Part shown: in pieces, positions 1-47,848 of the stretch | Layout: each line of letters starts with the position of its first letter | How positions within the stretch are numbered: position 1 is the first letter of the stretch | From: a virus | Direction: 5' to 3' (one strand) | DNA length: 47,848 nt | IMG/VR virus record: IMGVR_UViG_3300037557_000308 | Span: 1 to 47,848 of that record | Translations under genes and position numbers: made by a program | The notes under the pieces: model-generated | What the model saw: the letters and a program-made list of their open reading frames with translations, nothing else | What the model was told of the DNA's origin: nothing | Databases searched by the model: none

Positions 1-98
1 CACTGGGTGCATATGGTGAAGTGTCCTTCTTGGGCAGTGGAGACAGCAACATCGACCGTGGATACGGCGGTAAACTGGGCGTCAAGTTCAACTTCTGA
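1..98 (+). CDS. C-terminal end of outer-membrane-like beta-barrel protein (partial)
   Basis: The window opens inside a reading frame that stops with TGA at 96-98. The 31 visible residues are Gly/Ser-rich, alternate hydrophobic and polar residues, and end in VKFNF. A terminal aromatic residue is the usual last-strand signal of outer-membrane beta-barrels. The next gene also ends in an aromatic residue (KYSF), so the two may be tandem relatives. The 5' end lies outside the window, so the full architecture and any signal peptide cannot be judged. Family assignment is inferred from composition only. Confidence 0.5.
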   Translation, partial: LGAYGEVSFLGSGDSNIDRGYGGKLGVKFNF

Positions 99-131
99 TC
101 AACGCAAACAGTAAATCTATAATACCCTAAA

Positions 132-500
132 ATGAAAGCATTTGCTATCGCTCTTGCTGCTGGTGCAGCAGCTCTCTCTGCTGCTCCAGCATTTGCTGGT
201 CCTTATGTAAAGACCAAGCACGAATTCGTCGGCACTGACGACGACTACTCTAAAGGTACCCACCAAGTTCGCGTCGGTTACGGCGAGAAAGTTGGTCGCT
301 TCACTCCCTATGTGGAAGGTGGCGTGGGTCGTGCTTACAGTGACAATACTGGAGTAGAAGAAGATTTCAGCGTGATTCAAGTCGGTACCGGCATGAAGAT
401 CACTGATAGTTTCTCTGGTTACGGTAAGTGGATCAACACCTTCAAGGAGAATGACACCACTTCTTGGAAGGTTGAGTTTGGAACGAAGTACTCGTTCTGA
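132..500 (+). CDS. Small exported beta-barrel-like protein
   Basis: This 122-residue protein has a clear Sec signal peptide: a Lys at residue 2, an Ala/Leu-rich core, and a likely cut after APAFA near residue 22. The remaining 100 residues show repeated amphipathic strands rich in Gly, Tyr and Val and end in Phe, as in small porin or OmpA-like barrels. It lies 33 bases after the preceding barrel-like gene and ends just before a strong terminator. A TATAAT at 118-123 is only 8 bases from the start codon, with no good -35 box and no Shine-Dalgarno site, so leaderless expression is possible but unproven. An outer-membrane role is inferred. Confidence 0.65.
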   Translation: MKAFAIALAAGAAALSAAPAFAGPYVKTKHEFVGTDDDYSKGTHQVRVGYGEKVGRFTPYVEGGVGRAYSDNTGVEEDFSVIQVGTGMKITDSFSGYGKWINTFKENDTTSWKVEFGTKYSF

Positions 501-514
501 TAAATGCTCAAGAG

Positions 515-539
515 AAGGGACCGAAAGGTCCCTTTTTTT
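515..539 (+). terminator. Rho-independent terminator
   Basis: An 8-bp perfect stem AAGGGACC / GGTCCCTT (515-522 with 527-534) closes on a GAAA tetraloop and runs into a T tract. It sits 15 bases after the stop of the barrel-like gene and ends that unit. Confidence 0.9.
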
Positions 540-548
540 ATGTCTTTC

Positions 549-555
549 CTAAATA
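549..555 (+). promoter_or_regulatory. Late promoter motif CTAAATA
   Basis: CTAAATA lies 20 bases before the ATG at 576 and directly after the terminator. T4-like cyanophages use CTAAATA or ATAAATA as the late promoter recognised by the gp55-type sigma factor; T4 itself uses TATAAATA. The placement between a terminator and a start codon supports it. Confidence 0.6.
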
Positions 556-575
556 AGATGCAAAGCTAGCCTGTT

Positions 576-1235
576 ATGTTTGAACCCAAAGATGACAATA
601 CTGCTACCGTAACTATTACTGAAAAAAGTCCTAAGCAGTCCAATCCTCTAAAGTGGATTGCTCTAGCATTGGGTACTGTACTTGGGGTTAGTCACATTTC
701 TTTGATTGGATTGTTGGCTAATAAGAAAGCACAACTTCCTAATCTAAACTTACCAGTAAGCGAATACTCTTCATACGAAGCTAAGGTAAACTCTGACGGA
801 TACAGTGTTAGATATAATGCTAACGATCCAAAAATTCTTCAAAGAACTCAGTCTCTAGATTTAGATCGTTCTATTGATAAACCTGGTGGTTTGTTTGGTG
901 GTGGTCGTGAGATGTCCCGAGAAGCACGGACACAGTATACTAACGAACAATATACGATGGAGGGGACATTGAATATGGAAGGAGGTCCTCTCCCAAAGAT
1001 CGAAGGGAGTACCGACAGTGCAAACCAGAAGTCCGTCGCGTGTATAGAGGCGGTAGGTGGTGGAAAACAGACAGGAAGAGTTGTAGGAGCTAGCGTAGGT
1101 GCTGGTGTTGCTTCTACTCTTATTGGTATTCCCTATGTGGGTCCTGTCCTTGGTGGTATAGTTGCAATCTTTACACAAGATAAAGCATCTGAAATCGGTG
1201 GTAATATAACAGAAAACTTCTCGGATGATTGCTAA
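576..1235 (+). CDS. Hypothetical membrane protein with Gly-zipper tail
   Basis: This 219-residue protein is not assigned to a family. One hydrophobic segment spans about residues 26-47 (WIALALGTVLGVSHISLIGL), preceded by a polar, Lys-containing cytoplasmic tail. The middle is polar and glycine-rich (GLFGGG). Residues about 165-200 form a Gly/Ala/Val-rich stretch (GASVGAGVASTLIGIPYVG) that looks like a glycine zipper or second membrane segment. It follows a late promoter motif, so a late role in the envelope or virion is likely, but no function can be named. Confidence 0.75.
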   Translation: MFEPKDDNTATVTITEKSPKQSNPLKWIALALGTVLGVSHISLIGLLANKKAQLPNLNLPVSEYSSYEAKVNSDGYSVRYNANDPKILQRTQSLDLDRSIDKPGGLFGGGREMSREARTQYTNEQYTMEGTLNMEGGPLPKIEGSTDSANQKSVACIEAVGGGKQTGRVVGASVGAGVASTLIGIPYVGPVLGGIVAIFTQDKASEIGGNITENFSDDC

Positions 1236-1261
1236 TCTGCCTTCGTGGTATACTGAGTAGA

Positions 1262-1468
1262 ATGAAAAAATATTTTATAACTTTCATAACGAATCCAGGG
1301 GTGATGACCTCACTCCTGATGTTCGGAGTAATAGCATTCATAGGGGTGGTCCACAACGATGCTCACCTTAGAATGACTGTGGATGCAGATTCTTATGTGA
1401 GGCAGTGGTGTAGAGCATCAGTAGAAAACCAAAAGACCTGTATCCGTTATGGCAGGAACGACGACTGA
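1262..1468 (+). CDS. Small single-pass membrane protein
   Basis: This 68-residue protein starts MKKYFITF and has one hydrophobic helix near residues 8-30, followed by a polar tail with two cysteines. ATG 1262 is preferred over the in-frame ATG at 1229, which lies inside the end of the previous gene and would add a polar extension in front of the membrane segment. A TGG-TATACT extended -10-like sequence at 1246-1254 is too close to the ATG for a normal leader. Function unknown. Confidence 0.6.
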   Translation: MKKYFITFITNPGVMTSLLMFGVIAFIGVVHNDAHLRMTVDADSYVRQWCRASVENQKTCIRYGRNDD

Positions 1469-1472
1469 TAAC

Positions 1473-1501
1473 TTGACAAAACTTTAGATTTCCTATATAA
1501 T
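1473..1501 (+). promoter_or_regulatory. Consensus sigma-70 promoter for the hli cassette
   Basis: TTGACA (1473-1478), a 17-base spacer and TATAAT (1496-1501) form a perfect consensus promoter. It precedes the high-light-inducible gene at 1529 and probably drives the overlapping genes down to the terminator at 2459-2483. Such host-sigma promoters mark early expression in cyanophages. Confidence 0.9.
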
Positions 1502-1528
1502 ATGTGAAGAAACATTACGGAGTGTATC

Positions 1529-1747
1529 ATGACTGTAACAACTGAAGATGGTGGACGGACAAACATGTTCGCCAGAGAACCACAAATGTACATCTCTGAA
1601 ACCGATGCACAACGTTATGGTTACGAGACATATGCAGAAAAAGCAGAGAAGTTGAATGGACGGACTGCTATGCTTGGATTTGTTGCTGCTGTTATCTCTT
1701 ATAGTGTCAGTGGTAGCGTATTTTTCTTTGGTGTCTTCGGATTCTGA
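1529..1747 (+). CDS. hli: High-light-inducible protein (Hli)
   Basis: This 72-residue protein carries the chlorophyll a/b-binding signature of the Hli/Scp family: AEKLNGRTAMLGF at about residues 40-52, followed by a single transmembrane helix. Hli proteins bind chlorophyll and carotenoid in the thylakoid and protect photosystem II assembly and repair under excess light. Cyanophages carry them as auxiliary genes to maintain host photosynthesis during infection. The N-terminal 35 residues are polar and less conserved. A GGAG site lies about 10 bases before the ATG, and a consensus sigma-70 promoter lies just upstream. Its stop codon overlaps the next start (TGATG). Confidence 0.95.
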   Translation: MTVTTEDGGRTNMFAREPQMYISETDAQRYGYETYAEKAEKLNGRTAMLGFVAAVISYSVSGSVFFFGVFGF

Positions 1748-1920
1748 TGATTGAATTTCTGATTGCTTGTTCTCCCGCCATTCCTGTACCAGGAATGTTT
1801 AGTTCTCCAGTCACTAACTGTGGTCCTGGCGACATAGAACTTGTAGAAAAATCAAAAAAAAGTAGAGTGAAAATCCCTACACGGTCTGTTACTATTCTCG
1901 ATTTGAAAATCGATCTATGA
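1747..1920 (+). CDS. Small hypothetical protein of the hli cassette
   Basis: This 57-residue reading frame starts at ATG 1747 inside the stop of hli and ends with ATGA shared with the next gene. The N-terminus (MIEFLIACSPAIPVPGMFSS) is hydrophobic with a Cys at residue 8. The rest is basic and polar. It could be a short exported or membrane-associated peptide. Its reality rests on the unbroken frame that fits exactly between hli and the next gene with overlaps at both ends. No family recognised. Confidence 0.55.
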   Translation: MIEFLIACSPAIPVPGMFSSPVTNCGPGDIELVEKSKKSRVKIPTRSVTILDLKIDL

Positions 1921-2132
1921 TTGAACTTCTCACTTATTATGTAATTGGTGGTGCTCTTATCATTGGACCACCTGCAATCTTCCTAATCATTGCCATGATG
2001 GGAGCAATCCAAAATACGAAAGGTCGTATGGTTGGATACAAAGACCACAAAACTTACGGTGATATCTCATTCTATGAGAACGCACCATCAGATCAAACCA
2101 AATTTTATCTCACATTAGGAGAAAACTCATGA
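1917..2132 (+). CDS. Small membrane protein of the hli cassette
   Basis: This 71-residue protein has one strong hydrophobic helix at residues 4-30, including GGALIIGPPAIFLIIAMMGA, followed by a soluble tail rich in Lys, Tyr and Asp. The topology resembles small photosystem-associated subunits, but no photosystem family is recognised. It overlaps both neighbours by 4 bases (ATGA), so translation is probably coupled. Being between two hli-type genes suggests a thylakoid-membrane role, by context only. Confidence 0.65.
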   Translation: MIELLTYYVIGGALIIGPPAIFLIIAMMGAIQNTKGRMVGYKDHKTYGDISFYENAPSDQTKFYLTLGENS

Positions 2133-2236
2133 ACGAAAGAGCAGAACGCATCAACGGTTGGGCAGCAATGATCGGAGTCATTGCCGCAATGGGTGCTTAC
2201 GCAACAACTGGGCAAATCATTCCTGGCATTTTTTGA
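2129..2236 (+). CDS. hli: Minimal high-light-inducible-like protein (35 aa)
   Basis: The 35-residue product begins MNERAERINGWAAMIGVIAA. It aligns with the Hli core AExxNGRxAMxGF, but Trp replaces the Arg after NG. Almost the whole protein is the pigment-binding helix. Very short Hli proteins of 35-45 residues are typical of cyanophages. It overlaps the previous gene by ATGA and shares its stop with the next start (TGATG). The Trp substitution falls at the residue that pairs with the helix Glu in LHC-type proteins, which may change pigment binding or pairing. Confidence 0.8.
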   Translation: MNERAERINGWAAMIGVIAAMGAYATTGQIIPGIF

Positions 2237-2319
2237 TGGGATTCTTTGCAGTAGCGTTATTCATGCTGATCCCAATTGCGGTAGCAGCATCAATGACACC
2301 AAAGAAAATAAAGTCATGA
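2236..2319 (+). CDS. 27-residue membrane peptide
   Basis: The product starts MGFFAVALFMLIPIAVAAS and ends in a basic tail (PKKIKS). It is a single hydrophobic helix with a positive end, like a small membrane microprotein. Its ATG overlaps the stop of the mini-Hli gene, and its own stop overlaps the next ATG by 4 bases. The matching overlaps on both sides support a real gene. Function unknown, with possible interaction with the neighbouring Hli helix. Confidence 0.55.
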   Translation: MGFFAVALFMLIPIAVAASMTPKKIKS

Positions 2320-2453
2320 GTATAGAATGGGCACAGACAATTGTCTTTCTCTTGACACCCCTATTCTTTATGCTGCTCTTCATACAAACTAATGAAGACG
2401 ATGACGGACCACCAGATGGCGGAATGATGACGCCAGTCTACAATCCAATATAA
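2316..2453 (+). CDS. 45-residue membrane protein with acidic tail
   Basis: The product starts MSIEWAQTIVFLLTPLFFML. It has one transmembrane helix at residues 6-24 and an acidic, Asp/Gly/Pro-rich tail. ATG 2316 is chosen because it makes the ATGA overlap with the previous microprotein; in-frame codons further upstream fall within other genes. It is the last gene before the terminator and closes the hli cassette. No family recognised. Confidence 0.65.
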   Translation: MSIEWAQTIVFLLTPLFFMLLFIQTNEDDDGPPDGGMMTPVYNPI

Positions 2454-2458
2454 AAAGG

Positions 2459-2483
2459 GAGGGGGTCTGTACCCTCTTTTTTT
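2459..2483 (+). terminator. Terminator after the hli cassette
   Basis: A G-rich arm (2459-2466) pairs with ACCCTCT (2471-2477) across a CTGT loop, with one or two wobble pairs, and is followed by seven T's. It begins within 6 bases of the preceding stop codon and just upstream of the gp45 promoter. Confidence 0.8.
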
Positions 2484-2487
2484 ATGG

Positions 2488-2516
2488 TTGACTGCTTGAA
2501 AGCGTGATGATATAAT
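2488..2516 (+). promoter_or_regulatory. Sigma-70-type promoter for gp45
   Basis: TTGACT (2488-2493), a 17-base spacer and TATAAT (2511-2516) lie 20 bases before the first ATG of the sliding clamp gene, directly after a terminator. Confidence 0.85.
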
Positions 2517-2536
2517 ATGGTATCCCCGCCACTACG

Positions 2537-3229
2537 ATGAAACTTCGTGACACTATGAGACTGTCTGAAAAGACCCTTGAAATTCTGAAGAACTTTACGA
2601 CCATCAATCAGTCGCTGTTCTTCAAGGAAGGCAACACATTACGTACGATTTCTGTGATGAAAAACGTACTCGCGGAGGCAGAAATTGATGAGCATATCCC
2701 CAGAGACTTTGCTATCTATGACCTACCACAGTTCCTGAATACACTTTCTCTTTACAAGTCTCCTGATATTGATGTGTCTAGTAATACTAGTCATGCCCTT
2801 ATCAAAGACGGAGCACAAAATCGAGCAAAGTTCTTTTTCTCTGACCCTAGCGTAATCATTGCTCCTCCAGAAAAAGAGATGAAACTTCCTTCACAGGAAG
2901 TTGTTTTTGATCTGAGTGAGAGTGATCTTACTCGAATCATGAAGTCCTCTGCAATCATGCAACTGCCTGACTTGTCAGTTGTTGGTGGTAATGGAATTGT
3001 GAAACTTGTGGTTAGTGATCGTAAGAACGATACTTCAAACGAGTATTCAATCAAAGTGGGTGAAACTGAAAACAACTTCTCTTTCAATTTCAAAATTGAG
3101 AACATCCGATTGATTCCTAAGGACTATCAAGTCCTAATCTCTTCCCAGAAACTTGCTAAGTTTGTCAATGAAGATTTCAAACTTAGATACTTTATCGCTC
3201 TTGAACCTGACTCTAAGTATTCTGAATGA
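2537..3229 (+). CDS. 45: Sliding clamp DNA polymerase accessory protein gp45
   Basis: This 230-residue protein matches the T4-type gp45 sliding clamp, a trimeric ring that tethers gp43 polymerase to DNA and also activates late transcription in T4. Recognisable cyanophage gp45 features include LSEKTLEILKNFTTINQSL near the start, the PRDFAIYDLPQFLNTLSLY region, and the ISSQKLAKF strand near the C-terminus. Length is the same as T4 gp45 (228). An in-frame ATG at 2555 would give MRLSEKTLEI, closer to typical family starts; neither ATG has a clear Shine-Dalgarno site. It overlaps the next gene by ATGA and leads the clamp/clamp-loader region. Confidence 0.95.
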   Translation: MKLRDTMRLSEKTLEILKNFTTINQSLFFKEGNTLRTISVMKNVLAEAEIDEHIPRDFAIYDLPQFLNTLSLYKSPDIDVSSNTSHALIKDGAQNRAKFFFSDPSVIIAPPEKEMKLPSQEVVFDLSESDLTRIMKSSAIMQLPDLSVVGGNGIVKLVVSDRKNDTSNEYSIKVGETENNFSFNFKIENIRLIPKDYQVLISSQKLAKFVNEDFKLRYFIALEPDSKYSE

Positions 3230-3903
3230 AAAAATTTCTTACAGCAGCGGTTGCTGCGGCAGTGGTTGCCCTACCTGCCCTTTCCGACCCAAACCAAGAT
3301 AAGATCACCCAAGGTTATAAAACCATGGATGCCATGGGGTGTATGCTTCTTCAAGAGTGCACTGATGGTGTAAGGGAAGTATTTTCTATGCTTGATATCT
3401 CTTCTCAGTATCCTAATACCGAGGAGTTTACATCAGTTGCACATGAGTTCAACACGATGTTGATGTCATTGAATCAAGTAGGTGTGAAAGTCTTTATTTC
3501 TGATTCCAAGTATTTCCCTAAAGAACACCGTGGTGTATACCACACTGTAGGAAATAATTTTTTCCTCAATGAGGATTATATGGGTGATCCCAGTACACTC
3601 ATGATGGTAATGAGACATGAAGGATGGCATGCTGCACAAGATTGTATGGCAGGAACGATTGATAATAGTTTGATTGCTATCATCAAACCTGAAGAGAGTG
3701 TCCCTATGCTATGGCGCACACTAGCAGAACGTACATACCCATCAAATGCTGTGCCATGGGAAGCAGAAGCAGGTTGGGCAGGTCGCACTGAAAAGATGAC
3801 TATGGAAGCACTTCAATCCTGTGCTCGTGGTACAATGTGGACTGACTATGAACCCACTCCCAAAACTCGTGAATGGTTAGTTGAAAATGGCTACATCAAA
3901 TAA
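3226..3903 (+). CDS. Exported protein with HExxH zincin motif
   Basis: This 225-residue protein has a signal peptide (MKKFLTAAVAAAVVALPALS, probable cut near residue 20) and a mature domain with five cysteines. MRHEGWHAAQD at residues 129-139 contains HEGWH, which fits the HExxH zinc-binding motif of zincin metallopeptidases. E179 or E181 in PWEAEAGW is a possible third zinc ligand, as in gluzincins. It overlaps gp45 by four bases and precedes gp44, an odd place for an exported protein. It could cut a periplasmic or cell-wall-associated protein during infection or lysis. The peptidase assignment rests on the motif and fold-like spacing only. Confidence 0.7.
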   Translation: MKKFLTAAVAAAVVALPALSDPNQDKITQGYKTMDAMGCMLLQECTDGVREVFSMLDISSQYPNTEEFTSVAHEFNTMLMSLNQVGVKVFISDSKYFPKEHRGVYHTVGNNFFLNEDYMGDPSTLMMVMRHEGWHAAQDCMAGTIDNSLIAIIKPEESVPMLWRTLAERTYPSNAVPWEAEAGWAGRTEKMTMEALQSCARGTMWTDYEPTPKTREWLVENGYIK

Positions 3904-4123
3904 ACCTACCAACCACATCAATAAAAATCCTTCTAGCGAGAAGGATAAACCATTTCCTAAAAAGTTATATCTGCAATTGATGCGGAGACCTCCTTTTTAT
4001 CGTCTCTGCATCTTGCCAGATGAGGTACAAAAACTAACTCTCCAGCAATGGATGGACGTATGTCCAAATCTACCCAAATTCAAAGAAACTTTTTTACTAG
4101 ATGATCCCGAAAGCCATTTCTAA
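3887..4123 (+). CDS. Hypothetical protein (78 aa)
   Basis: The product begins MATSNKPTNHINKN and is basic in its first half. The second half has a helical, Leu/Gln/Trp-containing stretch (DEVQKLTLQQWMDVCPNLPK). It overlaps the end of the exported zincin-like gene by 17 bases and the start of the next gene by 23. ATG 3887 is the first ATG in frame; a TTG lies two codons earlier. No family recognised and no membrane segment. It is probably a small soluble protein of the replication operon. Confidence 0.6.
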   Translation: MATSNKPTNHINKNPSSEKDKPFPKKLYLQLMRRPPFYRLCILPDEVQKLTLQQWMDVCPNLPKFKETFLLDDPESHF

Positions 4124-4649
4124 AGTGATTGCTAAACAGCAACTTGATAACCTAGCAGAGTTATTTGATGGAAGATGGTACCGAACAGAAACCCTCAACT
4201 CCCGAGGAGAACAATCAGTTCGGTACACTATTGAGTACACTCCTGAGGAAGAAAAGTATTCTCGATATCTTGAGTTACGTCAAGTTGGTGAACTCAAAAA
4301 TCTTTTTGACACATATGGATGGGAAGCATCTGACGACATTGTTGTTGAGATGGCTGGCACTCAGGTTTCTGGTATTGATGTGGGTGAGGAGTATAATAAG
4401 AAGTGGCAGTCTCCTATTGGCACTCGTAAATATAACAAAGATGCATTCATTGTTATCAAAAACCTTTCTCGTGATCCCATTGAATCTTCCAAACCAATGG
4501 ATAGGGAACACAAACCTCATCACTCATATACTCCTCCCGTAGAGCAAGAGATCACTGTGAATATGGATGGTGGTGTAGGCGGTTCTTGGACGATAGAAGA
4601 AATGAAAAAGGAAGATGATAAATTGGGTTACGATACTTCTGGAAAATGA
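4101..4649 (+). CDS. Hypothetical soluble protein (182 aa)
   Basis: This hydrophilic protein shows no signal peptide or membrane segment and no motif I recognise. The first 60 residues are Lys/Arg/Glu-rich and look helical. The last 40 contain a Gly-rich segment (NMDGGVGGSWTIEEM) and an acidic end. The start ATG at 4101 lies inside the end of the previous gene, and the stop overlaps the AbrB-like gene at 4646. Position between gp45 and gp44 suggests early expression with the replication genes. Confidence 0.65.
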   Translation: MIPKAISKVIAKQQLDNLAELFDGRWYRTETLNSRGEQSVRYTIEYTPEEEKYSRYLELRQVGELKNLFDTYGWEASDDIVVEMAGTQVSGIDVGEEYNKKWQSPIGTRKYNKDAFIVIKNLSRDPIESSKPMDREHKPHHSYTPPVEQEITVNMDGGVGGSWTIEEMKKEDDKLGYDTSGK

Positions 4650-4804
4650 AAAAATTTACTTTGGCTGTCGATGAAAATGGGATTCTAAATCTCCCTGAAG
4701 AACTCCTCAAAGAAACTGGTTGGAAGGAAGGAGATGTGTTAGAGTGGATTCCTACCATATACGATGATGGTTCATACTATTTGAGGAAACAGGAAAATGA
4801 GTAA
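4646..4804 (+). CDS. AbrB/MazE-like swapped-hairpin microprotein
   Basis: This 52-residue protein reads MKKFTLAVDENGILNLPEEL and then GWKEGDVLEWIP. The pattern of a strand, G-x-L-x-LPxELL, then GWKEGDxLEW is that of SpoVT/AbrB-type DNA-binding domains, as found in MazE antitoxins and transition-state regulators. These bind DNA as dimers. There is no toxin gene beside it. It overlaps gp44 by eight bases (ATG 4797), so it is probably translated with the clamp loader. A similar small protein sits before gp62. Regulation of nearby genes or a structural role are both possible. Confidence 0.6.
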   Translation: MKKFTLAVDENGILNLPEELLKETGWKEGDVLEWIPTIYDDGSYYLRKQENE

Positions 4805-5744
4805 TGACTACTTGTGGGTTGAGAAGTATCGTCCCACAACAATTGAGGAATGTATTCTCCCGGACAACCTCAAGAAAACTTTCCAGGAATTTGTAAATAG
4901 TGGTGAAATCCCCAACTTACTTCTTGCTGGACCTCCTGGTATTGGTAAGACCACAGTTGCTAAAGCACTGTGTCAAGAACTTGGGGTTGATTGTTACGTT
5001 ATCAACGGATCCGATGAAGGGCGATTCCTGGACACAGTTCGCAACCAAGCAAAGAATTTTGCTTCAACTGTTTCTCTTACGTCAGAATCTAATCACAAGG
5101 TCATCATCATTGATGAGGCAGATAACACTACGCATGATGTACAACTCCTTCTCCGAGCTAACATCGAAGCGTTCTACAACAACTGTCGATTCATCTTTAC
5201 CTGTAATTACAAGAACAAAATTATTGAACCTCTCCACAGCCGATGCGCGGTGGTCGATTTCGGAATTACAGGGAAAGAGAAACCAAAAATAGCAGCACTG
5301 TTTTTCAAGAGACTCCAGACCATCCTCAAGAATGAGGGTGTTGAGTGTGATCCTAATATTCTAGCGGAACTTATCAATAAGCATTTCCCTGACTGGAGAA
5401 GGGTCCTCAACGAATTGCAAAGACACAGAAGTGATGGTGTCATACATACATCTGTGCTTTCGGAATTGACTAACGTCAATACTAGTGAGTTAGTCAAATT
5501 TATTGCGAAGAAAGAGTTTCCTAATGTTAGGAAATGGATTGTGCAGAACTTAGACAATGATCCTAATACTATTCTTAGGGGTGTCTACAACGCAATCTAT
5601 GATTCTATGAAACCAAAATCTATTCCTGAAGCGGTATTGATTATTGCAAAATATCAATATCAGTCTGCTTTTGCAGCAGATCACGAAATCAATTTACTAG
5701 CAGCTATGACCGAAATTATGGTCAATTGCGAATTCAAATCATAA
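4797..5744 (+). CDS. 44: Clamp loader large subunit gp44
   Basis: This 315-residue AAA+ ATPase matches T4 gp44 (319). It has the N-terminal WVEKYRP motif (7-13), Walker A GPPGIGKT (45-52), Walker B IIIDEAD (103-109) and the SRC arginine-finger motif (148-150). Four gp44 and one gp62 load the gp45 ring onto primed DNA using ATP. The C-terminal collar domain follows residue 230. The gene overlaps the AbrB-like microprotein at its start. gp62 is 4.6 kb downstream rather than adjacent as in T4, with sugar, methylase and amidinotransferase genes inserted between them. Confidence 0.97.
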   Translation: MSNDYLWVEKYRPTTIEECILPDNLKKTFQEFVNSGEIPNLLLAGPPGIGKTTVAKALCQELGVDCYVINGSDEGRFLDTVRNQAKNFASTVSLTSESNHKVIIIDEADNTTHDVQLLLRANIEAFYNNCRFIFTCNYKNKIIEPLHSRCAVVDFGITGKEKPKIAALFFKRLQTILKNEGVECDPNILAELINKHFPDWRRVLNELQRHRSDGVIHTSVLSELTNVNTSELVKFIAKKEFPNVRKWIVQNLDNDPNTILRGVYNAIYDSMKPKSIPEAVLIIAKYQYQSAFAADHEINLLAAMTEIMVNCEFKS

Positions 5745-5756
5745 CCATCTAAAAAA

Positions 5757-5840
5757 ATGTTAGCAGTTATTATTGTTTACGGTGCACTTGCTCTTGCCGT
5801 TGTTGTATGTTCAGTTTGGTTGATTGGTAAAGGCAAATGA
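5757..5840 (+). CDS. 27-residue membrane microprotein
   Basis: The product begins MLAVIIVYGALALAVVVCSV and ends WLIGKGK: one hydrophobic helix and a basic tail. It fits the gap between gp44 and the epimerase, and its stop overlaps the epimerase start (ATGA). No Shine-Dalgarno site is clear (AAAAAA precedes the ATG). Function unknown. Confidence 0.5.
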   Translation: MLAVIIVYGALALAVVVCSVWLIGKGK

Positions 5841-6724
5841 AATGTCTAGTTACCGGTGGTGCTGGGTTTATTGGATCTCATGTAGTATCCCGTTTGCTCC
5901 ATGATGGACATGAAGTTGTTGTTATTGACAACGAATCAGCAGAGTCCAACGATGCTTTCAACTGGTACGAAGATGACGCAGAGAATCATGTCTTAGATAT
6001 TCGAGACATTGATGCGTGTCGTCCAGTCTTCAAAGGTGTTGATGCAGTCTTTCATCTAGCAGCACAGTCCAGAATTCAACTTGCCATGGCAGATCCGTTT
6101 GACTGTGTTCAAACGAATGTGATCGGCACATGTAACATGTTGGAATTGTCACGTGAGGTTGGCGTACAACGTTTCGTCAATTCTTCAACTTCATCTTGCT
6201 ATGGGTTGAACAATACCCCACCTCTTGTGGAGTCAATGCCAACAGATTGTTTGAACCCATACTCAGCAAGTAAAGTTTCTGCTGAAAAATTCTGTTACAT
6301 GTATTATCGTCTACATAAACTGCGGACGATTACGCTTAGGTACTTCAACGTCTATGGTCCGAGACAACCTCTAAGGGGTGTGTATGCCCCTGTAATCGGT
6401 CTGTTCCAAGAACAGGAACGGAAAGGTGAACCACTGACAATTGTTGGTGACGGGACTCAACGTAGGGACTTCACTCATGTCGATGACGTGGTAGAAGCAA
6501 ACATGTGTGCTCTCAAAACTAATATTTCTGGAATCGCTGTAAACGTTGGAACGGGTAAGAACTACTCTGTAAACGAGGTTGCTGCTATGATTTCAGACAA
6601 CGTGACCTACATCCCCGCTCGCAAAGGGGAAGCACAGGAAACCCTTGCCGACAACACAAAAGCAAAAAATATGCTAGGATGGGAACCAACGATTGATCTT
6701 CAGTCACAACTCTGTAATGTTTGA
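5837..6724 (+). CDS. NAD-dependent nucleotide-sugar epimerase/dehydratase (extended SDR)
   Basis: This 295-residue protein has the Rossmann motif TGGAGFIGS at residues 6-14 and an Asp after the second strand (VVVIDNES) that selects NAD. It also has the FHLAAQS motif, a catalytic SSTSSCYG region and YSASK with active-site Tyr and Lys. RYFNVYGPRQ and GDGTQRRDFTHVDDVV are typical of UDP-glucose or UDP-N-acetylglucosamine 4-epimerases. It changes sugar-nucleotide stereochemistry, probably for surface glycans. Substrate cannot be fixed from sequence. It lies far from the main sugar cluster (40.1-47.8 kb), beside the methylase genes, so it may be a separate acquisition. Confidence 0.88.
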   Translation: MKCLVTGGAGFIGSHVVSRLLHDGHEVVVIDNESAESNDAFNWYEDDAENHVLDIRDIDACRPVFKGVDAVFHLAAQSRIQLAMADPFDCVQTNVIGTCNMLELSREVGVQRFVNSSTSSCYGLNNTPPLVESMPTDCLNPYSASKVSAEKFCYMYYRLHKLRTITLRYFNVYGPRQPLRGVYAPVIGLFQEQERKGEPLTIVGDGTQRRDFTHVDDVVEANMCALKTNISGIAVNVGTGKNYSVNEVAAMISDNVTYIPARKGEAQETLADNTKAKNMLGWEPTIDLQSQLCNV

Positions 6725-7235
6725 CATTGACCGCATAAACCTTGAAGAGTTCTTTGGATGCGTAGCAGCAACCAATACAACTCAGATGAAGTCAAATGCC
6801 TTCAAGACTATCCGTACCTGGTTGCAGGAGAAGTCCTTCGCTAAATGGAGTGACGGTCAATTGCGATACGTAGGTGACTACAAAGACGGTATGGACTTTG
6901 AGTCTGATGAGCATGCCTATGAAATGAAAGGCAAACTCAAGATGTTCAATAAGAATGGCAGCACGACTGCTATTGACTTGAAGAATTTTCGTGGTGAAAG
7001 TAAGGTAGTAGATAAGACATTTGACTATATGATTCTTGTAGATACGAGGTCCATGAGTATTGCTATTACAGACTGGGACACCGTTGAAAAGCGTATTTAC
7101 TTCACTGAGAAGTCACCTGTTGCTAAGTTCAAACTAGAACCAGGAGAGTATACTATGCTTGCAGAGAACATCACACCTTCAGAGAAAACTATGTCATCCT
7201 CTGAAATTTTAGAAAACCTTCAACAGATCCTGTAA
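6717..7235 (+). CDS. Possible PD-(D/E)XK-type nuclease linked to Dam
   Basis: This 172-residue soluble protein starts at ATG 6717, overlapping the epimerase by eight bases, and its stop overlaps the Dam start (TAATG). It contains DEHAYEMKGK (residues 64-73), with E69-x-K71, and a second charged strand AIDLKNFRG (85-93). A hydrophobic strand follows (TFDYMILVDT, 101-110). A D/E-x-K strand next to another beta strand is typical of restriction-type nucleases, and adjacency to a DNA methylase suggests a restriction-modification-like pair. No family match can be confirmed by eye; it could instead be a nuclease relative without activity. Nuclease assignment is tentative. Confidence 0.5.
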   Translation: MFDIDRINLEEFFGCVAATNTTQMKSNAFKTIRTWLQEKSFAKWSDGQLRYVGDYKDGMDFESDEHAYEMKGKLKMFNKNGSTTAIDLKNFRGESKVVDKTFDYMILVDTRSMSIAITDWDTVEKRIYFTEKSPVAKFKLEPGEYTMLAENITPSEKTMSSSEILENLQQIL

Positions 7236-8068
7236 TGTACAAGTCATTCAAACTCAAGACACCTCTTCGCTATCCTGGTGGCAAATCACGTGCTGTAAAA
7301 AAAATCTACCCATATCTTCCTGACTTGTCTTTGTACACCACATATAAGGAGTGTTTCCTGGGTGGTGGTAGCATGGCAATCTGGGCGACCCAACAGTTTC
7401 CTAGTTTGAATGTTGAGGTTTGTGATCTGTATGAACCTCTTATCAATTTTTGGAAAGAACTTCAGAGAGATGGAAACCGTATGGTTCGGACTCTCACTAA
7501 AGCAAAGCAAGAGCATAATAATCCTGACACTGCACGGGTTCTCTGTGGTGAGTGTAAACTAATTATCAATGATAAGTCACGTTCTAACCATGACCGTGCT
7601 TGTGCTTTCTATGTTGTAAACAAGTGTTCCTTCAGTGGGTTGACTGAATCCTCTTCTTTCTCTAAGCAGGCGAGTAACCAGAACTTCAGTCAGAGTGGTA
7701 TTGATCGTTTGTCTCAGTTTTCTGAGTTGATTCAAAACTGGAAGATTAGTCATGCTTCCTATGAATCTCTTCTCGGTGATATGGACAATGCATTCGTCTA
7801 TCTTGATCCCCCGTATGACATCAAAGACAACCTATACGGTCGTAGAGGATCTATGCACAAGTCTTTTGATCATGATGATTTTGCTGCTCAATGTAATGTA
7901 GCACAACCTGCCTGCCTGATTAGTTACAACTCTGATCAAATGGTAGAAGATCGGTTTGGTGACCAGTGGAAAGCAGGTGAGTTTGATCTGACTTATACCA
8001 TGCGTTCTGTTGGTGATTATATGGAAAATCAAACACAACGAAAAGAACTGCTACTTATGAACTACTAG
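7235..8068 (+). CDS. dam: DNA adenine methyltransferase (Dam, D12 class)
   Basis: This 277-residue protein transfers a methyl group from S-adenosylmethionine to the N6 of adenine. It has the D12-class N-terminal LRYPGGKSRAV (11-21), the SAM-binding CFLGGGSMAIW (40-50), and the catalytic DPPY at 191-194 (VYLDPPYD). Length fits E. coli Dam (278) and T4 Dam (259), which methylate GATC; specificity here is inferred. GATC is common throughout the window, so the phage does not strongly avoid it. Methylation could protect against host restriction or against the adjacent nuclease-like protein. A 13-bp tandem repeat overlaps its 3' end. Confidence 0.93.
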   Translation: MYKSFKLKTPLRYPGGKSRAVKKIYPYLPDLSLYTTYKECFLGGGSMAIWATQQFPSLNVEVCDLYEPLINFWKELQRDGNRMVRTLTKAKQEHNNPDTARVLCGECKLIINDKSRSNHDRACAFYVVNKCSFSGLTESSSFSKQASNQNFSQSGIDRLSQFSELIQNWKISHASYESLLGDMDNAFVYLDPPYDIKDNLYGRRGSMHKSFDHDDFAAQCNVAQPACLISYNSDQMVEDRFGDQWKAGEFDLTYTMRSVGDYMENQTQRKELLLMNY

Positions 8069-8087
8069 ATAGTTCTACTAGATAGTA
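8062..8087 (+). repeat. 13-bp tandem direct repeat
   Basis: CTACTAGATAGTT (8062-8074) is followed directly by CTACTAGATAGTA (8075-8087), one mismatch. It spans the dam stop codon and the 36-base gap before the next gene. It may be a replication slip or a protein-binding site. Confidence 0.7.
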
Positions 8088-8104
8088 ACGTCTAATTCAA
8101 TACT

Positions 8105-8404
8105 ATGCTGTCAACTCAGTATCGATTGCGACTGGAAAACATTTGCAAGAAAATTGTAAACCATGAAGAGATTCCTTTAGCAGATATGATCTGGGCAAAC
8201 AAACTTGCCAAAGCAAATACAACAGCAAAGACTTGGTTGAACCGTGCTAGGAGGGAGGTTTTGAATCCGGATGACGGTTTTTTCAATGATCTAAATCTTG
8301 GATCTCCGGACCCGACCGAGCACAAGAAGAAGTTTGATGGTGCGGATGATATCCAAGATTGGTTTCATCAAGAACGATGTGATGATTGGAGACAAAGAGA
8401 TTGA
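8105..8404 (+). CDS. Hypothetical soluble protein (99 aa)
   Basis: This charged, mostly helical protein has no membrane segment. It contains YRLRLENICKKI near the start, a Lys/Ala/Asn-rich helix in the middle and a Trp/Asp-rich C-terminus (DDIQDWFHQERCDDW). The start is ATG 8105. The stop (8402-8404) overlaps the TTG start of the next gene. No family recognised. Confidence 0.65.
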   Translation: MLSTQYRLRLENICKKIVNHEEIPLADMIWANKLAKANTTAKTWLNRARREVLNPDDGFFNDLNLGSPDPTEHKKKFDGADDIQDWFHQERCDDWRQRD

Positions 8405-9741
8405 AACCTAGTGTATATCAACACTGGGATCCTCTAAAAGTATGTGCGGTTGGAAGATGCTTTCCTCCTGAGTACATGTCTAGAATTCAAAATGATAAGG
8501 TTCGTCCTGTCATGGAGAGGATCTGTCAGGAGACTTGTGAAGATCTAGATAAACTTGCTGACAAACTGGGGGAGTTTGGTGTCGAAGTACTCCGTACAGA
8601 CCTCTGTGATGACCCTGATGCCTATGTGGACGGCAGACAGAATGCACCTATCGGAAAAGGGCAGGTAACCTGCTACCCGCCCATGTTACCCCGTGACTAC
8701 ACGGCAATGATGGGTGATACTTTTTACATGCCTAGTCAAAAATTCGGTGACAAGATTGATATCCGTCACGTTTTTGATCAGTTGGTCAATGGAAAGTCTG
8801 AGGGTAATGGGTCTCGTGAGCGACTACTGGCAAAACTACTTGAAGATGCTTTAGAACCAGGCAAAAACTTGTCTACAAGTATGTCTTTGTTCAAATTTAG
8901 GACAAGAAAGAACTATCATACTAGTTCAAAAACCTTGATGGGTATTGATATAGAAAAAATGCGAGAGCAAATTACTCTTGCCGAGACGATGCAGATTGGA
9001 AATAGTCAAAGATACCCTTCTACAGGACAGTTTTACCCATTTTCTACTATAGAGCAGTGGTTGAAAACTAATAACGTTCCCATTGTTTATGATCAACACA
9101 TCAATACTGCCACTTCTATCCGCTGTGGTCGTGATTTGTACTTCAGTTTTTGTAATGTTATCAATAAAATCAACCAAAGTAGTTTTGACGATAAGTTGAG
9201 GGGTTTATTTCCCACTAATCGTATCAATTATTTGGCAAACACTGGACACAGTGACGGTTCTACCTGTGTTATCAAACCTGGATTAGTAGTTTCTCTAAAA
9301 GGAACTGAAGATTGTGAAAAATTGTTTCCTGGTTGGGATATTTGCTCTATCAGTGGGGAGTCCTGGGACAAGGTTGAAGGATTTCTCAAGATGAAGGAAA
9401 AGAATCGTGGCAAATACTTTGTTGCGGGTGAAGAAGACAATGATGATCTGATAGAATACATGAATGTCTGGTTGAATCACTGGCAACTGTACGTTGAGGA
9501 GTCTGTCTTCGACGTAAACATGCTTGTAATCGACGAGAACAACGTCATCTGTAACGGTTATAATGAGAAGGTGTTCGACGCCTTTGAACGTCATGGTGTG
9601 ACTCCTCACATCCTGAACCTTCGACACCGTTACTTCTGGGATGGTGGTCTGCACTGTGTCACATCTGACATTTCTCGTCAAGGTGAGTGCAAAGACTTCT
9701 TCCCAGACCGTGAAGACTATCAATCTAAAGTTATAGCATGA
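8401..9741 (+). CDS. Amidinotransferase / guanidine-modifying enzyme-like protein
   Basis: This protein belongs to the guanidine-modifying (GME) superfamily, which includes glycine amidinotransferase and arginine deiminase. The N-terminus (HWDPLKVCAVG) is typical. The C-terminal FWDGGLHCVTSDISRQG carries the GGxHC catalytic Cys (C419 of 446). Residues about 150-270 are an extra region compared with simple members. No in-frame ATG occurs until far downstream. TTG 8401 is chosen because GGAG (8388-8391) lies at a good distance and the codon overlaps the previous stop; TTG 8386 is the only alternative, since an in-frame stop lies at 8383. Such enzymes move amidino groups between Arg and amines. 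Substrate unknown; the next gene overlaps by four bases and may work with it. Confidence 0.78.
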   Translation: MKPSVYQHWDPLKVCAVGRCFPPEYMSRIQNDKVRPVMERICQETCEDLDKLADKLGEFGVEVLRTDLCDDPDAYVDGRQNAPIGKGQVTCYPPMLPRDYTAMMGDTFYMPSQKFGDKIDIRHVFDQLVNGKSEGNGSRERLLAKLLEDALEPGKNLSTSMSLFKFRTRKNYHTSSKTLMGIDIEKMREQITLAETMQIGNSQRYPSTGQFYPFSTIEQWLKTNNVPIVYDQHINTATSIRCGRDLYFSFCNVINKINQSSFDDKLRGLFPTNRINYLANTGHSDGSTCVIKPGLVVSLKGTEDCEKLFPGWDICSISGESWDKVEGFLKMKEKNRGKYFVAGEEDNDDLIEYMNVWLNHWQLYVEESVFDVNMLVIDENNVICNGYNEKVFDAFERHGVTPHILNLRHRYFWDGGLHCVTSDISRQGECKDFFPDREDYQSKVIA

Positions 9742-10181
9742 ATTCTACACTGACTAATTGGATCAAGATGCTCACCACTCCTAGTGAAGCGTTTGGTGGT
9801 ATGCCACCTTGTCCATTTGCAAAGGGTGCTTTCCTTCGTAAAAGAGTTGAAGTCATTGAGTATAAAGAGTTCCCTCAGATTGTGGGGTACATGGCAAAGG
9901 AGTGGACTAAAGAGGTAGTTATTTTTGTCATAGAGTGTGAGACTGCTGAGAAGGTAATGGAACTTGCAGAGAAATGTAATAAGATCTATCCAGAGTTTCT
10001 GTTCTTAGAAGAACATCCAGATTTGGTAGAGGTAGTTGATGGTCAACATTTGAATAGCGGTATGACTTTACTGTTGGTGCAGAAAAGAAAGGAGTTGGAG
10101 GATGCTAGAAAAGAGTTGAAATCAACAAATTACTATGATAAATGGACTACAGAATTGAAGCAAAGGATTTTCAATCGATAG
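9738..10181 (+). CDS. Hypothetical protein with CPFA motif
   Basis: This 147-residue soluble protein overlaps the amidinotransferase-like gene by ATGA, so the two are probably co-translated. An N-terminal GGMPPCPFAKGAF (20-32) is Cys/Pro-rich and looks like a conserved functional site. The rest is alpha/beta (VVIFVIECETAEKVMEL) ending in a Lys-rich helix. I do not recognise the family. The operon position suggests a partner in amidine or small-molecule metabolism, by context only. Confidence 0.6.
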   Translation: MNSTLTNWIKMLTTPSEAFGGMPPCPFAKGAFLRKRVEVIEYKEFPQIVGYMAKEWTKEVVIFVIECETAEKVMELAEKCNKIYPEFLFLEEHPDLVEVVDGQHLNSGMTLLLVQKRKELEDARKELKSTNYYDKWTTELKQRIFNR

Positions 10182-10214
10182 ATAATATGCTAGACTGTCA
10201 ATTTGGTGGAAGTT

Positions 10215-10367
10215 ATGGGAGAACAACCAACAGACCTCTGGGATGACATGGCAACTCTCAATAGTCTCTATGAAGAGTTATGTTGGGATGCCGAAGAGGT
10301 TATTGAGTTTGTTCCTGACTACAAAAACGACTGCATTATTATTCGCCGTAAAAACAAATGGACTTGA
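10215..10367 (+). CDS. AbrB-like microprotein upstream of gp62
   Basis: This 50-residue reading frame starts at ATG 10215, after TTTGGTGGAAG, and overlaps gp62 by ten bases. Its second half (WDAEEVIEFVP then IIIRRKNK) resembles the half of the small protein before gp44 (WKEGDVLEWIP then YYLRKQE). This resembles the strand-hairpin half of an AbrB/MazE domain, with a different N-terminus (MGEQPTDLWDD). The match is by eye and short. It may be a diverged copy associated with the clamp loader. Confidence 0.5.
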   Translation: MGEQPTDLWDDMATLNSLYEELCWDAEEVIEFVPDYKNDCIIIRRKNKWT

Positions 10368-10738
10368 AGGACTGGTTGAAGTCGATCAACGAAACTAAAA
10401 CCAATTTGATCGATGAAGATCCGTTGCTAGAGTCAAAATATCTACCATACATTGTCAACCGATGCATGTCTGGTCATATTGATTCATTGATGTATGCAAA
10501 TGAGATGAACATCAATAATCATCTAGATAAAAAGTTACAATATGACTTCTTTCTAAATAGTCTGAGATCTAAGAAGAGATTTTCTCCTTGGATGCGGAAA
10601 GAAGAGTTATCAAACCTCCAGACCGTCAAAAAATACTATGGGTATAGTGACGAAAAGGCAAGGCAAGTGCTTCCTCTACTATCTGATGAGCAACTAAACA
10701 TTATTCGACAACGATTTGACACTGGAGGATTGAAATGA
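10358..10738 (+). CDS. 62: Clamp loader small subunit gp62
   Basis: This 126-residue protein matches the short cyanophage form of T4 gp62 (T4: 187). Typical features are MDLKDWLKSIN at the start and a central CMSGHIDSLMYANEMN region. The segment LQYDFFLNSLRSKKRFSPW follows, then a C-terminal helix ending in IRQRFDTGG. One gp62 joins four gp44 in the clamp loader that opens gp45. It overlaps regA by four bases, the same gene order 62-regA as in T4. Confidence 0.92.
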   Translation: MDLKDWLKSINETKTNLIDEDPLLESKYLPYIVNRCMSGHIDSLMYANEMNINNHLDKKLQYDFFLNSLRSKKRFSPWMRKEELSNLQTVKKYYGYSDEKARQVLPLLSDEQLNIIRQRFDTGGLK

Positions 10739-11172
10739 ATGGTAGTGAACCGATTTACCAATGGTCGCCTGACAAAATGATTGAGGTGGTTCTACAAGAA
10801 CCAGACGACTTCCTCAAAGTACGTGAAACTCTTACTCGTATCGGTGTAGCGAGTCGTAAAGAAAAAAAATTATACCAGTCCTGTCATATTTTACATAAGC
10901 AGGGACGTTATTACATCGTACACTTCAAAGAACTGTTTGCTCTTGATGGAAAGAGAGCAAACTTGACTGTGAATGATGTTCAACGTCGTAATCGTATTGT
11001 AAAACTTTTAGTAGACTGGGGTCTTATCCAGATTTCTGAAGAAGGTTTGGATAAAATTGTTGATGTGTCTCCTTTGAATCAAATAAAAGTTATTGCCTTC
11101 AAAGAGAAACCAGATTGGTCTTTGGAAACGAAATACAACATTGGTAAGAAAAAAGTACCAACGGATACCTAA
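10735..11172 (+). CDS. regA: Translational repressor RegA
   Basis: This 145-residue protein matches T4 RegA (122), an RNA-binding protein that blocks translation of many early mRNAs at their initiation sites, including 44, 45 and 62 in T4. Family features are MIEVVLQEPDDFLKVRETL (14-32), ASRKEKKLYQSCHIL and HFKELFALDGKRANL. ATG 10735 overlaps gp62; ATG 10774 would give the usual MIEVVL start and is an alternative. The gene ends at a CTAAATA late motif. Binding to phage mRNAs cannot be shown from sequence. Confidence 0.94.
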   Translation: MNGSEPIYQWSPDKMIEVVLQEPDDFLKVRETLTRIGVASRKEKKLYQSCHILHKQGRYYIVHFKELFALDGKRANLTVNDVQRRNRIVKLLVDWGLIQISEEGLDKIVDVSPLNQIKVIAFKEKPDWSLETKYNIGKKKVPTDT

Positions 11173-11175
11173 ATA
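11169..11175 (+). promoter_or_regulatory. Late promoter motif CTAAATA at the regA stop
   Basis: CTAAATA overlaps the regA stop codon. The nearest gene downstream is Hsp20 at 11366, with two terminator-like hairpins in between. It may drive a short noncoding RNA or leaky Hsp20 expression, or be a chance match. Confidence 0.45.
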
Positions 11176-11226
11176 AATCGTCGCCTTTCGTGCGCGACAC
11201 GCTACATACGGAATATACGCTACGAG

Positions 11227-11253
11227 AAGGGGGGTAACCAACACCCCCTTTTT
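11227..11253 (+). terminator. Terminator after regA (first hairpin)
   Basis: AAGGGGGG pairs with CCCCCTT across a short loop and is followed by T's (11227-11253). It closes the gp62-regA unit. The region 11173-11365 otherwise holds no reading frame. Confidence 0.8.
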
Positions 11254-11279
11254 CATGCTTACTCTTATAAGTAGTATGT

Positions 11280-11310
11280 AAGGGGAGTGGAACCTACGGG
11301 TTCCCCTTTT
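11280..11310 (+). terminator. Second terminator-like hairpin before hsp20
   Basis: AAGGGGA pairs with TCCCCTT, with an inner AACC/GGTT stem, followed by TT. It lies 27 bases after the first hairpin. A third, smaller hairpin with a TTCG loop lies at about 11318-11335 in the hsp20 leader. Confidence 0.65.
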
Positions 11311-11365
11311 ACGCTAAAGGTTGCCTTCGGGGACCACACAATACGCTCTGCCTAACAGGAGAACA

Positions 11366-11797
11366 ATGTCTAACATCGAGAAGTATCGTGCAGCCAGTCT
11401 GCCGGACCTTATTGACCGTATCAATAAGAACGCCCTTGGATGGGATCAATCATTCAATCAGTTTTGGGAATCAAATACCTTTGGTGGTAACTATCCCCCA
11501 TACAATATCGTTCAACTAAGCAACCATGAGACTAGACTTGAGGTAGCACTCGCTGGATTCAAGAAAGATGAAGTCAAAGTCTTCACTGAGTTTGGTAAAC
11601 TAGTTGTAGAAGGATCTAAAGTAGAAAACGAAGAGGAAGAATATGTGCATCGTGGTCTAGGCACTAGGAAATTTACCCGTAAGTGGTCGGTTGCTGAGGA
11701 TGTCAAAATCAATACGGTGATTTTTGAGGATGGTTTGTTGGTAGTCAACCTTGGTAAGGTTGTTCCTGATCATCACACACGTAAAGATTACCTCTAA
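11366..11797 (+). CDS. hsp20: Small heat shock protein Hsp20
   Basis: This 143-residue protein carries an alpha-crystallin domain from about residue 42 (NIVQLSNHETRLEVALAGF). It includes the GKLVVEG strand and the DGLLVVNL strand (GxLxV-type) near the C-terminus. Small Hsp20 proteins form oligomers that hold unfolded proteins, and T4-like cyanophages commonly encode one, possibly for virion assembly or stress. ATG 11366 is chosen for the AGGAGA Shine-Dalgarno site at 11357-11362; an upstream in-frame start would run through the hairpin leader. A CTAAATA late motif overlaps its stop codon. Confidence 0.93.
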   Translation: MSNIEKYRAASLPDLIDRINKNALGWDQSFNQFWESNTFGGNYPPYNIVQLSNHETRLEVALAGFKKDEVKVFTEFGKLVVEGSKVENEEEEYVHRGLGTRKFTRKWSVAEDVKINTVIFEDGLLVVNLGKVVPDHHTRKDYL

Positions 11798-11800
11798 ATA
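11794..11800 (+). promoter_or_regulatory. Late promoter motif CTAAATA
   Basis: CTAAATA overlaps the hsp20 stop region, 24 bases before the GTG start at 11824. The spacing matches the other late promoter motifs in the window. Confidence 0.5.
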
Positions 11801-11823
11801 ATACTACGGTTAGTTGTCAGTAA

Positions 11824-12564
11824 GTGTACCGTAGAATTTTACATCATATTCATGCATCAGACTTGCGGGAGACCGCAGGTCTGAGTTTGCGTTTTAGAGA
11901 GGATCTGAATCCTAAATTTTGGTTTGGTAGTAAACTGAAACCAGAAGTGCGTAAAGCATTGATGAATTTTGCTAAAGCGTTTGCAGATTTTGTAGACTTG
12001 GATGATCGTGCCATCACTGATGTGTTGATGTTGGGTGGCAATGCAGGATATAACTACACTCAGTACAGTGATATTGATGTTCATTTAGTCATAGATCCTG
12101 ATATGATCCCAGACTGTGATCCCAATTTGATTTCAGACTATTATATGGACAAGAAGACTTTGTGGGAATTGACTCACGATGTCAAAGTCTATGGTGCTCC
12201 TGTAGAACCCTACATTGAACGTCCTGGTATCACCCGTAAGAAGAACCAGGGTGTGTATAGTGTTCTGAAGAACAAATGGTTGCAAGAACCTGAGAAGATG
12301 GAAGGTGAGATTGATGAATTTGAACTGACTAAGAAAACAAACAATCTCAAGAACAAGATCGATACTCTGATTCAGACTGAAAAACCTGAGGCACTCAGGG
12401 GTGTTGTTCATAAACTTAGGTCAGCACGTTCGTCATCGCTTGACAAGTTTGGCGAGTATGGATTTGAGAACCTGGTCTTCAAAGAACTAAGAAATTCTGG
12501 GTATATCGACAAGATCCGTAAGTCTATGGTAGAATTGAAAAACCGAAAGCTGTCGCTTCCATGA
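11824..12564 (+). CDS. Nucleotidyltransferase-like protein (pol-beta fold)
   Basis: This 246-residue protein has GGNAGYNYTQYSDIDVHLVID at about residues 71-91. It resembles the G[GS]...SDIDV active-site signature of the pol-beta nucleotidyltransferase superfamily, where the Asp pair binds metal. A basic, Lys-rich second half may bind RNA or DNA. Start GTG 11824 is used because an in-frame TAA lies directly before it. Its 3' end overlaps the Sm-like gene. Substrate unknown; it could modify a nucleic acid end or a protein. It may be late-expressed from CTAAATA at 11794. Confidence 0.65.
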   Translation: MYRRILHHIHASDLRETAGLSLRFREDLNPKFWFGSKLKPEVRKALMNFAKAFADFVDLDDRAITDVLMLGGNAGYNYTQYSDIDVHLVIDPDMIPDCDPNLISDYYMDKKTLWELTHDVKVYGAPVEPYIERPGITRKKNQGVYSVLKNKWLQEPEKMEGEIDEFELTKKTNNLKNKIDTLIQTEKPEALRGVVHKLRSARSSSLDKFGEYGFENLVFKELRNSGYIDKIRKSMVELKNRKLSLP

Positions 12565-12836
12565 TCCAAATTTTATTATTGAAGAACGATCTCGTTCTTA
12601 TCTCTAGGATTGAGGAGGTATCTACTGAACTCGGAGAACCCGACTGCAAACTGATCAACCCCTATAAGATGGTGTTGCATAATGACGGCACCGATAACGT
12701 CCAGTTTGAGACGTTTGAGTCTTGGCCTTCTTTTACTGATCAGAAGGAGTTGATGATCCACTCCGATAGTATCCTCACCCTAGTCGAACCTAATAAGTAT
12801 CAACTTGATAAGTACCAATCACTGACTGCTGAATGA
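12561..12836 (+). CDS. Sm-like RNA-binding protein (LSm fold)
   Basis: This 91-residue protein begins MIQILLLKNDLVLISRIEEV and continues GEPDCKLINPYKMVLH. The pattern of two strands followed by a conserved NPY/NPF loop matches an Sm-like protein of cyanophage origin whose structure I recall from the literature, related to Hfq/LSm ring proteins. Sm-like rings bind RNA and could affect mRNA stability or small-RNA pairing. It overlaps both the nucleotidyltransferase-like gene and DNA polymerase by four bases, so it is probably co-translated with gp43. Oligomerisation and RNA binding are inferred. Confidence 0.65.
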   Translation: MIQILLLKNDLVLISRIEEVSTELGEPDCKLINPYKMVLHNDGTDNVQFETFESWPSFTDQKELMIHSDSILTLVEPNKYQLDKYQSLTAE

Positions 12837-15328
12837 GGTATTACACGAACGTTCAGATGGTCGGCAACGACTTTCTGGTCCGTGGATATGAAAATGGTAA
12901 ATCATTCACTGCCAGAGAGAGTTACCAACCTACATTATTTGTACCTAGCAAAAAGAAAACACAATTCAAGACGCTTGATGGACGCTATGTCCAGAGCATA
13001 CAACCAGGAACAGTCAGAGAATGTCGTGAGTTCGTACGTACCCATGAGAACGTAGAGAACTTTGACATCTATGGGAACAATCGATATATCTATCAGTATA
13101 TCTCAGATAAGTATCCTGAAGATCAGATCGACTTTGATCTGAAGAAGATGAAACTCGTTACTATTGACATTGAGGTGTCAGCAGAACGAGGATTCCCTAC
13201 CGTTGAGGCATGTGATGAGGAGATGCTGTGCATCACCCTTCAAAACTATGCTTCAAAACGTATCTTGACGTTTGGTATTGGTAAGTATAACAATACTGAT
13301 CCTATGGTCAAGTATGTTGAGTGTAATGATGAGTACGATTTACTCCAGCACTTTATTACATATTGGCAAGGGGATCCTCCTGAGGTCATCACTGGATGGA
13401 ACTGTCAACTGTATGACATCCCATACCTTGCCAAGAGGATTGCTCGTGTCCTGGGCGAGAAGCAAGCAAAGAAACTGTCTCCGTGGGGTCTACTGACCTC
13501 TGAAGAGACTTATATCATGGGTCGTCCACACCTGGTGTATGACATTGGTGGGGTCACAGTGCTTGACTACATGGATCTGTACAAGAAATTCACGTACAAG
13601 GCACAGGAAAGTTATAGATTAGACTACATTGGAGAGGTTGAACTTGGTCAGAAGAAACTTGACCACAGTGAGTTCGATACCTTCCGTGAGTTTTACACAA
13701 AGGACTGGCAAAAGTTTGTCAGGTACAACATCCAAGACGTGAGACTGGTTGACTCCCTTGAGGAGAAGATGAAACTCATCGAACTGGCAGTCACGATGGC
13801 ATTTGACGCTAAGGTGAACTTCACTGACGTGTTTTACCAAGTGCGGATGTGGGATATGATCATCTATAACAACCTGAAGAAAAAGGGTATTGTTATTCCT
13901 CCCAAGAAAGATGCAAATAAAAACGAAAAATATGCTGGTGCATATGTAAAAGAACCTATACCTGGCATTTATGAGTGGGTCGTGAGTTTTGACTTGAACT
14001 CTCTATACCCACACCTCATCATGCAGTACAATATCTCTCCCGAGACTCTGTTAGATGATAGGTATCCTAACGTCAGTGTTGATAAACTCCTGAATGAAGA
14101 AGTAGACTTGTCTGGACTAACAGACACCACCGTATGCCCCAACGGGGCACAGTTTACTAAGAAAGTTAGGGGATTTCTTCCCAAACTTATGGAGAAAATC
14201 TACAGTGAACGGGTTGTCTTCAAGAAGAAGATGATCAAAGCAAAGCAGGAGTATGAAAAAACTCCTACAAAGGAGTTAGAGAAGGAGATTGCCCGGTGTA
14301 ACAACATCCAGATGGCAAAGAAGATTCAACTCAACTCTGCTTATGGTGCTATTGGTAACAATTACTTCCGCTATTATAAACTAGCAAACGCAGAAGCAAT
14401 TACCTTGTCTGGTCAGTTCAGTATCCGCTGGATTGAGAACAAGATGAACCAATATCTAAACAAAATCTTGAAAACTGAGGGTGAAGACTATGTTATTGCT
14501 AGTGACACTGACTCTATCTATCTCAATATGGGTCCTCTGGTCGAAACTGTATACACAGGGAGAGAAAAAACTACTGAAGGCGTTGTCGATTTCCTTGATA
14601 AGGTCTGTTCGATGGAACTTGAGAAGTATATTTCGAGTTCTTACGAAGCGTTGGCGACCTATGTGAACGCATACGAACAGAAGATGTTCATGAAGAGGGA
14701 AACTATCGCTGAACGTGGTATTTGGACCGCTAAGAAGCGATACATCCTCAACGCATGGGACATTGAGGGTGTTAGGTTTTCTGAACCGAAACTCAAGATC
14801 ATGGGCATTGAAGCAGTAAAGTCATCGACTCCTGCACCTTGTCGTCAGATGATCAAAGACGCTCTGAAGATCATCATGAGTAAAACTGAAACTGATGTTA
14901 TCAATTACATTGAGGACATGCGTCGTGAGTTCAATAAGATGGATCCTGCTAGAGTTTCATTCCCTAGATCATGCAACAATGTGGATAAGTACAAGAGTAA
15001 TTTGTCTATCTACGCCAAGGGTACACCTATCCATGTGAGAGGTGCACTTCTATACAATCACTATATCAAGAAGGCAGATCTTGGATCTAAATATAGTGCT
15101 ATCAACAACGGAGACAAGATCAAGTTCTGCTATCTCACCAAACCGAACATAATCCAAGAGAATGTTATCTCTTTTGTTGGTGACTTCCCCAAAGAACTAG
15201 GTCTAACTCAGTATGTTGACTATAATTTGATGTTTGACAAAGCATTCCTTGAACCACTCAAGGCGGTGTTAGATGCTATCGGGTGGTCTGTTGAAAGGCA
15301 GGCAACTCTGGATCTTTTCTTTGTCTAA
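12833..15328 (+). CDS. 43: Family B DNA polymerase gp43
   Basis: This 831-residue family B DNA polymerase is slightly shorter than T4 gp43 (898). Exonuclease motifs are IDIEVS (111-116, DxE), GWNCQLYDIPYL and YNIQDVRLV. Polymerase motifs are SFDLNSLYPHLI (about 384), KIQLNSAYGAIGN and ASDTDSIY (556-563) with the catalytic Asp pair. KKRYILNAWD is the KxY-type motif. It copies phage DNA with proofreading, tethered by gp45. It starts within the end of the Sm-like gene (ATGA). T4 gp43 regulates its own translation; no operator could be identified here. Confidence 0.97.
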   Translation: MRYYTNVQMVGNDFLVRGYENGKSFTARESYQPTLFVPSKKKTQFKTLDGRYVQSIQPGTVRECREFVRTHENVENFDIYGNNRYIYQYISDKYPEDQIDFDLKKMKLVTIDIEVSAERGFPTVEACDEEMLCITLQNYASKRILTFGIGKYNNTDPMVKYVECNDEYDLLQHFITYWQGDPPEVITGWNCQLYDIPYLAKRIARVLGEKQAKKLSPWGLLTSEETYIMGRPHLVYDIGGVTVLDYMDLYKKFTYKAQESYRLDYIGEVELGQKKLDHSEFDTFREFYTKDWQKFVRYNIQDVRLVDSLEEKMKLIELAVTMAFDAKVNFTDVFYQVRMWDMIIYNNLKKKGIVIPPKKDANKNEKYAGAYVKEPIPGIYEWVVSFDLNSLYPHLIMQYNISPETLLDDRYPNVSVDKLLNEEVDLSGLTDTTVCPNGAQFTKKVRGFLPKLMEKIYSERVVFKKKMIKAKQEYEKTPTKELEKEIARCNNIQMAKKIQLNSAYGAIGNNYFRYYKLANAEAITLSGQFSIRWIENKMNQYLNKILKTEGEDYVIASDTDSIYLNMGPLVETVYTGREKTTEGVVDFLDKVCSMELEKYISSSYEALATYVNAYEQKMFMKRETIAERGIWTAKKRYILNAWDIEGVRFSEPKLKIMGIEAVKSSTPAPCRQMIKDALKIIMSKTETDVINYIEDMRREFNKMDPARVSFPRSCNNVDKYKSNLSIYAKGTPIHVRGALLYNHYIKKADLGSKYSAINNGDKIKFCYLTKPNIIQENVISFVGDFPKELGLTQYVDYNLMFDKAFLEPLKAVLDAIGWSVERQATLDLFFV

Positions 15329-15337
15329 TGCTATAAT
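15329..15337 (+). promoter_or_regulatory. Extended -10 promoter (TGCTATAAT)
   Basis: TG-C-TATAAT at 15329-15337 begins directly after the gp43 stop codon and lies about 20 bases before ATG 15358. No good -35 box is seen; extended -10 promoters can work without one. Confidence 0.5.
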
Positions 15338-15357
15338 CTAAACACTACTAGGACAAT

Positions 15358-15528
15358 ATGGACCTCCCTATCAATGATCAGGAATTGGTAACCATCATCA
15401 ACGCTTTGCGTTTAGGTGGTGATACCTCTCTCTATCAAAAATTGGTTAGAATCAAAGACATTCGTGCCGACAATCCCGGCGGACCCTACAAAAAAATTGC
15501 TAGGGAACAATTCGGTTACGTTATTTGA
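15358..15528 (+). CDS. Small hypothetical protein (56 aa)
   Basis: The product begins MDLPINDQELVTIINALRLG. It contains a Lys/Arg-rich middle (YQKLVRIKDIRADNPGGPYK) and a conserved-looking GGPYKKIAREQFG end. Start ATG 15358 has weak Shine-Dalgarno support (AGGA at 15350-15353, four bases upstream). An extended -10 promoter precedes it. Its last bases lie just before the probable start of the next gene. Function unknown. Confidence 0.6.
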   Translation: MDLPINDQELVTIINALRLGGDTSLYQKLVRIKDIRADNPGGPYKKIAREQFGYVI

Positions 15529-15538
15529 GACAAATCTT

Positions 15539-15997
15539 GTGTTTTTTGATAAAGTAAGTCTGGTTACTGGGGGATTTGACCCTATCCATAGCGGGCATCT
15601 GCATTATTTTGATTGTGCTAAAGACTTTTCGGACTACTTAGTTGTAGGACTGAACGGTGACCCTTGGTTGAAGCGTAAGAAAGGTCAGTATTTTCAATCT
15701 TGGACTGAACGTGCTGACATTGTGAGGCATCTTGACATGGTTGATGCTGTGATATCCTGGGATGATGCTGATGATAGTGCTTGTGGTGCCATCGACAAGT
15801 GTCTAGAAATCTCAGAGACTGTTGTCTTCTGTAATGGAGGAGACAGAGGTGCAACTAACACTCCAGAACTACAAAAGTTCAAGGATAACCCCCGAGTTAT
15901 TTTTGAATGGGGTGTTGGTGGAAACAACAAAATGAACAGCAGTTCTTGGATTCTTCATGGATACTTTGAACGGCAACAAAAATTATTAGGTATTTGA
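15539..15997 (+). CDS. Cytidylyltransferase-like nucleotidyltransferase
   Basis: This 152-residue protein carries the HIGH-type motif: GGFDPIHSGHLHYF with H17-S-G-H20. It also has NGDPWLKRKKGQ and the late SSSWIL segment. It belongs to the cytidylyltransferase group that includes glycerol-3-phosphate cytidylyltransferase and HldE/RfaE-type enzymes; these join a nucleotide to a phosphorylated sugar or alcohol. An open frame extends upstream to 15416, but that stretch belongs to the previous gene in another frame. GTG 15539 gives MFFDKVSLVTGGFDPIH. The substrate is unknown; surface-sugar activation is plausible. Confidence 0.8.
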   Translation: MFFDKVSLVTGGFDPIHSGHLHYFDCAKDFSDYLVVGLNGDPWLKRKKGQYFQSWTERADIVRHLDMVDAVISWDDADDSACGAIDKCLEISETVVFCNGGDRGATNTPELQKFKDNPRVIFEWGVGGNNKMNSSSWILHGYFERQQKLLGI

Positions 15998-15998
15998 A

Positions 15999-17003
15999 AT
16001 GGATTTTCTAAAAGATGTAATCAAAGAGATTGGTGATGAGTACACCCAATTGGCATCAGATGTCGATGAAACTGAGAGATTCGTTGATACTGGTTCTTAT
16101 ATCTTCAATGCCCTTGTTAGTGGTAGCATATTTGGTGGTATCAGTGGAGACAAAATTACAGCAATTGCCGGAGAGACCTCTACCGGTAAGACCTTCTTCT
16201 CCCTTGCGGTAGTCAAGAACTTCTTGGAGAAGCACCCTGACGGTGGTGTCATGTATTTTGATACCGAGTCTGCTATCAAGAAGGGTATGCTGATCGAGCG
16301 TGGCATTGATCTGGAAAGGTTTGGTCACGTGCAGGTTGTTACCATCGAACAGTTCCGTAACCGGGCACTGAAGATTGTTGACAAATATCTTGCTTTAGAT
16401 GAAAAGGATCGCAAACCTTTGATGTTTGTACTAGACTCTCTGGGAATGCTCTCCACTGAAAAGGAGATCAGGGATGTCTTAGATGACAAACAGGTCCGTG
16501 ACATGACGAAGAGTCAACTTGTCAAGGGCACATTCAGAATGCTCACACTAAAACTCGGTCAAGCAAATGTTCCACTCATTGTCACCAACCATACGTATGA
16601 TGTCATCGGAGCTTACGTACCAACTAAAGAGATGGGAGGAGGTTCTGGACTCAAGTATGCAGCAAGTACAATCATCTATCTCAGCAAAAAGAAAGAAAAG
16701 GATGGAACAGAAGTCATTGGAAACATTATCAAGGCTAAGGCAGTCAAGTCACGTCTGAGTAAAGAGAACCGTGAAGTTACTGTGCGTCTCTATTACGATG
16801 AGCGTGGTCTTGATAGATATTTTGGTCTTCTTGAACTCGGTGAAATCTCTGGGATTATAAAGAAGGTTGGAAATCGCTATGAGATTGGTGACAAGAAAGT
16901 GTATGCCAAAGAAGTGTACAGCAACCCTGAGAAGTATTTCACTCCAGAGTTGATGGAACAACTTGATGAAGCAGCAGGTAAAGAGTTTACTTATGGTAGT
17001 TGA
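15999..17003 (+). CDS. uvsX: Recombinase UvsX (RecA-like)
   Basis: This 334-residue RecA-like recombinase has Walker A GETSTGKT (58-65) and a Walker B region near LMFVLDSLGML. It forms filaments on single-stranded DNA and pairs it with duplex DNA, driving recombination-dependent replication and repair in T4-like phages. Length is close to T4 UvsX (391) minus the T4 C-terminal tail. The gene starts one base after the previous stop (15998 is the only base between them), and the next gene overlaps its 3' end. Confidence 0.96.
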   Translation: MDFLKDVIKEIGDEYTQLASDVDETERFVDTGSYIFNALVSGSIFGGISGDKITAIAGETSTGKTFFSLAVVKNFLEKHPDGGVMYFDTESAIKKGMLIERGIDLERFGHVQVVTIEQFRNRALKIVDKYLALDEKDRKPLMFVLDSLGMLSTEKEIRDVLDDKQVRDMTKSQLVKGTFRMLTLKLGQANVPLIVTNHTYDVIGAYVPTKEMGGGSGLKYAASTIIYLSKKKEKDGTEVIGNIIKAKAVKSRLSKENREVTVRLYYDERGLDRYFGLLELGEISGIIKKVGNRYEIGDKKVYAKEVYSNPEKYFTPELMEQLDEAAGKEFTYGS

Positions 17004-17652
17004 TCTACCACTATTCCCTATACCAATATCTCTTTACAATTTTGGAGAAGACAATCACGAACTAAACGTTGATTTAGTTACTGATATACTCAAAGAACAA
17101 GATAGAGATCCCGATGGTTTGACTCAATCAAACCTTGGTGGGTGGCATAGTAGTTCTGGTTTAGAGGATAGATACGAAAGTTTTAGTGCTCTCAAAAAAC
17201 AGATAGAGGATAGTGCTAATGACTATTGTGTCAAGCATGGGTATCTGTCTGGACTTGTTTGTCAACAGTTGTGGGCAAATGTAAATCAGAATGGTGACAT
17301 GACTGTTGGTCACCATCATGGCGTGTCAGCGTTGACGGGGGTATATTACCCTGTACAATCCATCGTTGACAACGATTGTAACTTCAGTTATAGTGACACG
17401 AACCCAATACAAGCAGGTATATGGGATGGTAAGAAGGGTGGATCTATCTATTTCCAAGATCCTTCTTATGGTTTGAAAACAGGACTTAGAAAGGATGACA
17501 GTCCAAGTGCATACAACTTGGATGCATACTACACCTACCCTGTTGCCGGACTTCTAATTGTATTCCCCTCATACCTAACTCACGCAGTGCTACCATTCAG
17601 AGAAGAACAAACCAAAAGACTGAGCATTTCTTTTACTGCTGTGTATAGATGA
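16993..17652 (+). CDS. 2-oxoglutarate/Fe(II)-dependent oxygenase
   Basis: This 219-residue protein matches cyanophage 2OG-Fe(II) oxygenases of the TIGR02466-like type. HHH at 107-109 in GHHHGVSALTGVYY supplies metal ligands; H198 (YLTHAV) and R210 (KRLSISF) fit the distal His and 2-oxoglutarate-binding Arg. These enzymes hydroxylate small molecules, peptides or nucleic acids using O2. ATG 16993 lies inside the end of uvsX; the TTG at 16963 is rejected because it would extend the overlap. The target is unknown. It is the first of four such oxygenases in the window. Confidence 0.82.
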   Translation: MVVDLPLFPIPISLYNFGEDNHELNVDLVTDILKEQDRDPDGLTQSNLGGWHSSSGLEDRYESFSALKKQIEDSANDYCVKHGYLSGLVCQQLWANVNQNGDMTVGHHHGVSALTGVYYPVQSIVDNDCNFSYSDTNPIQAGIWDGKKGGSIYFQDPSYGLKTGLRKDDSPSAYNLDAYYTYPVAGLLIVFPSYLTHAVLPFREEQTKRLSISFTAVYR

Positions 17653-19040
17653 CAGAAAGAGTACCACTATCAATTCTCACCAACCTGGTACACGATGAAG
17701 AGTATGCTCGGCAAGTTGTTCCGTTCATCGAACCAGATTACTTTGAAGAGCATACTGATCGCGTAGTATATGAGCAGGTTGCTGAGTATCTAACGAAGTA
17801 TGATACGATTCCAACCAAAGAAGCACTTCAAATTGAAGTCGGATCTCGAACAGATCTTACCGAAGATGAGTTTCAGTTGATAGAGAAGTTGGTTTCCTCT
17901 TTAGAATTAGAGGAGAAACCAAACTCATCATGGTTGCTTGATACCACTGAGAAATGGTGTAAGGATAGAGCAATCTACCTTGCTCTAATCAAGAGTATTC
18001 AAGTTGCTGATGGTAATGACGATAAACTTTCTCCTGATGCTATCCCAGGTATCCTTTCCGATGCTCTTGCTGTAGGGTTTGATCAGCATGTGGGTCATGA
18101 CTACATTGATGACTCAGAAGATCGTTACGCATATTATCATCGAGTTGAAAATAAAATTCCTTTTGATCTTGATTACTTCAATAAGATTACATCAGGTGGA
18201 CTCAGTGATAAGACACTCAACATCGCTCTAGCTGGCACAGGTGTCGGTAAGTCTTTGTTTATGTGTCACGTTGCTGCTAGTGTTCTTCTTCAAGGAAAGA
18301 ACGTTTTGTATATTACAATGGAGATGTCCGAAGAAAAGATTGCTGAAAGAATTGATGCCAATCTTCTTGATGTCAACATCCAAGATATACAGGATCTTCC
18401 TGAACAAGTTTTCTCAAAGAAGATCGCAAAGATTTCTGCAAAAACTACAGGACATTTGATTGTCAAGGAGTATCCAACTGCTTCTGCACACTCCGGACAT
18501 TTCCGTGCCTTGATGCAGGAACTGAAGATGAAGAAAAACTTCTCTCCTGATATTATCTTCATTGACTATCTAAACATTTGTGCATCTTCACGATATAGAG
18601 GTGCTACTAACATCAATAGTTACACTTATGTGAAGGCGATCGCAGAGGAACTGCGTGGTCTAGCAGTGGAGTTGGGTGTTCCTATTGTCTCTGCTACTCA
18701 AACCACACGATCTGGTTATGGTAGTTCTGATCCTAACCTGACAGATACTTCAGAGTCTTTTGGTCTTCCTGCTACTGCTGATCTTATGTTTGCTTTGGTT
18801 AGTACAGAGGAGATGGAACAACTCAATCAAATTATGGTCAAGCAGTTGAAGAATCGTTACAACGATATCAATATGAACAAGAGATTTGTAGTTGGGATTG
18901 ACCGTGCCAAAATGAGATTGTACGACTGCGAGCAGACAGCACAGGATGACCTGGTTGACGACATCGTAGAAGTGCAGTACAATGCAAAGGAAGACAACAC
19001 TAAGTCTAAATCTAAATTCGACGATTTCAAATGGGAGTAA
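17649..19040 (+). CDS. 41: Replicative DNA helicase gp41 (DnaB-like)
   Basis: This 463-residue helicase has Walker A AGTGVGKS (195-202), Walker B with DIIFIDYLNIC and a DnaB-type C-terminal RecA fold. It is a hexameric 5'-3' helicase that moves on the lagging strand and works with the gp61 primase. T4 gp41 has 475 residues. The acidic C-terminal tail (about 435-463) is Lys/Asp rich and may contact partners. It overlaps the oxygenase by ATGA and the MazG gene by ten bases. Confidence 0.96.
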   Translation: MTERVPLSILTNLVHDEEYARQVVPFIEPDYFEEHTDRVVYEQVAEYLTKYDTIPTKEALQIEVGSRTDLTEDEFQLIEKLVSSLELEEKPNSSWLLDTTEKWCKDRAIYLALIKSIQVADGNDDKLSPDAIPGILSDALAVGFDQHVGHDYIDDSEDRYAYYHRVENKIPFDLDYFNKITSGGLSDKTLNIALAGTGVGKSLFMCHVAASVLLQGKNVLYITMEMSEEKIAERIDANLLDVNIQDIQDLPEQVFSKKIAKISAKTTGHLIVKEYPTASAHSGHFRALMQELKMKKNFSPDIIFIDYLNICASSRYRGATNINSYTYVKAIAEELRGLAVELGVPIVSATQTTRSGYGSSDPNLTDTSESFGLPATADLMFALVSTEEMEQLNQIMVKQLKNRYNDINMNKRFVVGIDRAKMRLYDCEQTAQDDLVDDIVEVQYNAKEDNTKSKSKFDDFKWE

Positions 19041-19432
19041 ATTTTACAAACTATCAACGCTTTGTCAACGGAGTGACAAGTAAAGAATCTCAAGATTCTG
19101 ATGCTTTCATTTACCGTTTGCAAGAACTTGGTGGTGATGTTGCAATCCAACGTCTTCTAACTGCTGCTGTAGGCATCTCTGCTGAAGGTGGTGAGTTTAT
19201 GGAGATCGTAAAGAAAATGATTTTCCAAGGAAAACCTGCCAACGAAGAAAACTTGTACCACCTGAAACGAGAATTGGGTGATGTGATGTGGTATGTGGCA
19301 CAAGCATGTCTGGCATTGGATGTTGACATGAATGATGTGCTAGATACAAACGTCAAGAAACTGGAAGCACGTTTCCCTGAGGGTACGTTCAACGAGTTTT
19401 ATTCGGAGAATCGTCAGCAAGGTGACATCTGA
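19031..19432 (+). CDS. mazG: MazG-like nucleotide pyrophosphohydrolase
   Basis: This 133-residue protein is a single-domain MazG: EGGEFMEIVKKMI, then LKRELGDVMWYVAQACLAL, gives the two helical metal-binding E/D motifs (ExxE and ExxD). MazG hydrolyses nucleoside triphosphates, including dNTPs, to monophosphates. In cyanophages it is common and has been proposed to affect ppGpp or nucleotide pools; phage MazG proteins tested prefer GTP and dGTP. It is tightly linked to gp41 and overlaps the next gene by 11 bases. Confidence 0.9.
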   Translation: MGVNFTNYQRFVNGVTSKESQDSDAFIYRLQELGGDVAIQRLLTAAVGISAEGGEFMEIVKKMIFQGKPANEENLYHLKRELGDVMWYVAQACLALDVDMNDVLDTNVKKLEARFPEGTFNEFYSENRQQGDI

Positions 19433-20108
19433 TTACTGCATCACATGTATCAAAATTGGTAACAAATTTGATGCTCAATACGTAAACAAACTTTATAATA
19501 TGGTGCGTCTCCAAACAGATGCACCCTTCTATTGCTTTACTGATGACGCATCAAACATCAACTCAGAAGTCAATGTTATTTCTATTGATGTATCTGAATA
19601 TCTAACTTGGGAAAACTGGTGGGCAGCATGGTGGAAGATCAAAATGTTTGTTCATCCAGACATTTCTTCCTATGCTAGAAAAATCTTTTTTGATCTTGAT
19701 GTTATCATACATGGGGATATATCTGAGGTTCTTGAGCATGATGCAAACTTTGCATTAGTCTACTCTACCTGGAAAGGGGTTCCATTCAAAATGCGTAACC
19801 CTAAAAAATCCCTATATAATTCGTCTATAATTGTTTGGAAGGAAGCGGCAGAAGTTCACAACTATTTCATGCAGTCACCTAAACAATTTGTGACAAATTA
19901 TGCTGGAACAGATGATTTTTATCATAACGAAAAGATAAAGAGAACTCAACTACCTCACTGTATCTACTCTTATAGAGACGGTGAATCCCCTAACCAATTG
20001 AATAGTTTCACATTGAGAGCAAATAAATCAATTGCTCTACTTCATCAGTATCCTAAGAATCATGAACTTGACAAACAGGTTCATCCGATAGTAAAATACT
20101 GGGTGTAG
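19422..20108 (+). CDS. Glycosyltransferase-like protein (GT-A fold)
   Basis: This 228-residue protein reads CITCIKIGNKFDAQYVNKLY near the start and has a DLD metal site at 91-93 (IFFDLDVIIHGD), the usual DxD of GT-A glycosyltransferases. The NSSIIVWK and GTDDFYHN regions are typical of the same fold. It probably transfers a sugar to a glycan or protein. Start GTG 19422 overlaps mazG by 11 bases and has GGAG 14 bases upstream; no closer ATG fits. Donor and acceptor are unknown. Confidence 0.72.
   Translation: MTSDYCITCIKIGNKFDAQYVNKLYNMVRLQTDAPFYCFTDDASNINSEVNVISIDVSEYLTWENWWAAWWKIKMFVHPDISSYARKIFFDLDVIIHGDISEVLEHDANFALVYSTWKGVPFKMRNPKKSLYNSSIIVWKEAAEVHNYFMQSPKQFVTNYAGTDDFYHNEKIKRTQLPHCIYSYRDGESPNQLNSFTLRANKSIALLHQYPKNHELDKQVHPIVKYWV
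20068..20097 (+). promoter_or_regulatory. Sigma-70-like promoter inside glycosyltransferase 3' end
   Basis: TTGACA (20068-20073) with TAAAAT (20092-20097) at an 18-base spacing lies about 75 bases before the DUF2061 gene. The spacing is one base longer than the other sites, so support is moderate. Confidence 0.4.
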
Positions 20109-20172
20109 AAACGAGGAGTGATGCTGCCTCTAGTAAAGATCGTCTTTGTAATAATAGCAATTTTTCATCAAC

Positions 20173-20427
20173 ATGTCTTTCGCATCCCCTAAGTGGTTTG
20201 AGCGTTTTCCTCGGACTATCGCTAAAGCAGTCACCTGGCGTTCTTGGATGATGGTCACCAACTCTGTGATTGGTTGGATTGTCTCCGGTAACCCCTGGAA
20301 AGGTCTTACTATTGGACTGATGGCACTGGTAATCAACTCCACGCTTTACCTCCTTCATGAGCGACTGTGGAACCGTAGCGACTGGAACCGTCGTACCACT
20401 ACTGATGGTGACCGCGTAGTTATCTAA
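20173..20427 (+). CDS. DUF2061 membrane protein
   Basis: This 84-residue protein matches DUF2061: AKAVTWRSWMMVTNSVIGWI then a second hydrophobic segment (GLTIGLMALVINSTLYLLHERLW). The WR...HERxW ends are typical. It is predicted to have two transmembrane helices. Function of the family is unknown. ATG 20173 follows no strong Shine-Dalgarno site. It is followed by a CTAAATA late motif before the TRAP-like gene. Confidence 0.82.
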   Translation: MSFASPKWFERFPRTIAKAVTWRSWMMVTNSVIGWIVSGNPWKGLTIGLMALVINSTLYLLHERLWNRSDWNRRTTTDGDRVVI

Positions 20428-20435
20428 TCGGTTTC

Positions 20436-20442
20436 CTAAATA
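20436..20442 (+). promoter_or_regulatory. Late promoter motif CTAAATA before the TRAP gene
   Basis: CTAAATA lies 25 bases before ATG 20468 in the short gap after the DUF2061 gene. Placement matches other late promoters in the window. Confidence 0.55.
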
Positions 20443-20467
20443 CCAATGTAATCGTGTCTTATATCCA

Positions 20468-21412
20468 ATGAAAACAATTCGCTGGGTTCTCGCCCATGAA
20501 CCAATTGAATTGTTCCTCAGAGCAGCAAAGCGTTTCAAAGCTTCCATGGAAGCGTGTGCTCCTGGAGAACTCAACGTTGAAATTCTAACTCTTTCTGAGT
20601 ATTCTGATAAGTATAAGGGTGGCGCTACAATCACCAAACATGATCTCCTCGAATTGATGGAGACTGGTGAAGTAGAGATGTCGCAGATGTATACGTCTAC
20701 ACTTGGTAGGAAGCATCACCGGGACATGTGGGCACTTGATATGCCTTTCTTGTTCCGTGACCATGACCACGCAAAAAATGTTCTGGAAGGTGAGGTTGGG
20801 CAATCTCTTCTCGACGGACTAAATAAGGATTCCAATGTTCAGGGTCTTGCATTCACCTATTCTGGTGGTTTCCGCATGATTCCTGCTAACAAGGAATTAC
20901 ACACAATTGAAGATTTTGAAGGAGTTCATCTCCGTTGTAACAAGTCTCCTATTGCCCAAGAGACCCTAAAAGCAGTTGGTGCAGTCCCTGTACCAATTGA
21001 ACTTGAACAGATCAATGAAGGTGTTCAAGAAGGTGCTATTGTTGGTGGTGAGTCTACCTATCCTCGTTTCTTCGGTCTGAAGCAAAACGAGTGTATGGAT
21101 ACTATCAATGACGCAGAGCATAGTCTCTTCCTTACTTCCATCATCGTTGCAAGCGACTTCTGGCAGACTCTTGACGAAGAGTTGAAAGGAAAAATCGAAG
21201 CAGCGTCCTTCGACGCAGCACGTGCTGAGCGTGTCTGGTCTGTTGAAGACATCGATGTTGTGAAATCTCAGTGTAAAGAAGAAGATATCACTGTTGTCAC
21301 CATGTCTGACTCAGAGCGTGGTCGTTTCAAGGATGCAACTGCACACTTGTACGATCAGTTCTCGGACATGTTCTCTGATGGTTTGCTTGATAGTATCAAG
21401 AACACCAAGTAA
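20468..21412 (+). CDS. TRAP transporter DctP-like substrate-binding protein, no signal peptide
   Basis: This 314-residue protein matches the DctP-family periplasmic binding proteins of TRAP transporters, which bind organic acids such as C4-dicarboxylates. Recognisable segments are MPFLFRDHDHAKNVLEG, the GGFRMI region, EGVHLRCNKSPIAQETLKA (which includes the family's substrate Arg) and PIELEQINEGVQEGAIVG. The family normally has a signal peptide of about 25 residues; here the mature fold begins at MKTIRWVLAHEP, so the product should be cytoplasmic. Membrane subunits DctQ/M are absent. It may have been reused as a cytoplasmic ligand sink or sensor. Confidence 0.85.
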   Translation: MKTIRWVLAHEPIELFLRAAKRFKASMEACAPGELNVEILTLSEYSDKYKGGATITKHDLLELMETGEVEMSQMYTSTLGRKHHRDMWALDMPFLFRDHDHAKNVLEGEVGQSLLDGLNKDSNVQGLAFTYSGGFRMIPANKELHTIEDFEGVHLRCNKSPIAQETLKAVGAVPVPIELEQINEGVQEGAIVGGESTYPRFFGLKQNECMDTINDAEHSLFLTSIIVASDFWQTLDEELKGKIEAASFDAARAERVWSVEDIDVVKSQCKEEDITVVTMSDSERGRFKDATAHLYDQFSDMFSDGLLDSIKNTK

Positions 21413-21430
21413 TCATCGAGATCATACCAT

Positions 21431-21438
21431 AATAAATA
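21431..21438 (+). promoter_or_regulatory. Late-promoter-like AATAAATA
   Basis: AATAAATA is followed at once by a terminator hairpin, with ATG 21482 downstream. It may be a weak late promoter for the PP-loop gene, but transcription would have to cross the hairpin. Confidence 0.3.
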
Positions 21439-21464
21439 ACCGGGGCACCTGTCCCGGTTTTTTT
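21438..21464 (+). terminator. Terminator after the TRAP-like gene
   Basis: AACCGGG (21438-21444) pairs with CCCGGTT (21453-21459) across an eight-base loop and runs into seven T's. It closes the TRAP gene. Confidence 0.88.
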
Positions 21465-21481
21465 GTATCTACTAATATATT

Positions 21482-22633
21482 ATGCACCCTCCATGGCATT
21501 GGGGACCCGAATATTTGCCAGGTCATATTCGGGATCATTCCCAGTTACGATTAGGATTGAAATTTTTTCCAGACGAAGTATACATCAATTGTTATTATAA
21601 TACTAGATTTGTTTGTAGGGATGGTAAACTACCTACTAAGCGTAAATATAAAATTTTATCACCACTGCCAGAAAATTTCTTCACTGATATGACGGTGGAA
21701 GAAGTATGTGTGGATGCCGTAGAGATCTTAGTTGAGAAAGCACGTGGTCGAACAATAAACCTACTATGGTCTGGTGGAATTGATAGCACAGTAGTATTGT
21801 ATGCTTTTATAAGAGCAGAGATTCCTTTTGTTGTTCACTTTGATAGTGGATCTATAACAGAATGTATAACAGGTTATAACGATATCCAAAAACATAGTTT
21901 GGCAACACCTGTCCAGCATAAGTATTCAGATAAAATTCCTCATAGTTCTCATATTTGTTCGGGAGACAAAAAGAGAGATGACGATTGCATTACCCCATAT
22001 GTAAATGATCCTAATAATTTTTTTGTTACTGGGGAAATAGGTGATCAAATATATGGTACGGGTAGAGTTTTTATCTATACACCAGAGCAACGTAATGCTT
22101 GTTTTAGACTAAACACTCCAGAAAAAAATGTCAAAATAATGGCTCCCTCAGTCAATGTTGTGCTAAACACAAAGGAACCTAATCTCAAGCAATGGCATTG
22201 GGCGTGGAGTTTTATGCTCAAGTATCAGTACGTTGCTCTAAGATGTGCTAAGCAATATAATTTGCATCCAGTAGAACCTGAGGAAAATGTCTGGGCATTT
22301 TATGATACTCCTAACTGGCAACGTTGGTCTATTACTCACCAAACTGCCAACAGTGCATGGCAAGATTTGCGAGAGTACAAGTGGGCATCAAAAGAATACA
22401 TATATCAGAACAATGGAGATGCATTCTATAGAGACAACAAACTAAAAACTCCTTCTGCAAATAGAGAACGTACAAAGGAAGGAGGAAACTTTGAGAAAGG
22501 AGTTACTGGTCTTGAAATAAATGATGAATACATGGCGGTTATCAAAAAAACTTTTGGATCCAACACTCCAGATTTTGAGCGTTTAGATGGCAATGGATAT
22601 ATAACAGAGACAGATACTAAATCAATGATATAA
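21482..22633 (+). CDS. PP-loop ATPase, asparagine-synthetase-like without amidotransferase
   Basis: This 383-residue protein has the PP-loop LLWSGGIDSTVV (SGGIDS at 97-102), which binds ATP and forms acyl- or nucleotidyl-adenylates. GEIGDQIYG (184-192) resembles the TGEGADELFG motif of asparagine synthetase B. The N-terminal glutamine amidotransferase domain of AsnB is missing, so ammonia or another nucleophile would be used directly. Other PP-loop families (tRNA thiolation, QueC, DndC) are possible. The gene overlaps the nuclease-like gene downstream (TAATG), so both are probably co-translated. Confidence 0.72.
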   Translation: MHPPWHWGPEYLPGHIRDHSQLRLGLKFFPDEVYINCYYNTRFVCRDGKLPTKRKYKILSPLPENFFTDMTVEEVCVDAVEILVEKARGRTINLLWSGGIDSTVVLYAFIRAEIPFVVHFDSGSITECITGYNDIQKHSLATPVQHKYSDKIPHSSHICSGDKKRDDDCITPYVNDPNNFFVTGEIGDQIYGTGRVFIYTPEQRNACFRLNTPEKNVKIMAPSVNVVLNTKEPNLKQWHWAWSFMLKYQYVALRCAKQYNLHPVEPEENVWAFYDTPNWQRWSITHQTANSAWQDLREYKWASKEYIYQNNGDAFYRDNKLKTPSANRERTKEGGNFEKGVTGLEINDEYMAVIKKTFGSNTPDFERLDGNGYITETDTKSMI

Positions 22634-23559
22634 TGACTAAAGGAGATAACACTAGGTTAGCGGATGTAAATGAGATCTGGTGTGCTTATTTGTTGAACGG
22701 AGAACAGTTTCCTGATCGTATAACTGAACAAACTTTCAATAGAAAGAAAGTATCATTGACGGATCAGGAGTATAAAGATCAAATAGGTCGTGCCGAAGCA
22801 ATGGTAAAAGAGTTTACCAAGATGGCAGAAAGAAAAGGATATGGTATAAGGATATCAGGTGTTTATTGGACTGCTAAACCTGGATTTGATTTCTTACCTA
22901 TAGTAGGTGTCAAGGTAAATCAAGTAAAGTTTCCAGCAGACATACTCATTCAGTATGAGATGGGAGGATTCTTAGGATTGTCTGCTAAGTCAACCATCTC
23001 AGGTGATGTTGGTTTCAAAAACCCTGGTGTAGGTACAGTTGATAATGATTTGGGGTTGAATCTTGCTGCTTATGTTCAAGCATCAGAAGAGGAAGCACTA
23101 GAAGACTACCCTAAGTTTGCTGCAATGTCTCAATCAAATAGAGCATTGCAGATGAGAAAGTGGAAAGAAGCAGGGGATCCTGTATTCAAAATTCTAAATG
23201 AAAAAGGAAGATTAGTTGAGTCATATTGTAGAGATAAACTCTTTGCTAAACTCAATAACATTACCAGTCAACAGGCACGTAGACAGTATTTGATTGGTAG
23301 TTGGATGGATGCAACAAATGCATACCCACCATATATCAAAATAACAGGGTCTGGGGAAAAAGGACGCTATAATGCTATTGGAGTAGACCCACTTGCTAAC
23401 AGTAAAATGGATGCTCTCAATACGAAAAGCATTACTTTTACTAAGGCAGGTAACAATAGTATCAAGGTAAGTGCTGGATCTACTAAACTATTCAACATGC
23501 GGTATAAGTTCAAATCTTATAAATTTGCAGGTACTATGAAACTTTCAGGAGACTCATGA
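22633..23559 (+). CDS. Possible PD-(S/D/E)XK nuclease-like protein
   Basis: This 308-residue protein contains PADILIQY (101-108) and GFLGLSAKST (112-121). An Asp on one strand and S-x-K on the next resembles a variant restriction-endonuclease core (D...SxK), as in some phage-encoded nucleases. The C-terminus (MRYKFKSYKFAGTMKLSG) is basic and resembles DNA-contacting tails. No certain family match can be made by eye. It overlaps the PP-loop gene and the next gene by a few bases, which suggests one functional unit. Alternative: an unrelated DNA-binding protein. Confidence 0.5.
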   Translation: MTKGDNTRLADVNEIWCAYLLNGEQFPDRITEQTFNRKKVSLTDQEYKDQIGRAEAMVKEFTKMAERKGYGIRISGVYWTAKPGFDFLPIVGVKVNQVKFPADILIQYEMGGFLGLSAKSTISGDVGFKNPGVGTVDNDLGLNLAAYVQASEEEALEDYPKFAAMSQSNRALQMRKWKEAGDPVFKILNEKGRLVESYCRDKLFAKLNNITSQQARRQYLIGSWMDATNAYPPYIKITGSGEKGRYNAIGVDPLANSKMDALNTKSITFTKAGNNSIKVSAGSTKLFNMRYKFKSYKFAGTMKLSGDS

Positions 23560-23861
23560 TCGATTTTTTGGACAGTGTTATTGACGTTTATGCAGAGAAT
23601 TGTGGTAAACGTAGGATGAGTAATAGGAAACGTATTGAAGACTTTCAAAAGTTTTTGTATTCCATCTTGCAGACACAAGATAAATATAAACAGTATCAAG
23701 CACCACTGATGGTGTTTGTTCAAAATAATAATTCAGAGATCTTACGAAAAATCAGTGAAAAAGTTCTCATCTTTCATAGTAGAAGCAAGAACCACGAAGG
23801 CATCCCAGGAAGCAAGGCGTCTGGGATTGGTCGGGGACGGTCACGGAGATTGGTACGATAG
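23556..23861 (+). CDS. Hypothetical protein with extended 3' overlap
   Basis: The 101-residue frame starts at ATG 23556 inside the previous stop and is clean for about 65 residues (MIDFLDSVIDVYAENC, then SNRKRIEDFQKFLYSIL). The last 35 residues (Arg/Lys/Gly/Ser-rich) lie opposite the in-frame start region of the next gene and look like out-of-frame translation. Either the gene truly overlaps its neighbour by over 100 bases, or a change near 23755 has destroyed a stop. No family recognised. Confidence 0.5.
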   Translation: MIDFLDSVIDVYAENCGKRRMSNRKRIEDFQKFLYSILQTQDKYKQYQAPLMVFVQNNNSEILRKISEKVLIFHSRSKNHEGIPGSKASGIGRGRSRRLVR

Positions 23862-24651
23862 AACTGGTGTACTGAAAGCAAAAACAGTACGTGGAGAACT
23901 TGAAATGTTCTCTAATCGTGCTGGGAAAGAAGATGAATTAGGAACTCCTGGATCTTCTGCTGCTGCGGTTGTTGCTCGTAAAGGTAGTAGTCGTGATGAT
24001 GCTCCTAACAAAACAGGTTCTGCAACTGGATCTTCTGCTGCCGATTCCAATCCTAATTCTACTAATGGTCAGGCTAAAGCAGCACTTCAGCAAGTCAGTA
24101 GAGATCAACCTCTGACTATTGCTTTTGATAAATTTGACAATGACGAAACTACTCTAAACATTCTTCAAGCAGTTGAAGAAGTTTCTGGTGGTGACTACTA
24201 TTACATTTTCCCTAGTAGGGATACAAACATTCAAGAACTAAAAGATGCATATCCTGAGATTGGCGATGCCTTCGTTGACGACACCAATGCAGAGACCATC
24301 TACGATGTCCTCTCCTCCCTCTATGAAAACGGTTTTGACGCAGTTAGTATCGTTGTACGACAATCAAGAGCAAAAGAAATCTCAGAACTAGCACTCAAAG
24401 CAAACGGTCAACTTTATAATTTTGTAATGTTGAACGTTATTCCTGTGGATGAGCGTAGTATTCGTGAGCAATATATTGCCGGTGATATTTTCAAAAATGG
24501 ATCGATGATTGAATCTAACGGAAAGACTGGTCAAGTATTTCGGCGCGGAGCAAACCATCTTATTTGTATGACTGAGGACAAGCAAGTTTTTAGAGCATGG
24601 ATTTCTGAGGCAAAAGAAGTAGATAAATTTTTTCTCGCAATGGATTTTTGA
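23755..24651 (+). CDS. Degenerate nucleotidyltransferase-like protein
   Basis: This 298-residue protein starts most plausibly at GTG 23755 (MKKFSSFIVEARTTKASQEA), an N-terminus typical of cyanophage proteins with a basic KASQEARRLGL segment. An Ala/Ser/Asn-rich linker follows (about 60-105). The C-terminal half (QPLTIAFDKFDNDETTLNI, then YYIFPSR) resembles the HIGH nucleotidyltransferase fold found in related phages, where the motif reads TFGRFNPPTxGHEK. Here the HxGH residues are absent, so the domain is probably inactive. A TTG at 23716 is an alternative start. It ends at a late promoter motif. Confidence 0.6.
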   Translation: MKKFSSFIVEARTTKASQEARRLGLVGDGHGDWYDRTGVLKAKTVRGELEMFSNRAGKEDELGTPGSSAAAVVARKGSSRDDAPNKTGSATGSSAADSNPNSTNGQAKAALQQVSRDQPLTIAFDKFDNDETTLNILQAVEEVSGGDYYYIFPSRDTNIQELKDAYPEIGDAFVDDTNAETIYDVLSSLYENGFDAVSIVVRQSRAKEISELALKANGQLYNFVMLNVIPVDERSIREQYIAGDIFKNGSMIESNGKTGQVFRRGANHLICMTEDKQVFRAWISEAKEVDKFFLAMDF

Positions 24652-24657
24652 TAAATA
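24651..24657 (+). promoter_or_regulatory. Late promoter motif ATAAATA
   Basis: GATAAATA overlaps the stop of the previous gene and lies 26 bases before ATG 24684. It matches the T4 TATAAATA late box except for the first base. Confidence 0.65.
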
Positions 24658-24683
24658 AAACTACGGTACAGTTCGTTTGTAAG

Positions 24684-26237
24684 ATGAGTAATCCTTGGGC
24701 ACAGTCGTTTGATGACCTGCGTAGTCCTTATCTCGATGAGAAGAAGGCACAAAAAGATTATGATGGAGACGGCAATGTAGAGAGCAGTTCAAAGGAGCAT
24801 GCTGGTGCTGTTCATAATGCTATCCAACGTGCCAAAGGTGGCAAAGCGGATGGTAAAGATACTCGTAAAGAAGCATTCAGCATGGCTGCTGACCCTGAGA
24901 AACGGGCACTACCTCGTCCTACTAGTAAGGCAGAAAATAAGAAAGGTGTTAGTGCCAAGTCTCGCACTATGAAAGCAGTGGGTACTCAGCGCCGCCAAGA
25001 TAAGGAAGTTGGTATTTCTGGTAAGAAAAACCCAAGGGCTTACAGAGAAGAGACTGAAGTGGTTGATGAGGGCAAGAAACAACTGCCTATGGTAAAGATG
25101 TTCCGTAAGGCAGGTAATCTTGGACGTGATGGAAGTCCAGAGGCAATGGAACGTTCCAAGAAAATCACTGGTGTGATGAACAAAAACGCTGAACGGCGTG
25201 CTGCTCATCGTGAAAAAGATGATGCTGCCAAGGCAGCAAAGAAGATGAAGAAAGAAGAAACTGCCATTGAAGAAGGCAGCATGAAGCAGGCACGTAAGAA
25301 CGTTGGTGCTTCTACATGTTGGGATGGTTATAAGGCAAAGGGTACTAAGAAGAAAGGCAGTAAGGTCGTTCCTAACTGTGTCAAAGAACACTCTTCCTGG
25401 CGGGAGGAGATGGGTGAGGGTTTTTTTTCCGAGGCCGCTAAGACTGAAAAATTAGACATTCAGACTAGCGGCGTCAAGAACAAGATCGAGATCAACCCTA
25501 CATTGAAGAGTGAGGGTGTCGATACCCGAAGAGCACCAGCAGAACTAGTTTCTAGACTGAGTGCCAAACGTGAAGGTCACATGGCAAAAGATGGTCCTAA
25601 CAAACCAGCATCTGATGCCAAAGCACGGGTCATGGCGAAGACAAAGAAGAAGCGGGAGCAAGCAAAAGAAAATATCATGAAGGGTCCCGTGCTTCCTGGT
25701 GAAGCACGTAAGGTATTCCCTAAAGGTTCTGCACCCAAAGCGACTGGTGCTAAATTGCCTTTGGTAAACTCCCATAACCCTTTGTTAGATAGTGTAGAAG
25801 ATCAAGCACTTGAGTTGATTGAAAAGAAAAAGGGTCTCTGGGCAAACATTCATGCCAAGCGTAAGCGTGGTGAATCACCTGCTAAGAAAGGCGACAAAGA
25901 CTATCCAAAGACTTTGAATGTTGAAGGTGTGAGTGTTGTTTCTGAACTTACTCGTTACGCTAAAGAGAAAGGTACAGATTCTCAGACTGGTAAAGAGTCT
26001 AAGAGTGGTGGAACTATCAAACCCGGATCTGCTATGTCCAAGGTTCGTAAGAGTCTTGCTGGCCAGGGTCTAATGTCCTCTCGTGGCAAAGCAATTCAAC
26101 CGCAAGGCAAGAAGAAGGAGAAAGGTGCTAAAGGTTATCAAGGTGTAACCCCTGTTGATAAGATCAAGGGTAAACTTGCTAATAAAAGAGCACCAAAACC
26201 TAACCCATATAAAGCACGTGCTGGGGAGTCTGATTGA
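24684..26237 (+). CDS. Lys/Arg-rich probable virion-associated protein
   Basis: This 517-residue protein is very basic and repetitive, with many Lys-Lys, Ala and Gly stretches and few hydrophobic segments. The N-terminal MSNPWAQSFDDLRSPYL is followed by KDYDGDGNVESSSKEHAGAV, a conserved cyanophage segment with an EF-hand-like DxDGDG. It starts after a late promoter motif; the in-frame TTG at 24648 lies before that promoter and is rejected. A DNA-binding or internal virion role is plausible from charge. Not assigned to a named gene. Confidence 0.72.
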   Translation: MSNPWAQSFDDLRSPYLDEKKAQKDYDGDGNVESSSKEHAGAVHNAIQRAKGGKADGKDTRKEAFSMAADPEKRALPRPTSKAENKKGVSAKSRTMKAVGTQRRQDKEVGISGKKNPRAYREETEVVDEGKKQLPMVKMFRKAGNLGRDGSPEAMERSKKITGVMNKNAERRAAHREKDDAAKAAKKMKKEETAIEEGSMKQARKNVGASTCWDGYKAKGTKKKGSKVVPNCVKEHSSWREEMGEGFFSEAAKTEKLDIQTSGVKNKIEINPTLKSEGVDTRRAPAELVSRLSAKREGHMAKDGPNKPASDAKARVMAKTKKKREQAKENIMKGPVLPGEARKVFPKGSAPKATGAKLPLVNSHNPLLDSVEDQALELIEKKKGLWANIHAKRKRGESPAKKGDKDYPKTLNVEGVSVVSELTRYAKEKGTDSQTGKESKSGGTIKPGSAMSKVRKSLAGQGLMSSRGKAIQPQGKKKEKGAKGYQGVTPVDKIKGKLANKRAPKPNPYKARAGESD

Positions 26238-26764
26238 TGGGTCAACAAGATAGGGCAGAATATATGGCACAACGGTTGGTAAACCAGGCAATGGGTGCTG
26301 CTGTAAAATATGATGCTGCTAAAAAAGCATCAAAAGATGTGAAAACAACAGATGGTAGTGTCAAAATCCGTGTAACGGAAAAATTCAAAACCCAATATGG
26401 TAAGAAAGATAAGATGGCTCAGTCTTCTGAAAGGAAGACATTGGGTCGTCGCTCTTCTACCAAAGATGGATCTAAACCTACTGGTTATGAATCTCCAAAA
26501 GAGTTTCGTGACAAGTCTATGCCTTTGAGAAAGTTCCGTGATCGTTTCCAGTCGGAAGCACTTCGGTCTAGCATTCTCTCAGACCCTAAGGCAATGAAAT
26601 CTATTCAGAATAACGATAAGAAAAATAAAGAGCAAGACATGCGTATGAAGCATGGTAAGTCTTGGAAAGATTATCGTAAAGATTCTGGAGAAAAACCTTT
26701 ACGTAAAGGTGAAGTTCGTCGTTATGATAAGGCGAAAGGAAAATATGTCAGTAACATGGATTGA
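26237..26764 (+). CDS. Basic protein, probable virion-associated
   Basis: This 175-residue protein (MGQQDRAEYMAQRLVNQ) is rich in Lys, Arg, Ser and Asp and has no hydrophobic segment. KPTGYESPKEFRDKSMPLRK and KAKGKYVSNMD resemble parts of the preceding protein in composition. ATG 26237 overlaps the previous stop, and GGAG at 26224-26227 provides a Shine-Dalgarno site. It likely shares the late transcript with its neighbour. Function unknown; a nucleic-acid-binding role is inferred from charge. Confidence 0.65.
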   Translation: MGQQDRAEYMAQRLVNQAMGAAVKYDAAKKASKDVKTTDGSVKIRVTEKFKTQYGKKDKMAQSSERKTLGRRSSTKDGSKPTGYESPKEFRDKSMPLRKFRDRFQSEALRSSILSDPKAMKSIQNNDKKNKEQDMRMKHGKSWKDYRKDSGEKPLRKGEVRRYDKAKGKYVSNMD

Positions 26765-26770
26765 GAATGA

Positions 26771-26799
26771 TTGCGTCTAGCCCTATATAATATTATAAT
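26771..26799 (+). promoter_or_regulatory. Sigma-70-like promoter with inverted repeat
   Basis: TTGCGT (26771-26776), 17 bases and TATAAT (26794-26799) precede the gene at 26811. The -10 box lies inside CCCTAT...ATAGGG (26781-26786 / 26798-26803), so a dimeric regulator could bind over the promoter. Confidence 0.55.
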
Positions 26800-26810
26800 A
26801 GGGTATTATC

Positions 26811-27005
26811 ATGCTATCATTCCTTCTTCCATTAGCAACAAAAGTTATTTCTGATGCTATCAACAAGATCCCCGAAAACGAGGAGCTTGGAGAGAAACTG
26901 ATTGAAATTTGTTTAGTCATTCTTGGTAAAGCAGTCAAATTGACAAAGACTGACATGGATGATAAACTTTTAGAAACAGTTGCCGCAGCGATCAAAGCTC
27001 GCTGA
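26811..27005 (+). CDS. Small amphipathic helical protein (64 aa)
   Basis: The product starts MLSFLLPLATKVISDAINKI and continues with a hydrophobic helix (GEKLIEICLVILGKAVKL). It is conserved in form in T4-like cyanophages, where its function is not known. It could be membrane-associated. It is preceded by its own sigma-70-like promoter, unlike its late-promoted neighbours. A CATAAATA late motif lies just after its stop. Confidence 0.68.
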   Translation: MLSFLLPLATKVISDAINKIPENEELGEKLIEICLVILGKAVKLTKTDMDDKLLETVAAAIKAR

Positions 27006-27006
27006 G

Positions 27007-27014
27007 CATAAATA
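27007..27014 (+). promoter_or_regulatory. Late promoter motif CATAAATA
   Basis: CATAAATA begins two bases after the previous stop and 32 bases before ATG 27039. Seven of eight positions match the T4 late box. Confidence 0.65.
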
Positions 27015-27038
27015 TTTCAACAAAATTACGTACAGAAC

Positions 27039-27605
27039 ATGGCACTCTGGGGAGCATCAGACGCAGACGAGTCTAAGCCAAAAAACTTGACCACTGTGGA
27101 GAAGAAAGAAGTTTTTGCAAACGCAAGTGGTTGGGTTCGGGAAGCCGGATCTGCTCTGAGTGGTAACAATAATACTGCTGCTGATCCAGAGTTGTTGGTT
27201 GCTATTAGTGGGCTGGCAGTTTCTATTGGTGCTGCTGACATCACTGAGATTGAATTTATCACCACTGCATTTGATAAGTCGGACGGTGGTACCTTGCAGG
27301 TACGAGTTCGTTTCAATGAAGCAGTTGATGTTACTGGTACACCACAACTCACCGTTGTGAACGATACAAATGCTAACCACACGTTGTCCTATGCCTCAGG
27401 CACAGGCACCAACGAACTGGTGTTCTCCCTAACAATCGCTGCTGGCAATGCCGCAACTGATGCTGATGACGTTCTGTCTGTCGGCGCTAATGCTATGGCA
27501 TTGAACGGCGGTACAGTCAAGGATGCTGGAAAGGCAACCGCTTCTACGATCACCAACGCTGCTTCTATTGGTACAGCAGCAGGAACTATTACTGTAACAG
27601 CTTGA
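27039..27605 (+). CDS. Structural protein with Ig/SWM-like C-terminal domain
   Basis: This 188-residue protein has the conserved cyanophage N-terminus MALWGASDADESKPK, then VEKKEVFANASGWV. Residues about 75-188 are Thr/Val/Gly-rich beta strands (GTPQLTVVNDTNANHTLSYA, ending in TITVTA). They resemble the bacterial Ig-like or SWM repeats found in surface proteins of marine Synechococcus and other bacteria. Ig-like domains on phage capsids often bind surface carbohydrates. The late promoter motif at 27007 fits a virion role. Exact capsid position is unknown. Confidence 0.7.
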   Translation: MALWGASDADESKPKNLTTVEKKEVFANASGWVREAGSALSGNNNTAADPELLVAISGLAVSIGAADITEIEFITTAFDKSDGGTLQVRVRFNEAVDVTGTPQLTVVNDTNANHTLSYASGTGTNELVFSLTIAAGNAATDADDVLSVGANAMALNGGTVKDAGKATASTITNAASIGTAAGTITVTA

Positions 27606-27610
27606 TGTAA

Positions 27611-27982
27611 ATGAAATTTGATGAACTAAATGATGAAAACTATTTGCTCTTTGCTATAAAACATTATGAAAATCCTCATGCCTCCACCATGGAGGATTTT
27701 GAGGAGGATCTGAAAAGATTCAAATATATCAAACGACTACTGAAAAAATATATGGTTCAGGGTGAGTTGAAACATCATCTCATCTTGAATCATTTGATTA
27801 TATGCTTCAATGTTTTTGGGGAAGGGACAATTCCTCTGTTGTTTTATAAAATTGACAGAGAATATTGGTCAGTTCTGTACACATGTTTACTTTTCCTCAA
27901 TAGAATTCCTGACTATCCTAAGACTGGTCTAGATAGAATTCCAATTGACAAAGAATGTAACGTAATTCTCAATTCAATCTAA
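27611..27982 (+). CDS. Conserved T4-like hypothetical protein (123 aa)
   Basis: This soluble, helical protein (MKFDELNDENYLLFAIKHYE) contains FEEDLKRFKYIKRLLKKYM, GELKHHLILNHLIICFNVFG and LLFYKIDREYWSVL, a pattern widespread in T4-like phages with no known function. ATG 27611 follows the previous stop by five bases and has no strong Shine-Dalgarno site. The stop overlaps the next start (TAATG). Confidence 0.75.
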   Translation: MKFDELNDENYLLFAIKHYENPHASTMEDFEEDLKRFKYIKRLLKKYMVQGELKHHLILNHLIICFNVFGEGTIPLLFYKIDREYWSVLYTCLLFLNRIPDYPKTGLDRIPIDKECNVILNSI

Positions 27983-28173
27983 TGGAAGAGAAGAAACTCA
28001 ATTGGATTCTAAATATTATCAGGGAAGATGTTCCTACGAACAGTATTTCTGGTGGTAAAATTGCAGGATCTTCTGAGGCCGGAGATGATCCTCCAATAAA
28101 AAATAAGAAGAAGAAAAAAAAATACGCATACCTTGGACCACGTTCACGTAAGGTTTGGATGCCAAATGGATGA
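27982..28173 (+). CDS. Small basic protein (63 aa)
   Basis: The product begins MEEKKLNWILNIIREDVPTN. A central stretch (SGGKIAGSSEAGDDPPI) is followed by a run of Lys residues and an RSRKVW end. The pattern T-N-x-I-x-G-G-x-IAG with a late Lys patch recurs in cyanophage small proteins and is common beside structural genes. It overlaps the next gene by eight bases. Function unknown. Confidence 0.65.
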   Translation: MEEKKLNWILNIIREDVPTNSISGGKIAGSSEAGDDPPIKNKKKKKKYAYLGPRSRKVWMPNG

Positions 28174-28552
28174 ATCTAATGGCGTAAATGCTGCAATTTT
28201 AGAAAGACTAGAACGTGTAGTAGAATCTTTACAGGATAACTCTGTGAAGATGGGACAACTCCTAGCGGTCCATAATGAGAAATTAGATAAGCAAGATAGA
28301 ATCGACGCTGTATTGTTTGAGAAGGTAGATAGTTTACATCGTGAGGTAAATCGTAAGGCAGACGAGATAAAGAAGGGATGTGAAAGAGACATCAGACTCG
28401 TCGATCAGAGACTTAGGATGATGGAGAAAAAGATGTGGAGTATTGCAGGAGCACTAGCAGTGATTAGTATTATGATTTCTCCACTTGGTCAAAGATTCTT
28501 GGGAGTATTGACCCAACAGACGCCTCCTGCTATAATCAAACAATCCTCCTAA
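28166..28552 (+). CDS. Coiled-coil protein with C-terminal membrane helix
   Basis: This 128-residue protein has a long heptad-like coiled coil (ERLERVVESLQDNSVKMGQL through about residue 90) and then a hydrophobic helix (WSIAGALAVISIMI). The architecture resembles XhlA-like and other phage membrane-anchored coiled-coil proteins. These often act in lysis or membrane interactions, though that is inference here. ATG 28166 overlaps the previous gene by eight bases. Its 3' end contains the promoter for the primase gene. Confidence 0.62.
   Translation: MDESNGVNAAILERLERVVESLQDNSVKMGQLLAVHNEKLDKQDRIDAVLFEKVDSLHREVNRKADEIKKGCERDIRLVDQRLRMMEKKMWSIAGALAVISIMISPLGQRFLGVLTQQTPPAIIKQSS
28508..28536 (+). 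promoter_or_regulatory. Sigma-70 promoter for the primase gene, inside upstream gene
   Basis: TTGACC (28508-28513), 17 bases and TATAAT (28531-28536) with a TGC extended -10 lie inside the end of the coiled-coil gene, 22 bases before the primase ATG. This separates early primase/NrdAB transcription from the late structural genes upstream. Confidence 0.82.
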
Positions 28553-28558
28553 CTTGCC

Positions 28559-29530
28559 ATGATACACATCGATACCAAGTATATTAGTTTGGTATCTGCA
28601 AGACTGGGGAAGTTCAAAACCACTAAGAAAAACTTATATACCTTCAGGTGTCCTTACTGTGGCGATTCGCAGAAGAACAAGAACAAAACCCGAGGGTATC
28701 TTTATTCAATAAAGACTAGTTTCAACTTCAAGTGCCACAACTGTGGCATGTCTAAGTCCTTCACTAATTTTTTGAAGGACATGGACTCTCAGTTGTATGA
28801 TCAGTACGTCTTTGAGAGGTACAAGTCAGGTCTGAGTGGAAAGGGAACGACTGTTCCTGACAAGGTATTCACGTTCAAGAAACCTGTCTTTGCTAAGAAA
28901 CTAAATCTTCCTAAAGCGGTTGAAAATGATCGTGCGGCAGAGTATTTGAAGTCTAGAGATTTAGATCCTAATGACTTCTATTACGCTAAAGAGTTCAAGC
29001 ATTTTTGCAATACTCTCAAACCCTCATACAATGATATCCAGAAGGATCATAGTCGTGTAGTCATACCAATGTATGATGAAAACAAGAAATTGATTGGGTT
29101 GCAGGGTAGAGCATTGGATAAGTTTATAGAACCTAAATATCTCACCTTGATGCTTGACGAAGAACACCCAAAAGTTTATGGGTTGGATAAAATTGATAAA
29201 GGGAAACCGGTTTACGTAACCGAAGGACCTTTCGATTCTCACTTTGTTGACAATGCCATTGCCATGTGTGGCAGTGATATTACTATTGATAATGTAGATA
29301 GTAATTACATCTACGTATACGATAATGAACCTAGGAATAGGGAAATCGTATCTAAAATATCTAATGCCATCGAACACAAACACAAGGTAGTTATCTTTCC
29401 TTCTGAAATACGACAGAAAGATATCAACGACATGCATCTAGCTGGACTGGACATCCAATCTCTGTTAGAATGTAACACATATCATGGTTTAGAAGCAAAA
29501 CTAAAATTACAAACTTGGAAAAGAGTATGA
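28559..29530 (+). CDS. 61: DNA primase gp61
   Basis: This 323-residue primase has an N-terminal zinc ribbon with C31-P-Y-C34 and C59-H-N-C62. A Toprim domain follows: YVTEGPFDSHF with E222 and IYVYDNEPRNREI with D255. T4 gp61 (342 residues) makes pentaribonucleotide primers with gp41 on the lagging strand. Start ATG 28559 is unambiguous. A sigma-70 promoter lies directly upstream and the 3' end overlaps nrdA by four bases. Confidence 0.93.
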   Translation: MIHIDTKYISLVSARLGKFKTTKKNLYTFRCPYCGDSQKNKNKTRGYLYSIKTSFNFKCHNCGMSKSFTNFLKDMDSQLYDQYVFERYKSGLSGKGTTVPDKVFTFKKPVFAKKLNLPKAVENDRAAEYLKSRDLDPNDFYYAKEFKHFCNTLKPSYNDIQKDHSRVVIPMYDENKKLIGLQGRALDKFIEPKYLTLMLDEEHPKVYGLDKIDKGKPVYVTEGPFDSHFVDNAIAMCGSDITIDNVDSNYIYVYDNEPRNREIVSKISNAIEHKHKVVIFPSEIRQKDINDMHLAGLDIQSLLECNTYHGLEAKLKLQTWKRV

Positions 29531-31821
29531 GTAACGGCACCAAAGTTGTCAAGCGTAATGGTTCTATTGAACTTCTTGATCTAGATAAAATGCATGTCAT
29601 GGTAGAGAAGGCATGTGATGGATTGTCGAATGTTTCTGCCAGTCAGGTAGAGATCCAATCTGGTATCCAATTTTTTGATGGCATCAGTACAGCAGAAATC
29701 CAAGAGATTCTTATTAGGTCTGCGAGTGACCTGATTGATCTTGATCACCCTAACTATCAATTTGTTGCTGCCCGTTTGCTTCTGTTCTCTGTCCGTAAGC
29801 AACTATATGGTTTGCTTGAGGACATCCCCCCACTAGAAGAACATATTCTTGATTGTATTGGGCGTGGTGTTTATGATACTACGGTTATCGACAAGTATAC
29901 TCATGAAGAACTTGTTACTCTCAACGGATATCTTGATCACGAACGTGACTATTTGTTTACGTTTGCCGGTCTTCGTCAGGTAGTTGATAAGTATCTGGTA
30001 CAGGACCGTAGTAATGGGAAAGTCTTTGAGACTCCCCAGCAAATGTATATGATGATTTCAGCAACGTTGTTTGCTAACTATAATAAGGATACTCGACTGT
30101 CATATGTCAAACGATACTACGACGCAATCTCCAAACACCGAATCAACATTCCAACCCCCGTCATGGCAGGAGTGCGAACACCACTTCGACAATTTGCTTC
30201 TTGTGTTCTTGTTGATATCGATGACACCCTCGATAGTATCTTTAGTTCTGATATGGCAATTGGCAAATACGTTGCACAAAGGGCGGGAATCGGTATCAAC
30301 GCGGGTGCAATCCGTGGCATCAACGCTAAAATCCGAGGCGGAGAGGTTCAACACACAGGTGTTATTCCCTTCCTCAAAAAGTTTGAGTCAACTGTACGAT
30401 GCTGCACACAAAACGGTGTCCGAGGTGGGTCAGCGACTGTCCACTTTCCAATCTGGCATCAAGAGATAGAGGACATTATTGTCCTAAAGAATAATAAAGG
30501 AACCGAAGACAACCGGGTAAGAAAACTTGACTACAGTATCCAATTCAGCAAACTCTTCTACGAACGTTTCATCAAAAACGAAACGATTTCCTTGTTCAGT
30601 CCGCATGATGTGCCTGGGCTCTTTGACGCTTTCGGTACTGATTCTTTTGACAGTCTTTATTGCCAGTACGAACAAGACGAGTCCATCCCCCGCACCACCA
30701 TCAGTGCACAGGGACTCATCCTCTCAATCCTAAAGGAAAGAGCAGAGACAGGTCGTATTTACATCATGAATATCGACCACTGTAACAGTCACTCCTCGTT
30801 CACTGACAAAGTGTCGATGAGCAACCTGTGTCAAGAGATCACTCTGCCTACAGATCCTATCGATCATATCGATGGAGAAGGTGAAATTGCCTTGTGCATC
30901 CTATCTGCTATCAACGTGGGTAAGGTCCGGTCTGACGATGAACTAGAAGACTTATGTGACTTGATTGTCCGTGGTCTAGATGAAATTATTGATTACCAGG
31001 AGTATCCTGTCAGAGCAGCAGAAATTAGTACAAAAGCACGTCGCTCACTTGGTGTTGGATTCATTGGTCTGGCACACTATCTTGCCAAACTTGGGTTCAA
31101 TTATGACAGTCAAGAGGCATGGGATGCAGTTCATTCTTTGACAGAATCGTTCCAGTATTACCTACTCAAAGCGTCAAACCAATTGGCATCAGAGAAGGGT
31201 GCTTGTGAGTATTTCTCTAGAACTAAATATGCTCAGGGACTCCTACCTATCGATCATTATAAAAAAGATGTTGACGAAATTTCTTGCTTAGATTTGCAGC
31301 ATGATTGGAATAGTCTTAGGGTATCTATCGCCGAACACGGATTACGGAACTCAACACTGTCCGCACAAATGCCTTCGGAGAGCAGTTCCGTTGTGTCAAA
31401 TGCCACCAACGGAATCGAACCACCCCGAGATTATTTGTCAATCAAAAAGAGCAAGAAAGGACCCCTAAAGCAGGTGGTTCCTCAGTATCAACGCCTGAAG
31501 AATCAGTATACTCTCCTCTGGGAGATGAAAAGTAACCGAGGTTACATCAATGTGGTTTCTGTTATGCAGAAATTCTTTGATCAAGCAATCTCTGGTAACT
31601 GGTCGTACAATCCCATTGACTATGACAACAACGAAGTCCCGGTGTCTGTCATGGCGAATGATCTCCTAACCACATACAAATATGGTTGGAAGACTTCTTA
31701 TTATCAAAATACAAATGACCTCAAGTCGGACGAGATGGAAGAACCGGCAGTAGATCTTGCAAGTTTAGTTGCTGAGATCCAAACTGAAGACGAAGAAACC
31801 TGTGAATCCTGTGCAATTTAG
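29527..31821 (+). CDS. nrdA: Ribonucleotide reductase large subunit NrdA
   Basis: This 764-residue class Ia large subunit contains QFASCVLVDIDDTLDSI and SNLCQEITLPT (N-x-C-x-E of the active site). It also has ALCILSAINVG and a C-terminal ETCESCAI with a CxxC that relays electrons from thioredoxin or glutaredoxin. It reduces ribonucleoside diphosphates to deoxy forms for phage DNA synthesis. ATG 29527 is used over the in-frame TTG at 29515 because it overlaps the primase stop and has a purine-rich GGAAAAGAG before it. The N-terminal residues KVVKRNGSIELLDLDK are an ATP-cone-like start. Confidence 0.96.
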   Translation: MSNGTKVVKRNGSIELLDLDKMHVMVEKACDGLSNVSASQVEIQSGIQFFDGISTAEIQEILIRSASDLIDLDHPNYQFVAARLLLFSVRKQLYGLLEDIPPLEEHILDCIGRGVYDTTVIDKYTHEELVTLNGYLDHERDYLFTFAGLRQVVDKYLVQDRSNGKVFETPQQMYMMISATLFANYNKDTRLSYVKRYYDAISKHRINIPTPVMAGVRTPLRQFASCVLVDIDDTLDSIFSSDMAIGKYVAQRAGIGINAGAIRGINAKIRGGEVQHTGVIPFLKKFESTVRCCTQNGVRGGSATVHFPIWHQEIEDIIVLKNNKGTEDNRVRKLDYSIQFSKLFYERFIKNETISLFSPHDVPGLFDAFGTDSFDSLYCQYEQDESIPRTTISAQGLILSILKERAETGRIYIMNIDHCNSHSSFTDKVSMSNLCQEITLPTDPIDHIDGEGEIALCILSAINVGKVRSDDELEDLCDLIVRGLDEIIDYQEYPVRAAEISTKARRSLGVGFIGLAHYLAKLGFNYDSQEAWDAVHSLTESFQYYLLKASNQLASEKGACEYFSRTKYAQGLLPIDHYKKDVDEISCLDLQHDWNSLRVSIAEHGLRNSTLSAQMPSESSSVVSNATNGIEPPRDYLSIKKSKKGPLKQVVPQYQRLKNQYTLLWEMKSNRGYINVVSVMQKFFDQAISGNWSYNPIDYDNNEVPVSVMANDLLTTYKYGWKTSYYQNTNDLKSDEMEEPAVDLASLVAEIQTEDEETCESCAI

Positions 31822-31843
31822 AAAAACTTCCACCGACAAAATT

Positions 31844-32989
31844 ATGTCTGTCAAAGGCATGACTGTGTTCAACGATACTCACGTGGACACTAAGACTCAA
31901 CCAATGTTTTTTGGAGCACCTTTGGGTGTTCAACGATACGACTCCTATAAGTATCCGGTCTTTGAAAAACTGACCAATCAGATGCTTGGATACTTCTGGC
32001 GTCCTGAAGAAGTGTCTCTTCAGAAGGACCGTGGAGACTATAAGACTCTGCGTCCTGAGCAGAAGCACATCTTTACATCTAACCTGAAGTATCAGATCCT
32101 TCTGGACTCTGTACAGGGTCGTGGTCCTGGTATGGCATTCTCTCCATACTGTGCTCTTCCTGAGTTGGAAGGTGCCATGAATGTGTGGCAGTTCATGGAG
32201 ATGATCCACTCACGTTCTTACACTTACATCATCAAGAACGTCTATCCAGATCCTGCTGAGGTCTTCGATACTATCCTGGATGATGAACGTATCCTGGCAC
32301 GTGCTAAGAGTGTCACCAAAGCGTATGATGACTTCCTGGAAGTAGCAAATGAGTGGGGCAGTGGCAACATGTGGACAGCAGACTATGCTGATTCACCTAC
32401 TGCTATGTACACTCGTAAGGAACTGAAGCGTCGTTTATATCTGGCAATACAGAACGTCAATATCCTTGAGGGTATTCGTTTCTATGTGTCTTTTGCTTGT
32501 TCATTTGCTTTTGGTGAACTGAAACTGATGGAAGGATCTGCCAAGATCATTTCTCTTATTGCACGAGATGAGAACCAGCACACTGTGCTGACTCAACAGA
32601 TCATCAAAGCATGGCAGAAGGGTGATGACCCTGAGATGGTAGACATCATCAAAGAAGAAGAGCAAACTGTCATTGATATGTTTTCTAATGCAGTGGCAGA
32701 AGAGAAGGAGTGGGCACAGTATCTGTTCAAGGATGGCAGCATGATTGGTCTCAACGACAAACTTCTTGTCAAGTATGTGGAGTGGATCGCTAACAAGCGT
32801 ATGCGAGCGATTGGTTTGACCCCTCTATATGACGCTCCAGTGCACAACAACCCACTTCCCTGGACCGAACACTGGATTTCTTCTAAAGGTCTTCAGGTTG
32901 CCCCACAGGAGACGGAGGTGGAGTCCTATGTCGTGGGTGGTATCAAGCAGGATGTTGAGAAGGATTCCTTTAGTGGGTTCCAACTGTGA
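31844..32989 (+). CDS. nrdB: Ribonucleotide reductase small subunit NrdB
   Basis: This 381-residue protein houses the diiron centre and tyrosyl radical. YQILLDSVQGRGP holds the Asp ligand, QFMEMIHSRSYTYI the Glu and His ligands with the radical Tyr, and EGIRFYVSFACSFAFGE with ARDENQH the remaining Glu and His ligands. The frame opens at 31769 inside nrdA, but MSVKGMTVFNDTHVD from ATG 31844 is chosen to avoid the overlap; ATG 31859 is also possible. It pairs with the adjacent NrdA. Confidence 0.95.
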   Translation: MSVKGMTVFNDTHVDTKTQPMFFGAPLGVQRYDSYKYPVFEKLTNQMLGYFWRPEEVSLQKDRGDYKTLRPEQKHIFTSNLKYQILLDSVQGRGPGMAFSPYCALPELEGAMNVWQFMEMIHSRSYTYIIKNVYPDPAEVFDTILDDERILARAKSVTKAYDDFLEVANEWGSGNMWTADYADSPTAMYTRKELKRRLYLAIQNVNILEGIRFYVSFACSFAFGELKLMEGSAKIISLIARDENQHTVLTQQIIKAWQKGDDPEMVDIIKEEEQTVIDMFSNAVAEEKEWAQYLFKDGSMIGLNDKLLVKYVEWIANKRMRAIGLTPLYDAPVHNNPLPWTEHWISSKGLQVAPQETEVESYVVGGIKQDVEKDSFSGFQL

Positions 32990-33147
32990 AAAGTTGGGAC
33001 AGGAGCAGTTGGAGAAAAGATTACGAACAGTATACAACTGATCCCGACGACATTCGTAGATTGCGGGAGGGTGCCAATAGTTTGGCACAGTCTTGGCATC
33101 TTCAAGCGATGTTTCACAAGTGGAAGAAGATCAAAGGTATCGAATGA
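32986..33147 (+). CDS. Small basic protein after nrdB (GTG start)
   Basis: The 53-residue product begins MKSWDRSSWRKDYEQY, is Trp/Lys/Arg-rich and ends QAMFHKWKKIKGIE. GTG 32986 overlaps the nrdB stop (GTGA), a coupling pattern seen elsewhere in this genome. Nothing about its function is recognisable. Confidence 0.45.
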   Translation: MKSWDRSSWRKDYEQYTTDPDDIRRLREGANSLAQSWHLQAMFHKWKKIKGIE

Positions 33148-33180
33148 CTGTTATAGATAGTGTAAGTGAAAGATTGTATG

Positions 33181-33516
33181 ATGAAGGTTCAGTCTGCTAA
33201 GGCAAAAGGTAGGAGACTACAGCAGTGGGTAAGAGACATGCTCATTGAAATGTTGGAAGTTCATCCTGAAGATGTTGAATCTAGATCTATGGGTGCAGGT
33301 GGTGAGGATATCATCATGGCACGTGCAGCTAGACAAAAGTTCCCCTTTAGTGTAGAATGCAAGAACACAGAGAAACTAAACGTCTGGGATGCGTACGACC
33401 AGGCATGTGCCAACTCTGGTGATTACGAACCAATTCTCTTTATAAAAAAGAATGGCAGACGACCTCTCGTTGTACTCGATGCGGAAAACTTTATTGGATC
33501 CCAGCGACATGAATGA
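33181..33516 (+). CDS. Small PD-(D/E)XK nuclease-like protein
   Basis: This 111-residue protein has MGAGGEDIIMARAAR with Glu/Asp, then FPFSVECKNTEKLNVWDAYD with E-C-K. The D...ExK arrangement with a following helix matches small PD-(D/E)XK nucleases similar to Holliday-junction resolvases or Vsr-like proteins. The basic N-terminus (KAKGRRLQQWVRDML) suits DNA binding. ATGs 33178 and 33181 are both possible, and GTG 33166 is less likely. It follows NrdB, so DNA processing or recombination in replication is plausible. Confidence 0.68.
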   Translation: MKVQSAKAKGRRLQQWVRDMLIEMLEVHPEDVESRSMGAGGEDIIMARAARQKFPFSVECKNTEKLNVWDAYDQACANSGDYEPILFIKKNGRRPLVVLDAENFIGSQRHE

Positions 33517-33745
33517 TTGGAGGTATTCTGAAGAACGTATGTTACTTCGTGCTGAAGTATTTCGTGCGTTATCTCATCACCTAAATGATCATTGCAGACT
33601 AGTCTATGAGTTCTGTCATGATTGGGTAAGTCAAGGTAACAAAACAACTATTGGAGTTGAGCAAAAATTCCAAGACTTCATTCGTAATCGTGCCGAAATT
33701 TTGTACACACTAACTCCCATTGAGGAACATGCAGAAAATTCTTAG
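33509..33745 (+). CDS. Small hypothetical protein (78 aa)
   Basis: The product begins MNDWRYSEERMLLRAEVFRA and is helical, with WVSQGNKTTIGVEQKFQDF further on. ATG 33509 overlaps the previous stop region; an in-frame ATG at 33452 would give a 65-base overlap and a longer N-terminus. The helical charged pattern (YSEERMLL) is common in cyanophage small proteins. No function known. Confidence 0.6.
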   Translation: MNDWRYSEERMLLRAEVFRALSHHLNDHCRLVYEFCHDWVSQGNKTTIGVEQKFQDFIRNRAEILYTLTPIEEHAENS

Positions 33746-33968
33746 CATCATGTCCATTTTTTCATTCGTAACTAGCGTCAGTGTAGTTGGCACTGCTGGT
33801 TATTTGTATGTAAATCAAGACAAAATCAAAGAAAACATCAAAGAACAGGTCACCAAAGGGGTTCAGGATGCTGTTGTAGGCCAATTCAACAAACCTGAGC
33901 TACCAAAAGCTACTGGTGAAGTCATTCCATCCATGCCTAAGGTCACTGGAGGAGCTCTTCCACTCTAA
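33729..33968 (+). CDS. Small membrane-anchored or exported protein (79 aa)
   Basis: The product begins MQKILSIMSIFSFVTSVSVV, a hydrophobic N-terminal helix that could be an uncleaved signal anchor. It then has NQDKIKENIKEQVTKGVQDAVV and a Pro-rich tail. ATG 33729 is chosen over the upstream TTG 33720. A CTAAATA late motif overlaps its stop. Function unknown. Confidence 0.62.
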   Translation: MQKILSIMSIFSFVTSVSVVGTAGYLYVNQDKIKENIKEQVTKGVQDAVVGQFNKPELPKATGEVIPSMPKVTGGALPL

Positions 33969-33971
33969 ATA
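33965..33971 (+). promoter_or_regulatory. Late promoter motif CTAAATA
   Basis: CTAAATA lies 22 bases before ATG 33993 and overlaps the previous stop. It matches the other late motifs in the window. Confidence 0.62.
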
Positions 33972-33992
33972 TGTCCAGATACATACTAGCGT

Positions 33993-34457
33993 ATGACGGA
34001 CAAAGTATCATCTTCTCCTCTACCTAAAGAAGATCCTAAGAAGAAAGGTATTCTGGGAAAGATAAAGGCAGCAGCAGACGACAAAGAAGAACAACTTGAC
34101 ATTCTGTCTACCTTTGTTCGACTCGGCATTCTTATTTGGAGTGGTGGAATCCTGACGTTAGCCTATATTCAGTTGCCACCTGTACTTGGTATTCCTGAGC
34201 AGAAGCTAGATCCAACTTTTATCGCCAGTGTTTTTACTGGGGTCTTAGCTACGTTCGGTGTTCAGGCAGCAAAGAAAGGTGGTAATGGTAACGGTGCCGC
34301 AAATGGTGGTGGTATTACCAAAGAACAGATGGAAAGATTGATTGAGAAAGCAACACAAACTGCACCTGCACAAATCATTCGTGTTGAACAAGCACCATTG
34401 ACTATCACAACTACTGCCTCTGGAGAACCACCAGTGGTACCTCCTACAAAGTCATGA
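33993..34457 (+). CDS. Two-helix membrane protein, holin-like candidate
   Basis: This 154-residue protein has two hydrophobic segments, at about residues 42-62 (TFVRLGILIWSGGILTLAYI) and 76-92 (FIASVFTGVLATFGVQA). A Gly/Asn-rich, then acidic/Pro-rich tail follows. Two membrane helices with a polar tail fits a class II holin-like shape, but membrane virion proteins look similar. It starts after a late promoter motif. A small membrane gene overlaps its stop (ATGA). Lysis is a guess, not established. Confidence 0.6.
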   Translation: MTDKVSSSPLPKEDPKKKGILGKIKAAADDKEEQLDILSTFVRLGILIWSGGILTLAYIQLPPVLGIPEQKLDPTFIASVFTGVLATFGVQAAKKGGNGNGAANGGGITKEQMERLIEKATQTAPAQIIRVEQAPLTITTTASGEPPVVPPTKS

Positions 34458-34585
34458 TTTTTTCTGATGTCTTACTGTGGGTATCCATTCCATTTGTTCT
34501 CTCCACTATATTTTTTGGACTCTATAGGGGAGAACATTTTTATTATGAAAGTAAAGACTATGATGGTAATGGAACAGCACACTAA
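34454..34585 (+). CDS. 43-residue membrane protein
   Basis: The product starts MIFSDVLLWVSIPFVLSTIF, with one hydrophobic helix, and ends HFYYESKDYDGNGTAH. The YYESKDYDGNGTAH ending appears conserved in cyanophages. ATG 34454 overlaps the previous stop by four bases. The next gene overlaps its 3' end by 17 bases. Function unknown; it is probably co-translated with the two-helix protein. Confidence 0.6.
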   Translation: MIFSDVLLWVSIPFVLSTIFFGLYRGEHFYYESKDYDGNGTAH

Positions 34586-34724
34586 GAAAGAAGTGCAAGA
34601 AATGATTGATGCTGCCATGGCAAAGCATAATCGTAATGCTTCTGCTATTAGTATTGTACTTGGTTCAATAGCTCTTATTGGTTATGCTGATGGGATGCTT
34701 CGCATTATCGAGAAACTAAAATGA
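34569..34724 (+). CDS. 51-residue membrane-associated protein
   Basis: The product begins MEQHTKKEVQEMIDAAMAKH and ends in a hydrophobic helix (ISIVLGSIALIGYADGML). ATG 34569 is chosen because the in-frame upstream frame lies in the previous gene; other ATGs exist at 34545 and 34560. Its stop overlaps the next ATG by ATGA. Likely a peripheral or tail-anchored membrane protein of unknown role. Confidence 0.55.
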   Translation: MEQHTKKEVQEMIDAAMAKHNRNASAISIVLGSIALIGYADGMLRIIEKLK

Positions 34725-35176
34725 AAGTTGGAATGATTGGTCTAGGGCGTAGAGGTGAGGGAATGTCTCGCCGTATGCTCAAAGCAGACATTGAAGTTTG
34801 GGGGTATAGTAAAGACTATGAAAAATCCTCTGAGCAATATGATACTGGATATGTGAGTGGTGTTACTACTTCATTAGAAATTTTGGTTGATAGAGTGAAG
34901 AGTGATACTAATCAGCATGTACGTGTAGGAAAACTTCCTGGTATATTTCAACTGGCAATTCCGGAAGAGAAGGTAGACGACACACTTGATGAGTTGCTGC
35001 CATTACTTGAGGAGGGTGATATCATTATTGATTACAGTAGTGATGATGTAGAGAAATGCATCGAACTAGAAAAATATTGTTCTAAGTTAGGTGTCTCTTA
35101 TCTTTTTGGTGGAGTGTATGGTGCAACTTATGCTGTTGCTACTTGCTCCAAAATTTTTGAATCGTTATCTCGATGA
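34721..35176 (+). CDS. Truncated 6-phosphogluconate dehydrogenase-like Rossmann protein
   Basis: This 151-residue protein matches the N-terminal NAD(P)-binding domain of the Gnd/YqeC family: MKVGMIGLGRRGEGMSRRML (1-20), then PEEKVDDTLDEL and GDIIIDYSSDD. The Rossmann GxGxxG is present (GLGRRG). The family continues for another 150 or more residues with a helical catalytic domain; that part is absent here. The typical catalytic GGxxG-type loop is altered to SYLFGGVYG. It is either a stripped-down NAD(P) binder or a remnant of gnd, which cyanophages sometimes carry in full to redirect host pentose phosphate metabolism. Confidence 0.72.
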   Translation: MKVGMIGLGRRGEGMSRRMLKADIEVWGYSKDYEKSSEQYDTGYVSGVTTSLEILVDRVKSDTNQHVRVGKLPGIFQLAIPEEKVDDTLDELLPLLEEGDIIIDYSSDDVEKCIELEKYCSKLGVSYLFGGVYGATYAVATCSKIFESLSR

Positions 35177-35379
35177 TGTGTACTGAAACCCAAGCATATA
35201 AATTTGCACTCTCATCGTTTGCTAGAATGTATGGAGTTAGGAATACTCAATCAAATGAAAGTATCCATAAATTCTGTCGTTATTGGGCAAAGTCTGGGAA
35301 ACCTGCGCCTACAGGCAATCTTACGAAAGTTGATTTCTACTTTAGAGATCATTGGGAAATCTGGGGAGGACACCTATGA
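35173..35379 (+). CDS. Small hypothetical protein (68 aa)
   Basis: The product begins MMCTETQAYKFALSSFARMY and ends NLTKVDFYFRDHWEIWGGHL. The TQAYKFALSSFARMYGV pattern is helical with no membrane segment. ATG 35173 overlaps the previous stop and the gene overlaps the next by four bases. No function recognised. Confidence 0.55.
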   Translation: MMCTETQAYKFALSSFARMYGVRNTQSNESIHKFCRYWAKSGKPAPTGNLTKVDFYFRDHWEIWGGHL

Positions 35380-35549
35380 CCCACATCGCACTCAAGGCAG
35401 CACACATTGCTGCTGCCACACTCAATAATCCTTTTGGAATTGGAACACTAAGTCTTGCATTAGTTTTTGTGCCTATTATTGGTATGCATTACGTTCACAA
35501 ATATGGGTGGCAACACTGGGCACCTTTTGATAATGAATCTCGTACTTAG
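35376..35549 (+). CDS. 57-residue membrane protein
   Basis: The product begins MTHIALKAAHIAAATLNNPF, with a hydrophobic helix (IGTLSLALVFVPIIGMHYVH), and ends GWQHWAPFDNESRT. ATG 35376 makes the ATGA overlap with the previous stop and is preferred over an upstream in-frame ATG at 35352 inside that gene. Function unknown. Confidence 0.55.
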   Translation: MTHIALKAAHIAAATLNNPFGIGTLSLALVFVPIIGMHYVHKYGWQHWAPFDNESRT

Positions 35550-35709
35550 ACCTCTTGATAATCCAGATGATCCTGTATGGTCAGTGATCATTATGGTAAT
35601 ACTTGCTCTTGCTATGGCACTTTATAGTATTCTATACGTATTAGGAACAGATGGTAGAGAAGAACGTTCAAACCAAGAACCCCCCAAGCAGGAAGACCCT
35701 ATGGTGTAG
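35533..35709 (+). CDS. 58-residue membrane protein
   Basis: The product begins MNLVLRPLDNPDDPVWSVII and has one helix (MVILALAMALYSILYVL) followed by a charged, Pro-rich tail. ATG 35533 is preferred over 35467, which would lie inside the previous gene. It overlaps the end of that gene by 17 bases. Function unknown. Confidence 0.55.
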   Translation: MNLVLRPLDNPDDPVWSVIIMVILALAMALYSILYVLGTDGREERSNQEPPKQEDPMV

Positions 35710-35806
35710 GAGTGCTGTTTGTGGATCTATTGGTTTTATCCCAGACTCTGAATATAGAGGCGACAAATGTGAACTAACTTGCAATATTGAACATGGACCC
35801 CATTGA
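35651..35806 (+). CDS. 51-residue Cys-rich small protein (tentative)
   Basis: The frame starts MVEKNVQTKNPPSRKTLWCR and carries four cysteines (C19, C24, C40, C44), with SAVCGSIGFIPDSEYRGDKC in the middle. It overlaps the previous gene by 59 bases and the next start by 14. The spaced Cys residues make a small zinc or disulfide fold plausible, but the large overlap makes it uncertain. Confidence 0.4.
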   Translation: MVEKNVQTKNPPSRKTLWCRSAVCGSIGFIPDSEYRGDKCELTCNIEHGPH

Positions 35807-36560
35807 TATTAGAATGAATCCTATTAGGGTTCGTAAGTTAGATATACCTGACGTAAATACAATATTTGAGAGAAACTTACGTGCACCAGAAGTTCTGTCA
35901 GTAGAACCACCTGTAAGTGTAATGATTGGTAGTCCAGTTGTAAACTTACCTGGTTGTGTAGAAGCACATATTGATGATGACAACCAACAGAACTTACCTG
36001 ATGATGATCCTAGGGGTGTAAGAATATTTTGTGATGCAGGCACTCCATCTTTTGATCCTATAGATTATAATGCGGAAGACTTAGATTTTGAGACTAACCA
36101 AAAAATTCCTCCTGTTCAAGCACCAGAACCACCAACGACTCCTGAAACTAACGCACCAAAGATTCCTAAGTGCCCTACAGAAGCACAAGAGTTGAAAGAA
36201 CCTGTAGGTACTTTGGTTGATGGCGGCACTAAAAAAATTACTGAGTATAGGTTGGTCGGACAGGAGTGCATACCTGTCAAAGTTGGTTTAGATATTCCAG
36301 ATCAAATAGTCAAAGCAATACCTACCGCAGGATCAATTACTACTACTGCTTCCATTGCTATAGTTGCTACTACGTCAGCATTGTTAGCAAAACCTTTGGC
36401 AGACTTGGTATTGAAGGTAGTCAAACCAACAGTCAAGAAAGTTATCAAAAAAATTGCTGCTATAAGAAAGAAGAAAGTTATCGTTGAGTCTCTACAGGAC
36501 CGCCGAGATCAGCAGCGGATCCGCTCACACGCGATTCGGAAACTGAAGGGGAAGGAATAG
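35793..36560 (+). CDS. Proline-rich membrane-anchored hypothetical protein
   Basis: This 255-residue protein starts at ATG 35793, with MDPIDIRMNPIRVRKLDIPD. It has an extended Pro/Asp-rich region (about 105-150) with two nearby Cys, a hydrophobic segment at about 185-210 (IVATTSALLAKPLADLVLKV), and a Lys/Arg-rich tail (KKVIKKIAAIRKKK). No signal peptide is seen. A charged tail following a membrane segment suggests a virion or membrane-associated role. Its last 83 bases overlap the 3' end of the opposite-strand gene. Confidence 0.62.
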   Translation: MDPIDIRMNPIRVRKLDIPDVNTIFERNLRAPEVLSVEPPVSVMIGSPVVNLPGCVEAHIDDDNQQNLPDDDPRGVRIFCDAGTPSFDPIDYNAEDLDFETNQKIPPVQAPEPPTTPETNAPKIPKCPTEAQELKEPVGTLVDGGTKKITEYRLVGQECIPVKVGLDIPDQIVKAIPTAGSITTTASIAIVATTSALLAKPLADLVLKVVKPTVKKVIKKIAAIRKKKVIVESLQDRRDQQRIRSHAIRKLKGKE

Positions 36561-37347
36561 AGTGACGGTGTGGTGAGATATAGTTTTTATTCATGACTAC
36601 AACGTCAGAACATATTTTAGCATATTCACTTTTGGGGTGGAAAAAGATTCCAGATTTTATCAGTTCCCCACAATTTTTCAATCTTGCAATTTCAAAGTCT
36701 AATCTTTTATTAGCAATATGCTGTGCTTGTAATTCTATTTGGGTTTCTGCTGCTTTCTTACATTGATCTTGTAGTTGTCTGTCCATTGGTCTAGACCAAG
36801 TGGCACTGAAACCAAGGGATATATTACTATTATTTTTCTGTCCTGTTCTCGTCGGAACGTAATATAAAATCGAGCCCGGGTTATCAGGAGCACCATCATC
36901 GTCGAGATCTCGCATGTCATACACGGGATCATCAAATGTTGATTCGTATGGGTGTGTTTGGGATAGTGATCCCGTAACGAATGGGGTTATATTCATAGTG
37001 GGACCTTGACACTGGATTCCCCCACCATAAGTATTAGTTATGTATGGACCTTGAAGGACCTGGATCGCCTGATTAGTCACCGAGCCTGAACTATTAGCAA
37101 TCGGATTTGCAGTAGCACTTACCCCACCAACATCTGTGTTGGCGAGGGCAGGTGTTATATTACCTAAACCAAGAACTACTGCGAGAAAATACTTGTAGTA
37201 TCTGTGACTGAGTTTATGGTTGTGGTTCTTTGTATAATCGTCTGTGTTGCCATGCCTGGACCTGAGTAGTGTTCCGTGAACTGGAACGCTGCTCCTGGAG
37301 TTGTCAATGTCCAGTCGGGTTTCTTGTCTAGGTCTAGTCCTGTCCAT
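36478..37347 (-). CDS. Exported minus-strand protein with unclear start
   Basis: The frame is open from ATG 37347 to a stop at 36478. The first 50 residues lie inside the preceding minus-strand gene in another frame and look non-biological. A signal-peptide-like sequence (RYYKYFLAVVLGLGNITPALA) begins near 37203 but has no ATG, GTG or TTG before it. The mature part includes GGGIQCQGPTMNITPFVTGS and a late KICSDVVVMNKNYISP region with paired cysteines. The start codon may have been lost, or the product may be made by -1 frameshifting from the upstream gene. Function unknown. Confidence 0.55.
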   Translation of the reverse strand: MDRTRPRQETRLDIDNSRSSVPVHGTLLRSRHGNTDDYTKNHNHKLSHRYYKYFLAVVLGLGNITPALANTDVGGVSATANPIANSSGSVTNQAIQVLQGPYITNTYGGGIQCQGPTMNITPFVTGSLSQTHPYESTFDDPVYDMRDLDDDGAPDNPGSILYYVPTRTGQKNNSNISLGFSATWSRPMDRQLQDQCKKAAETQIELQAQHIANKRLDFEIARLKNCGELIKSGIFFHPKSEYAKICSDVVVMNKNYISPHRHSIPSPSVSESRVSGSAADLGGPVETQR

Positions 37348-37622
37348 GTTGATGTCACGCCATTCAAAGTGTTGCTAGGGGTTGAACCAGAATCTGGTGA
37401 GATACTGGTTCCATTATGTTGCACATTATTTCCTGTCACGCTATAGGTCCAACCTGTAGCATAATCAATGCTATTGATGGTCTCTGTTACACTAGAAGTT
37501 GTTTCTGTGTGGCTCGTCATCGAGCCCTGTGTGAAGTTTGGTACCACAGGAACAGATTTTGCAATCCTTGCAGTCGCAAGGACAGTTGCAATTGCAACCA
37601 GAGCAAGTGATAGTTTGTTCAT
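37176..37622 (-). CDS. Exported Thr/Ser-rich protein
   Basis: This 148-residue minus-strand protein has a signal peptide (MNKLSLALVAIATVLATARI, cut probably near residue 23). The mature part is Thr/Ser/Asn-rich (TETTSSVTETINSIDYATGW) with polar beta character and no Cys. It lies three bases after the previous minus-strand gene. Similarity in style suggests a set of exported or surface proteins. Function unknown. Confidence 0.7.
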   Translation of the reverse strand: MNKLSLALVAIATVLATARIAKSVPVVPNFTQGSMTSHTETTSSVTETINSIDYATGWTYSVTGNNVQHNGTSISPDSGSTPSNTLNGVTSTWTGLDLDKKPDWTLTTPGAAFQFTEHYSGPGMATQTIIQRTTTINSVTDTTSIFSQ

Positions 37623-37625
37623 AAC

Positions 37626-38135
37626 TCACTTGACAGTTACCTCAGATACAAATTGACCAGTCGCACTCGTGCCAGCTCCGCCCGCAGTCAAAGTTACAGC
37701 ACCCGCTGTGGTCAGTGTGCCAGCTAGTGTTCCAGCCACACCACCACTTGAAGTCGTAACTGATCCGAAAGCAGGAAGAGCAGGAACTACTCCAGACGTG
37801 ACAGTTGTACCTGTGGTATTTACAGAATCACCCATAGTGAAAGATTCTGAAAAACTGTGTGCACTGCCTGCTGTAGTCATAGCATATGTACCGTCCGTCA
37901 TGGTGGCGGGGGCAGTCAATGCATTATCACCAGTAGCGCCAGTAAGACCGCCGAAGGTGGTTGCAGTAATATTGTTGCCACTTACAGCATACGTAGACCC
38001 AATTCTGGTAGCTTGAGATGCCGCAGCATCAACACTCAATTGGGTGGAAGTAGTCATGCGATGAATCAAGTCTGCCTTTGCTGGCAGTGCGATTGTGGAA
38101 CCCACTATCGCTACTGCAAAAAGCACTCTTTTCAT
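37626..38135 (-). CDS. Exported Ala/Gly/Thr-rich protein
   Basis: This 169-residue minus-strand protein has a signal peptide (MKRVLFAVAIVGSTIALPAKA) with an AKA cut site near residue 21. The mature region is rich in Ala, Gly, Thr and Ser (GTTVTSGVVPALPAFGSVTT) with no Cys. It lies directly behind a minus-strand CTAAATA late motif at 38161-38167, so it leads the minus-strand operon. Low complexity suggests a surface or fibre-like protein. Function unknown. Confidence 0.72.
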   Translation of the reverse strand: MKRVLFAVAIVGSTIALPAKADLIHRMTTSTQLSVDAAASQATRIGSTYAVSGNNITATTFGGLTGATGDNALTAPATMTDGTYAMTTAGSAHSFSESFTMGDSVNTTGTTVTSGVVPALPAFGSVTTSSGGVAGTLAGTLTTAGAVTLTAGGAGTSATGQFVSEVTVK

Positions 38136-38160
38136 TTTTGATACTCATACATTCTAAGGT

Positions 38161-38167
38161 TATTTAG
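38161..38167 (-). promoter_or_regulatory. Late promoter motif CTAAATA on the minus strand
   Basis: TATTTAG on the plus strand reads CTAAATA on the minus strand, 26 bases before the ATG of the minus-strand gene at 38135. The same motif on both strands next to oppositely oriented genes supports its identity. Confidence 0.65.
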
Positions 38168-38172
38168 TTAGA

Positions 38173-38181
38173 TGCTATATA
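38173..38181 (+). promoter_or_regulatory. Possible extended -10 promoter for talC
   Basis: TGCTATATA at 38173-38181 (with TATACT at 38178-38183) lies 20-25 bases before ATG 38203. There is no clear -35 box. It shares the gap with the minus-strand late motif. Confidence 0.4.
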
Positions 38182-38202
38182 CTGTGGAAGGTTATTATTA
38201 CA

Positions 38203-38859
38203 ATGCAAATTTTTCTTGACACCGCCGACACTGAAATTATCAATCAACATTTACCAACAGGTATGATTGATGGAGTGACAACTAACCCTACATTGATGGT
38301 GAAGAGTGGAAAATGTCCTGATGATGTTTATGAAGAACTTGTATCAATGGGGTTACAAGATATTAGTATGGAAGTTGGTGGTAATGCTCTAGAAATGCTT
38401 GAGGAAGGTAGACGACTTGCTAATAAATTTGGTAGGGCAGCAACAATCAAAGTTCCTTGCACACCAGATGGTCTTTGGGTATGTAAGGAACTTGCTAAGG
38501 ATTTGATTAGGGTCAACGTTACGTTGATATTCTCCGCAGCACAGGCAATCTTGGCTGCCAAATCTAATGCTACATATGTCTCTCCTTTCATTGGCAGACT
38601 CGATGACAACTCGGTTGCTGGATTAGAAGTAGTTCGTTCTATTGCAGAAGTTTATCGAGTGAAAAATGTAAGGACTAAGATCCTTGCTGCATCTCTTAGG
38701 GATGTTTATAAAGTAACCCGTGCTTTCTACAACGGTGCTGATATTGTTACTATGCCACCTGCGGTATTTGAAAAGATGTACAAGCATGTATTGACTGATG
38801 CTGGTCTAGAAATCTTCAATAAAAACTTGGAAGAGATCGCTAATGCAACTCATTCATGA
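38203..38859 (+). CDS. talC: Transaldolase TalC
   Basis: This 218-residue protein is the short TalC/fructose-6-phosphate aldolase-type transaldolase, common in cyanophages. MQIFLDTADTEII, DGVTTNPTLMVK and IKVPCTP (Schiff-base Lys at 83) are clear. The C-terminal ADIVTMPPAVFEKMYKH is typical. It moves three-carbon units in the pentose phosphate pathway, feeding ribose-5-phosphate and NADPH for nucleotide synthesis. It precedes two 2OG oxygenases, the first overlapping its stop by 17 bases. Confidence 0.95.
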   Translation: MQIFLDTADTEIINQHLPTGMIDGVTTNPTLMVKSGKCPDDVYEELVSMGLQDISMEVGGNALEMLEEGRRLANKFGRAATIKVPCTPDGLWVCKELAKDLIRVNVTLIFSAAQAILAAKSNATYVSPFIGRLDDNSVAGLEVVRSIAEVYRVKNVRTKILAASLRDVYKVTRAFYNGADIVTMPPAVFEKMYKHVLTDAGLEIFNKNLEEIANATHS

Positions 38860-39349
38860 TGCAGTATCTTCTGACTTGGTGGCGAAATGTATTAGAGAAA
38901 TTTACGCTCGTCAGAAATTGGATGTATGGGGTTTTAGTAAATGGAAATGGGGGCAGTCCCTTACTAAGGGAATGCGTAATTATTGTTTATCCACAAGACC
39001 ATCGGCAGAAGTCATCAATCAGATCAAGGTATCTCTAAACCAATACTTCTGTAGTCCAATTACAAATGTAAATTATCATGTGTGGTTACCTGGTTCAGGT
39101 ATCAACTGGCATGATGATGGTGGTAATGATGCAGGAGGAACTTTGTATTTGAATACATGGATACCTGAGTTGGGTGGAGTCTTCATGTGGAAAGACAAAG
39201 ACACTGACGAACTAAAAAGTATTTCTCCTGTAGAGAACATGATGATAGTAAATAATAATCACGAAAGACATGCTGTGTCACCCATAATCGGTGGTGAACA
39301 AGCACAAGTAAGAATGTCCGTACAAATTTTCTGTAAGAGCAATGACTAA
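38843..39349 (+). CDS. 2-oxoglutarate/Fe(II)-dependent oxygenase
   Basis: This 168-residue protein has NWHDDGG with H90-x-D92, the distal H143 (ERHAVSP) and R157 (RMSVQIF), completing the HxD...H...R signature. It is a short 2OG oxygenase related to prolyl-4-hydroxylase-like proteins in cyanophages. ATG 38843 overlaps talC by 17 bases. It may act on a nucleic acid, peptide or metabolite; the target is unknown. Confidence 0.82.
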   Translation: MQLIHDAVSSDLVAKCIREIYARQKLDVWGFSKWKWGQSLTKGMRNYCLSTRPSAEVINQIKVSLNQYFCSPITNVNYHVWLPGSGINWHDDGGNDAGGTLYLNTWIPELGGVFMWKDKDTDELKSISPVENMMIVNNNHERHAVSPIIGGEQAQVRMSVQIFCKSND

Positions 39350-39587
39350 CATTAGTATTCAATGCCTACAATGTGGTGCTGAACTAAATTACGATGGCAA
39401 ACCTGTATTCTGTGGTTGTCCTAACGCCGCTTCAATCCGTAGAGATGTAATCACTGCTATGGATCTTGATTTGGTTAGGTATATTTCTAAGAAGGAACAA
39501 GGTCTGGGGTTTACCCGGCAAGATCTTGAGTTTCAAGAAGAACGCAGACATCGAAAGGTGAGGAAACTAAAATTTGAAGAGCGTTGA
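39342..39587 (+). CDS. Small zinc-ribbon-like protein (81 aa)
   Basis: The product begins MTNISIQCLQCGAELNYDGK. C8-x2-C11 plus C24-x-C26 makes a half-zinc ribbon, followed by a helical, Lys/Arg-rich tail. Such proteins often bind nucleic acid. It overlaps the flanking oxygenase genes by eight and 14 bases. Function unknown. Confidence 0.68.
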   Translation: MTNISIQCLQCGAELNYDGKPVFCGCPNAASIRRDVITAMDLDLVRYISKKEQGLGFTRQDLEFQEERRHRKVRKLKFEER

Positions 39588-40128
39588 TTTCTCAGACTCA
39601 ATACACTACACCAACATCGGCACTGACTGGATCGATACTGGTCTATACCGTAAACTAATACTGCAACACAAGTGGAGTAAGAGAAACTATTCCCAAGGAC
39701 AATACGTATTTGATATAGCACCTAATAATATAAGATACTTTCAACCTTTGTTTGACATCGTATTCTCTGAGGTTAGGAAGTTATATCCTGCTGCAATAAT
39801 ACCTGACAAGTTTGCATCAAGTTGTTGGGCATATGTATCTAATGAGGAGAGAAGTGTGAGTGTCTTACACAACCACATCTCAGAAAAAATATCGCGGGAC
39901 TTATCTACGGTATTCTATATGAAGAAACCTAAAGACTCAGGGGATATTCTTTTCCTGATCGATGGTAAAAAACACATACATAGTCCGGTAGAGGGCGAAC
40001 TTTTAGTTTTCCCCGCTACTTATTATCACTCTCCGTTGCCTTCAAATACTAAGGACTATCGGATCGCGATCAACATCAACGTTATCACTCATAACAAATA
40101 CAATTGTTTCTTGACAAGTGATGTGTGA
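39574..40128 (+). CDS. 2-oxoglutarate/Fe(II)-oxygenase-like protein (TTG start)
   Basis: This 184-residue protein has H99-N-H101 in VLHNHISE, H152 in YYHSPLPS and R163 in YRIAINI, the distal His and 2-oxoglutarate-binding Arg arrangement. HxH replaces the common HxD motif. Start TTG 39574 is chosen for the Shine-Dalgarno-like AGGTGAGGA at 39557-39565. A consensus sigma-70 promoter lies within its 3' end. Substrate unknown. Confidence 0.68.
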   Translation: MKSVDFSDSIHYTNIGTDWIDTGLYRKLILQHKWSKRNYSQGQYVFDIAPNNIRYFQPLFDIVFSEVRKLYPAAIIPDKFASSCWAYVSNEERSVSVLHNHISEKISRDLSTVFYMKKPKDSGDILFLIDGKKHIHSPVEGELLVFPATYYHSPLPSNTKDYRIAININVITHNKYNCFLTSDV

Positions 40129-40139
40129 TCGCATATAAT
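40111..40139 (+). promoter_or_regulatory. Consensus sigma-70 promoter for the sugar module
   Basis: TTGACA (40111-40116), 17 bases and TATAAT (40134-40139) form a perfect promoter within the 3' end of the oxygenase gene, 22 bases before ATG 40161. It is well placed to drive the sugar gene cluster independently. Confidence 0.9.
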
Positions 40140-40160
40140 GAACTCGTTACCATACCAACA

Positions 40161-40391
40161 ATGTCTAGAGGCCAGTTTCTCGCCAAGTTCAAAAACGTCA
40201 CCCACCACCTGGTAGATGCCGTTGAGTCTAAGGTAGATCTAGAGTACGATCACCCTTCACTTTACGATCAACTCATCAGTCACTACAAACAAGAATCAGA
40301 GTTTGATTTTTACGGAGACAAAGAGAAGGATTATGATGTGGTTATAGATAAACTTGAATATGATTTGATGAACACTGGAGTTATGCAGTGA
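40161..40391 (+). CDS. Small hypothetical protein leading the sugar module
   Basis: This 76-residue protein (MSRGQFLAKFKNVTHHLVDAV, then KDYDVVIDKLEYDLM) is acidic and helical and has no catalytic motif I recognise. ATG 40161 lies just after the sigma-70 promoter; the in-frame GTG at 40125 would overlap the promoter and is rejected. Its stop overlaps the cupin gene start by GTGA. Confidence 0.6.
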   Translation: MSRGQFLAKFKNVTHHLVDAVESKVDLEYDHPSLYDQLISHYKQESEFDFYGDKEKDYDVVIDKLEYDLMNTGVMQ

Positions 40392-40747
40392 AAGAAGAAC
40401 GCCCTTGGGGTTGGTATGAAACTATTGAAAGTGGTGAAGGATACAAAGTAAAAAAAATTCACGTACATTCAGGGCAACGTTTCTCACTACAGTTCCATAG
40501 AAAACGAGAAGAACACTGGGTTATTATTGATGGTACGGGTGTAGTAACACTCGGAGAACATGAATATCAGGCTAACCCTGGTAGTTTTTTTACCGTAAGT
40601 ATTGAGCAACGGCATCGTGTCGCAGCGGGTAAGGATGGTCTTACTTTTATTGAAGTTCAGAGAGGGCAATGTAGTGAGAGAGATATTGTTAGACTAGAGG
40701 ACGATTACGGTCGTCACGTACCATCTTTCTTGGAAATGTTGACATGA
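40388..40747 (+). CDS. Cupin, type II mannose-6-phosphate isomerase-like
   Basis: This 119-residue cupin has RPWGWYETIESGEGYKVKK, IHVHSGQRFSLQFHRKREEH and PGSFFTVSIEQRHRV. It matches the C-terminal isomerase domain of type II phosphomannose isomerase/ManC, which makes mannose-6-phosphate. The GDP-mannose pyrophosphorylase domain of ManC is absent. Start GTG 40388 overlaps the previous stop. Together with GDP-mannose 3,5-epimerase downstream it suggests a GDP-mannose route, but the pyrophosphorylase must come from host or elsewhere. Confidence 0.8.
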   Translation: MKEERPWGWYETIESGEGYKVKKIHVHSGQRFSLQFHRKREEHWVIIDGTGVVTLGEHEYQANPGSFFTVSIEQRHRVAAGKDGLTFIEVQRGQCSERDIVRLEDDYGRHVPSFLEMLT

Positions 40748-41688
40748 CATATATGGTAACCGGCGGTGCCGGGTTCATCGGGAGTAATTTTTTACACTTT
40801 CTTCGTAGGAAAACTGATGAAGAGATTGTTGTTCTTGATAACTTGACATATGCTGCTGACCTAAGGTTTATTCCTAGGGGGCAGCAGTTTCAGTTTGAGT
40901 GGTGTGACATTACGAATGAAGAGCATGTTCATTTCTTGTTTGAGAAGTATGCTCCAAGAAAGGTATGGCACTTCGCTGCTGAGAGTCATGTAGATAATAG
41001 TATTACCAACTACAGACCATTTTTAGAATCAAACGTTGTTGGTACTATCAATTTACTCAATGCATCCTTGAACATGGGGATTGAAAAGTTCCATCACATC
41101 TCTACTGATGAGGTGTATGGATCCCTTGAGTATGATGATGTAGAACTATTCAAAGAAGACACTCCATATAATCCTAGCAATCCATACTCTGCAAGTAAAG
41201 CAGCGTCAGATCATTATGTAAAGACTTGGCATAACACATATGATTTACCGTATTTGATTACTAACTGTAGTAATAACTATGGAAGGCATCAGCATGAAGA
41301 GAAACTGATCCCTAAAATTATCAAACGTGCTATGAAGGATCAGAACATTTTCATGTATGGTGGTGGTCAACAGATTCGTGACTGGTTGTCTGTGGTAGAT
41401 CACTGCAAAGCAATCTGGTCTCTAGAAGAATGTGGTATCATCAATGATCAATTCAATATTGGTGGTGGATGTGAGATGAGAAATATTGATGTCACCAAGA
41501 TGGTGCTTGATGCTATCGATAAACCCTACGGTCTTATTGGCATTTCAGATCAAAGACCCGGACAAGACAAACGATATGCCATAGATTATGGTAAAATAAC
41601 AAAGACTACTGGGTGGGAACCCGCTATTGAATTTGAACTTGGATTGCGAGCAACTGTATCATGGTACTTAGAAAGATGGGGAATGTGA
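40744..41688 (+). CDS. rfbB: dTDP-glucose 4,6-dehydratase RfbB-like
   Basis: This 314-residue extended SDR has TGGAGFIGSNFLH (6-18), HFAAESHVDNSI, STDEVYGSLE with the catalytic Thr/Asp/Glu, and YSASKAASDHYV with Tyr/Lys. It also has TNCSNNYGRHQHEEKLIP, all typical of RmlB/RfbB. It makes dTDP-4-keto-6-deoxyglucose from dTDP-glucose. The dTDP-glucose synthase gene is not in the window. It overlaps the cupin by ATGA and the next gene by 13 bases. Confidence 0.9.
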   Translation: MTYMVTGGAGFIGSNFLHFLRRKTDEEIVVLDNLTYAADLRFIPRGQQFQFEWCDITNEEHVHFLFEKYAPRKVWHFAAESHVDNSITNYRPFLESNVVGTINLLNASLNMGIEKFHHISTDEVYGSLEYDDVELFKEDTPYNPSNPYSASKAASDHYVKTWHNTYDLPYLITNCSNNYGRHQHEEKLIPKIIKRAMKDQNIFMYGGGQQIRDWLSVVDHCKAIWSLEECGIINDQFNIGGGCEMRNIDVTKMVLDAIDKPYGLIGISDQRPGQDKRYAIDYGKITKTTGWEPAIEFELGLRATVSWYLERWGM

Positions 41689-42512
41689 AATCGTTCAACA
41701 GTCCAGTCACTCTTTACGGTCCTGGTTTTGTAGGTGGTAGGTATGCTGAGATGTTTCCTGATACGATAGTACAGGAACGCGATGAATACAAACCACAATC
41801 TAAGAAGATCCTTTACATGATCTCTACAGTGGACAATTATAATGTCCATAAAGATGTTGGTTTAGATGTTGACACTAACCTTCGTGTGTTATGTGATGTC
41901 CTAGAGAACTGTCGCAAAGAAGACATTGAGTTCAACTTTATCTCTTCTTGGTTTGTCTATGGTAAAGGTGGACCTATCCCTGCGTTTGAGGATTCTTTAT
42001 GTAATCCTACTGGGTTCTATAGTATCACCAAGAGGTGTGCAGAAGACTTGATCAAGTCTTTCTGTGAGGTGTATAAGATGAAGTATCGTATCCTTCGTTT
42101 GTGTAATGTTTTGGGTGATGATCCTAAAGCATCGAAGCAGAAGAATGCAATCATGTGGATGATCAATCAACTCAAAGAGGATAAACCAATCAACCTTTAT
42201 GATGGTGGTAGTCATCGTCGAGATGTCATGCACGTTGATGATGTGTGTCGTGCTATCAAAACTGTGATTGATGACGGTGACTTGAATGCCACATATAATA
42301 TTGGGTCAGGTAGACCTACAACAATCGGTGAGATCGTTGAGATCGCTGCTAATTGTACGGGTACTAGATCCCATATAGATAGTATTGAACCACCAAAGTT
42401 TCATAAGGATGTCCAGACTCAAGACTTTTATCTAGACACCAGTAAACTACAATCGTTAGGTTTCAAACCTACTATGGACACCCTTGAGATGGTTGAATCG
42501 TTATGTCTGTGA
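41676..42512 (+). CDS. NAD-dependent epimerase/dehydratase
   Basis: This 278-residue SDR-like protein has a variant dinucleotide loop YGPGFVGGRY, the SSWFVYGKGG catalytic region and FYSITKRCAED (Tyr/Lys). RRDVMHVDDVCRAI and YNIGSGRPTTI are typical of epimerases. The G-P-G loop is unlike a perfect GxxGxxG but keeps the Rossmann turn. ATG 41676 is used; GTG 41685 overlapping the previous stop is possible. It probably changes or reduces a 4-keto sugar in this operon. Confidence 0.76.
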   Translation: MGNVKSFNSPVTLYGPGFVGGRYAEMFPDTIVQERDEYKPQSKKILYMISTVDNYNVHKDVGLDVDTNLRVLCDVLENCRKEDIEFNFISSWFVYGKGGPIPAFEDSLCNPTGFYSITKRCAEDLIKSFCEVYKMKYRILRLCNVLGDDPKASKQKNAIMWMINQLKEDKPINLYDGGSHRRDVMHVDDVCRAIKTVIDDGDLNATYNIGSGRPTTIGEIVEIAANCTGTRSHIDSIEPPKFHKDVQTQDFYLDTSKLQSLGFKPTMDTLEMVESLCL

Positions 42513-43807
42513 AGAGTAAGGTTGAAGATTTTGTTGCTTCGCTAGAGGCAGATGGAGAAGAACTATTCCCCTTCATGGCAAACAAGGGGTGGAAACCTGG
42601 TGACAATGTGTATTACTCTGGTCCCTATTGGGATGAGAAGGAACCTGTTGCTGCTATCACCACCATGCTACAGGGTAAGTGGTTGCCTGCTGGTGAGGAA
42701 GTCAATAAATTTGAACGTGCATTCTCCAAACAGTTTGGGTTTGACCACTCTGTGATGGTGAACAGTGGATCATCTGCCAACCTGGTGATGATTGCTGCAC
42801 TCAAAAAGTATTTTGATTGGCATGATGGAGATGAGATTATCGTCTGCACTTGTGGTTTCCCCACCACTATCAATCCCATCATCCAGAACGGACTCAAACC
42901 AGTCTTTGTTGATATCAACTACGATGATCTCAACTGGGATCTTGATCAACTAGAGAGTAAGATTACTCCTAGAACAGTGGCGCTTTTTTCGTCTCCTGTT
43001 CTGGGAAACCCCTATGACTTCGATAAGTTCATTGAGATTGTCAATAGGAATAACTTGCGGTACGTCGCTGACAACTGTGACTCGCTCGGTTCCAAGTGGC
43101 GTGGTGAGTTGCTTACCAAACATGCCGTCGCAGCGTCTTGTTCGTTCTATCCAGCGCACCATATCAGCACGATTGAAGGCGGGATGGTTTCCTCCAACAT
43201 TGAGCAGATCGTTCAGATCGCCAGGTCCTTTGCCTGGTGGGGGAGAGGTTGTTATTGTGTAGGATCCCAGAATAAATTGCCCAACGGTGTCTGTGGTGCT
43301 CGGTTCGATAGATGGTTGGAAGGGTACGATCAAGATGTCGATCATAAGTACGTCTTTGGCGTTCAGGGATACAACCTCAAGCCTGCCGACCTGCAAGGGT
43401 CTATTGGGTTGGTACAGTTGACTAAGCAAGACGATATACATCGCATCCGTCGTAGCAACAAAGCTAGACTTCATGAGATCTTCAGTCAAATTCCTGGTGC
43501 TCGGGTTATTGAAGAGAAAGAGCATGCAGAGACCAGTTGGTTTGGTGTTCCTATTGTATGTGGAGAATATAAACACCGCCTTGTAAAATATTTAGAAGAC
43601 AATAAAGTCCAAACAAGAAACTATTTTGCTGGTAATATTCTAATGCATCCTGCATATAGACATATTGAACCTGCAAGTAACTATCCAAATGCATGTAAGG
43701 TGTTGGATAATGTATTTTTTGTAGGATGTAGTCCCGTTATTACTGAACCCATGCTAGAATATATAGATGAAGTTGTATGCAATTACTGTAGTAAGTACTA
43801 TCAATGA
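42503..43807 (+). CDS. rfbH: E1/RfbH-type CDP-4-keto-6-deoxyglucose-3-dehydrase
   Basis: This 434-residue DegT-fold protein is of the E1 (AscC/RfbH) group. In SFYPAHHIS, H219-H220 replaces the Lys of ordinary aminotransferases, so PMP is held without a Schiff base. Cysteines C192, C250, C252 and C264 follow the known E1 [2Fe-2S] pattern C-x57-C-x1-C, with a longer last gap. CxC lies in WWGRGCYCVG and the last Cys in NGVCGARF. It removes the C3 hydroxyl of CDP-4-keto-6-deoxyglucose, the first step to 3,6-dideoxy sugars; an E3 reductase is normally needed and was not seen. ATG 42503 overlaps the previous stop. Confidence 0.85.
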   Translation: MSVKSKVEDFVASLEADGEELFPFMANKGWKPGDNVYYSGPYWDEKEPVAAITTMLQGKWLPAGEEVNKFERAFSKQFGFDHSVMVNSGSSANLVMIAALKKYFDWHDGDEIIVCTCGFPTTINPIIQNGLKPVFVDINYDDLNWDLDQLESKITPRTVALFSSPVLGNPYDFDKFIEIVNRNNLRYVADNCDSLGSKWRGELLTKHAVAASCSFYPAHHISTIEGGMVSSNIEQIVQIARSFAWWGRGCYCVGSQNKLPNGVCGARFDRWLEGYDQDVDHKYVFGVQGYNLKPADLQGSIGLVQLTKQDDIHRIRRSNKARLHEIFSQIPGARVIEEKEHAETSWFGVPIVCGEYKHRLVKYLEDNKVQTRNYFAGNILMHPAYRHIEPASNYPNACKVLDNVFFVGCSPVITEPMLEYIDEVVCNYCSKYYQ

Positions 43808-44895
43808 AAACAGCATTAGTATTGGGTGCCGGTGGTTTCATCGGCAGTCACATGGTCAAACGTCTCAAGTCTGAAGGATATTGGGTTCGTGGTGTAGACC
43901 TCAAGGTTCCTGACTTCTCAGATTCAGCAGCGGATGAATTCATCCAAGGTGATCTGCGAAGATATTCTATTGTCGAACGTGTGATTCAGTACAAAGGTAA
44001 ACAGGGTAACTTTTATAACTCTGTTCCTTACCAGCACATTGGCACCTTTGATGAGATCTATCAGTTTGCTGCCGACATGGGTGGTGCTGGTTACATCTTC
44101 ACGGGTGAGCATGATGCAGACATCATGCATAACTCTGCAAGCATCAACTTGAACTTGCTACAGGCAGTCCACAAATTCAATGAGACCTTTGATGGTCGTA
44201 ATAAAGAGTGGACAGAAGCAAATCGTCCTAAGAAAGATCAACCCACAAAGATCTTTTACAGTTCTTCTGCCTGCATGTATCCAGAACATAACCAACTTGA
44301 TCCTGATAACCCTGACTGCCGTGAAGAATCCGCATACCCAGCAGCACCAGACTCCGAATACGGATGGGAAAAACTCTTCAGTGAGCGGCTCTATCTTAGT
44401 TTCGCAAGGAATCATGGCATCCCTGTTTGTATTGCTAGGTATCACAATATCTTTGGTCCCGAAGGTACCTGGTACGGTGGAAAAGAGAAAGCTCCCGCTG
44501 CCATCTGTCGAAAGGTTGCCTATGCTAATCCCGGAGCAAGAATCGAAGTCTGGGGGGATGGATTACAAACTAGGTCTTTCCTATACATCGATGAATGCAT
44601 CGAAGCAACTCGACGTTTGATGCAGTCAGACTTCCAGGGACCTGTCAACATTGGTTCTGAAGAGATGGTAACTATCAACCAACTGGTAGATACTGCTGCC
44701 AAGGTTGCCAACAAAGAAATTGGTAAGAAGCACGTAGACGTTCCTCATACTGGTGTACGTGGTCGCAACTCTAACAATGATCTCATCCGAGAAAAACTTG
44801 GATGGGATTATAATCAAACTCTAGAGGAAGGTATGAGGAAAACATATAACTGGATCATGCTTCAAATTGCCACGGATTTTACTAACGACAAATGA
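43804..44895 (+). CDS. gme: GDP-mannose 3,5-epimerase (GME-like)
   Basis: This 363-residue extended SDR closely resembles plant GME. FAADMGGAGYIF, YSSSACMYPEHNQL (C157), YGWEK (Y186, K190) and GGKEKAPAAICRK (K229) fit the plant signatures with catalytic Cys, Tyr and Lys residues. WGDGLQTRSFLYIDEC and GVRGRNSNNDLI are equally GME-like. The enzyme converts GDP-D-mannose to GDP-L-galactose. Small insertions at about residues 60-80 and 128-147 differ from plant enzymes. The next genes may use the product for a surface glycan. Confidence 0.88.
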   Translation: MKTALVLGAGGFIGSHMVKRLKSEGYWVRGVDLKVPDFSDSAADEFIQGDLRRYSIVERVIQYKGKQGNFYNSVPYQHIGTFDEIYQFAADMGGAGYIFTGEHDADIMHNSASINLNLLQAVHKFNETFDGRNKEWTEANRPKKDQPTKIFYSSSACMYPEHNQLDPDNPDCREESAYPAAPDSEYGWEKLFSERLYLSFARNHGIPVCIARYHNIFGPEGTWYGGKEKAPAAICRKVAYANPGARIEVWGDGLQTRSFLYIDECIEATRRLMQSDFQGPVNIGSEEMVTINQLVDTAAKVANKEIGKKHVDVPHTGVRGRNSNNDLIREKLGWDYNQTLEEGMRKTYNWIMLQIATDFTNDK

Positions 44896-45548
44896 ACACA
44901 ACTTATAACTATGAACGGGATGCTCTGAAGAATCCTTTCACTGGGCATACTAAAGTTTTTGAAAATTTCTCTCAGGCATACCAGGATTTATTTGTCCTGA
45001 CTATGCTGAAAGGAAAGAAGAATGGTAAGTATGTGGAGGTGGGTGCTAACCATCCCCAATCTTTGAGCAATACTTTTCTACTTGAGACAGTATTTGGTTG
45101 GCGTGGTTTCTCTGTAGAAATTGAGCGTTCAATGTGTGAGGTTTTCAACGGAGACCTGGCACGGCAGAACCATTGTTATGAAGCAGATGCAACTACGTTT
45201 GATTACTCCGAGGCAATTGCTAAAGAGAAGTGGCAGGGTCGTGTTGATTACTTCTCTGTTGACTGTGAACCTCCTGAGGTGACGTTCAAGGCACTCAAAG
45301 CATTCCCCCATGATAAATTCCGTGCCAGCGTCATCACCTTTGAACATGACTCTTACAAGGACGGTGACACCATTCGTGATCATTCACGTCAGTTCTTAGA
45401 GGATCTTGGTTACCAACTGGTATGTGCCAGTGTTTGTAATGGTGACAATGCTTATGAAGATTGGTGGGTTGATCCTACTGTTGTAAAGGAGTCAGTTTGG
45501 AAACCTTTTGAGTGTGTTGATAAAGAAGCACGAACTATTTTGTTATGA
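44892..45548 (+). CDS. FkbM-family methyltransferase
   Basis: This 218-residue SAM-dependent methyltransferase has GKYVEVGANHPQSLSNT (motif I), WRGFSVEIE, DYFSVDCEPPEV and SVITFEHDSY, all FkbM-like. FkbM enzymes O-methylate sugars or polyketides, and in phage glycan clusters they usually modify a sugar. ATG 44892 overlaps gme by four bases and its stop overlaps the next start. Substrate is inferred from context. Confidence 0.83.
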   Translation: MNTTYNYERDALKNPFTGHTKVFENFSQAYQDLFVLTMLKGKKNGKYVEVGANHPQSLSNTFLLETVFGWRGFSVEIERSMCEVFNGDLARQNHCYEADATTFDYSEAIAKEKWQGRVDYFSVDCEPPEVTFKALKAFPHDKFRASVITFEHDSYKDGDTIRDHSRQFLEDLGYQLVCASVCNGDNAYEDWWVDPTVVKESVWKPFECVDKEARTILL

Positions 45549-46318
45549 AACTATCTCATTGGTATGGTCGTTTAGGTAACAACATTCAGCAAGTTGCTAA
45601 TGGGTTGATGAGTGCTCAGGCATACAAAACGACTTTTGAAAATACCCTTGATCATAGTATTATTGAAAAATTTTCCTGTAGTTTTGGAGATAACATAGTC
45701 GATGCCGAAGGAAAGTTTTTCTATTGGGATGGTCCGTTCAAAGAAGTTCCGGTTGATAAGAATGTCTGCTATACGCAGATGCGTTCGTTTTGTAAGGAGT
45801 TTGTTCGCCCCAAACTACGACTACCCAGAGTGGATGTTGATTCTGATACTCTTGTTATTCATATTAGGAGTGGAGATGTTTTTGACCAAAGGGTTACTAA
45901 CCCTAATCAATATGTTCCTAATCCTTTTTGTTTTTATTCTGCATTGTTGGAGCAGTTTGACAAGTGTATCGTAGTTACTGAAGATATAAAATATAATCCT
46001 ATCCTCAAAGAGTTGGCATGGTACCCTAAGGTTACTATCCAATCTACAAGTGTAGAAGAAGACTTTGCTACGTTGTTGAATGCAAAACATCTTGCTACCT
46101 CTGGTGTAGGAACGTTTGGAATGGCAGCAGCGTTATGCAGTGACACTGTAGAGAACATATATTGTACTAATCTACATATAATGGAGCATCTAAACTATCA
46201 GATGCTGTATAATACTGACATTACCATCCACATGATGGTTCTGGATAACTACATCAAAACTGGAGAATGGACTAACAGTGATCAGCAAAGAGAATTCCTC
46301 TTTTCTTACAAGGCATAG
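45545..46318 (+). CDS. Fucosyltransferase-like glycosyltransferase (GT11-like)
   Basis: This 257-residue protein has YGRLGNNIQQVANGLMSA at the start and VIHIRSGDVFDQ at about 105, the HxRxGD-type motif of fucosyltransferases that use GDP-sugars. Later TSGVGTFGMAAAL resembles the third conserved region. A GDP-fucose or GDP-L-galactose donor is plausible because gme sits two genes upstream, but the donor is not proven. ATG 45545 overlaps the previous stop. Confidence 0.72.
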   Translation: MKLSHWYGRLGNNIQQVANGLMSAQAYKTTFENTLDHSIIEKFSCSFGDNIVDAEGKFFYWDGPFKEVPVDKNVCYTQMRSFCKEFVRPKLRLPRVDVDSDTLVIHIRSGDVFDQRVTNPNQYVPNPFCFYSALLEQFDKCIVVTEDIKYNPILKELAWYPKVTIQSTSVEEDFATLLNAKHLATSGVGTFGMAAALCSDTVENIYCTNLHIMEHLNYQMLYNTDITIHMMVLDNYIKTGEWTNSDQQREFLFSYKA

Positions 46319-46820
46319 ACTTAGTGATGGGATAGTGACGCAGATTGAAAGTCTGTGTAAAAAACTTCCTTATTATTATTTTGAAGACTGTGCCTACGGA
46401 AATGATCATCACCCTCTAAGGACGGTGATGAACCCTTATTTTAGTTCTACTTTGTTGGGTGTAGATGGAAGCATTTCACCATTCTTTCGCGAGTTCCCTT
46501 GGAACGCTATCGGTCGAGAGATTGGTATGCCTAACAACCCAATGATGAGGTCTCATATGACCTTACAATATCCACGATCAGAGTCGTTTGGTATTCCCCA
46601 CAACTCACATATAGATGATGACCGTCCACACATTGTAGGGTTGTATTATCCTAATGATGCTGACGGAGATACTTTCTTTTTTGATGGAGACCAAAATGTC
46701 ATACATAGAGAACCTCCGGAGCGGGGTAAGATGGTTACTTTTGACGGAAAGCAATATCATTCCAGTTCTTCTCCAATTACTGGTGTTAGATTTACTTTGA
46801 ATATCAATTATTGTCCATGA
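46278..46820 (+). CDS. 2-oxoglutarate/Fe(II)-oxygenase-like protein
   Basis: This 180-residue protein has NSHIDDDRPH (H111-x-D113), H161 (KQYHSSSS) and R171 (VRFTLNI), completing the HxD...H...R set. It is the fourth such oxygenase in the window and sits in the sugar cluster, so it may hydroxylate a sugar or lipid intermediate. GTG 46278 overlaps the previous gene by 41 bases; GTG 46335 gives a shorter protein and is possible. A GGAG lies about 12 bases before 46278. Confidence 0.72.
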   Translation: MISKENSSFLTRHRLSDGIVTQIESLCKKLPYYYFEDCAYGNDHHPLRTVMNPYFSSTLLGVDGSISPFFREFPWNAIGREIGMPNNPMMRSHMTLQYPRSESFGIPHNSHIDDDRPHIVGLYYPNDADGDTFFFDGDQNVIHREPPERGKMVTFDGKQYHSSSSPITGVRFTLNINYCP

Positions 46821-47665
46821 AAATCTTCGACGTATTCACTTTTTACAATGAATTAGATCTACTAGAACTGAGGATGAACATCCTCGGAGACTCAGTAGAT
46901 TATTTTGTTATCAATGAGGCAAACATTACCTTTACAGGTAAACCCAAACCACTTTACTTTCAAGAGAACCGTAAGCGGTTCAAGAAGTGGGAGGATAAAA
47001 TTATCCACCAGGTTACAATTGATGACAACAAAACTTTTGAGGCATACTATTCTGACATTCCCTACCACAGGAGCATGTTGGAAGAGAACATCTATCAACT
47101 GCCACTACCATATCAACGTGCATGCTTCCATAAGGACAGTGCAATCTATGGTCTGTTAGGTAAGGCAGAGGACGACGACCTCATCCTTACGAGTGATGCT
47201 GATGAGATCGCGAACCCTGAAGCATTGAAGTGTCTAGATGAGTGGTTTGATCCTAACCATCACTATGTTTTGACAGGTCCTCTGTTCTATTACTACCTCA
47301 ATGTAAAGTGTGAAGAGCAGTGGATGGGCACACGAGTGTGTGACTTCAAGACACTGAAGAGTATGAGTGTTGACAAACTCCGTCAGTCACATCAGGATGC
47401 ATACAAACTTGCCGATGCATCATGGCATTGGAGTTTCTTTGGTGATGCTGACACTGTGCGTCAGAAGATGGATGCCTATGAGCATCAAGAAAACAATTTG
47501 GAAGAGTATCGTTCCAGTATGGAGGATAGGATCGAGCAGAACCTAGACCCATATGGTAGAACATATCTTTATCAACCAACTGTTGTAGAAATTGATGATA
47601 CTTTCCCTAAGTACGTCCGGTCTCAGAAGAATCGTAAACTCAAAAAGTTTGTAAAAACATTATGA
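46817..47665 (+). CDS. GT17-like glycosyltransferase
   Basis: This 282-residue protein begins MKIFDVFTFYNELDLLELRM and has DYFVINEANITFTGKPKPLY, typical of glycosyltransferase family 17 (beta-1,4-mannosyl-glycoprotein N-acetylglucosaminyltransferase type). LILTSDADEIANPEA carries a DAD metal site. In phages and bacteria such proteins act on surface glycans; donor unknown. ATG 46817 is preferred over the TTG two codons earlier. Its stop overlaps the next gene. Confidence 0.82.
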   Translation: MKIFDVFTFYNELDLLELRMNILGDSVDYFVINEANITFTGKPKPLYFQENRKRFKKWEDKIIHQVTIDDNKTFEAYYSDIPYHRSMLEENIYQLPLPYQRACFHKDSAIYGLLGKAEDDDLILTSDADEIANPEALKCLDEWFDPNHHYVLTGPLFYYYLNVKCEEQWMGTRVCDFKTLKSMSVDKLRQSHQDAYKLADASWHWSFFGDADTVRQKMDAYEHQENNLEEYRSSMEDRIEQNLDPYGRTYLYQPTVVEIDDTFPKYVRSQKNRKLKKFVKTL

Positions 47666-47848
47666 AATTACTCCATGGACCTGGGGTATCAAATCATTGT
47701 GACTATACCTTTGGAGACCAGGCAGGGGTTATAGGTCAGGTGTATGATTCTTTTATGAAAGTTGCTAGTAGAAAGAACAAAGAGTTTCTTGACCTAGTAT
47801 CTAAGACGGATAAAGAAGTCATGACTCTCTTCATTGATAACATTAGAT
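47662..47848 (+). CDS. Hypothetical protein, truncated by window end
   Basis: The frame starts MKLLHGPGVSNHCDYTFGDQ at ATG 47662, overlapping the previous stop, and continues through the window end, giving 62 residues. GxGVSNHCDYTFG looks like a conserved start followed by a Lys-rich helical region. Its place in the sugar operon suggests a glycan role. No family can be named from the visible part. Confidence 0.6.
   Translation, partial: MKLLHGPGVSNHCDYTFGDQAGVIGQVYDSFMKVASRKNKEFLDLVSKTDKEVMTLFIDNIR

Follow-up and report, generated by a model that had tools for sequence, protein, structure and literature searches.

TRAP binding proteins are described in textbooks as extracytoplasmic receptors, which raises the question of what such a protein would do in a virus that encodes it without an export signal. 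The gene at issue lies in an IMG/VR virus record, analysed here as a single stretch of 47,848 nucleotides (the window):

20468..21412, plus strand: leaderless DctP-family (TRAP type) solute-binding protein (SBP), 314 aa, ATG start

The product matches the Pfam DctP family (PF03480, SBP_bac_7; E 2.1e-42) from profile position 13 of 286, and exceeds the cut-off of the NCBIfam TRAP_S1 model (107.7 bits against 50); its score of 122 with TIGR00787 (dctP) is below the cut-off of 175. The AF2 model (pLDDT 81) has its first strand at residues 2-7, and its PDB fold matches are TRAP binding proteins (4mx6, TM 0.80/0.83; 4xfe; 4nq8), identity to solved DctP-family structures being around 22%. Both the fold and the length of the mature domain are shared with the DctP, or TRAP-T, SBPs (PF03480; HiSiaP, 4xfe). 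An N-terminal extension is excluded by a stop codon 5' of the gene:

20417..20419, plus strand: TAG stop, in frame and upstream of the SBP ATG (sequence)

None of the 16 codons between this stop and the SBP ATG is ATG, GTG, TTG, CTG, ATT or ATA. At 50 further IMG/VR loci the SBP gene begins with this ATG too, and is preceded by an in-frame stop at a distance of 1-29 codons. Since these relatives begin at the same position, the start has not been mis-called, and the shared ATG and in-frame stops of all 51 loci rule out a leader encoded upstream or joined by a frameshift fusion. The first-pass annotation had described a DctP-like fold beginning at residue 2-5 with no export signal, and proposed a check for an upstream in-frame start or a signal peptide missed 5' of 20468; the fold does begin at residue 2, behind the stop at 20417, and no such start or peptide was found across the 51 loci.

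The window virus is marine, T4-like and cyanophage-like, and its host is probably cyanobacterial, since its DNA polymerase matches that of a single-cell marine virus at 76% and those of Synechococcus and Prochlorococcus phages at 67-70%, and psbA is present in four related contigs. The T4-like DNA polymerase and a cyanophage OMP in the window, together with the psbA genes of these relatives, also rule out a bacterial contaminant contig. Several distant SBP contigs, up to 345 kb in size, carry gp23, identifying them as T4-type viruses. A first scan detected 53 viral loci with SBP relatives (69-100% identity, mostly full-length matches), whilst two profile scans yielded confirmed relatives in 249 and 352 viral contigs, 80 of them being retained from each scan; the contigs are fragments, the loci of repeated scans overlap and the dereplicated sets are small. 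A set of 50,697 sequenced phage records, from which those nearest to the window may have been withheld, contained no close relative; its DctP matches are at 21-33% and in several cases lie in small or bacterial-labelled records. A plasmid origin of the gene was rejected, the best plasmid matches having around 30% identity. Two uncultured Caudovirales phage entries named 'TRAP transporter solute receptor DctP/TeaA' (A0A6J7WI33 and A0A6J7WKL0) are viral and have the same fold, one being 57% identical to the SBP over around 150 residues; however, these are short entries (159-162 aa) with names that look automatically annotated, and no study of the leader, neighbours or function of such entries was found in the literature searched. 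Titles and abstracts of the open-licence literature contained no paper on phage TRAP/DctP or leaderless binding proteins like this SBP, matches there for 'DctP' and phage apparently referring to the nucleotide dCTP.

The absence of a leader extends beyond the window clade. Signal peptides were judged from hydropathy and by eye, rather than with a trained predictor, in 174 SBP ORFs representing 57 distinct N-terminal contexts, with overlapping loci counted in. Clear hydrophobic leaders were confined to Bacteriovoracaceae (L058, L059, L140, L141 and L143), and where the N-terminus of a viral copy was clear, no leader could be recognised; the ORFs of L053 and L107 are truncated by the contig end, whilst in L057 and the viral L162 a hydrophobic open frame lies upstream, yet a nearer Met stands just before the fold. 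As far as sequence can tell, the viral SBP family is leaderless, the export signal that typifies DctP-family members being absent from the window SBP and its viral relatives alike. These viruses do place signals on other binding proteins, of the TAXI and Bug/TctC types, hence the missing leader looks like a property of the leaderless DctP-type family itself.

By contrast with the leader, the ligand site is common to secreted and leaderless proteins. Three residues are of particular relevance:

20873..20875, plus strand: codon of Arg136, a candidate ligand residue, invariant in leaderless and secreted relatives (alignment; coordinate computed from the ORF start)
20933..20935, plus strand: codon of Arg156, the TRAP carboxylate arginine (SiaP R147), invariant (alignment)
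21050..21052, plus strand: codon of Glu195 (GES motif), invariant (alignment)

All three are present in every secreted and leaderless member aligned. R156 lies in an LRxxxSP context that aligns with SiaP R147, the equivalent of which is found in 96.8% of the TRAP SBP family (PMC4646407). The window SBP therefore retains the conserved carboxylate arginine of the DctP family, and shares the GGFR and E195 positions with these proteins as well. The carboxylate site is intact, and the ligand would belong to the organic carboxylates. A host transport gene that was decaying or had been truncated by accident might produce an SBP without a leader in a window without a cognate permease, but omega is 0.03-0.14 across close SBP pairs, indicating purifying selection, mean column identity is 79% over 27 members and the start is fixed at 51 loci. 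This explanation is already contradicted, and we give it next to no credence.

DctM had no match in the window, and no transporter subunits were present among the first 25 of the 58 Pfam families matched in 46 other ORFs. The same search, which covered DctM, found none in 15 of 19 related contigs, these being fragmentary records, and, judged by DctM within that scope, no cognate DctQ/DctM permease lies near the window SBP. In the remaining four, which do bear DctM, the loci read include a TAXI-type SBP as well. Hence the earlier statement that transporter subunits are lacking is true of the window, but not of some sister phages, which have a TAXI-type TRAP permease. In L020 (12199-14461) the minus strand between gp17 and gp18 encodes a fused TRAP permease, which exceeds the TRAP_fused cut-off, together with a signal-bearing TAXI binding protein; the pair recurs in the cyanophage-like contigs L008, L009, L013, L018 and L022. 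Such a DctM was rejected as the cognate permease of the leaderless SBP, as it is of the TAXI type and has its own signal-bearing binding protein. Signal-bearing Bug/TctC-type proteins are encoded directly before the leaderless DctP gene in L102 (5028-5918) and L110 (5026-5907). The phage Bug/TctC and TAXI proteins (PBP2_Bug_TTT; TRAP_TAXI) are likewise phage-encoded secondary-transporter binding proteins, some on the same contigs, but they belong to other families and those read bear signal peptides, unlike the leaderless SBP.

It is conceivable that the SBP arrives in the periplasm by a path requiring no classical signal, be it non-classical export, lysis or the DUF2061 membrane protein encoded next to it, and there feeds a host TRAP permease; its family membership, the adjoining membrane protein and the TRAP permease of some sister phages are all in keeping with such a route. 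However, viral members lack a hydrophobic leader and the fold starts as early as residue 2; normal signal peptides are present on the TAXI and Bug binding proteins of these phages or their sisters, and the phage permease is of the TAXI type with a binding protein of its own. We regard this route as very unlikely.

The window SBP thus differs from DctP/TRAP-T SBPs in being phage-encoded, with no signal peptide and no cognate DctM found. It differs also in its conserved neighbours:

20173..20427, plus strand: DUF2061 small membrane protein (PF09834, E 1e-13), immediate upstream neighbour conserved in the window clade, with a two-TM hairpin read from sequence
21482..22633, plus strand: PP-loop ATP-pyrophosphatase (SGGIDST) with an AsnB/beta-lactam-synthetase-like C-domain, conserved downstream neighbour (motif, predicted fold)

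The identities of these neighbours are based on sequence and predicted folds. The block of DUF2061, SBP and PP-loop genes follows gp41-mazG in the window clade; the L020 clade has it between gp16 and gp17, and it is seen again in distant viruses. After dereplication at 90%, 24 of 31 viral loci had a PP-loop gene no more than 5 kb from the SBP. The partnership is not strict, since the viral loci L172, L187, L111, L189 and L194 have none within this distance; in the first three, the SBP gene is found amid T4-type structural genes. In the cyanophage contigs G008-G011 (68-133 kb), every AsnB-like gene found adjoins that of the SBP; G006 bears additional copies at other sites, and those of G027 and G156 are distant from the SBP gene. 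SGGIDS is kept in every copy of the PP-loop neighbour. This motif and a GExGD-like second motif resemble those of asparagine synthetase B and beta-lactam synthetase, which are also the best PDB matches of the predicted fold, if at low TM-scores; however, the phage protein has no recognised glutaminase domain and no Pfam match over cut-off. Asn_synthase matched two of 25 members, weakly, and comparison with Pfam and PDB sequences gave no clear family.

Other genes recur in the vicinity of the SBP. Those for a 250-aa 'LDRF' protein (no Pfam family) and PP-loop proteins are found near the leaderless SBP in L119 (1851-5965), L057, L061 and L100-L102, the LDRF cassette of L119 also including an oxygenase-like gene and a desaturase. 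Upstream of DUF2061, L047 (6538-7599) and L048-L050 encode a second DctP-like protein of 353 aa, which is diverged and likewise leaderless.

Two sequence motifs flank the SBP gene:

20436..20442, plus strand: CTAAATA, a T4/cyanophage late-promoter-like motif (TATAAATA in close relatives, e.g. L001) (sequence)
21430..21464, plus strand: AATAAATA motif with a GC hairpin and T-run, late-promoter-like/terminator-like, between the SBP and PP-loop genes (read from sequence)

An exact TATAAATA occurs no more than 60 nt upstream of 33 of the 51 SBP genes, compared with 6% of other ORFs; for the relaxed motif the figures are 51 of 51 and 19%, although the loci are related and so do not represent 51 independent events. 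In the distant clade the motif is rarer (exact 7/79, relaxed 34/79). Its presence suggests that the SBP is expressed late. A virion or assembly protein reusing the DctP fold might equally have a late-promoter-like motif, and in several lineages the gene is placed amid structural genes or adjoins gp16/gp17. Such a role is nevertheless improbable, as the gene changes position (it comes after gp41-mazG in the window clade), secreted cellular relatives share the invariant ligand site, and some bacterial chromosomes have leaderless copies adjoining flagellin and housekeeping-like genes.

These chromosomal copies occur in Bacteriovoracaceae, which have both secreted versions, with a clear Sec-like signal, and leaderless versions of the SBP; genomes G039 and G045 contain the two together. 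In both, the leaderless copy follows a 200-aa oxygenase-like gene ('oxygenase' being read from sequence), a relative of which had no match in Pfam, and in L138 an MFS transporter gene lies upstream of the oxygenase-like gene. Chromosomal leaderless copies are accompanied by enzyme-like genes too, no TRAP permease was recognised beside them, and at the two leaderless Bacteriovoracaceae loci the stretch read lacked a PP-loop neighbour. The secreted copies group together in the SBP tree (93/99), the uncertain root of which is compatible with either loss or gain of leaders. Bacteria with both versions provide a natural comparison. Near the secreted copies of L141 and L143 are methylmalonyl-CoA mutase-like and propionyl-CoA carboxylase-like genes (names read from sequence).

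A cytoplasmic role, as the first-pass annotation had suggested, remains the best reading, leaderlessness being kept throughout the viral family, though both the phage context and the width of the family had been missed. The tagless relatives and the frequent ligase-gene neighbour indicate that the SBP probably acts inside the infected cell on an organic acid. Free ligand buffering or sensing fits less well, since the DUF2061 and ATP-dependent PP-loop neighbours suggest a pathway that is biosynthetic or involves a ligase. Our tentative preference, held at a little under an even chance, is for a late protein that binds a carboxylate in the cytoplasm and serves a pathway of PP-loop ligases of the AsnB/beta-lactam-synthetase type. 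As a bare mature DctP domain, the SBP would stay in the cytoplasm of the infected cell, where it would be made late in infection and bind a small organic carboxylate via its conserved arginine pocket. It would then most likely be a substrate-binding, delivery or buffering partner of the adjoining PP-loop enzymes, and may be tethered to the inner membrane through the DUF2061 protein. The terminator-like hairpin between the SBP and PP-loop genes of the window is a point against this coupling.

Alternatively, the SBP might be a cytoplasmic sponge or buffer that sequesters a host metabolite or carboxylate signal, for metabolic control or counter-defence, and feeds no enzyme; counter-defence proteins of the Tad1/Tad2/Acb2 kind bind and sequester an immune signal. 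A leaderless binding fold with an invariant site and a late motif would suit this purpose, and the SBP is sometimes duplicated (L106, L121 and L192) or has no PP-loop neighbour. PADLOC gave no match, which says little here as its library does not cover sponges. The PP-loop genes near 24 of the 31 dereplicated viral loci and the enzyme-like chromosomal neighbours favour a pathway role instead, and we consider a sponge rather unlikely.

If a ligase pathway is indeed served, a large viral family that keeps its binding site, is not exported and lies beside ATP-dependent ligases would mean that the fold has been put to a new use, and would point the way to an as yet unrecognised metabolic pathway in phages. 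It is possible, if doubtful, that these genes represent a widespread and undescribed module of uncultured T4-like phages, in which a cytoplasmic TRAP-fold SBP, AsnB-type ligases and DUF2061 make or modify a small carboxylate late in infection.

Elsewhere in the window, three minus-strand ORFs (36478-38135), two of which have signal-peptide-like starts, are found amid mostly plus-strand genes, and a run of sugar-nucleotide and glycosyltransferase genes (epimerases, a DegT aminotransferase and GT17) occupies 40388-47665. Amongst the related contigs, the 228-kb phage contig L105 contains a tmRNA-like gene (7887-8327) detected by ARAGORN.
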